DNA of 34,533 nucleotides from Herpetosiphonaceae bacterium (GTDB lineage: Bacteria > Chloroflexota > Chloroflexia > Chloroflexales > Kallotenuaceae), in contig DASUTC010000036.1 in NCBI GenBank assembly GCA_036374795.1, forward strand, positions 1 through 34,533, in the 5' to 3' direction. Made by a program: the position numbers and the translations under genes. Positions 1 to 34,533 of this stretch are shown one piece after another. Below the pieces are notes generated by a model. The model was not told the origin of the DNA. It did no database searches and saw only the letters and a program-made list of their open reading frames with translations. Each line of letters begins with the position of its first letter. Position 1 is the stretch's first letter.

Positions 1-1
1 C

Positions 2-649
2 AGCCGCCCGGCGGGGATTGTCGAGCTGCCAATCTGCGCCGAGGGCGGCAAGCTCCCATCACCGACCTGCCCCGGCGCGAAGCTGGAGCGATTTATCGCC
101 GGGACGGAGCCGACCGAAGCCGACGATACGCATGTCAACGTCGCGGTCGATCCCGATCTCGACTGTCGCGCTCCGGCGGGCTATCCACCGGAGCGCACAG
201 TGATGCGCAGCTACCGGCTGCTGCCGCCTGAGGCCGAGACGTGGCTGAACCGCGTCGGGCTGCCCCGCGTGCCGCAGCAGATCTGCCCGCTGCCGGAGGA
301 GCAGAGCGCCGCCGCTGCGAGCCAGCCCGACAGCGCCGACGCACAGATTGCGCTGGCAATGCAGGCGCAGCCGGTGTTGACCGCGCCGGTAACAGGAGCG
401 GTCTTTTCGCTCAGCCCCGGCATTCCCCGCGAGCGCCAGCAGATCGAGATGCAGGCGCGCGCCGGAGGCGATGTTGCCCGGCTCACGATCTACGTGGACG
501 ACGCGCCGCTCGCCACGTTTAGCGGCCCGCCCTACCGCGCGTTCTGGGCGCTTGCGCCGGGGCTGCACCGCGCAACCGTCGTCGTCGAAGATCACCAGGG
601 GCGACAGAGGTCCAGTGAAACCGTCCAGTTCGTCGTGCGTCAACCATAG
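2..649 (+). CDS. pbpC: Penicillin-binding protein 1C, C-terminal part (partial)
   Basis: The reading frame is open from the first complete codon of the window and ends at TAG 647-649, so only the 3' end of the gene is present. The early residues (VELPICAEGG...CPGAKLERFIAGTEP) match the conserved segment after the transpeptidase domain in PBP1C-type bifunctional peptidoglycan glycosyltransferase/transpeptidases (a Cys...Cys pair, then 'E-x-F-I-x-G-T-x-P'). The last ~90 residues form a beta-rich domain (ARLTIYVDDAPLATFSGPPY...GLHRATVVVEDHQGR) like the BiPBP_C domain that ends PBP1C. The catalytic domains lie outside the window and cannot be checked. The product would be membrane anchored and act in the cell envelope. 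It lies 33 bp upstream of an alpha-2-macroglobulin gene on the same strand. That is the pbpC-yfhM partnership known from E. coli and many other bacteria, and it supports the call. Confidence 0.8.
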   Translation, partial: SRPAGIVELPICAEGGKLPSPTCPGAKLERFIAGTEPTEADDTHVNVAVDPDLDCRAPAGYPPERTVMRSYRLLPPEAETWLNRVGLPRVPQQICPLPEEQSAAAASQPDSADAQIALAMQAQPVLTAPVTGAVFSLSPGIPRERQQIEMQARAGGDVARLTIYVDDAPLATFSGPPYRAFWALAPGLHRATVVVEDHQGRQRSSETVQFVVRQP

Positions 650-682
650 CTTCATTTGCACTCGCCATACTTGGAGGGATCG

Positions 683-3600
683 ATGAAATCTTTAAAGCCA
701 AACCTGACGCGACGCAACGTGCTGCTCGCCATCGCAGCGCTCGTGATCGTCGTGCTGGGCGTATTCCTCGGCCCGCTGGCGCTGTCCGGGCCGCGCATTG
801 TGCGCGTCACTCCATCCGATGGCGCGTCCGATGTCAATCCACAGAGCAGCATCCGAGTCGAGTTCGATCAGTGGATCTTGCCCGGCTCTGTCAGCGCGGC
901 ACTCGAACCAGCCGTACCGCTGGCGATGGAGTGGCAGCGCAACGCCGTGATCATTCAGCCACAGGGCGATCTAAGCTACGACACGCGCTACCGCCTGACC
1001 GTCAGCGCTGCCAGGAATATCCTCGGTCGGTCGATCGAGCGCGCCACGCCGATTGCGTTTGCTACGCTGCCCTATGTTACAGTGGCACGCTACGGCCCGG
1101 AGCAGGACGCGACCGATGTGGCCCAGCGCGCGCCGATCACTGTCGAGTTCGCAGCGCCGATCGTGGATGCCGCGACGATCGCCGCAGCCGCGCAAGACCC
1201 GACGCTTGCCGATACGCTGCCGCAGCCGCTCACGCTGACGCCGCAGCAGCCGGGCCTGGGCCGCTGGCTCTCGCCCACGCTCTACGGCTTTTATCCTGAG
1301 AACGGCCTGCACGCCGCCACCACCTACACCGCGACCGTCCGCGCCGAGATCACGCCCGATGGAAGCGCGCGGATGGAGCAGCCGGTAAGCTGGCAGTTCA
1401 CCACCGAAGCGCCGCTGCTGGCCGGAGCGCGGCCCTACGACGGCGCGACCGACGTGCCGACGACCAGCGCGATCGAGGTGCGGCTTGCTCCCGACGTAGA
1501 CAGCGCCTCCGCGCGCGACCACTTTACGCTCTACAAAGCCGAGAGCAACGAGTCCGTCGCGGGCACGATCGAGACGAGCGCGGGCAGCCTGCGCTTCAAG
1601 CCCGCTGCGCCGCTCGATCGCAGCGCGCGCTACGAGGCGAAGCTCACCCCCGGCATCCGCACAACCACCGGCGCGGCGCTCAACAGCGAGCCGCTGACGT
1701 GGAGCTTCACCGTGATGGGCGATCTGGAGGTCGATCAGGTCGAGCCAAAGCCCGACACCAGCGAGGTGCTGACGACGACCAAGCGGATCAGTGTCCGCTT
1801 CAACCATCCGGTCGTAGCCGTGACCAGCCTGGACGCGCAGGCCAATCTGCCGCAGCCGCTAGAGATCGCCCCGGCGCTTGAGGGCGAGGGCCGCTGGCTC
1901 GACACCAGCACCTACGTCTTCTCGCCGAAGGTCGCGCTCACGCCCTCGACGCGCTACAGCGTGCGTGTCGCTGCCGGGCTACAAGACCAGACCGGCGGCA
2001 GGCTGGGCCAGGAGCACGCCTGGAGCTTCGCCACGATCAAGCCCGCCGTCGCCAGGAGCGAGCCGCCGGACACCGCCGATCAGGCCAGCCCGCGCGATCC
2101 GCTCCAGATCCACTTCAACCAGCCGATGGATCTCGCCAGCCTGCAAGCCGCGATCAGGCTGCGGTCGAGCGCGGGCGCGAGCATTCCCGGCTCCGTCGCC
2201 GCCAAGGGCAGCATCGCCACGTTCACGCCAGCGGAGCCGTTGCAGCGCGGCGCAAGCTACATCCTCACCGTCGAAACGTCGGCCCGCTCCAGGGATGGCG
2301 ACGGCGCGCTGGCAAAAGCCTACCAGGCGCGCTTTCGTGTCGCGCCGCTGCCTGCGCTGATTAGCTCCCGCCCGTCGGATGGCGAAACTAACGCCGATGT
2401 CGGATCGGGCATTGCGCTGAACTTCAGCACCCCGCTCGATTGGCAGACGGTCGAGCGCAACCTGACGATCGATCCCAAGCCCAGCCGCGTCTACACCGCG
2501 ACCGACCAGGCCAACTTCTATATCAGCTTCACGATGAAGCCGGAAACCGACTACCGCATCACGGTCGGGGCGGCGGCGCGCGATCCCTACGGCGTTTCGC
2601 TCGGCAGCGACGCGACCGTTGCTTTCCGCACCAGCCCGCTCCGCCCATCGCTGATGATGGTCGGCCAGGATCAGATCGGCGTCTATAACGCCAACGTCGC
2701 GGCGCGCGTTCCGCTACGTTACGTCAATGTGCCAAACGTCAGCTACCGGCTGTCGCGGGTCGATGTCAACCAGATACCGGATCTGCTGACCAACTACGAT
2801 CTATGGAACCAATTCAAGCCCGATCAGGCCACGCTGGTCAAGGAGGGCCAGCAAAAGCTGCCCGGCGCGCGCAACGAGGAGCGCGTGGACGTGCTCGATC
2901 TTGGGCGGCTCGATCCCGGCACCTACTTTGTGCAGGTCAACGCCGGCGGCCTCGCCGATCGGCGGCTGATGGTCGTCAGCCCGTACGCGCTGACGCTCAA
3001 GCGCAGCAGCGACAAGCTCTTTGTCTGGGCGGTCGATCTCGCCAGCGGCGAGCCAGTGAGCGATCTACCGCTGCTGGCAAAGTCGGTGTCATACTCGACG
3101 AAGCCTGATCAGAGCCAGCCGCCCGCGCTGCAAGAGCTGGGCAGCACCGACGCCGAAGGCATCCTGCACACGAATTTCACCAGCGCCAGCACCTACGATC
3201 CGATCTATGTCTGGTCGGCGTCGGGTGATCGATTCGCCTTCGCTACGACCGGCTGGGGCACCGGGATCGGCCCGTGGGACTTTGGCCTGCCCGCCGACTA
3301 CGGAAACCGGCTGAGCGTCGGCAGCATCTCCACCGATCGCCCGCTCTACCAGCCGGAGCACACGGTCTATATCCGTGGCGCGCTGCGCATGGATCACGAT
3401 GGGCGCTACGCGCTGCCCGGCTCGGGCCAGCAGGCACTCCTGACGATCGCCGATCCGCAGGGCACGACGATCATGACCTCCACGCTGCCGCTGAGCGAGT
3501 TCGGAACGTTCAACACCAGCCTGACGCTCGCGCGCAGCGCCAAACTCGGCGGCTACAGCATGATCGTGCGGCTGGACACCGAGCCGGGCAGGAATCCTGA

Positions 3601-6600
3601 GCAGCCGCCCGCCGTGCAGGGCAGCTTCACCGTCTCCGAGTATCGCAAGCCCGCATTTGAGGTGACGGTCACGCCCGCTCAAACCGAGCTGATCCAGGGC
3701 GAGAAGCTGGAAGTCGACGTTACGGCGCGCTACTTCGCCAGCGGCGCGGTCGCCAACGCGCCGGTCCGCTGGCGGCTCCAGGCGACGCCGCTCTTCTTCA
3801 CCAGCCAGACCGCGCCCAACTACCTCTTCGAGAACTTCGACGATGCGTACGAGTCGTACCGCTGGTTCGACGGCGAGCGCCCCTTCAACGGCGAGCTGGT
3901 CAGCGAGGGCAAGGGCACGACCGACGCGCAGGGACGGCTCAAGCTGAGCCTTCCGGCGGAGCTGGGCAAGAACAACCACAGCCGCAGGCTCACGCTCAGC
4001 GTCGAAATCACCGATGTCGACGGCCAGGTGATCGCCGGGCAGGGCCAGGCCAGCGTTCACGCCGGAGCGTTCTACATCGGCCTGCGGCCCGAAGGCTACG
4101 TCGCGCAGGTCGGCCAGCCGCAGCAGATCTCGCTGATCACGGTCGATCCGCAGGACAGGCCGGTGCCGCAGCGCGCGCTTGAGATCGGCATCTACCAGCG
4201 CGAGTGGTACAGCGCCCGCGAGCAAGGCTCCGACGGGCGGCTCTACTGGACCTCCAAGTTCACCGATACGCTGGTCGAGACGCAAAAGGCGACGACCGAC
4301 GCGCAGGGCCGTGGCAGCATTAGCTTCACGCCCAAAGAAGGCGGCTCCTACCGCATCGGCGCGCAGGCCCGTGACGACGCCGGGCACACCATCAAGTCGA
4401 GCGCCTTCACCTGGGCCAGCGGCGGCGATACCTTCTGGGGCGTCAACGACACCAACCGCATCGATCTGATCGCCGACAAAGCCGGCTATAAGCCGGGCGA
4501 GACGGCCAAAGTGCTGGTGCCAGCGCCCTACAAAGGCATGACCGCGCTGATGACGATCGAGCGCGGCGAGGTGATCGAGCACCGGCTGCTGACGATCCAG
4601 GGCACGACCGAGCTGCTTGAGGTGCCGATCAGCGCCGACTACGCGCCGAACGTCTATGTCTCGCTGGTGCTGATCAAACCGGCGGATAAGGACGTGCCGA
4701 CGCCCGATCTGCGCGTGGGCCTGGTCAATCTGCCAGTCTCGACCGAGCAGCAGGAGCTAACGATCGCGATCACGCCCGACAAAGAAACCGCCGGGCCGCG
4801 CGACGAGGTGGCCTACACGATCAAAGCGACCGATCACACCGGCAAAGGCGTCAAGGCCGAGGTCGGGCTGGCATTGGTCGATAAATCGGTGCTGACGCTG
4901 GCCGACGATCCCAACCCGACGCTGCGCCAGGCGTTCTACGAGAAGCGGCCCCTGGGCGTGATCACCGCCCAATCGCTGACCGTGCTGATGGATCGGGTCA
5001 CGCTGCGGCTTCAGGCGGGCGCGAAGGGCGGCGGCGGCAGCGCAGGCGGCGACGCGCTGGTTCGCCGCGAGTTTCCCGACACCGCCTACTGGAACCCGTC
5101 GGTCGTCACGGGCGACGACGGCACGGCCAGGATCTCGCTGAAGCTGCCCGACACGCTGACCACCTGGCGCATGTCCGCGCGCGGCCTGACTGCCGATACT
5201 CGTGTGGGAGAGACGACCGCCGACATCATCGCCACGCGACCGCTGCTGATCCGACCGTCGCTGCCGCGCTTCCTGACTGTCGGCGATCAGCCGACGTTGC
5301 AGGCGGTGATCCACAACACCACGTCGGCGGCGATCGAGGCTACGGTGATGCTCGATCCGGGCGAGATCGCGCTGACCTCGGCCAAGCAGCAGACCGTCAA
5401 CGTGCCCGCGAATGGGCAGACGGTGGTGCGCTGGGCGGCTGAGGTGCCGGAGGCGGGCACGACCACGCTGCGCTTCACGGTCAAGGGCGGCGATCTGGAG
5501 GACGCGATCGAGCAGCCGCTCACGATTCAGCGCTACATGACGCCGGAGGTCGTCGCCAGCGCGGGCCAGGTGCAGAACACCACCGTCGAGACGCTGCAAG
5601 CGCCCGCCGACAAGCAGGGCGAGGTCCGGCTTGAGCTGGTGCCGTCGCTTGCCGCCGGGATCGAAAGCGGGCTGGAATACCTTGAGCAGTATCCCTACGG
5701 CTGCACCGAGCAGACCGTCAGCCGCTTCCTGCCGAACGCCGTAACGTACCGCATCTACAAGCAGCTCGGCATCGAAAACCAGGCGCTCAAAACGTCGCTT
5801 GAGCAAAACCTGACGGTCGCCGCGCAGCGCCTCGTCAGCCTCCAGAATCTTGACGGTGGCTGGGGCTGGTGGAGCACCGACCAGAGCCATCCGTATCTGA
5901 CGGCGTATGTCGTGCAGGGCTTGATCGAGGCGCAGAAGGCCGGATTCGGCGTTGACCAGCAGGTCGTCGACAGAGGCATCGCCTATCTGCAAGCGGCGCT
6001 CGACGGCGATGCGCTCGATCCGGCCAAAGGGCCATCGGTTGACGATGCTCGCAGCTACGTGCTCTTCGTGCTGGCAGAGGCGGGCAAGGCCGATCGCGGT
6101 CGGACGATCGCGCTCTACGACAAGCACGCCGATCTGGCGATCTACGGTCGGGCCTACCTGCTGATGACGCTCCAAACGCTCGGCAACGAGGACGAGCGCA
6201 TCCAGACGTTGATCGGCGAGCTGATGAGCAGCGCGATCCTTGGGCCGACACACGGCCACTGGGAGGAGCGCGAGCAGCACTACTGGACCATGAACAGCGA
6301 TACGCGCACGACGGCGCTGGTGCTTCAGGCGCTCGTCCGCACCGACGCCGGCAACTTCCTGGTGCCGAACGCCGCGCGCTACCTGATGAGCGTGCGCGAG
6401 GATGGGCACTGGCGCTCGACGCAGGAGTCGGCGGTGGCGCTGATGGCGCTGGCCGAGTACACCGTGCAGAGCGGCGAGCTTGAGGCCAGCTACAGCTACC
6501 AGGCGGCGCTCGACGGCAAGACGCTCAGCGAGGGCACCGTCAATCGCGACAACCTCAGCGATCCGATCGATGTGGTGATCGCGCTGGCTGATCTCAAATC

Positions 6601-7198
6601 GGGCGGCCAGAGCCAGCTCACGATCAAGCGGCAGGCGGGCAGCGGCCAGAGCGGCAAGGGACGGCTCTACTACACCCTGCGGATGCGCTACTACGAGGAT
6701 GCCGCGTCGGTCGAGCCGCTCGATCAGGGCCTCGCGGTTCAGCGCGAGTACATCGCCGTCAACAGCGACACGCTGACGCCCACCGGCGAGCTGATCAAGC
6801 AGGCCAGGCTCAGCGATGTCGTGCAGGTGCGGCTCACGCTCACGGTGCCGGAGAATGTGCGCTACCTTGCGGTCGAGGATATGCTTCCGGCTGGTCTGGA
6901 GCCGCTGGATAGCAGCCTCAAGACCGTGACCGATGTCGCGCAAGATCCCACGCTGACCAACGCCGATGCCGAGGCCGAGTACCCGTACTGGTGGTACTTC
7001 GGGCAGACCGAGATCCATCACAATCGCGTGGCGCTCTTCGCCACCGACCTGCCGAAGGGCACCTATCACTATACCTATCTGGCACGCGCCACAACTACCG
7101 GAACGTTCCAGACGCTCCCGGCGACGGCCTACCAGATGTACGCGCCGGAGGTCTTCGGACGCAGCGCGGGAGCGACGTTCACCGTGACAGCGCCGTAA
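683..7198 (+). CDS. Bacterial alpha-2-macroglobulin family protein (membrane anchored)
   Basis: This 2171-residue protein starts at ATG 683, chosen because GGAGGG (673-678) sits 4 nt upstream; an in-frame TTG at 656 has no such signal. Residues ~10-35 are one hydrophobic membrane segment, with no lipobox Cys, so it is anchored by a signal-anchor instead of a lipid. Six Big_5/SbsA-like Ig domains follow (each starting near 'P-x-D-x-x-x-D-V' with a 'V-x-F-x-x-P' strand). Then come macroglobulin domains, an A2M segment (NPSVVTGDDGTARISLKLPD) and the thioester motif Cys1674-Thr-Glu-Gln1677 in a YPYGCTEQ context. The alpha-helical thioester domain (GGWGWW) and a C-terminal receptor-binding-like domain close it. 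The family traps attacking proteases in the envelope; the pbpC neighbour suggests coupling to wall repair. It is longer than E. coli YfhM (~1650 aa), mainly because of the extra Ig repeats. Confidence in the family is high; the protease-trap role is inferred from homology. Confidence 0.93.
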   Translation: MKSLKPNLTRRNVLLAIAALVIVVLGVFLGPLALSGPRIVRVTPSDGASDVNPQSSIRVEFDQWILPGSVSAALEPAVPLAMEWQRNAVIIQPQGDLSYDTRYRLTVSAARNILGRSIERATPIAFATLPYVTVARYGPEQDATDVAQRAPITVEFAAPIVDAATIAAAAQDPTLADTLPQPLTLTPQQPGLGRWLSPTLYGFYPENGLHAATTYTATVRAEITPDGSARMEQPVSWQFTTEAPLLAGARPYDGATDVPTTSAIEVRLAPDVDSASARDHFTLYKAESNESVAGTIETSAGSLRFKPAAPLDRSARYEAKLTPGIRTTTGAALNSEPLTWSFTVMGDLEVDQVEPKPDTSEVLTTTKRISVRFNHPVVAVTSLDAQANLPQPLEIAPALEGEGRWLDTSTYVFSPKVALTPSTRYSVRVAAGLQDQTGGRLGQEHAWSFATIKPAVARSEPPDTADQASPRDPLQIHFNQPMDLASLQAAIRLRSSAGASIPGSVAAKGSIATFTPAEPLQRGASYILTVETSARSRDGDGALAKAYQARFRVAPLPALISSRPSDGETNADVGSGIALNFSTPLDWQTVERNLTIDPKPSRVYTATDQANFYISFTMKPETDYRITVGAAARDPYGVSLGSDATVAFRTSPLRPSLMMVGQDQIGVYNANVAARVPLRYVNVPNVSYRLSRVDVNQIPDLLTNYDLWNQFKPDQATLVKEGQQKLPGARNEERVDVLDLGRLDPGTYFVQVNAGGLADRRLMVVSPYALTLKRSSDKLFVWAVDLASGEPVSDLPLLAKSVSYSTKPDQSQPPALQELGSTDAEGILHTNFTSASTYDPIYVWSASGDRFAFATTGWGTGIGPWDFGLPADYGNRLSVGSISTDRPLYQPEHTVYIRGALRMDHDGRYALPGSGQQALLTIADPQGTTIMTSTLPLSEFGTFNTSLTLARSAKLGGYSMIVRLDTEPGRNPEQPPAVQGSFTVSEYRKPAFEVTVTPAQTELIQGEKLEVDVTARYFASGAVANAPVRWRLQATPLFFTSQTAPNYLFENFDDAYESYRWFDGERPFNGELVSEGKGTTDAQGRLKLSLPAELGKNNHSRRLTLSVEITDVDGQVIAGQGQASVHAGAFYIGLRPEGYVAQVGQPQQISLITVDPQDRPVPQRALEIGIYQREWYSAREQGSDGRLYWTSKFTDTLVETQKATTDAQGRGSISFTPKEGGSYRIGAQARDDAGHTIKSSAFTWASGGDTFWGVNDTNRIDLIADKAGYKPGETAKVLVPAPYKGMTALMTIERGEVIEHRLLTIQGTTELLEVPISADYAPNVYVSLVLIKPADKDVPTPDLRVGLVNLPVSTEQQELTIAITPDKETAGPRDEVAYTIKATDHTGKGVKAEVGLALVDKSVLTLADDPNPTLRQAFYEKRPLGVITAQSLTVLMDRVTLRLQAGAKGGGGSAGGDALVRREFPDTAYWNPSVVTGDDGTARISLKLPDTLTTWRMSARGLTADTRVGETTADIIATRPLLIRPSLPRFLTVGDQPTLQAVIHNTTSAAIEATVMLDPGEIALTSAKQQTVNVPANGQTVVRWAAEVPEAGTTTLRFTVKGGDLEDAIEQPLTIQRYMTPEVVASAGQVQNTTVETLQAPADKQGEVRLELVPSLAAGIESGLEYLEQYPYGCTEQTVSRFLPNAVTYRIYKQLGIENQALKTSLEQNLTVAAQRLVSLQNLDGGWGWWSTDQSHPYLTAYVVQGLIEAQKAGFGVDQQVVDRGIAYLQAALDGDALDPAKGPSVDDARSYVLFVLAEAGKADRGRTIALYDKHADLAIYGRAYLLMTLQTLGNEDERIQTLIGELMSSAILGPTHGHWEEREQHYWTMNSDTRTTALVLQALVRTDAGNFLVPNAARYLMSVREDGHWRSTQESAVALMALAEYTVQSGELEASYSYQAALDGKTLSEGTVNRDNLSDPIDVVIALADLKSGGQSQLTIKRQAGSGQSGKGRLYYTLRMRYYEDAASVEPLDQGLAVQREYIAVNSDTLTPTGELIKQARLSDVVQVRLTLTVPENVRYLAVEDMLPAGLEPLDSSLKTVTDVAQDPTLTNADAEAEYPYWWYFGQTEIHHNRVALFATDLPKGTYHYTYLARATTTGTFQTLPATAYQMYAPEVFGRSAGATFTVTAP

Positions 7199-7203
7199 GG
7201 CCG

Positions 7204-7296
7204 CCGTCAGGCCGGGGGTGTGGGGGCGTCCCCCACACTCTCCCTCTTTCCCCTGGCCCGACGGAGAACAGCGGGCCGTCAGGCCGGGGGTGTGGG
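7204..7296. repeat. 21-bp direct repeat pair with internal hairpin
   Basis: The same 21 bases (CCGTCAGGCC + GGGGGTGTGGG) occur at 7204-7224 and 7276-7296, 72 bp apart, just after the A2M stop codon. The first copy runs into a hairpin with 9-bp arms (GTGTGGGGG 7218-7226 and CCCCCACAC 7230-7238, 3-nt loop) followed by the pyrimidine-rich TCTCCCTCTTTC. The hairpin could terminate the A2M transcript. The repetition suggests a dispersed intergenic repeat family. Confidence 0.6.
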
Positions 7297-7317
7297 CCGG
7301 AACAGCCGATACACACG

Positions 7318-7343
7318 CGAGGACGGGCTTAAGCCCGTCCTCG
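7318..7343. repeat. Perfect 26-bp palindrome
   Basis: CGAGGACGGGCTT and its exact reverse complement abut with no spacer at 7318-7343. The sequence after it (GCTGTTTGCTTTAAATTG) is T-rich but has no clean U-run, so it is a doubtful Rho-independent terminator. It looks more like a REP-type palindromic unit. No gene is seen in the whole 7199-7575 gap. Confidence 0.6.
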
Positions 7344-7575
7344 CTGTTTGCTTTAAATTGCTGCATCCAGATCGAGCACCGGCGACGAATATAGGGCAGA
7401 CAGCTAGAAGTTGCACATGCTGAGTCTCGCGAGGCAGCATCGCAGCATACCGAGCTGGCACATCTTGCACCGAGGATACGCAAGCGGATTGGAGAGCATA
7501 ATCGTTTGGTCTTCCAGCCGCCAGATCTGTGCGATGGAAACAACGACACCCAATAATGGATGAAGGAGCGAGTTC

Positions 7576-8913
7576 ATGTATAAGCAACTTTCCCTGCTGA
7601 TCGTAGCCACGCTGCTCTGGCTTGGAGCAAGCGCTGCCATTCCGGCCCAGGCTTCCACTACGGCGATCAACGCATCCGATCTCCGCGCGCTGCTCAGCTC
7701 GCAGCTCGGCGAGCATGTGATACTGGCTGCCAGCGCTACGAATGCGGCGCTCGGCGGACGTGATGCGGAGTTCAAGGCGGCAGCCGACGCGCTCGACGCC
7801 AACTCCGTCGATCTCGCCAAGGCGATCGGCTCGGTCTATGGCGCGGAGGCCGAGCAAGCCTTCCTGCCGCTCTGGCGCACGCATATCGGCTTCTTCGTCG
7901 ATTACACTCAGGGCGTCGCCGCCAAGGACCAGGCCAAGCAAGACAAGGCGGTTGCCGATCTGACCCAGTACACCCAGGACTTCGGCGCGTTCCTCAATTC
8001 CGCCAATCCCAACCTGCCCAAAGATGCCGTCGCCGATCTGGTCAAGACCCATGTGCTGACCCTCAAGGATGTCGTCGATGCGCAGGCCGCTGGCGATCAG
8101 GCCAAAGCCTACACCGCGCTCCGCACGTCCTACGCGCACATGGATATGATCGCCGGGCCGCTGGCGGGCGCGATCGGTAAGCAGTTCCCCAACAAGTTCG
8201 CTGGCAGCGCCGACTCAGCCGCCGCGAACCTGCGCACAACGCTCAACCTGGGCCTGCAAGAGCATGTGGTGCTGGCGTCGAGCGCGACCAACGCCGCGCT
8301 GCACGGGCGTGACGCGGAGTTCAAGGCGGCAGCCGACGCGCTCGACGCCAACTCCGTCGACCTCTCCAAGGCGATCGGCTCGGTCTATGGCGCGGAGGCC
8401 GAACAAGCCTTCCTGCCGCTCTGGCGCACGCATATCGGCTTCTTCGTCGATTACACTCAGGGCGTCGCCGCCAAGGACCAGGCCAAGCAGGACCAGGCGG
8501 TTGCCGATCTGACCCAGTACACCCAGGACTTCGGCGCGTTCCTCAGCTCGGCCAATCCCAACCTGCCCAAAGATGCCGTCGCCGATCTCGTCAAGACCCA
8601 CGTCCTGACGCTCAAGGATGTCGTCGATGCCCAGGCGACCGACGACTACGCCAAGGCCTATACCGCGCAGCGCAACGCATACGCCCATATGTCGATGATC
8701 GCCGATCCGCTAGCCAGCGCCATCGTCCAGCAGTTCCCCGACAAATTCGGCGCGACGGCGGCAGGCGCGGCAGCCAACGACTCATCGCATACGCCAGCGA
8801 TGATGCCGAATACCGGCGCTGAAACGCCGATGCTGTACGCACTGATCGTCGTGGCCGTGGCGCTGATGCTTGGCGGGCTGGCTCTGGCCCGACGCTACCG
8901 CCGTACGGTCTAA
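7576..8913 (+). CDS. Secreted two-repeat protein with LPxTG-like C-terminal anchor
   Basis: This 445-residue protein starts at ATG 7576, with AAGGAG at 7563-7568. Residues 1-27 are a signal peptide ending near A-Q-A-S. The mature part is two tandem helical repeats of 183 residues (549-bp period), nearly identical over long stretches (EFKAAADALDANSVDL, EQAFLPLWRTHIGFFVDY, NPNLPKDAVADLVKTHVLTL). The C-terminus has MPNTGAE, then ~20 hydrophobic residues and RRYRR, the layout of a sortase-type sorting signal with Met in place of Leu. From memory, the repeat resembles a helical domain found in some Firmicutes proteins annotated as copper amine oxidase N-terminal-domain proteins; I could not check this. 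Function is unknown. A surface-exposed role is inferred from the signal peptide and anchor. The next gene encodes a copper-type lipoprotein, which may be coincidental. No sortase gene is visible in the window. Confidence 0.8.
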   Translation: MYKQLSLLIVATLLWLGASAAIPAQASTTAINASDLRALLSSQLGEHVILAASATNAALGGRDAEFKAAADALDANSVDLAKAIGSVYGAEAEQAFLPLWRTHIGFFVDYTQGVAAKDQAKQDKAVADLTQYTQDFGAFLNSANPNLPKDAVADLVKTHVLTLKDVVDAQAAGDQAKAYTALRTSYAHMDMIAGPLAGAIGKQFPNKFAGSADSAAANLRTTLNLGLQEHVVLASSATNAALHGRDAEFKAAADALDANSVDLSKAIGSVYGAEAEQAFLPLWRTHIGFFVDYTQGVAAKDQAKQDQAVADLTQYTQDFGAFLSSANPNLPKDAVADLVKTHVLTLKDVVDAQATDDYAKAYTAQRNAYAHMSMIADPLASAIVQQFPDKFGATAAGAAANDSSHTPAMMPNTGAETPMLYALIVVAVALMLGGLALARRYRRTV

Positions 8914-8960
8914 GCCGGAGCTGCTGGAAACGTGCTGCGCGGGGCAAAGCGGCACGCCAC

Positions 8961-8986
8961 GGAGCGGGAGTTGAAGCTCCCGCTCC
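8961..8986 (+). terminator. Hairpin terminator after the two-repeat protein gene
   Basis: Ten-base arms GGAGCGGGAG (8961-8970) and CTCCCGCTCC (8977-8986) enclose a 6-nt loop and are followed by TCATTGT. It lies 48 bp after the stop codon. The U-run is weak, so termination is probable but not certain. Confidence 0.5.
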
Positions 8987-9054
8987 TCATTGTAGAGACA
9001 GGCGAAGACGAGAGGTAGGCAGATGCGATCGATCATCTGCACAGCGGATCAGCT

Positions 9055-9564
9055 ATGAATAACCCACTGATGAGATCAGGGATCGGCACGCTGGCGCTGC
9101 TGCTTGGGCTGCTGCTGGCGGCCTGCGGCTCCACAACCACGCCGCCATCGGCGAGCGGAGTTGCGGCGGCAAGCGCGACGGCGACCCCACAGCCAACACC
9201 GGCTGCGACGGCCACGCCAGCGCCCACGGCAGCGCCGACCGCGACGGTCGTCCCAGCCGAGGCGGCTCAGCCGGGCGCGACGGCTGCGGCGCAGGCTGAG
9301 ACAGCGGCCACGATCAAGCTCTTCATGTTCAAGCCCGCTGTCCTGGACGTCCGGACGGGCACGACGGTGATTTGGACGAATGAGGATGCGATCGAGCATA
9401 GCATCACGGCGGGCATGCCGGGCCAGCCCGGCGACGCCTTCGACTCAGGCTTCTTCGAGCAGGGCGGCACGTTTGCCTTTACCTTTACCGAGCCGGGCGA
9501 GTACGCCTACTTTTGCAAGCGTCACGAGTCGATGCTCGGCAAGGTCAACGTTACCGCGCCATGA
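9055..9564 (+). CDS. Cupredoxin-domain lipoprotein (plastocyanin/azurin-like)
   Basis: This 169-residue protein has a lipoprotein signal peptide with lipobox L-A-A-C, so Cys24 would be acylated and the protein tethered to the outer face of the membrane. Residues ~26-84 are a low-complexity Ala/Thr/Pro linker. Residues ~86-169 are a cupredoxin fold with candidate type-1 copper ligands His115 (IEHSIT), Cys154, His157 and Met160 (YFCKRHESM). All four expected ligands are present, so copper binding and electron transfer are likely; redox partners are unknown. No strong ribosome-binding site precedes either ATG 9055 or ATG 9070, and 9055 is used because it gives the fuller signal peptide N-terminus. 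The sigma/anti-sigma pair follows on the same strand, suggesting this lipoprotein may belong to that regulon. Confidence 0.85.
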   Translation: MNNPLMRSGIGTLALLLGLLLAACGSTTTPPSASGVAAASATATPQPTPAATATPAPTAAPTATVVPAEAAQPGATAAAQAETAATIKLFMFKPAVLDVRTGTTVIWTNEDAIEHSITAGMPGQPGDAFDSGFFEQGGTFAFTFTEPGEYAYFCKRHESMLGKVNVTAP

Positions 9565-9717
9565 CGGCCAATTGTTGCGCGCAGCGCACAGGACGTTCTC
9601 TGTGGGTGTATCATGTATCAGCGCCAGAAGGATGTCGTCTCGGATCGGACGCTGGATCGAGATCGCCGCGATGCATCATCAGCGAAACGTCGTATAGAGT
9701 GGGGAGAGACTTCCAAC

Positions 9718-10290
9718 GTGGAGGCAACCGACGAGGAATTGATCGAGCGGCTGGCGAGCGGCGACCTGGCCGCGCTGGATGCGCTCTACACGCGCTACGC
9801 ACGGCCCGTCTTTTCGCTGGCGCTGCGCATCCTGACCGATAGCGCCGATGCCGAGGAAGTGACCCAGGATGTGTTCGAGCGAGTCTGGCGTCACGCGCCC
9901 ACGTTCGATGCGCAGCGCGGACGATTCGGGAGCTGGCTGCTGAGCATGACGCATCATGTGGCGATCGATCGCGTTCGTAAGCGTCAGCGCCGCCCGCAGC
10001 AGGCCGACGCGCAGGCCAGCGAGTGGTCGCTGCCGAACGAGCCGAGCAGCCACGACGTGCCCGAGTCGGTGCTGCGTAACCTCCAGGCGGAGCAAGTACG
10101 CCGCGCGCTGCGCTCGCTGCCGCCGTCGCAGCAGCAGGCGATCGAGCTGGCCTATTTCGGAGGATTAAGTCATCTGGAGATTGCGGCAGCGCTGGGAGAT
10201 CCGCTAGGCACCGTGAAAGCCCGCATCCGACGCGGTATGGATCGGCTCCGATCAGCCTTAGAGCGCTTTGTGACAGAGGGTGAAGTATGA
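9718..10290 (+). CDS. ECF-type RNA polymerase sigma factor
   Basis: From GTG 9718 the product is 190 residues, the usual size for an extracytoplasmic-function sigma factor. An in-frame ATG at 9613 would add 35 charged residues that do not look like sigma sequence and has no ribosome-binding site. GGAG at 9703-9706 lies somewhat far (11 nt) from the GTG, so the start is moderately sure. Region 2 is visible (DAEEVTQDVFERVW, then FGSWLLSMTHHVAIDRVRKR), and region 4 has a helix-turn-helix (LPPSQQQAIELAYFGGLSHLEIAAAL...GTVKARIRRGMDRLR). Its TGA overlaps the anti-sigma ATG (ATGA, 10287-10290), so the two are translationally coupled. It should redirect RNA polymerase when released from its anti-sigma partner. 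The signal is unknown. Confidence 0.92.
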   Translation: MEATDEELIERLASGDLAALDALYTRYARPVFSLALRILTDSADAEEVTQDVFERVWRHAPTFDAQRGRFGSWLLSMTHHVAIDRVRKRQRRPQQADAQASEWSLPNEPSSHDVPESVLRNLQAEQVRRALRSLPPSQQQAIELAYFGGLSHLEIAAALGDPLGTVKARIRRGMDRLRSALERFVTEGEV

Positions 10291-11048
10291 CCGACCAGCA
10301 TGTTGACGAGCTGATCGATTTGTATGCGCTTGGTGCGCTTGAGCCCGGCGAGCAGGTTGCGGTTGACGAGCATTTGGATGAGTGCCCACGCTGCCGCGCG
10401 CTGTTAGAGGAGGCCAAGCAGCTTGTGCAGCTTTTTGCGTGGACTCCCGATCAGCACGATCCGCCGCCCGCGCTCCGTGGCAAAGTGATGCAGCGCGTTG
10501 CCCATCTGCAACATCTTCAGGGCAAGACCCGCCGCTCGTGGTGGGAGCGCTTTTCGCTCCCGCCGTGGCTGCGCTCGCCGCGCCTCGGGCTGCAACTTTC
10601 AGGCGCGCTGCTGCTCCTGGTGGCGCTGCTCGGCTGGCGCACCGTGCGGCTCCAGGATGAGATCGCCAGCCTGCGCGGGCAACTGGCGGAGCAACAATCG
10701 CTGGTGGCGGTGCTGTACGCGCCCGGCACGCGCATCGTTCCGCTCGCGGCGACCGATCCCGAAGCGCCGCAGGGCTACCTGCTGTTCGATCCCAGCCGCG
10801 CGCGTGCCGTGCTCAAGACGACGGCGCTGGCGGCGCTGCCACAGGATAAGACCTACCAGCTCTGGCTGATCGCCGACAATCAGCCCGAAAGCGTGGGCCT
10901 GCTCAGCGTCGATCCGAATGGACAGGGCGCTGCTGAGATCCTGGCGCAGCGTCCGATCGGGCAGTATCAGGCGTTCGGTATCAGCGTCGAGCCCGCCGGG
11001 GGCAGCGCGCAGCCGACGACCACCCCGATCATTCTGGAAACCCTCTAG
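10287..11048 (+). CDS. RskA-type anti-sigma factor with zinc-finger domain
   Basis: This 253-residue membrane protein overlaps the sigma gene by 4 bp. Residues 1-50 are a zf-HC2 anti-sigma domain with His29-x3-Cys33-x2-Cys36, the ligands of a ZAS-type anti-sigma factor. Residues ~100-117 form one transmembrane helix, followed by a short coiled coil (~119-138). Residues ~140-253 are the extracytoplasmic RskA domain (ALPQDKTYQLWLIADNQPESVGLL). In this family the cytoplasmic N-terminus holds the sigma factor at the membrane until regulated proteolysis or a redox cue frees it. The sigma/anti-sigma/cupredoxin grouping suggests, but does not prove, an envelope redox or copper signal. Confidence 0.92.
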   Translation: MTDQHVDELIDLYALGALEPGEQVAVDEHLDECPRCRALLEEAKQLVQLFAWTPDQHDPPPALRGKVMQRVAHLQHLQGKTRRSWWERFSLPPWLRSPRLGLQLSGALLLLVALLGWRTVRLQDEIASLRGQLAEQQSLVAVLYAPGTRIVPLAATDPEAPQGYLLFDPSRARAVLKTTALAALPQDKTYQLWLIADNQPESVGLLSVDPNGQGAAEILAQRPIGQYQAFGISVEPAGGSAQPTTTPIILETL

Positions 11049-11099
11049 CGTCGACCCATACTGCGAACAACGAGTCAGATCCGCGATCGGGCGCTCGAT

Positions 11100-11138
11100 G
11101 GTGCGACATGCCGCGCCATAGCTACGGCATGTCGCACC
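11100..11138. terminator. Long hairpin between convergent genes
   Basis: Perfect 14-bp arms GGTGCGACATGCCG (11100-11113) and CGGCATGTCGCACC (11125-11138) flank an 11-nt loop. It lies between the anti-sigma gene (+) and the decayed gene (-), so it could end transcription from both sides, although no U-run follows on either strand. Confidence 0.45.
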
Positions 11139-11191
11139 TACCAGCGGCAGCGGGAACGGGCCGTAAGACCGCTATTCCCGCTCGCAACCGA

Positions 11192-12620
11192 CTACCTGGC
11201 AGTTACAGATCTGGTCGCCGTGCCGCCCAGGCTACTGCGCACAGTGATATTCTGGGGGTTGACGGGCCAGCTCCACTGTCCGCTATATCTGCCGTTGCCG
11301 CCACTGCTCAGCGTGCCGATATACTCGCCGGTCGCCGTCACATACGCCTTGAGCGTCGCCGCGCTCCGTGTGCTGCTGGCCTCGACCCTGAGCTGCTTCT
11401 TCGAGACGGTGTACTCAGCGCGGCTGATCGAAACCGTGTCCGGCGTCGGAGTCGCCGTGGCCGTGGGCAGCGGGGTCGGCGTGAGCGTTGGCGCAGGTGT
11501 TGGCGTGGGCGTCGCCGGTGGGGGCGTGGTGCCGCTGCTGTTGGTAGCCGACGAGTTCTGGAAGCGCAGGTCGTGAGCGACCACCCGCACCTGCACGCTG
11601 GCAAAGCCGCTGCCGGGCGCGGTCTGCCACGTGTAGCTGCGGGCGCTGCCAGGCAGATCACGCGCGATCACGTGCCAGGTTCGTCCGCCGTCATACGAGC
11701 CATGCACGTCGAACGAGCGCAGGCCCTCGTCATCGCTGGCGGACCAGGCGATCGGCACGCTTGAGCCGGGGGCGATGCTCGCGCCGCTCACCGGGCTGAG
11801 CAGCGCTACCGTCGGCGCTGCGTCGGGGATGCGCGCGTCGGGGCGGATCGTGAACGGCTCGCTGAAGAACCACTTGACACGATTGTAGGTGCCGTAGATC
11901 TTGATGCCGACCCGCGCCGAGTCGGTGCTGACGAATGGCATCGTCAGCGGCAGCGGCAGGCAGCCCGCCGTTCCCATGCCGCCGAGCGAAACGCTGCGCT
12001 GATTACCATCCATGAACAGATACGCCTCGAAGCTATCCGCCGCCAGGCTCAAGCCCGACGCGGTCCAGCAGATCGGTACCTGATCGCCCGTGCGGAAGGG
12101 GCCGCGCAGGTCGCTGGTGATGGTCAGCGTGCCAGTCGCCTCGCCCGAAGGAATAACCAACGAGGCGGCATCCAGCCCTCGCGCCCGGTGCTATCTACCG
12201 CCACCACGCGGATCGTCGCGGTCGGATTGGTTCCCTGGAAGCCGATGTTGGGCACCGTCCACTCGAACGACCGCTGCCAGGCAGGCAGGCTATCCGCGAT
12301 AACGGTGTAGGTCTGCTCGCCGCCGCTGTCGGGCGAGAACAGGATTTTGTGAGAAGCCAGGCCGCTGGCATCCTGCGATTCCCAGTTGAGCATGATCTGC
12401 TGCCCCGGCTCTGCCAGGAACGACGGCGCGTGCAACTGGACGCGCGCTGTTGCTATAGTCGGGCGCTGCCGTCAGGAACGGCTTGATCGGCACGCCGGAG
12501 GCCGCCGAGTCGCCGGTGCCGCGCGCGTTGTCGGGCGAGGTCGGGCCGCTGGCGTTGCCCCACCAGTTATAGCGCGCATCGCTGGCCGACGAGACGCCGA
12601 TGCCGTTGCATGGGGGGATC
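11192..12620 (-). pseudogene. Decayed beta-helix/surface protein gene (5' truncated, two frameshifts)
   Basis: Read on the minus strand, one continuous protein is spread over three frames. The 5' piece (about 12612-12460) reads NGIGVSSASDARYNWWGNASGP...GVPIKPFLT, typical of the last coil of NosD/pectate-lyase-like right-handed beta-helix proteins. Near 12455 the frame shifts to VQLHAPSFLAEPG...ATIRVVAVDSTGREG, an Ig/FN3-like repeat. Near 12170 it shifts again to LDAASLVIPSGEATG and runs to TAG at 11192. That last part holds another Ig-like repeat (PTVALLSPVSGASIAPGSSVPIAWSASDDEG...), a Pro/Thr linker (PTPTPAPTLTPTP) and a final beta-rich domain. No start codon, signal peptide or beta-helix body is present upstream; homology stops at ~12620. 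It is therefore a remnant, unless the frameshifts are assembly errors, in which case only the truncation stands. A functional relative would be a secreted glycan-binding or adhesion protein. Confidence 0.7.
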
Positions 12621-12920
12621 TCTTTCGTTGATACCCTTGGGCGCAGACCAGTAGGTATAAGGAGACGAACAAACGACACACTGTGCCGTGTGATTTTGAA
12701 GGCAGGCGCATACAAAGGGGTTGATGGATACTTGAGAATGTACCCGGTGGTGGATGTTCTCCCGACTTCCCGCTGTAGGATACCAAAATCGATTTGATTT
12801 TGGTAGGGTCGAATGGAGGAGCCTTCCAGATCGCCAAAACCAGCCAGGCTGTCTGGGCGCTGGCTCAGGCATAGAATACAGTATGCACGATCGATCGGAC
12901 ATACCGCGAAGGAGCATGAG
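12621..12920. other. Intergenic region without a recognisable gene; short hairpin
   Basis: No supported coding region lies between the pseudogene remnant and the phosphoesterase start. A hairpin with perfect 10-bp arms TACCAAAATC (12781-12790) and GATTTTGGTA (12796-12805) and a 5-nt loop is visible, without a following U-run. It may be a regulatory structure in the leader of the phosphoesterase gene. Confidence 0.4.
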
Positions 12921-13646
12921 ATGCGCGTTGCACTGATCTCGGATATTCACGGCAACCTGGTAGCGCTGGAGACGGTGCTCGCCGATCTCGCAGGCCAGGC
13001 GGTCGATCGGATCGTTTGCCTCGGCGATGTCGCCGCGACCGGCCCGCAGCCGCACGAAGCGATCGAGCGGCTGCGCGCGCTCAACTGTCCGGTGGTTATG
13101 GGCAATACCGATGAGTGGCTGATCACTGCGCGGCCAGCGACCGCAGCCAGCGACGAGATTCATCAGGCGATCGATCGCTGGTGCCGCGAGCAACTGACCG
13201 CCGCCGACCTGGACTTCCTGCGCACGTTCGCGCCGACGATCGAGGTCGCGCTCGACGACAAGACCGCGCTGCTGTGCGTTCATGGCTCGCCGCGCTCGAA
13301 CACGGAAGCGATCGAGACAACCACGCCCGACGATGCCCTCGCGCCGATGCTGTCGAACACCGCCGCGCTGGTTATCGCCAGCGGTCACACGCACGTCCAG
13401 ATGCTGCGCCGCTACAACGGGCAGATCGTAATCAATCCCGGCAGCGTTGGCCTGCCCTACGAGATCCTCGGCGCGAGCGATGAGATCCGCAATCCGCCCT
13501 GGGCGGAGTACGCGATCCTGAGCTGGCACGGCCAGCGCCTGGGCATCGAGCTACGCCGCGTGCCGCTCGACATCCGTGCGGTGACGCGGGCGGCGCTTGA
13601 GAGCGGCATGCCGTATGTGGAAGCGTGGGTCAGAGATTGGCGCTAG
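12921..13646 (+). CDS. YfcE/MPE-type metallophosphoesterase
   Basis: This 241-residue protein starts at ATG 12921, chosen because AAGGAG (12909-12914) lies 6 nt upstream and the protein then begins directly with MRVALISDIHGN. The calcineurin-like phosphoesterase motifs are in order: D-x-H (Asp8, His10), GDxxxxGP (Asp36), GNTDEW (Asn62), VHGSPRS, and SGHTHVQM followed by NPGSVGLPYE. All metal-binding residues expected for a dinuclear site are present. The length and the PGSVG ending place it in the YfcE/MJ0936 group (PF12850-like), cytoplasmic phosphodiesterases of broad specificity; the substrate cannot be read from sequence. It lies 64 bp upstream of an oxidoreductase on the same strand and may be cotranscribed with it. 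Confidence 0.92.
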   Translation: MRVALISDIHGNLVALETVLADLAGQAVDRIVCLGDVAATGPQPHEAIERLRALNCPVVMGNTDEWLITARPATAASDEIHQAIDRWCREQLTAADLDFLRTFAPTIEVALDDKTALLCVHGSPRSNTEAIETTTPDDALAPMLSNTAALVIASGHTHVQMLRRYNGQIVINPGSVGLPYEILGASDEIRNPPWAEYAILSWHGQRLGIELRRVPLDIRAVTRAALESGMPYVEAWVRDWR

Positions 13647-13710
13647 TATCTGAGCACCGTGCAAACTTGGAGTACGATACAGGTATATGTATATGCAAAG
13701 GGAGCGCATG

Positions 13711-14481
13711 ATGTCACGAATTCGCATCGGAGTACAACTACAGCCGCAGCACACGTCCTACGCCGATTTCGCCGACGGCGTGCGGCAGGCCGAGGAGCTT
13801 GGCGTCGACACGATCTGGACCTGGGATCATTTCTACCCGCTGTACGGCGATCCTGAGGGCACGCACTTTGAGGGCTGGACGCTGGTGACGGCGATGGCGC
13901 AGTTGACGAGTCGCGCCGAGATCGGCTGCCTGGTGACGTGCAACAGCTACCGCAATCCCGACCTGCTGGCCGACATGGCGCGAACTGTCGATCATATCAG
14001 CGGCGGACGCTTGATTTTCGGCATTGGCGCTGGCTGGTTCGAGCGCGACTACCGCGAGTACGGCTATGAGTTCGGCACCGCTCCGGGCCGCCTTCAGGAG
14101 CTTGGCCGCAGCCTGCCGGTGATCAAAGAGCGCTGGCAGAAGCTTAACCCGCCGCCCGTGCGCAACCCCATCCCGACGCTGATCGGCGGCGGCGGCGAGA
14201 AAGTCACGCTCCGGCTGGTCGCGCAGTACGCCGATCTCTGGAATAGCTTCGGGCCGCCCGAAACATATAAGCACAAGAACGAGGTGCTCACGAGCTGGTG
14301 TCACGAGCTAGGCCGCGACCCGGCGGCGGTCGAGCGTACCGTGCTGGTCAACCCCAACGAGCTGGATCAGCTCGATGCATTTGTGGACGCGGGCGCGACG
14401 CATATGATCCTGGGCCTGGGCGCGCCCTGGAACATCGAGGCGGCAAAGCGGCTGGCCCAGTGGCGCGACGCGCAGGGCTAA
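13711..14481 (+). CDS. LLM-class F420/flavin-dependent oxidoreductase
   Basis: The product is 256 residues from ATG 13711. GGAG at 13701-13704 is 6 nt upstream of this ATG; the adjacent ATG 13708 would be only 3 nt away. The sequence is a luciferase-like TIM barrel: MSRIRIGVQLQPQHTSY at the N-terminus, TIWTWDHFYPL, a TSRAEIGCLVTCNSYRNP strand, the strongly conserved DHISGGRLIFGIGAGWFERDYREYGYEF block, and PTLIGGGGEKVTLRLVAQYADLWN. The pattern fits F420-dependent LLM oxidoreductases (TIGR03560-like); substrate unknown. F420 and FMN use cannot be told apart here. It ends 29 bp before a strong shared terminator. Confidence 0.88.
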   Translation: MSRIRIGVQLQPQHTSYADFADGVRQAEELGVDTIWTWDHFYPLYGDPEGTHFEGWTLVTAMAQLTSRAEIGCLVTCNSYRNPDLLADMARTVDHISGGRLIFGIGAGWFERDYREYGYEFGTAPGRLQELGRSLPVIKERWQKLNPPPVRNPIPTLIGGGGEKVTLRLVAQYADLWNSFGPPETYKHKNEVLTSWCHELGRDPAAVERTVLVNPNELDQLDAFVDAGATHMILGLGAPWNIEAAKRLAQWRDAQG

Positions 14482-14509
14482 GCGCGATCCGGCGGGCATC
14501 GCAACGAAA

Positions 14510-14552
14510 GAAGCTCCCACAATGCCAGGCTCTCTGGCGCTGTGGGAGCTTC
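14510..14552. terminator. Terminator between oxidoreductase and mbtH-like gene (both directions)
   Basis: Perfect 12-base arms GAAGCTCCCACA (14510-14521) and TGTGGGAGCTTC (14541-14552) enclose a second stem (GCCAG/CTGGC). On the minus strand the stem is followed by TTTCGTT, so it fits a Rho-independent terminator for the mbtH-like gene. The plus side lacks a U-run. Confidence 0.7.
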
Positions 14553-14565
14553 TCGGGGAGCGAGC

Positions 14566-14793
14566 TTACTCGCCCTGGCCCTGGGCTTCTTCCATCTTTT
14601 TGCGCAGGCTCAGCGGGCGCATGTCGGTCCAGACCTCTTTGATGTAGTCCAGGCACTCCTGCTTGGGTCCGCTCTTGCCGACGTCGCGCCAGCCCAGCGC
14701 GTTCTCGCGGTCGGCGGGCCAGATCGAATACTGCTCCTCGTGGTTGACGACAACCTTGTAGATCGTCGTATCTTCCTGCTCATCCCGGTTCAT
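14566..14793 (-). CDS. MbtH-like protein
   Basis: This 75-residue protein starts at ATG 14793 with GGAGG 5 nt upstream (minus strand). It carries the MbtH signature N17-x-E-x-Q-x-S-x-W25-P, then GW35 and [10 protein letters not shown]55TDMRP, ending at the usual length. MbtH-like proteins bind and activate adenylation domains of non-ribosomal peptide synthetases. No NRPS or adenylation gene is in the window, so its partner must lie elsewhere, or it acts outside NRPS. The tail EEAQGQGE is short and charged. Its neighbours (oxidoreductase, replication protein) do not suggest a biosynthetic cluster. Confidence 0.9.
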
Positions 14794-14982
14794 GATACCT
14801 CCATTACAACGATGTGCGTCCGACAGTTACCCTGGGGGAAGGGCGATAATATTGATACCAGCTTTAAGCTTTTTTGCCAAGATCGCTGGAGTTTACTCAG
14901 CCGACTCGACCACGGCAGGCGTCGCTGCTTCAGGGTTGGCCGAGCGTCCTCATGCGAGTATTCCTGGTCGGCTGGACACGCA

Positions 14983-15039
14983 AAAGCCACTGGGGACACA
15001 GCCACAGCATCGCACTATGGCAGCCTCCTCAGTGGCTTT
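14983..15039 (+). terminator. Stem-loop with U-rich tail in the 14794-15301 gap
   Basis: The arms AAAGCCACTG (14983-14992) and CAGTGGCTTT (15030-15039) enclose 37 nt and are followed shortly by CGTTTTTG. The 508-bp gap between the mbtH-like gene and the rep gene contains no credible coding region; this stem-loop is the only structure noticed. It may terminate transcription or belong to a small RNA. Confidence 0.35.
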
Positions 15040-15301
15040 CGCTGCACGTTCGTTTTTGAGCATCCCGATCCATATGAGGGTGGAGCGCCGGATCTGGATG
15101 CATCGCGCGTCGTGGTGGATGACGCTCAGAGGGTGAACGTGCGACACATTGAAACCAGGGTTCATCTTGTTATTGAAATCTGTAGTGGCTTGCTTTTCAG
15201 TTCGGCACCGGGGGGAAGTGCTTCGCTGCTATGACCGTAGCATAGCAGAGCGACCTTACCGGCTACCTTACCGTCTCGAATCGAACGAGCGCGGTCAGGA
15301 C

Positions 15302-17773
15302 TCAGCGATAGTAGCTCAGCCGCGAGTCGAGCACCACGGCAACCTGCACTGGAAAGCCGAGCAGCGTATGCAGCGTATCCGCGATCAGCGGCGCGTAGGA
15401 CTCTTGAAGCTTATCGCGCGCAAAGATGTTGGGCGTGCCCACGATCGCCTGCTGGTCTTCGAGCTGAACCAGCGATGTTTCTCTGATCCACGTTTCAAAC
15501 TCGCTGTAGGGCAGATGTTTGCGCAGGCTATCCAGGGCTACATGCCAGACCTGCTGCGGCTGCTCCGCCTGCTTCGATCCGGCTGCTTGCGGCTGCTGAT
15601 CGGCAGCGGGAACGGCACAGGCGGGACACAAACCGCCGCCGGTGTAGCGACCACAGGCACACAATCCCGGCGCGAGCGTCTGCGCGCCCGAGACACCAGC
15701 GCGCTGTGGGCCGCGTGGCAGCTTCGGATGATCCTGTGGCAGGTGGCCTGAGCGAATGCCCCACGCCAGCCAGGCGGCTCGATCTTTAATCTCGGCGCGG
15801 CGCACATCTGCCTCCGCGATCCATGCCTCGATCTGCTCCTGGGTGATCGCCGCCGTCAGGATCGCCGGATTAACGCCCTCACGCTCTAGCAGCAGACGGC
15901 GAGCATCGGATGGCGCAGGGACATCCTGTAGCGCTTCAGGGACAGATGCGGCCTTCGCGCGTGTCCCTGGAGGTCGCCTGGTAGCGCAGGGATCGGCAGG
16001 TTGCAATGCGCGCCGGGCAGCCGCCTGCTGGTTATTGCTGATCGCCCGCCGCAGGTAGGCTACCGAGAGCTGCGGCGGTGTCGCCGCCTGCTCCGCGCGC
16101 TGAAGCACCTCCCAGCATTCATCGGGCTGCCGCTCGAAGAGCGCTTTGAGCACATGATACTCAGGGACACTCACGTCGCGCAGGCTGGTCGTCTGGCCGA
16201 TCGAGCGATACGCCTGGAGGAACTGAGGCCATATCGCCGACGATTCGGCTGAGCCGCGCGCTTGAACCAGGGACAACGCTTGCTGGACACACTGATGAAA
16301 CACAGGCAGCTTGAGCGCATCGCCAAAGCGGCGCGGACGCAGGGACTCCGGCAGGGACATGACGGCCCGCAGCGCCGCCAGTACGACACCTATGGGCGTA
16401 TTCGTTCGCTTGAACAGACGATAGGCCGCTTTTTTCTCGCCTTCGGTATAGGCGTAGCGCTGCTGACCGCCGTACAAGATCTGCTGCACCGCCTGCCAGA
16501 AGTGGCTGTCGTGCCGGGTGCTCGAAAGCTCATCGTCGCGGATGTGCGGCGCTACCAGCGGAATGTCTCCAACGGCTGGCTCGATCAATGACCGAGCCAG
16601 CCGAGTCCCGCCGATGGACTGGATCGGAGTCTCCCCAAAAGGAGGATTCGATGTCTCATGACTCCAAGGCATAATGATCAGATCACGCAGCAGGGACTCG
16701 GCGGAGACATCCACCTGCTCCTGAGATTCGCGCTGCTGCTGCGCTTCTTCGCCGCCTGTCCCTAGAGGTCTTCGAGTCACTGCAAGACCCTGGGGACTCT
16801 GCGGGGACTCGGCGGAGACATCAGGTGTTTGAGTCACTGCAAGACCCTCAGGGACACATGAGGACGCGATTGTCCCTGGCATGCTCGACCCACGCTCCGT
16901 TGTCCCTGGCACACCTGTCCCTGCCGCATCTGTCCCTGGCACTGCCGGTACCCCGGCACCCGGCGATGTGTTCGGTATTCCCGGTGTTCCATTATGTCCA
17001 CCACCACGGGGATAACGCCGCTGCGCTGAGAGAAGCTGATTGGCGATGGCGCGATTCTCCTGCATCAGCCGCGCAGCTCGGCGTTGCGACCACTCGACCC
17101 AGGCGCGGGCCTGCTGGCGGTAGGGCTGAAGCGCGTCTACGCCATGCAGATGGGCAAATAGCCTGGCCCAGCGCTCGTCTTGAATCAGCGCCGGGAGCAG
17201 CGACGGCCACGCGCCGTCAGGATCGAAGAGGTCTTCGGGATCGGTGTTTTGCAGCATACCCGCCTGGCCCAGCGATCGCAGGGCAGCCTGAGCATCCTTC
17301 TGGCGAGTAGCGCCGAGTGGATCGGCGGCGGCAGGTTCGAGCGCGACCAACAGCGCATCCAGCACGCGCTCCAACATCTTCCAATCCAGCACCGGATGAT
17401 CCAGCCGTCCGACGACATAATAGGTGGCTGCCGTGTGGTGAGGACGCTCTATGTCGCCGCTGGAGCCGTACTGGACTTCGACATGCACCAGCCCGACGGT
17501 AGATAGCAGGTATTCCGGCCCCTGGATCGCCCAGCCGGTACGCCGTCCCAGGATACGCTGAATCCGTTGTTTGGTAGGACCATCGGGATCGAGGATGAAC
17601 GGCCTGAGCATCCGCTGATTGTCGAACATATCCCGCAGATAGCTGTAGATGAACACTCCATCTGCGGTCAAGATGGGTGCCCAATCGTAGGTTATGTCGC
17701 GCCATTCAGAAGATACCCCGATGTCGCCTGCGCGGAAGAGCGCTGGTAGCCCATCGGGTCCAGGGGTTGACAT
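15302..17773 (-). CDS. Putative replication initiator with C-terminal DnaA_N-like domain
   Basis: This 823-residue protein starts at ATG 17773, with a GAGG ~10 nt upstream on the minus strand. Residues ~10-130 look like a compact DNA-binding (winged-helix-like) domain, not matched to a named family. Residues ~250-370 are low complexity, rich in P, G, T, S, with internally repeated GLAVT and DVSAES units. A mainly helical middle follows (~390-690). A zinc-ribbon-like motif C705-x-C707-x8-C716-x2-C719 precedes residues 742-817, which read like DnaA domain I (VWHVALDSLRKHLPYSEFETWI...ED...IVGTPNIFARDKLQESY...LLGFPVQV). In DnaA that domain self-associates and binds the replicative helicase or its loaders. 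There is no Walker A or AAA+ core, so this is not DnaA. With parA and parB nearby, a plasmid-type initiator that recruits helicase through this tail is the best inference. The gene also contains an array of TGTCCCTG octamers. Confidence 0.7.
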   Translation of the reverse strand: MSTPGPDGLPALFRAGDIGVSSEWRDITYDWAPILTADGVFIYSYLRDMFDNQRMLRPFILDPDGPTKQRIQRILGRRTGWAIQGPEYLLSTVGLVHVEVQYGSSGDIERPHHTAATYYVVGRLDHPVLDWKMLERVLDALLVALEPAAADPLGATRQKDAQAALRSLGQAGMLQNTDPEDLFDPDGAWPSLLPALIQDERWARLFAHLHGVDALQPYRQQARAWVEWSQRRAARLMQENRAIANQLLSAQRRYPRGGGHNGTPGIPNTSPGAGVPAVPGTDAAGTGVPGTTERGSSMPGTIASSCVPEGLAVTQTPDVSAESPQSPQGLAVTRRPLGTGGEEAQQQRESQEQVDVSAESLLRDLIIMPWSHETSNPPFGETPIQSIGGTRLARSLIEPAVGDIPLVAPHIRDDELSSTRHDSHFWQAVQQILYGGQQRYAYTEGEKKAAYRLFKRTNTPIGVVLAALRAVMSLPESLRPRRFGDALKLPVFHQCVQQALSLVQARGSAESSAIWPQFLQAYRSIGQTTSLRDVSVPEYHVLKALFERQPDECWEVLQRAEQAATPPQLSVAYLRRAISNNQQAAARRALQPADPCATRRPPGTRAKAASVPEALQDVPAPSDARRLLLEREGVNPAILTAAITQEQIEAWIAEADVRRAEIKDRAAWLAWGIRSGHLPQDHPKLPRGPQRAGVSGAQTLAPGLCACGRYTGGGLCPACAVPAADQQPQAAGSKQAEQPQQVWHVALDSLRKHLPYSEFETWIRETSLVQLEDQQAIVGTPNIFARDKLQESYAPLIADTLHTLLGFPVQVAVVLDSRLSYYR
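15916..16938. repeat. Array of TGTCCCTG/CAGGGACA octamers inside the rep gene
   Basis: Eleven exact copies are present. CAGGGACA is at 15916, 15937, 16162, 16268, 16352 and 16849; TGTCCCTG is at 15962, 16871, 16901, 16916 and 16931. One-mismatch copies are at 16340, 16691 and 16757. They encode different peptides (Pro-Gly-Thr, Val-Pro-Glu, Ser-Leu) in different frames and orientations, so the constraint acts on DNA. By comparison, an 8-mer would be expected ~0.03 times by chance over both strands of 1 kb of random sequence. These could be initiator-binding iterons of an origin inside the gene. Confidence 0.75.
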
Positions 17774-18078
17774 GATGCTTTAACCTCTCTCTCGGATAGC
17801 GCCTGTCAATTACGTCGTTGTTGCCAGAGTGTCCCGCCGCCGATGAGCAGTTTGCCCTCTGCCGCTCGACAGCAATCATCACAACCCCTACAGGTCGTCC
17901 GCCGTTGGGTCGTGGATCGCCTACATGCTCCGCTGCGCTGACTTGCCTGGAAGCCACGTCATCACGCGACGAATGCCAGCAACCTGCGCCGATATCAGTG
18001 TAGAAAAAGAGAGTGCAAATGCCTAGAGCTTTGCGCGCAGGTTGCGTGCAGGTTTTCGCAGGAGCAGCGTGGTTGAGT

Positions 18079-18112
18079 GCAGTTCTGTGCAAAAAGTACT
18101 GCACATAACTGC
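18079..18112. repeat. Palindromic element, copy 1
   Basis: GCAGTTCTGTGCAAAAAGT (18079-18097) is repeated exactly at 18404-18422. Here its inverted partner is GTACTGCACATAACTGC, so the outer GCAGTT/AACTGC and inner TGTGCA/TGCACA arms pair with one mismatch. It is a candidate binding site for the initiator or the neighbouring regulator. Confidence 0.6.
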
Positions 18113-18403
18113 TGTGAGGCGTCCGATTGCCACCCGTAAAGCGCGGCGGCTGTCTCGTCTGCTGCCGATCGTGGCTATATTATGTCGACTTCTTGGCGAT
18201 CGATGTCCATGTTTCGAGTGTGCCGTGAGGCAGGGGTTGAAGACGGAAAAACGGAATAAGGAACAAAGTTCCAGGGAGACGACGACCGAAATATCCCTTT
18301 GTGATGCGCAATTTCGTACGCTACATCCCAAACACAATCCTTGATCTGGACGTGCCGCCGCTGATCAAGAGGCCGCCGTCGAGTGACGTTACTACAGTTT
18401 CGC

Positions 18404-18437
18404 GCAGTTCTGTGCAAAAAGTTTTGCGCAGAACTGC
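18404..18437. repeat. Palindromic element, copy 2 (near-perfect)
   Basis: The left half GCAGTTCTGTGCAAAA pairs with the right half TTTTGCGCAGAACTGC, with one mismatch in 16 and a 2-nt centre. It lies ~60 bp upstream of the RecG-like gene start and shares 19 identical bases with copy 1 (18079). It is a likely operator. Confidence 0.65.
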
Positions 18438-18468
18438 ACACATGCAGCATGGTATGGTTGCCGAGATG

Positions 18469-18477
18469 TGATAGAAT
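18469..18477 (+). promoter_or_regulatory. Extended -10 promoter for the RecG-like regulator
   Basis: TGATAGAAT is an extended -10 (TGn + TAGAAT). Transcription would begin near 18484, right before the ribosome-binding site GGAGG at 18485-18489. No good -35 hexamer is seen, and the near-perfect palindrome ends 31 bp upstream of the element. Confidence 0.35.
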
Positions 18478-18495
18478 CCGGCGTGGAGGTGCTTC

Positions 18496-19503
18496 GTGAA
18501 TGAACTGGTTGCCCATATCGGCGATGAGCGCATAGATACATTACCCGTCGACCGTGCAGAACTATCGGATCTGGATCTGGATGCTGTTGCCCATCACATT
18601 GCCAGGGCAACCGAGAGCGACCGCTATGATGGCGGCACGAAAGATCCGATGGCCTTCTTGCGCGAGATGCGCTGCGTGGTCGATCGCGACGGACGCTTGA
18701 TCCCCACGCTGGCCGGCCTCCTGATCTTCGGGCGTCGTCCGCAGGCGTTCCTCGAACACACCGATATTGCCCTGGCGCATTTCGCCGGAACACGCCCCGA
18801 TCTTGTCACCGAGACGCTCCACTTTCGCCGCTATGGGGGCACGCTCACCCAGCAGATCGATGAGGTAGAGAAATACCTGTGGAGCAATACCCGCCGGAGC
18901 ATTAACACCGACTCCGGCCCGCAGCGTGAGGAGCGGCCTGATTATCCGCGCAAAGCTCTCCGCGAGCTAACTGCCAATGCCGTCACCCACCGCGACTATA
19001 ATTTGCTCGGCGCGCGCACGCAGATCTCGATGTTTACCGATCGGATCGAGTGGCGGTCGCCTGGTGGCCTTCCGCCCGGCATCACCGAGGATAATATCTT
19101 GTACAGCGGCAGCCGCGCGCGCAACCCCACGATCGCCCAGTTGCTGTACCAGTCTGGCTATATCGAGGCGTTCGGCATGGGCCTGCCCACGGTGATCAAC
19201 CTGCTCAAGCTCAACGATCTGCCGCCGCTCGGCATGCGCGACACCGGAGCGTCGTTCATCGTCACGATGCGCGGACCCGAAGCGCCGAATGTTGCGACGC
19301 TGACGCCGCCGCGCCGCGCGCTGCTGGAGCTAGCTCGAAAGTATCGCGAGATAACGCTCGAACAGGCGATTCGCGCCTCAAGCGACCGAGCCCGGCGCAC
19401 CGTCCAGGCTGATCTCAAGTATCTGGTCGAGAATCATTTCTTGCGTGCGGTCGGCCAGTCGCGCGACCGGCGCTATATTATCGCCGAGGAAACCGAGTGG
19501 TGA
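18496..19503 (+). CDS. RecG-like ATP-binding transcriptional regulator (HATPase_c_4), lacking AlbA_2 domain
   Basis: The gene starts at GTG 18496 with GGAGG 6 nt upstream (18485-18489); an in-frame stop at 18472 rules out a longer form. The 335-residue product matches the C-terminal two thirds of the Schlafen/AlbA_2 + HATPase_c_4 family often annotated as 'ATP-dependent DNA helicase RecG-like'. The visible parts are the linker (LPTLAGLLIFGRRPQ), the GHKL N-box (ALRELTANAVTHRDYN), SPGGLPPGIT, and a C-terminal winged helix (ITLEQAIRASSDRARRTVQADLKYLVENHFL). The usual N-terminal AlbA_2 domain is absent. It is divergent from rep and lies next to the palindromes, so autoregulation or control of rep is plausible. 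It is not a helicase. Confidence 0.8.
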   Translation: MNELVAHIGDERIDTLPVDRAELSDLDLDAVAHHIARATESDRYDGGTKDPMAFLREMRCVVDRDGRLIPTLAGLLIFGRRPQAFLEHTDIALAHFAGTRPDLVTETLHFRRYGGTLTQQIDEVEKYLWSNTRRSINTDSGPQREERPDYPRKALRELTANAVTHRDYNLLGARTQISMFTDRIEWRSPGGLPPGITEDNILYSGSRARNPTIAQLLYQSGYIEAFGMGLPTVINLLKLNDLPPLGMRDTGASFIVTMRGPEAPNVATLTPPRRALLELARKYREITLEQAIRASSDRARRTVQADLKYLVENHFLRAVGQSRDRRYIIAEETEW

Positions 19504-19613
19504 TCACCGGCTAAAGCTTCTTTGTGGCTGCGCAACCATTCCGTTGCAAAGCGGTTATGTCTATTTGTGAATCCGATCACAACCGAAGATGATTCTCGCA
19601 TTGCCAGCACATG

Positions 19614-19646
19614 AGCGCCGCCCGTAGAGGAATATGGGGCGGCGCT
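19614..19646. terminator. Hairpin terminator between convergent regulator and parB genes
   Basis: Perfect 10-base arms AGCGCCGCCC (19614-19623) and GGGCGGCGCT (19637-19646) with a 13-nt loop are followed by GCTTTG on the plus strand. Its position in the 208-bp gap between convergent genes fits a bidirectional terminator. Confidence 0.55.
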
Positions 19647-19711
19647 GCTTTGTAGATCTCAAGAGGCAAAGGCTTATCCGAGGAAAATGTTATGTAAACC
19701 AAAGTCGCATA

Positions 19712-20770
19712 CTAAAGCTGCTCAAGCAACTCGTCCAGGCTCTTGCGCAGCGCCTCGACCTCCGCACGCCACGCCTGGCGATTGCTCGGATCGGTGCTAC
19801 GACGCATTTGATGTCGTAGCTGCTCCACATTACGCCGCATCCGTGCCAGACGCTGCACGACATCGCGCTCTGCCGTATGGCGCATCTTTGGTCCTGGCGA
19901 TGCAGGCTCTTCCTCAGATATGTCAGCCGTCTCTCCCACAGGCCGCTGACGATACGCCTCGATCAGCGCGTTGACCACAGTGGTTGTTACATCGGGCGTC
20001 TCCGCCAGCACCCGCAGCATATCTGTTGCTTCCTCGGCGCTCAACTGTCCCGCATTCAGGGCCATATGCAGTGGGCGTAACGTCCACTCAGACCAGCCGT
20101 AGCGCATGATGATCGACTGGCCTTCGGGAGAGAAGCGCAGGAGACGGAGAAGATCCTGACGGCGCTGAGTCGAAAGCCGCATCCGCTCCTCGATAATGGT
20201 CCAGGCGACATCGGCACCTGTCTCTGCCTGGATCGCACTACGCAGCGCCATGATCGCCCAGGCACGCTCCATATCCGAAAATCCTTCACGCCGCTCGTTT
20301 TCTTCAAACTGATGCAGCAATCGCTCGGTATCTTTCGGCCTGGGCACCTCGACGACCCATAGCGTTGGCAAGCCGACCAGCTCTGCGGCGCTCCAGCGGC
20401 GCTGCCCGTTCAGCAGACGATGCGTGATCGCCGGGTTTTGCGGATCGCTGTCGGCATAGACGATCACCGGCTGGATCTGCCCGTGCTCTTGCATCGACAT
20501 GCCAAGCTCGCGCAAGCTGGCAACCACCGCCGCCGCCGCCCGATCTCCGGACTCTGCCTGACGGAGTAGCTGTTGAGGCTCAGGCAGGTGCCGCAACTGG
20601 TGGGGGTCCGGCGCGATCGTTTCAGTTGGCAGATACGTCAGCGGCAAGCCCCGCTCTGTCGCGCGCTGCACCGTTTCCTCCGGCGTTGCGCCGAGGAGAA
20701 AGGCAAGATCGTTATCGTCGGCTGCCGGACTAAAAAACTGGTCCAGGTTGATCGATTTCTTCTTACTCAC
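19712..20770 (-). CDS. parB: ParB-family partition protein
   Basis: This 352-residue protein has a ParB/Srx-fold N-terminal domain, visible as LGMSMQEHGQIQPVIVY, then LLNGQRRWSAAELVGLPTLWVVEV (the ParB box with G-Q-R-R-W in place of G-E-R-R) and ENERREGFSDMERAWAI. A helix-turn-helix region follows (STQRRQDLLRLLRFSPEGQSII). A C-terminal coiled coil (~295-352) would support dimerisation. In this family ParB binds parS, spreads as a CTP clamp and stimulates ParA ATPase. Its start overlaps the parA end by 8 bp, so the two are translationally coupled. The probable target is the palindrome cluster upstream of parA. Confidence 0.88.
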   Translation of the reverse strand: MSKKKSINLDQFFSPAADDNDLAFLLGATPEETVQRATERGLPLTYLPTETIAPDPHQLRHLPEPQQLLRQAESGDRAAAAVVASLRELGMSMQEHGQIQPVIVYADSDPQNPAITHRLLNGQRRWSAAELVGLPTLWVVEVPRPKDTERLLHQFEENERREGFSDMERAWAIMALRSAIQAETGADVAWTIIEERMRLSTQRRQDLLRLLRFSPEGQSIIMRYGWSEWTLRPLHMALNAGQLSAEEATDMLRVLAETPDVTTTVVNALIEAYRQRPVGETADISEEEPASPGPKMRHTAERDVVQRLARMRRNVEQLRHQMRRSTDPSNRQAWRAEVEALRKSLDELLEQL

Positions 20771-21530
20771 CGAGGCGACCTTTCAGCTCATCGACAAGCT
20801 CACGAAATTGTCCGGCGGATCGAGCTGTCTTACGGTAGCGGAAGATGCTTTCTTTGGCAGCAAAGCATTCTCGAAGCGGCGCATCACGACCGATCATCGT
20901 GCGAAACACCTGCGATCCGAACTGTGAGCGCAGGTACTCCTGAATCTGCCGATCGGCTCCTGAACGGCCCTCATAGTCGTTGATCAGTATCAGTGGCGCT
21001 GGGAGATGGGGTGAGTATCTGCCCTGAACTCGCGCCACGGTTTCGTTGAGTTCGCCCAGACCTTCCAAACTGAGCGCCTGCGAGAGCACCGGCGCGACCA
21101 CGAGATCGGCGGCGATGAGCGCGTTGAAGACGACCGCGCCTTTGGCGGGGGGACAGTCGATCAACACATAGTCGATCGGGAGGTCGATGCGCAGCGCATC
21201 CTTCAGCACAAACAGCCCTTCGACGTTCGACCCTAGCTCCAGGGCTGCTTTTGCCAGCAGCGCATGAGCCGCGCACAAAACAACGTTGTGCTCGCCGGTT
21301 CGCAGCAAGGTTGCCGGCAGCTCTGCCTGGCTGGATAAGATCGCGTAGGCCGAACGATCGACAGGCACGCGCGCTTTCGTAACTCCAAGCCACTCAGTTG
21401 CGTGCCCCTGGCTATCAAGATCGATGACTAAGACTCGGTGCCCTGCTAACCCCAGCGCAGCGGCAAGGTTGACGGTAGTTGTCGTTTTACCCACGCCGCC
21501 CTTTTCGTTCGCTATGGCGATGACTTGCAT
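20763..21530 (-). CDS. parA: ParA-family partition ATPase
   Basis: This 255-residue protein starts at ATG 21530. It has the deviant Walker A motif KGGVGKTT (residues 10-17, signature Lys10), the Walker A' strand VLVIDLDSQGHATEWLG and Walker B VLIDCPPAKG. There is no N-terminal helix-turn-helix, so it is Soj-like in size. ParA ATPases bind DNA non-specifically and move ParB-parS complexes. It is first in the parA-parB operon. The promoter lies ~530 bp upstream, with the parS-like palindromes inside the leader, so ParB binding could also repress the operon. Confidence 0.93.
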   Translation of the reverse strand: MQVIAIANEKGGVGKTTTTVNLAAALGLAGHRVLVIDLDSQGHATEWLGVTKARVPVDRSAYAILSSQAELPATLLRTGEHNVVLCAAHALLAKAALELGSNVEGLFVLKDALRIDLPIDYVLIDCPPAKGAVVFNALIAADLVVAPVLSQALSLEGLGELNETVARVQGRYSPHLPAPLILINDYEGRSGADRQIQEYLRSQFGSQVFRTMIGRDAPLRECFAAKESIFRYRKTARSAGQFRELVDELKGRLGE

Positions 21531-21625
21531 AGACTCTCCTGGCTAATTGCTGGGAGCCTCTATTGTACTACAGGTTGCCTCAGACGCGAAAGAAGCATAG
21601 CCGCTCCTGGGTCTGGCGTCAGCAT

Positions 21626-21939
21626 GGGTATGAGCCCTCATACCCTCGTACATCGTTTGGGGCATGAGCCCTCATACCCCATAATGTACAACGATGCAAC
21701 AACCTTAGTAGGGTATGAGCCCTCATACCCCTATTGTACGACGGTGCAACGCCTGATCGCACCGAGCAGCCGTATTGACGTTGTAGAGATGAGATGTTGA
21801 TCTTTGAATCATTATTTTGGATCTGTTGTTGGGTGGCGTACGGCAGACGCTCAGAGCACGGCGGTGCTGAATACAAACAAGAGATCCATGCTCGATGAAT
21901 GTGCGCGCTGCTGTAAGGAGGGTATGAGCCCTCATACCC
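21626..21939. repeat. Four-copy palindrome cluster, candidate parS centromere
   Basis: GGGTATGAG-CC-CTCATACCC (9-bp arms, 2-nt centre) occurs at 21626-21645, 21711-21730 and 21920-21939, and with one mismatch (GGGCATGAG) at 21660-21679. After copies 2 and 3 a second shared block, TGTAC(A/G)ACG(A/G)TGCAAC, follows (21685 and 21736). The arms are strongly conserved while the intervening DNA differs. The position directly upstream of parA-parB makes this the likely ParB-binding site. The rest of the 21531-22319 gap is AT-richer and holds no supported gene. Confidence 0.8.
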
Positions 21940-22056
21940 TCTGCTCGCTCATGTATATGTTGCTTTGTTTACATAATGATTGATGTTTGCGGAAGGTATC
22001 GCAGAATTTTAACTGCGGAATAAAAAACCTGGATCAGCAGGCAAACCGACGTCGAT

Positions 22057-22085
22057 AACATAGGTTCTTGCTGTAAGGTTGTCAA
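22057..22085 (-). promoter_or_regulatory. Sigma-70-type promoter for parA-parB
   Basis: On the minus strand TTGACA (22085-22080) is separated by exactly 17 nt from TATGTT (22062-22057). A second TTGACA lies 11 bp further upstream (22096-22091). Transcription would run toward parA through the palindrome cluster, giving a leader of ~520 nt. Confidence 0.55.
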
Positions 22086-22319
22086 AATTTTGTCAAGCCT
22101 TTACCCTCGCCTATCCCATTGATCGATGGCTCATATGCTTGACGTTCTGCTTAGTCTTGCGTACTAGATCTGCGGCATCCTTTCGGTTGATCGAGATGTC
22201 AGCCATCTATCAGCACTGCTCCTGCGATACGCGGGTACTATTCATCACCGAATATCGCTTCATCTGGAAAGGAGTAACAGCGCGCTGTTCGTCGCTGCGG
22301 ACAACGTGTTAATCTAAAT

Positions 22320-23633
22320 ATGCACTTCCTTGCACGCGCTCGCACACTTGTTTCTGGTATGCCCCAAGAGCTTTCCTGCGAGGAAAGTACGCTTTCGCCT
22401 GCTGAGGTGCGCACAGGACTTAAGCTGTCGCTGATCGAAGGCGTGTTTGCCCAAGTTCACATAACGCTGACAGCAGGCGCGTTTCTAACGGGCTTCGCGC
22501 TCCTCCTTGGCGCGGGGAATACGACACTCGGCATTGCGGCGGCGCTGCCCTTTTTGATCCAGCCGCTCCAGCTACTTGGGGCCTGGCTGATCGAGCGCTT
22601 TGGACGACGCAAGCTGATCGCAGTGGGTGGCTCGCTGGGGCGCTTGTTCTGGCTGGGGCTGATGGTGCTGCCCTACCTGCCTTTAACCATGAGCCAGCGC
22701 CTGGGCCTGCTGGTCGTGACGCTGCTGATCTCGCACGCACTGCTGGCATTCTGCACCAATGCCTGGACCAACTGGATGACCGATTTGGTACCGCCCCGGC
22801 TGCGCGGACGCTACTTCGGCGTACGTAACACAGCTCTGGCCGCGTGCGCGATGATCGTCAACGCCGGGGCCGGAATGTGGCTCGATCACATGCGGTCGCT
22901 GGGACGGTCGGCAGACGGCTACGCGGTGCTCTTTGGTGTTGGCGTGATCTGCGGCGCGATCAGCACGGCGCTGCTGGCGCGTCAGCCAGAGCCGTCGATG
23001 CAGCTTCGCGCGCGGCTGCCGCTCGCCGACGTGCTGCGCATACCGTGGCGCTTAGCGTCATTCCGCCAGTTCATGACGGCGATGATCGTCTGGAACGCGG
23101 CGCTCGGCACGGCGGCATCGTTTTTTAGCGCTCATGCGCTCCAGGTGTTGCACATCCCGTTCACGACGCTCGCCCTGTTCGACGTGCTAACCTCGGCGAT
23201 CAGCCTGTTGTCGCTGCCGCTGTGGGGCCGGATCGCCGACCGGGTGGGACACCGCCGCGTGCTGATCGTATGTATGGCGGGCGTAATTGTGCTGCCGTGG
23301 GCCTGGGTGCTGACGACGCCGACGACGCTCTGGATTCTGTATCTCAACGCGGTTGTCTCCGGGATCTGGTGGCCTGGCCTTGTGCTGGCGCAATCGAACC
23401 GTCTGATGGAGCAGGTGCCGCGCGAGGCACGCGGTGCCTACCTTGCGCTCTTCGCGGCGACGACCGGGATGGGCTTCTTCGTGGCGTCGACGCTGGCCGG
23501 TGGGCTGGCCGACATCCTGGCGAACGTGCGCTGGTCACTTGGCCCGTTACAGGTCAACAACTACCAGACGCTCTTCATCATCGCCAGTATGCTGCGCGGC
23601 AGTGTCGTGCTCTTCTGGCGTAAAGCGCTCTAG
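22320..23633 (+). CDS. MFS transporter
   Basis: This 437-residue membrane protein has about 12 hydrophobic segments in two bundles. The first shows the MFS loop signature ERFGRRKL after the second helix; the second repeats it as GRIADRVGHRRVL. A conserved TNWMTDLVPPRLRGRYFGVRNT segment lies in the central part. The pattern fits major facilitator drug/sugar-type carriers of unknown substrate. No clear ribosome-binding site precedes ATG 22320; ATG 22359 is an alternative, so the first ~13 residues are uncertain. Upstream lies the parS region, downstream a ~200-bp gap; no operon partner is evident. Confidence 0.87.
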   Translation: MHFLARARTLVSGMPQELSCEESTLSPAEVRTGLKLSLIEGVFAQVHITLTAGAFLTGFALLLGAGNTTLGIAAALPFLIQPLQLLGAWLIERFGRRKLIAVGGSLGRLFWLGLMVLPYLPLTMSQRLGLLVVTLLISHALLAFCTNAWTNWMTDLVPPRLRGRYFGVRNTALAACAMIVNAGAGMWLDHMRSLGRSADGYAVLFGVGVICGAISTALLARQPEPSMQLRARLPLADVLRIPWRLASFRQFMTAMIVWNAALGTAASFFSAHALQVLHIPFTTLALFDVLTSAISLLSLPLWGRIADRVGHRRVLIVCMAGVIVLPWAWVLTTPTTLWILYLNAVVSGIWWPGLVLAQSNRLMEQVPREARGAYLALFAATTGMGFFVASTLAGGLADILANVRWSLGPLQVNNYQTLFIIASMLRGSVVLFWRKAL

Positions 23634-23840
23634 TCTCGCTTGGGGCTTCTTAGCGGGAAGATCTCACATCATCCTGCGTCGGGATCAGGAATGTTTGGGA
23701 CACCCAGGCCTCGGCCTATCGGCACACAAGCTTGCGCTCCTGCATGTTTCGGGAGCGCGAGTTGTTATACTTGGGGTAGAGCATGATCGATAGAGATCGC
23801 TCACTGCGATTGTAGACGAGGCGTTAGAAGGGGTAAGGCC

Positions 23841-24059
23841 ATGCGCAAATATGTGTTTGAAGGCACGGGGCGCTCCGGCAAGTGGAGCGTGCTATCGTAT
23901 CGCAGCATTGCCAGCGCGGGGAGCATTCTGAGCATCAACAGCCTGATAAGCGTTCTGAGCATCGGCAGTGCGGGAAGCATCCTGAGCATCGGCAGCGCGG
24001 GAAGCATCCTGAGCATCGGCGGCAAAGGACGTATCGGCAGCGGGCGCGACGAGCGCTAG
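23841..24059 (+). CDS. Small protein with 15 consecutive Ser-x-x triplets
   Basis: This 72-residue protein starts at ATG 23841 with AAGGGG ~8 nt upstream. Residues 1-15 (MRKYVFEGTGRSGKW) are a basic head. From Ser16 to Ser58 serine occurs at every third position without exception (16, 19, 22 ... 58), with Ile/Leu/Val/Ala/Gly between, organised as nine-residue units such as S-A-G-S-I-L-S-I-G. The last residues (GGKGRIGSGRDER) are basic/glycine-rich. Such strict periodicity suggests a beta-solenoid-like or extended stacked fold, with the Ser column on one face. Fourteen of the 15 serines use AGC. There is no signal peptide or transmembrane segment. It lies 25 bp before the RNase Z-like gene on the same strand, so the two are probably cotranscribed. 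Function unknown. Confidence 0.7.
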   Translation: MRKYVFEGTGRSGKWSVLSYRSIASAGSILSINSLISVLSIGSAGSILSIGSAGSILSIGGKGRIGSGRDER

Positions 24060-24084
24060 CGCTACCGAGGACCGGACGGACGAT

Positions 24085-25098
24085 ATGAGTATCTTGTATC
24101 AAGTGCTGGGCGCTGCCGGACACGACAACGCGCTCTTTGTGTGGGTGACAAGCGGGCAGGCAATCCATCGGCTGCTCTTCGACTGTGGCGAGGGCTGCGT
24201 GGCGGAGGTGCCCTACGCCGACGTACTGGCGATCGACCATCTGCTCTTTTCGCACCTGCACATGGATCATATCGGCGGCTTCGACTCATTCTTTCGCAGC
24301 AACTTCAACCGCACCAGTAAACCCAACCTGATCTGGGGTCCGCCCGAAACCAGCCGGATCATTCACCACCGGTTTCGCGGCTTCCTGTGGAACCTGCACG
24401 CCGACCAGCCCGGCCAGTGGTATGTGCATGATATTCACTCGGATCGGCTGGACCGTTTTCGGTATGCTGTCGGCGAAGCCTTTGCCGAAGCACACGACAT
24501 GGACTCGCAGCCATTCGCGGGTACGCTGATCGACGAGGCGAGCTTCACCGTCGAGGCGCTGCACATGGAACATCTGTCGCCATCGATGGCCTACATCGTC
24601 CGTGAAAAGCCGCGCCGCAATATCGATCGCGCCCGGCTGGAAGCGCTGGGCCTGCGGCCCGGCCCGTGGCTGGAATGGGTCAAAATCCGCCGCCCCAACG
24701 AACCGGCCACGCTTGAGGTCGATGGCGTGACGTACGAGCGGGCGACGCTACGGGAGGCGCTGCTGATCGAAAAGCCGGGCGACTCGCTGGCCTATTTGAC
24801 GGATTTTATTCTGGATCAGCGGGCACAGGAGCGGCTGGTACACGCGCTCCGAGGTTGCAAGACGGTCATCTGTGAAAGTCAGTATCGTCAGGCCGACGCA
24901 GCCTACGCCGAGCGGCACTACCACATGACGGCCATGCAGGCTGCCGATCTGGCTCGTCGCGCCAACGTCGAGCGCCTGATCTTGTTCCATATCTCAGACC
25001 GCTATCGTCGCGAGGAGTGGCTGGAGCTACTGGCCGAGGCGCGGGCGATCTTTCCAAACACCGCGTTTCCCGATCATTGGGCGCTGACGCCAGCCTGA
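24085..25098 (+). CDS. MBL-fold hydrolase of the ribonuclease Z type
   Basis: This 337-residue protein has the metallo-beta-lactamase zinc motif SHLHMDHIGGF (HxHxDH) near residues 56-66 and later ligands in MEHLSPSMAY. At the C-terminus the block CESQYRQADAAYAERHYHMTAMQ...LILFHISDRYRREEW follows the RNase Z pattern (Glu...His...HxSxRY). The family cleaves the 3' trailer of tRNA precursors, but stand-alone relatives hydrolyse other phosphodiesters. The sequence between residues ~80 and 220 is unlike standard RNase Z, so a different substrate is possible. ATG 24085 has only a weak ribosome-binding site, consistent with translation coupled to the Ser-x-x gene upstream. Its end is 1 bp from the convergent histidine kinase gene. 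Confidence 0.85.
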   Translation: MSILYQVLGAAGHDNALFVWVTSGQAIHRLLFDCGEGCVAEVPYADVLAIDHLLFSHLHMDHIGGFDSFFRSNFNRTSKPNLIWGPPETSRIIHHRFRGFLWNLHADQPGQWYVHDIHSDRLDRFRYAVGEAFAEAHDMDSQPFAGTLIDEASFTVEALHMEHLSPSMAYIVREKPRRNIDRARLEALGLRPGPWLEWVKIRRPNEPATLEVDGVTYERATLREALLIEKPGDSLAYLTDFILDQRAQERLVHALRGCKTVICESQYRQADAAYAERHYHMTAMQAADLARRANVERLILFHISDRYRREEWLELLAEARAIFPNTAFPDHWALTPA

Positions 25099-25099
25099 G

Positions 25100-27355
25100 C
25101 TATTCAGGGGGGCTGTGGAGCGGCAGGCGCATGGTAAACGTGCTGCCGAATCCTTCCCTACTTCTGACCTCGACCTGCCCGCCGTGATGCGTCACAATCT
25201 CCTTGACGAGATAAAGCCCGATGCCCATCCCGCCGATATTCTGCTGCACGGCATTGCTGGCCCGGTAGAAGCGCTGAAAGAGCTGCGGCTGCGCTGCGTC
25301 TGGAACGCCGATCCCCTGATCGCTGACGCTGATCAGCGCATCGTCGCCCTGACGCACGACTCGCACGGTGACGATTCCGCCGCGTGGGCTGTACTTGATC
25401 GCATTCTGCGCCAGATTGTGCAGCGCGCGCGCAAGTCGGGCCGCGTCGCCCTCGACGGTCAGCGACTCATCGGGGCAGATTAACTGGACATAATGACGTG
25501 ATGTTGGCTGTAGCTGCTCCAAAACATGCCGGGCAAGCTCGACCAGCACAACGGGCCGCCGCTCGATGCTGAAACGACCAGTCTGGATCTGCGCAAACTC
25601 GGTCAGCTCATCGATCAGATTGTTGAGCCGCCGCGAGGCCAGATCAATCACCAGAAGCTCGCGCTTGAACCGCTCGCTCGGCGGCGGCTGCTCCTGGGCG
25701 ATCCAGCGCTGCAACAGGTACGTCGCGCTGATCAGCGCGGCGGTCGGTGTTTTCAACTCGTGAGCGGCGATCGATAAGAACTCGTCGCGCGCCTCGACCG
25801 CAGCCCGCGCCTCGCGGTAGAGCCGCGCGTTGTCCACGGCCATTCCTGCACGTACTCCCAGTTCCTCGGCTAAGGCCAGATCTTCGGCATCGTACTGCTG
25901 GCTCGGTTTCTCCGAGAAAAAAATCATCGTGCCCAGCACGCGGCTGCGGGCCGTCAGCGGCACGATAATCGCCGATTGTAGATGAAGCTGCTTCAGCAGG
26001 CGTAGCTGCTCTTCGTCGCGGGCGACATCTTGCAGCAGCGTGTGCGAGACATCGGCGATCAAGAGCGAGTTCTGGTTTTGTAGCACCTGGGCGATCGGCA
26101 GCGGCCACTGCGCATCGATCGGATAGCGCTCACTCATCTGGCGTAGAAGCTGCTCCTTATCAGGGTCGGCGTGGGCGATGACCAGTCGCCGCACCGAGCG
26201 ATCGTCTTCGATCAGATCGATCAGGCAGCTCTCGGCCAGAAACGGCACCGATAGCCGCGCCACCTGCTCAAGCGTCGTCTCGTAGTCAAGCGACGCATTG
26301 AAGATCTTGCTCGCATGAGCAAGAAAGTGCAGCGCATCCTCGGCGTGTTTGCGCTCGGTAATATCCGAGGCCGCGCCAAAGATACGGATCACGCGCTGCT
26401 GAGCGGCGTCCCAAACAGGATAGCCAAACTCGTACAGCCAGCGGACCTCTCCCGCCTTGGTGATGATGCGAAATTGCGTCTCATCTCTCCCGCCTGCCAG
26501 CACTGCCTGCTCGTGGACCTGGACGATCGCCATGTCGTCGGGATGAACCAGGCTGGCCCAATTGCCAAGCGCATCGAACTCCTCAAGCGTGTAGCCGGTG
26601 ATGCGCGTAAACGCATCCGTCACCCACTCGCGGACGAAGCGCCCATCTGGGGCGCGCCGCATGGAATACGCATAATCAGACGTCAGCTCAGCAATCACAC
26701 GATAGCGCCCCTCCGACTCGAGCAGCGCCTCTTGCATCTTCTTGCGCTCGGTGATGTTCTCGATCATAACGATCACAAGCTGCGGCTGGCCCGGTGCCTC
26801 GCAGATCGCCGAAACGGTCTGAAGGCTCCAGAGCACGGTTCCATCCCGGCGGAGGTAGCGCTTCTCGATCTGATAATGCTCCTGCTGCCCGTCAAGCAGC
26901 GACTCCATCTGCGCGCGATCGAGATCGCGATCGTCGTGATACGCCAGCGCCATAACATCCTGGCGGCTCAGCTCGGCCTCGCTGTAGCCGAGCAGACGCT
27001 GGAGCGCCGGATTAGTATCGACGATGCGGCCTGCCAGATCGGTGAGCGCGATGCCGATCGCCGCGCCGTCGAAGAGCGCGCGGAAGCGCTCTTCACTGCT
27101 CAGCAGCGCCTCGGTCGTCCGCTGATGTTCGATCGAGTCGCGGGTGTGGGTGCTTACTAACGCCTGATGCGCCGCAATCAACGCCTGGTAGGTGTTTTGC
27201 TCAAGACGAGCCTGCGCCGCCGTCTCCTGAGCGGATTGTAGCTCCGCTTGCAGCGCATCGATCGTTGCAAGCAGCGCCTGGGCCTGGTCGGTGGTCGGGC
27301 TTACCCCGGCGGCGAGCTGGTTTCGGATGGTGTCAACGATCGCGGCTTCGGTCAT
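25100..27355 (-). CDS. Soluble PAS-PAS-GAF sensor histidine kinase
   Basis: This 751-residue protein starts at ATG 27355 with GAGG 6 nt upstream. Domains in order: N-terminal coiled coil (~20-90), PAS with PAC (~86-210), a second PAS_3-type domain (~215-340, YTLEEF...WASLVHPDD), GAF (~360-515), HisKA with phospho-acceptor His532 in AAHELKTP, and HATPase_c with N-box Asn651 (NLAQNAIKYSP), G1 DQGIGVP (679-685) and G2 GMGIGLYL (709-716). All catalytic motifs are intact. No transmembrane segment is seen, so it senses a cytoplasmic signal; the ligand is unknown. No response regulator is adjacent, making it an orphan kinase here. It converges on the RNase Z-like gene with no space for a terminator. 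Confidence 0.93.
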   Translation of the reverse strand: MTEAAIVDTIRNQLAAGVSPTTDQAQALLATIDALQAELQSAQETAAQARLEQNTYQALIAAHQALVSTHTRDSIEHQRTTEALLSSEERFRALFDGAAIGIALTDLAGRIVDTNPALQRLLGYSEAELSRQDVMALAYHDDRDLDRAQMESLLDGQQEHYQIEKRYLRRDGTVLWSLQTVSAICEAPGQPQLVIVMIENITERKKMQEALLESEGRYRVIAELTSDYAYSMRRAPDGRFVREWVTDAFTRITGYTLEEFDALGNWASLVHPDDMAIVQVHEQAVLAGGRDETQFRIITKAGEVRWLYEFGYPVWDAAQQRVIRIFGAASDITERKHAEDALHFLAHASKIFNASLDYETTLEQVARLSVPFLAESCLIDLIEDDRSVRRLVIAHADPDKEQLLRQMSERYPIDAQWPLPIAQVLQNQNSLLIADVSHTLLQDVARDEEQLRLLKQLHLQSAIIVPLTARSRVLGTMIFFSEKPSQQYDAEDLALAEELGVRAGMAVDNARLYREARAAVEARDEFLSIAAHELKTPTAALISATYLLQRWIAQEQPPPSERFKRELLVIDLASRRLNNLIDELTEFAQIQTGRFSIERRPVVLVELARHVLEQLQPTSRHYVQLICPDESLTVEGDAARLARALHNLAQNAIKYSPRGGIVTVRVVRQGDDALISVSDQGIGVPDAAQPQLFQRFYRASNAVQQNIGGMGIGLYLVKEIVTHHGGQVEVRSREGFGSTFTMRLPLHSPPE

Positions 27356-27777
27356 GCGAAACCTCTTTTCGTTCTAGGATCGCGCTGTAGGTGCAGCGTT
27401 GAAGCGTACAGCGAGATCGCCCCTTTGGTGCTGAGCATCGCACGCGGCGCTAAGTGAAGATCTGGCACTCACGCGCCTGGACTGGGGGCTGACTCAAGAA
27501 GTATCTGTAGCGAGAGATTGCGTCGAATAGCGGGATCAGCACGAGTACAGCGTTGGACCTGCTGGCTATCCACCGGTGTCATGCCCTGGACTGTTGGGTT
27601 ATTAGGAAAGCAATGTGCCGGTAGGAACTATTGTAGCAAGCGGTGTCAACTCAGGGAACAAACGACAAGCAAAGAACAAAGAACAAACGTTTGCTGCTGT
27701 TCTTTGTTCGGTTGTTCTGGCTTCCTGCGTACATGCGTGCGGTTCTGCGCAAGATCGGTTGCGCGATGCTGCGCAGA
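27356..27777. other. Intergenic gap with A-rich repeat hairpin
   Basis: No supported gene lies in these 422 bp. A stem-loop with perfect 12-base arms GAACAAAGAACA (27674-27685) and TGTTCTTTGTTC (27698-27709) and a 12-nt loop is visible. It is of the same AAC-AAAG style as repeats at 29583-29610 and 31386-31435, and may act as a terminator for the decarboxylase-like gene (minus strand). Confidence 0.5.
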
Positions 27778-28422
27778 TCAGCGCGCTGCGCCGCCTGTGC
27801 CGTCGAGTGTGCGGGGCGGGTGTACCACGAGATCGAACGGTTTCATGGCGACGGCAAAGAGCGGCCTCGCGCCGACACGGTAGGGAAAGCGCTCCGACCA
27901 CGCAGCCACCCGAAGACCGGCGCGGCCCAGCCGGGCTGAGGCGAGCGCGAGTGCCCGTAGCCGCCGCTGGCTCCGCTCGCCAAAGACTGGCACGGCAACG
28001 GGAAGACGCGGCAGCAGCGCGGTGCGCGGATCGATGTGGAGCGTGGCGACCAGACCGTCGGCGTCGGCGATCTGCACGGTCGAGTCGCGCCAGTCGAACC
28101 GAGCCAGCACTTTTGGCAGGCCCCAGATGTGGTGCCCACTCGCCTGCGAGGCGCGGCTATCGACCCAGATTGCATGCACGTGCAATCCAGGGTGCGCGCC
28201 GCGCCGGACGAGCGCGCCGACGATCAGCTCATCGTAGCGCAGCGTGCCCGCGAGATGGCGGATCAGCGCGACGACCAGCCAGCGCGCGCCGAGCAGCGGT
28301 TTCAGGTCCGGCGGCACCGGCACGGCTTGGTCGGCGCGGAATAGCCCGATCCACGCGCCGCCGCACGTGTGCCAGGGCGCGGGCGGGTAGCTCACGGCGG
28401 GTGCTGGATCGGGCAGGCACAT
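27778..28422 (-). CDS. Acetoacetate decarboxylase-superfamily protein
   Basis: This 214-residue protein is recognised by the pattern PWHTCGGAWIGLFRAD, TLRYDELIVGALVRRG, GLHVHAIWVDSRASQASGHHIWGLPKVLARFDW, typical of the ADC-like beta-barrel family. The catalytic Lys of true acetoacetate decarboxylase could not be placed with certainty, so the reaction is unknown. The start ATG 28422 lies 15 bp after the stop of the aldo/keto reductase gene on the same strand, which suggests one operon. A weak ribosome-binding site fits coupled translation. Confidence 0.75.
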   Translation of the reverse strand: MCLPDPAPAVSYPPAPWHTCGGAWIGLFRADQAVPVPPDLKPLLGARWLVVALIRHLAGTLRYDELIVGALVRRGAHPGLHVHAIWVDSRASQASGHHIWGLPKVLARFDWRDSTVQIADADGLVATLHIDPRTALLPRLPVAVPVFGERSQRRLRALALASARLGRAGLRVAAWSERFPYRVGARPLFAVAMKPFDLVVHPPRTLDGTGGAAR

Positions 28423-28437
28423 CGCAGCGCTCAGGCG

Positions 28438-29340
28438 CTAATACGCCACCGCGAACGGCTCGCTGTTCTCTTTCCAGGCCATCGTCTTGCTGTCGTAGAT
28501 CCAGAAGATCGGGCTGCGGTCGGAGGGCTTGTCGTTTTCGATCAGGCCGCGCGCCTCATGGATCAGCGACCCCAGCTCCTGCTCGCTCAGCGGCGTGATG
28601 CTCTGGGCCAGCCGCACGTTCTCATCGATCTGCGCCTCGTCGTCCATGCCCAGGATCGCCAGGCTCACGCCCGGCAGACCGAGCGAGTAGCGCAGGGCCA
28701 GCGCGCGCTGCTGTAGCTCGCCGTGGCCGTACACTTTCATCGCGATCACGCCAGCCTGCTTGCGCTGCGCGACCGGCAGCAGCAGATCCTCCGGCCCGTT
28801 CACCAGCCGGTCGATCGCGCCGAGCGCCACCAGCACCGTATCGAAATCGTAGCGCTCAAGCGCCTGCGCCAGCACGGCGGGCCGCGCGTGGCCGGTAATG
28901 CCGACGAAGCGCGTCATGCCCTGGCGGCGAGCCTCCTCAAGCGCGCTGATTGCGCCATCGGCAGCCAGCGCCGCCTCCAGATCGGCCATCGAGTTGATCG
29001 CATGGATTTGCAGCAGATCCACGTGATCGGTCTGAAGCTCCTTCAGGTTTTGTTGCAGCTCGGCCAGCACGTCGTCGCGGCGGCGCTTGTTGATCTTGGT
29101 CGCCAGGAAGACCTCGTCGCGGCGGCTTTTCATCACCTCGCCGAGCTTGGGCTGGCTGCCGTAGTCGGGGCTGGTGTCGAGGTAGGTGATGCCCTGATCG
29201 ATGGCGTGGTTGAGCAGCCGGGCGGACTTATTGATCAGCGGCGCGTCCATCACTTTGATCTTGCCCAGCGGCGCGGTGCCGTAGCCGAGGATCGGCACCT
29301 GAACGCCTGTTTTGCCGAGCGGACGATGTGGGAGTGCCAT
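28438..29340 (-). CDS. Aldo/keto reductase
   Basis: This 300-residue protein starts at ATG 29340 with AAGGAAG 5 nt upstream; frame extension beyond this runs into intergenic repeats and is not coding. The (beta/alpha)8 barrel is recognised by RPLGKTGVQVPILGYGTAPLG, the catalytic Asp and Tyr in YLDTSPDYGSQPKLGEVM, Lys in LATKINKR, and His in LLQIHAI, the AKR tetrad. GLPGVSLAILGMDD near the end fits the cofactor-binding region. It would reduce carbonyls with NADPH; the substrate is unknown. It is the first gene of a two-gene unit with the decarboxylase-like protein. Confidence 0.9.
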   Translation of the reverse strand: MALPHRPLGKTGVQVPILGYGTAPLGKIKVMDAPLINKSARLLNHAIDQGITYLDTSPDYGSQPKLGEVMKSRRDEVFLATKINKRRRDDVLAELQQNLKELQTDHVDLLQIHAINSMADLEAALAADGAISALEEARRQGMTRFVGITGHARPAVLAQALERYDFDTVLVALGAIDRLVNGPEDLLLPVAQRKQAGVIAMKVYGHGELQQRALALRYSLGLPGVSLAILGMDDEAQIDENVRLAQSITPLSEQELGSLIHEARGLIENDKPSDRSPIFWIYDSKTMAWKENSEPFAVAY

Positions 29341-29582
29341 GCGCTTCCTTCCTTTCGATCGGTGAGTCCGAGAGGATGCCGTGTCAGCAACCTGCGTACC
29401 GCCGTCTGCGCCCTGGATACGCGGGCACATGAATTGATGTAGGCAGCCCTTGCCGACACCGTCGGGCGTCTCGCTGCATCGCCTGTCGCATGCGGTGGTA
29501 CGGTAGGCCGGGGGACGCAAGAACCAAGACGCAGGGTGCCCATGCCGGGTGCCCTTTGGGCATGGCACCCGCCTGGCACCCG

Positions 29583-29675
29583 GAACCAAGAACCAAGAAC
29601 CAAGAACAAAGGAGAGCCTTGAATTTGAAACTTTGAACTCCGAACTCGAAACTTGAAACTCGAAACTCGAAACTC
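29583..29675. repeat. Heptad tandem repeats upstream of larE
   Basis: GAACCAA is repeated three times (29583-29603), and GAAACT(T/C) four times in a row (29648-29675), preceded by GAACTCC/GAACTCG variants, giving a 7-bp period. The larE ribosome-binding site (GGAAGAGGAAGGG) follows immediately. No gene is supported in the divergent 29341-29689 gap; any open frames here are repeat artefacts. Confidence 0.65.
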
Positions 29676-29689
29676 GGAAGAGGAAGGGC

Positions 29690-30529
29690 ATGGAATCTGA
29701 TCTACAGGCGAAATATCAGCGGCTCCGGCAGACGCTGACCGATATGGAATCGGCGCTGGTGGCGTTTTCGGGCGGCGTGGACAGCACGCTGCTGCTCAAG
29801 GTGGCCGCCGATGTGCTGGGCGCGCGCTGCGTGGCCGCGACCGCCGACTCGGAGACGTATCCACGCGAGGAGCTGGACGAGGCGCGGCGGCTGGCGCGGG
29901 CGATCGGCGTCGAGCATGTCGTGGTGCGCACCGACGAGCTGGCCGACGAGCGCTACGCCGCCAATCGGCCCGATCGCTGCTACCACTGCAAGCAAACGCT
30001 GTTCACGGCGCTCTTTCCGCTGGCACACCAGCGCGATCTGGCCTGGGTGGCCTACGGCGCGATGGCCGACGACATGGGCGATCACCGGCCAGGGCATCAG
30101 GCGGCGCTAGAGTGGAACGTGCGCAGCCCGCTGCTTGAGGCGGGCCTGACCAAGACGGAGATTCGCGAGCTGTCGCGGCGGCTGGGGTTGGACACGTGGA
30201 ACAAGCCGTCATTCGCCTGTCTGTCGTCGCGCGTGCCCTACGGCCAGACGATCGACGGGGAGCAGCTTCGGCAGATCGACGCCGCCGAGCGCGCGTTGCG
30301 TGAGCTTGGCTTTAGCGGCTTTCGGGTGCGGCACCACGGCGATATTGCCCGGCTGGAGCTGGCGCTGGACGATCTGCCGCGCGCGCTTGAGCTACGCGAG
30401 GCGCTGGTCGAGCGGCTCAAGGCGCTGGGCTACATCTACGTGACGCTGGACTTGCAGGGGTTTCGCAGCGGCAGCATGAACGAGCCGCTCAGACGACGGC
30501 AGCCGCAGACGATTGAGCTGATTGGATAG
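29690..30529 (+). CDS. larE: LarE, ATP-dependent sacrificial sulfur transferase
   Basis: This 279-residue protein starts at ATG 29690 with an AGGAAGGG signal 2-3 nt upstream. It has the PP-loop SGGVDS (residues 27-32) for adenylation, RCYHC (Cys97, Cys100), and the strongly conserved WNKPSFACLSSRVPYG with Cys177. Cys177 corresponds to Cys176 of Lactobacillus plantarum LarE, the sulfur donor that is converted to dehydroalanine. LarE installs sulfur on the biscarboxylated nicotinate nucleotide during synthesis of the nickel-pincer nucleotide cofactor of lactate racemase and other LarA-family enzymes. larB follows after 3 bp, confirming the pathway. Confidence 0.95.
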   Translation: MESDLQAKYQRLRQTLTDMESALVAFSGGVDSTLLLKVAADVLGARCVAATADSETYPREELDEARRLARAIGVEHVVVRTDELADERYAANRPDRCYHCKQTLFTALFPLAHQRDLAWVAYGAMADDMGDHRPGHQAALEWNVRSPLLEAGLTKTEIRELSRRLGLDTWNKPSFACLSSRVPYGQTIDGEQLRQIDAAERALRELGFSGFRVRHHGDIARLELALDDLPRALELREALVERLKALGYIYVTLDLQGFRSGSMNEPLRRRQPQTIELIG

Positions 30530-30532
30530 CAT

Positions 30533-31372
30533 ATGACAGCACAGCATGAGTGGCCCGCGCCCGACTCCGATGGCGCGTCGGCGGTGCGCGATCCGTTCCA
30601 TGACCTGCGGATCGCGCTGTTCGGCGGCGACGAGTCCGAGGCCGTGGACTCCTTCGCCCATCTCGATCCCCGGCGCGAGCAGCGCAAGGGTGTGCCGGAG
30701 GTGATTCTGGCCGGGCCGAAGCAACCTGAGCAGGTCGTCGCGGTCGCGCAGCGTTTTCTGGAGCGTGTCGGGCGGGCGATCATCAGCCGCACGCCGCCCG
30801 CGACGCTCGGCGCGCTGGAGCAGGCCTTCGGCGACTCGGTGGCGTGGGAGCGCTACGATGCGGCCCAGGTGGTGGTGCTGCGTCGCCACGGCCTGCTCCG
30901 TCCACAGACGGGCGGGCAGGTAGGCATTATCACCGCTGGCACTGCCGACGTGCCACGGGCCGAGGAAGCCGCCGTGGTCTGCCGCGAGATGGGCTGCGAG
31001 GTGCATCTGGTCTGCGATGTCGGCGTGGCCGGTCTGCACCGGCTGATCGAGCCGCTGCGGCGCATGATGGGCACGCCCGTCGATGTGATCGTGGTGGCGG
31101 CGGGCATGGACGGCGCGCTGCCCTCGGTCGTCGCCGGGCTGGTGGACGTGCCGGTGATCGGGCTGCCAACCTCGGTGGGCTACGGCATAGGCGGCCAGGG
31201 CCAGGCCGCGCTGCTCTCGATGCTTCAGACGTGCTCGCCCGGTCTGGCGGTGGTCAACATCGACAACGGCGTCGGCGCTGGCGCGATGGCGGCGGTGATT
31301 GCGAATAATGTAGCGCGGGCGAGAACAAAGACGCCCAGAGAGCACCCGGAACAACGAACAGCAGGCCGTTAG
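30533..31372 (+). CDS. larB: LarB, pyridinium-3,5-biscarboxylic acid mononucleotide synthase
   Basis: This 279-residue protein starts 3 bp after larE. The N-terminal part (HLDPRREQRKGVPEVILAGPK) and the PurE/AIR-carboxylase-like C-terminal domain (VGIITAGTADVPRAEEAAVV...VVAAGMDGALPSVVAGLVDVPVIGLPTSVGYG) match LarB. LarB carboxylates and hydrolyses nicotinic acid adenine dinucleotide as the first step to the nickel-pincer cofactor. The last ~15 residues (TKTPREHPEQRTAGR) run into an A-rich repeat and look like a recently added tail. larC and larA are not in the window. Confidence 0.93.
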   Translation: MTAQHEWPAPDSDGASAVRDPFHDLRIALFGGDESEAVDSFAHLDPRREQRKGVPEVILAGPKQPEQVVAVAQRFLERVGRAIISRTPPATLGALEQAFGDSVAWERYDAAQVVVLRRHGLLRPQTGGQVGIITAGTADVPRAEEAAVVCREMGCEVHLVCDVGVAGLHRLIEPLRRMMGTPVDVIVVAAGMDGALPSVVAGLVDVPVIGLPTSVGYGIGGQGQAALLSMLQTCSPGLAVVNIDNGVGAGAMAAVIANNVARARTKTPREHPEQRTAGR

Positions 31373-31385
31373 GCGGGAAACAAAA

Positions 31386-31435
31386 GAACAAGGGAACAAA
31401 GGAACAAAACGTTCAACGTCCTTGCTCCCTTGTTC
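31386..31435. terminator. A-rich repeat hairpin between larB and GGDEF gene
   Basis: GAACAAGGGAACAAAGGA (31386-31403) pairs with TCCTTGCTCCCTTGTTC (31419-31435) with only small mismatches. It lies between convergent genes, so it may terminate both; it belongs to the same A-rich family as the elements at 27674 and 29583. Confidence 0.5.
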
Positions 31436-31487
31436 CCTGGTGCAATATCAAGCAACCTTTGCGGGAAACGATACCTACCATGCTGCA

Positions 31488-32567
31488 CTAGACCGCCGCC
31501 ACCACACAGTTCTTGCCCTGGCCTTTGGCCTGATCGATGGCGCGCTCTCCAGCATGGATCAGCGCCTCGACGGTCGCGCCGTGGTGCGGGTAGGTCGCGA
31601 CGCCGATCGAGATCGTGATTGGAAACGGCCAGTTGCACGAGGCCTCCTGCACCGCGTTGCGCAGACGCTCTCCCAGTATCACGCCGTGCTCCAGCAGCGT
31701 GTTCGGCAGCAGCACCAGGAACTCGTCGCCGACACGCCAGCGCGCGAGAAAATCGCTCGGTCGCAGGCGCTCATGCAGCGTGTGGCTCAACTGCTGCAGC
31801 ATCGTGTCGCCGACGGCATAGCCCAGCTCGTTGTAGCGGCGCAGATTATCGCCGTCGATCAGCAGCACCGTGAACGGCTGCCCGGTCGTGCCGGCCTTCA
31901 TGATCGCCGCCGTCAGCGCCTGTGTCGCGGCTCGCAGATTGGGCAATCCCGTCACCGGGTCGGTGTTCGCCAACTGCTGCGACTCGTCGAGCATCTGGCC
32001 GAGGGCGACCATGCGGTGCAGCATGTCATCGACGATATAGTGGAGATCGTAGGTCTGCGGCAGCATCGCGGCGTGAAAGGTGGCGGTCGGGGCGCAGACC
32101 TGCGTGCGCGTCTCCGCGATCACCGTGCGCAACTGTCCCAGAATATCGGCGGGCGATACCCGCTCGGTGCCCGTGTAATGAATAATCGCGATCGTCGCGA
32201 CCGGCACCCGTAGTCCAAAGCGCTCCGCCTCCTGGTTGAGCCGATCGACGAGCAGGTGTCCGAGCGTGGCATGTGTCGCGTGATCCTGGCTCGTCAGCAC
32301 GAACACAAACTCATCGCCGCCAATGCGATAGATCGGGGCGCTCAGCTCTTCCGCCAGGATGATCGCCACCCAGCGCAGAACGGCATCGCCCTGGCTGGCG
32401 TCGTGAGCCAGCGAGGAGAACGCATTCAGATCCAGCGATACCAGCGACATCGGCGCGCGCAGGGAGTCGGCGCAGTAGGTGATCAGCCAGTCGGCGAAAG
32501 ATAGCAGATTACGACAGCCCGTAAGCACATCGGTGCGGGACAGAGAAGGGGGTGAAGAAAACATCAT
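31488..32567 (-). CDS. Tandem GGDEF-domain protein
   Basis: This 359-residue protein starts at ATG 32567 or the adjacent ATG 32564 (AGGAG is 3 and 6 nt upstream, favouring 32564). It contains two GGDEF domains and nothing else recognisable. The first (~10-155) keeps the active-site motif G83-G84-D-E-F with metal Asp46 in LDLNAF. The second (~200-355; NTDPVTGLPN, DGDNLRRYNELGYAVGD) has R-V280-like change: the motif reads V-G-D-E-F at 279-283. Diguanylate cyclases make c-di-GMP from two GTP; the first domain could be active, the second is probably impaired or regulatory. There is no transmembrane segment or sensor domain. It converges with larB. Confidence 0.88.
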   Translation of the reverse strand: MMFSSPPSLSRTDVLTGCRNLLSFADWLITYCADSLRAPMSLVSLDLNAFSSLAHDASQGDAVLRWVAIILAEELSAPIYRIGGDEFVFVLTSQDHATHATLGHLLVDRLNQEAERFGLRVPVATIAIIHYTGTERVSPADILGQLRTVIAETRTQVCAPTATFHAAMLPQTYDLHYIVDDMLHRMVALGQMLDESQQLANTDPVTGLPNLRAATQALTAAIMKAGTTGQPFTVLLIDGDNLRRYNELGYAVGDTMLQQLSHTLHERLRPSDFLARWRVGDEFLVLLPNTLLEHGVILGERLRNAVQEASCNWPFPITISIGVATYPHHGATVEALIHAGERAIDQAKGQGKNCVVAAV

Positions 32568-32958
32568 GTTCTCCTGAGACGATCGGCATGGTGCTGCGCA
32601 CGTCGCTTCGACGAGTATTGGGTTGACATAATTATTTATGTGCGATAGCTGGATCAGCCTGCTCTGGCGATTAGCAGGTAGTTCGCAGCGTTCGGATGCA
32701 CTCTAAGTGTACCTCTGTTAAAGAAAATGCGTGCGCCGAGCCAATTGTCAAAAAGGTGTCAACGCTCTTAAGCCGGGCCTGAGCGAGGATCGATGAGGAG
32801 CGAGCAGTTCCAGGCGCTCAACGCTGACGTGGCCGCAGAGTACAGCGCCGATCCAGGGCGGATCAGCGCTGTATATGAGCGCGGAGCTTGACAGTATCCG
32901 GGCTGCGCTCTGTCGCGCTGGCTGCGGCTGGCTCCGTGGCCGGATCGAGCGCGTGGTT
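32568..32958. other. Intergenic gap without a recognisable gene
   Basis: These 391 bp lie upstream of the GGDEF gene and downstream of the receiver-like gene, both on the minus strand. An AT-rich patch (32622-32640) includes TTGACA on the plus strand, but no plus-strand gene follows. No coding region or RNA gene is supported. Confidence 0.4.
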
Positions 32959-33876
32959 CTACTCGGTATTGAATGGATCGAGCCGGAGCAACTGCTGCCG
33001 GTTGAGATGAGCACTGATGCGCTCCGGTAGCTCATTGATGCAGGCATAGACGCGACTATCCTCGTAGAGCCTGCGCTCCACGAAGTGCTGCACGATCTCA
33101 CGCCGCTCCCAGCCGTGCAGGAAGCGCCGCAGAATCTCGCTATGCAGGGGAAAGCGGGTCTGCCACTGCTCGACGATCGCCTCCAGGCGCTGCCGCGCGG
33201 CCTGCTGGCTGCCGAACGAGCGGATCAGACGCTCGACCCGCGCGATCTCTTCGCTGGTCATCAGCGCATGCTGCTTGCTACGTCCCGGCGACGGATATGG
33301 CGTGAGCCAGCGTAGCAGCAGCGCGGCATCTTCCGGCGTCCAGATGGCAATCTGTGTCGCCAGCGCCGACTCCAGCATGCGCTGCGCGATGCTCTGGCAG
33401 CTCTGGATCATCTGGATTACCTGTGGCGGGGCGGCAAGATGCGGGATCGGCGCTGGCTGCGCTGCGAGCGACCACAGCGAAAATGCCGCGTCGTCGCTGA
33501 GCGGCATGGCCTCCAGGCGCTGGCACCCGACCGCCAATGCCTCGTCCTCTTGTTCCGGCGTGGGCGCTGCGGCAACACCGATCAGCCAGGCCAGGTTGAT
33601 CTCGCGCAGCCGCATCTGCCGCGCCAGCGCCGCGACCAGCAACACGCCCGATAGCTCAGGAAAGCCCGGCTCTGTGGCATGCACATCCACCAGCACGAGC
33701 ATGTGTTGATCCGGCTCCGTGGCTCTGAGCAGCCACCGCGCCTGCGTGTATCCGGTGAGCAGCGAGCACGCGACATGGATCTTGAAGCCGTAGGCGGCCA
33801 GCCGACGCCGCTGCCGCGAGAGCGCCGATCCTGTGGAGATCAGGAGCGCGGAAGGCTGAGATATACGCTGGCTCAT
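32959..33876 (-). CDS. Receiver-like domain protein of unknown function
   Basis: This 305-residue protein starts at ATG 33876, with GAGGAG ~12 nt upstream; upstream frame extension would overlap the HTH gene and carries no conserved features. Residues ~8-140 resemble a response-regulator receiver fold (ALLISTGSALSRQRRRLAAYGFKIHVA...LVLVDVHATEPGFPELSGVLLVAALARQ), with Asp in VDVHA at the phospho-acceptor position, but other receiver signature residues are unclear. The C-terminal half is helical (SEEIARVERLIRSFGSQQAARQRLEAIVEQWQTRF) and unassigned. It lies 58 bp after a small winged-helix gene on the same strand, so the two could form a regulatory unit. Confidence 0.6.
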   Translation of the reverse strand: MSQRISQPSALLISTGSALSRQRRRLAAYGFKIHVACSLLTGYTQARWLLRATEPDQHMLVLVDVHATEPGFPELSGVLLVAALARQMRLREINLAWLIGVAAAPTPEQEDEALAVGCQRLEAMPLSDDAAFSLWSLAAQPAPIPHLAAPPQVIQMIQSCQSIAQRMLESALATQIAIWTPEDAALLLRWLTPYPSPGRSKQHALMTSEEIARVERLIRSFGSQQAARQRLEAIVEQWQTRFPLHSEILRRFLHGWERREIVQHFVERRLYEDSRVYACINELPERISAHLNRQQLLRLDPFNTE

Positions 33877-33934
33877 AGGCGCTCGACACTCCTCACGATC
33901 TGACGAGACACTCGGCTCAGCATTGACCAGCGCA

Positions 33935-34252
33935 TCATCGGCCCGGCTCCTCGGCGCTGCGGGTTGCGCGCCACTCCTGAAGCCGCTCGTAGCCCAGGAT
34001 GGTGATGTGGAGCTGCGCGGGCCAGCCGCGTGGCCGATCAGCGATCGTGAGCAGGTCCTGGCGCTCAAGCGCGTGGATCGCGTTGTAAGCCACCGAGGGC
34101 GCGCTCATCCCCAGGGCACGCGCGATCATGCGCTGCGAGGGCGAGGCGTGGTGCGCGCGCTGGTAGGTATCGATGTAGTCGAGCACGGCGATGCGATCCT
34201 GACGCCACTGTCTGCGGTGTGAGTTTGGCCGGTTCTGCGGTGTTTTGGGCAT
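33935..34252 (-). CDS. Small winged-helix DNA-binding protein (LexA-N-like)
   Basis: This 105-residue protein starts at ATG 34252; GAAAGG lies ~10 nt upstream. Residues ~18-70 (RIAVLDYIDTYQRAHHASPSQRMIARALGMSAPSVAYNAIHALERQDLL) fit the winged helix-turn-helix of the LexA DNA-binding domain, without the peptidase domain. It probably acts as a transcription regulator; the 16-bp palindrome at 34328-34343 upstream is a candidate operator. The receiver-like gene follows on the same strand. Confidence 0.75.
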   Translation of the reverse strand: MPKTPQNRPNSHRRQWRQDRIAVLDYIDTYQRAHHASPSQRMIARALGMSAPSVAYNAIHALERQDLLTIADRPRGWPAQLHITILGYERLQEWRATRSAEEPGR

Positions 34253-34327
34253 GTTCTGCTGCCTTTCATGAGGCAGCCGGGGCGCGCCGATTGTCGGATG
34301 CGCGCGGGCATGCTACAATCTGCCAAG

Positions 34328-34343
34328 TAGAGCATATGCTCTA
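34328..34343. promoter_or_regulatory. 16-bp palindrome upstream of the winged-helix gene
   Basis: TAGAGCATATGCTCTA is a perfect palindrome ~76 bp upstream of ATG 34252. Its size and position suit a dimeric repressor, perhaps the winged-helix protein itself. Confidence 0.45.
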
Positions 34344-34381
34344 ACCTCCGGCTGCACGCTTACGTGTGGGCTGGTTGATCA

Positions 34382-34425
34382 TGTGCTTGCTCAAGGGGTC
34401 CAAACCGTGGGGCAAGCACAGATTT
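34382..34425 (+). terminator. Hairpin with U-run near the window end
   Basis: Nine-base arms TGTGCTTGC (34382-34390) and GCAAGCACA (34412-34420) are followed by GATTTTT. A second stem, GCGCCC/GGGCGC, lies at 34443-34462. No plus-strand gene ends just upstream, so it may close a short untranslated RNA, or serve a transcript crossing the region. Confidence 0.4.
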
Positions 34426-34533
34426 TTGCATCAAATGATGACGCGCCCGCTTCATGGGGCGCTGGATAATAGAGAATCTTCTCCAATGTTATAGTTCGGG
34501 GGGTGTTTGGGTTTAGGGGGGTGAATCTGGCTT

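Follow-up and report, generated by a model that had tools for sequence, protein, structure and literature searches.

Where does the replicon carried by this DNA begin to replicate? The window, by which we mean the whole 34.5-kb stretch that was analysed, contains an initiator-like gene, rep, with a repeated octamer, TGTCCCTG, inside its coding sequence. The original prediction read these octamers as a candidate origin lying within the gene. Together with its neighbours, rep has the layout of a plasmid-like replicon backbone:

15302-17773, minus strand: rep, initiator-like ORF of 823 codons (823 aa)
18496-19503, plus strand: recG-like gene (RecG-C-terminal-like, HATPase_c_4), divergent from rep
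19712-20770, minus strand: parB (ParB_N and parB_part matches)
20763-21530, minus strand: parA (AAA_31 and ParA_partition matches)
21622-21939, upstream of parA: four parS-like 20-bp palindromes, GGGTATGAGCCCTCATACCC

The four GGGTATGAGCCCTCATACCC palindromes are likely parS, and elsewhere in the genome we found one near-copy, with 2 mismatches, on contig C267. The window contig (C36) has no terminal overlap that would show circularity. There was no match in Rfam, and no sigma-70-like promoters were found in the region.

An octamer array inside the rep gene

The exact octamer occurs 11 times in the window, six times on the minus strand and five times on the plus strand, and all copies fall between 15916 and 16938. 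An exact search of the whole window found none outside the rep ORF. Three copies with one mismatch lie within the same span, at 16340, 16691 and 16757, and in the rest of the window such copies occur at about chance level. Our recount therefore agrees with the original prediction on the number and orientation of exact copies in about 1 kb of coding sequence, on the three single-mismatch copies, and on the two clusters of three and five. The boxes are distributed as follows, with the protein divided into domains by paralogue alignment:

16849-16938, both strands: main box cluster, in linker 1, with CAGGGACA at 16849 (minus) and at 16871, 16901, 16916 and 16931 (plus)
16691-16698, minus strand: box CAGGGACT at alignment column 438, the one box position that all six close homologues share
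16162-16359, minus strand: single boxes in the region coding for the middle domain, at 16162, 16268 and 16352, with CAGGGACT at 16340
15916-15969, both strands: second box cluster, in linker 2, at 15916 (minus), 15937 (minus) and 15962 (plus)
aa ~27-240: N-terminal domain
aa ~255-400: linker 1
aa ~400-590 and 620-690: middle helical domain
aa ~590-620: linker 2
aa 740-801: C-terminal DnaA domain I (Pfam DnaA_N, PF11638, E 1.3e-12)

We compared these counts with two null models. Dinucleotide shuffles of the window contained a mean of 0.99 copies of TGTCCCTG and at most 4, compared with the 11 observed. In synonymous shuffles, codons were permuted inside the gene, which keeps both the protein and the codon usage; 1000 such shuffles of the window rep gave a mean of 0.50 copies and again a maximum of 4. 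Even the most repeated octamer in these shuffles, whichever word it was, reached at most 7, and thus 11 copies are significant even after correction for the choice of word. The original prediction had also suggested a genome-wide count. The 7.75-Mb genome contains 129 copies, or about 1 per 60 kb, a frequency far lower than the 1 per 225 bp found in rep. The reversed octamer, used as a control, has 45 genomic copies.

The octamers do not encode one recurring peptide. As had been claimed, those in the window are read in different frames, as PGT or AGT in the sense orientation and as MSL or LSL and SVPE, CVPE or DVPA in two antisense frames. Across homologues the peptides are likewise unrelated (PGT, SVPE, LSL, RAT, GSDT and QRQ, from both orientations and several frames). 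The densest clusters coincide with the two variable protein linkers, where constraint on the protein is weakest. With these results, we conclude that the octamer array in the window rep is confirmed.

Box spelling in rep homologues

The source genome encodes four further full-length rep paralogues (C347a, C347b, C184 and C56). A genome of the same genus (G001, a Chloroflexota MAG, JAFAYS010000814.1) has an orthologue at 67% identity, incomplete because its N-terminal part runs beyond the contig end, and another genome, G004, has a distant homologue. The G001 orthologue was the only match when a genome-contig collection was searched with rep. Plasmid, phage and viral-contig collections gave no match to rep, and a search with the middle domain in 400 sampled genomes from the phylum found no further homologues. 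A match in G048 was dropped as a rep homologue, being a membrane protein.

All six close genes (the window gene, the orthologue and the four paralogues) carry an intragenic array. The distant G004 homologue has no comparable array, so the expectation that rep homologues share the array held for the close genes but not for this one. The spelling of the box depends on the gene: CAGGGACA is present 11 times in the window rep and 8 times in G001, CAGCGACA 9 times in C347a and 8 times each in C184 and C56, and C347b has 5 copies of a CAGCGACT/AGCGACTC-like form. The fourth base of the motif CAGNGACW is near-uniform inside each gene and different among genes. It is G in 13 sites and T in 2 in the window; G in 11, A in 5 and T in 1 in G001; always C in C347a, C184 and C56; and C in 5 and A in 1 in C347b. 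In each of the six genes, no synonymous shuffle out of 1000 reached the count of the gene's own octamer. When octamers of every sort were considered, the top count in C184 was unexceptional, being reached by 179 of 1000 shuffles, and the box sites of C184 and C56 are not independent, since they lie inside a tandem linker repeat of roughly 21 codons. Other ORFs at these loci have no comparable octamer except in frames overlapping the rep genes; one 6.5-kb ORF has higher octamer counts, which are accounted for by its length.

We also compared box positions. Between the window and G001, three octamers are exactly kept, boxes 16162 and 16268 among them, and two more are kept as motif sites, against a background 8-mer identity of 11%. 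At alignment column 583 both genes have a box at the same place in opposite orientation, and the column-438 box is the one shared by all six. Some boxes fall inside conserved protein domains and not solely in linkers. Close pairs of TGTCSCTG fall mostly in rep genes: the genome has 9 direct pairs, 7 of them in reps, and 6 inverted pairs (each listed on both strands), 4 of them in reps. The reversed-pattern control gave 0 in either arrangement. On the suggestion that the octamers persist at the DNA level among homologues, we find that in the six close genes the arrays are kept, that their spelling is gene-specific and that they exceed synonymous shuffles. Longer degenerate boxes of 9-12 bases with mismatches separated from shuffles less well than the exact octamer.

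Arrays in the more distant rep genes of G447 and G003 look similar by eye and are marginal against synonymous shuffles, and we give them no weight in the argument. In these DnaA_N-type reps (L064:5817-7949 in G447 and L041:8247-9782 in G003), linker repeats are followed by the AT-richest segment of the gene. This statistically marginal resemblance suggests a wider pattern of linker repeats with an AT-rich segment in DnaA_N-type reps.

A candidate origin within rep

The sole family match of the Rep protein is DnaA_N at its C-terminus, with 47.6 bits compared with a curated cut-off of 24.6. Pfam gave no RepA_N (PF06970) match in the whole protein or in the N-terminal regions of 7 homologues, and no Rep_3 domain in the Rep protein; a lambda O-like family was found in neither Pfam nor PHROG, and RepC in neither Pfam nor NCBIfam. 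A model of the middle domain (pLDDT 76) aligned best, and weakly, with DnaD (9a5c_B; Z 6.6, rmsd 2.5 over 64 residues; next 4.9), and Foldseek returned no match to it at E <= 0.001. From this model, the middle domain is possibly DnaD-like. The model of the N-terminal domain was poor (pLDDT 54). A different rep in G003, which is of the same genus, encodes a protein that begins with DnaD_N and ends with DnaA_N, and therefore an architecture of DnaD with DnaA domain I exists in these bacteria. Profile comparison of the window Rep with this G003 protein found no similarity except in domain I. A distant protein of G447 has this Rep's N-terminal domain in common with it (hhalign E 1e-4) and carries DnaA_N at its end.

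Next to the column-438 box is an AT-rich segment:

16622-16696: candidate DNA-unwinding element, 49% AT compared with 37% for the gene (99th percentile in the gene)

The segment directly after column 438 lies between the 94.5th and 99.6th percentile of AT inside each close gene. The window copy is modest and not significant against the codon null, which reached it in 151 of 1000 shuffles. Three paralogues are beyond that null, with 0 of 1000 (C184), 9 of 1000 (C56) and 14 of 1000 (C347a) shuffles reaching the observed value, and in the same three GTTAACG is repeated within the segment in more than one frame.

On sequence grounds, the array is best explained as a set of sites within rep to which the Rep protein would bind, and it is probably the replication origin itself. 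We consider it fairly likely that the octamers are the core of Rep-binding boxes in the protein's own gene and that, with the AT-rich segment, they form a theta-type intragenic origin. The original proposal of such an origin gains support from the arrays in six homologues, the near-confinement of box pairs to reps and the AT-rich neighbour. The origin would lie chiefly in the DNA coding for the linker between the N-terminal and possibly DnaD-like middle domains. The N-terminal domain would bind the boxes, many Rep molecules would assemble along the array, and the AT-rich segment beside the conserved box would open. The C-terminal DnaA domain I would then recruit the host DnaB helicase. Domain I has an established role in helicase recruitment in DnaA, and we infer the same for Rep by analogy. 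As box spelling changes with each Rep paralogue, we propose that several replicons sharing a cell would avoid cross-reaction.

The origin could instead lie in the 720-bp region that separates rep from the recG-like gene, a real competitor whose repeats the original prediction does not mention; the octamers would then serve as Rep sites for copy control by handcuffing or titration. This region is 45% AT compared with 37% for rep and contains two 41-bp repeats with 34-bp palindromes, 325 bp apart:

18072-18112, rep/recG-like intergenic region: palindromic repeat copy 1 (GCAGTTCTGTGCAAAAAGTACTGCACATAACTGC), candidate origin or operator
about 18397-18442, rep/recG-like intergenic region: palindromic repeat copy 2

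The repeats contain a DnaA-box-like TTTTGCACA; no exact DnaA boxes were found. The palindromic element recurs beside DnaA_N-type reps, in at least three copies upstream of the G004 rep, which lacks the octamer array, and also near the DnaD_N/DnaA_N rep of G003. Centred on GCAGTTCTGYGCAAA, it is present in three genomes that belong to one family (window 18072-18442, L065:11250-11577 and L041:9971-10253). These observations favour an intergenic origin. Against it, the source genome has no further copies of the palindromes, and the C347a, C184 and C56 loci have no match to the element yet all have arrays. The palindromes also track the recG-like gene, which accompanies them in all three genomes (the source genome, G004 and G003) and in G004 and G003 again adjoins DnaA_N-type rep genes. 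The element could be an origin, or it could consist of operators of the recG-like gene. On balance, we regard an intergenic origin with octamers for copy control as unlikely. A lone palindrome, CAGGGACAGCATTGCTGTCCCTG, lies near a contig end at C220:163-185 (G000), outside any rep paralogue found.

Could the octamers instead be operators inside the gene, used by Rep or another regulator to repress rep? A short box in both orientations, with some inverted pairs, would suit an operator, but the boxes extend over 1 kb at a long distance from the start codon, downstream of it, none is in the promoter region, and the adjacent AT-rich segment is left unexplained. This makes repression through the boxes very improbable. 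We find it harder still to credit a repeat of protein-level or mutational origin (a low-complexity linker or slippage) with no function in DNA. The linkers are indeed variable, and those of C184 and C56 are repetitive, but the codon-shuffle test argues against this explanation, as do the different frames, the use of both strands, the boxes in conserved domains and the gene-specific respelling. The genomic excess of the octamer over its reversed control could also indicate a genome-wide signal (a Chi-like, uptake or segregation motif) clustered here by accident, a reading we give almost no weight because clusters are near-confined to rep genes, and the paralogues are spelled differently.

Comparison with known initiators

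Iteron theta plasmids of the Rep_3 type normally have their iterons outside rep. The window gene resembles them in having repeated boxes, here putative Rep-binding sites, and a candidate AT-rich unwinding element; it differs in that the boxes are inside rep and in lacking a Rep_3 domain.

Origins inside initiator genes are already known from phage lambda, RepA_N and repABC replicons. The original prediction drew the analogy with RepA_N, which is apt in layout; lambda O and the repC of repABC are equally close. In phage lambda, the central part of the O gene contains the iterons and an AT-rich tract (PMC7466680). The window rep likewise places repeats and an AT-rich tract within the initiator gene, but lambda has 4 longer iterons, whereas rep has short octamers in both orientations over 1 kb. 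Its protein also has no lambda O family match and ends in DnaA domain I.

In pSK41 (RepA_N), the Rep boxes are central in rep, and the linker that they encode is dispensable (PMC5703833). The window boxes, whose binding by Rep is predicted, similarly occupy linker-coding DNA between an N-terminal and a possibly DnaD-like domain. Unlike the pSK41 protein, the window Rep has no RepA_N Pfam match, is 823 aa rather than 319 aa long and has the extra C-terminal DnaA domain I. Its replicon also differs in belonging to a GC-rich host and in having two box clusters.

In the repABC plasmid p42d, the origin and an AT-rich region are within repC, silent mutations of the AT-rich region abolish replication, and no repeats were found in the repC origin (PMC3155836). 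Like repC, the window rep contains an AT-rich region, here a modest one, and has parA/parB-like genes nearby. It differs from RepC in the repeats of its array, in the lack of a RepC match and in the divergent gene that separates rep from parAB.

By analogy, we propose that the window Rep would work like lambda O, pSK41 Rep and RepC, yet would not be a member of these groups. We do not assign it to the lambda O, RepA_N or RepC families because it has no sequence match to any of them. What is new is the type of initiator, with a C-terminal DnaA domain I and possibly a DnaD-like middle, together with short boxes in two orientations and two clusters; the different spellings used by paralogues of a single genome are also new. 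We found no description of such a system in the open-licence literature. More tentatively, and with somewhat less than even confidence, we suggest an undescribed Chloroflexota initiator family that combines a DnaD-like module with DnaA domain I and has its origin inside its own gene. In such a family, box spelling and protein would co-diversify, giving each coexisting replicon a private box code.

If the intragenic origin is correct, a further initiator type, in Chloroflexota, would have its origin in linker-coding DNA, which would suggest that this placement is a recurrent solution. The differently spelled paralogues of one genome would then be a natural experiment on the co-evolution of initiator and origin specificity, and could supply replicon parts for the Chloroflexota, a phylum for which genetic tools are few.

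The paralogue loci have neighbours of their own. On contigs C347, C184 and C56 (L031, L033 and L034), a conserved gene of ~315-335 aa directly precedes three of the paralogous reps; it has no Pfam match and, judged by eye, looks receiver-like. C347b is flanked by a response regulator on its upstream side and by an RNase_T exonuclease gene on its downstream side. Contig C347 (206 kb; L031 and L032) carries two rep paralogues and an HTH/DnaA_N protein in about 85 kb, which may mean that one replicon has several origins or that these are integrated elements. The HTH/DnaA_N protein of the source genome (L032, about 945-2252) has a weak O-like PHROG match.
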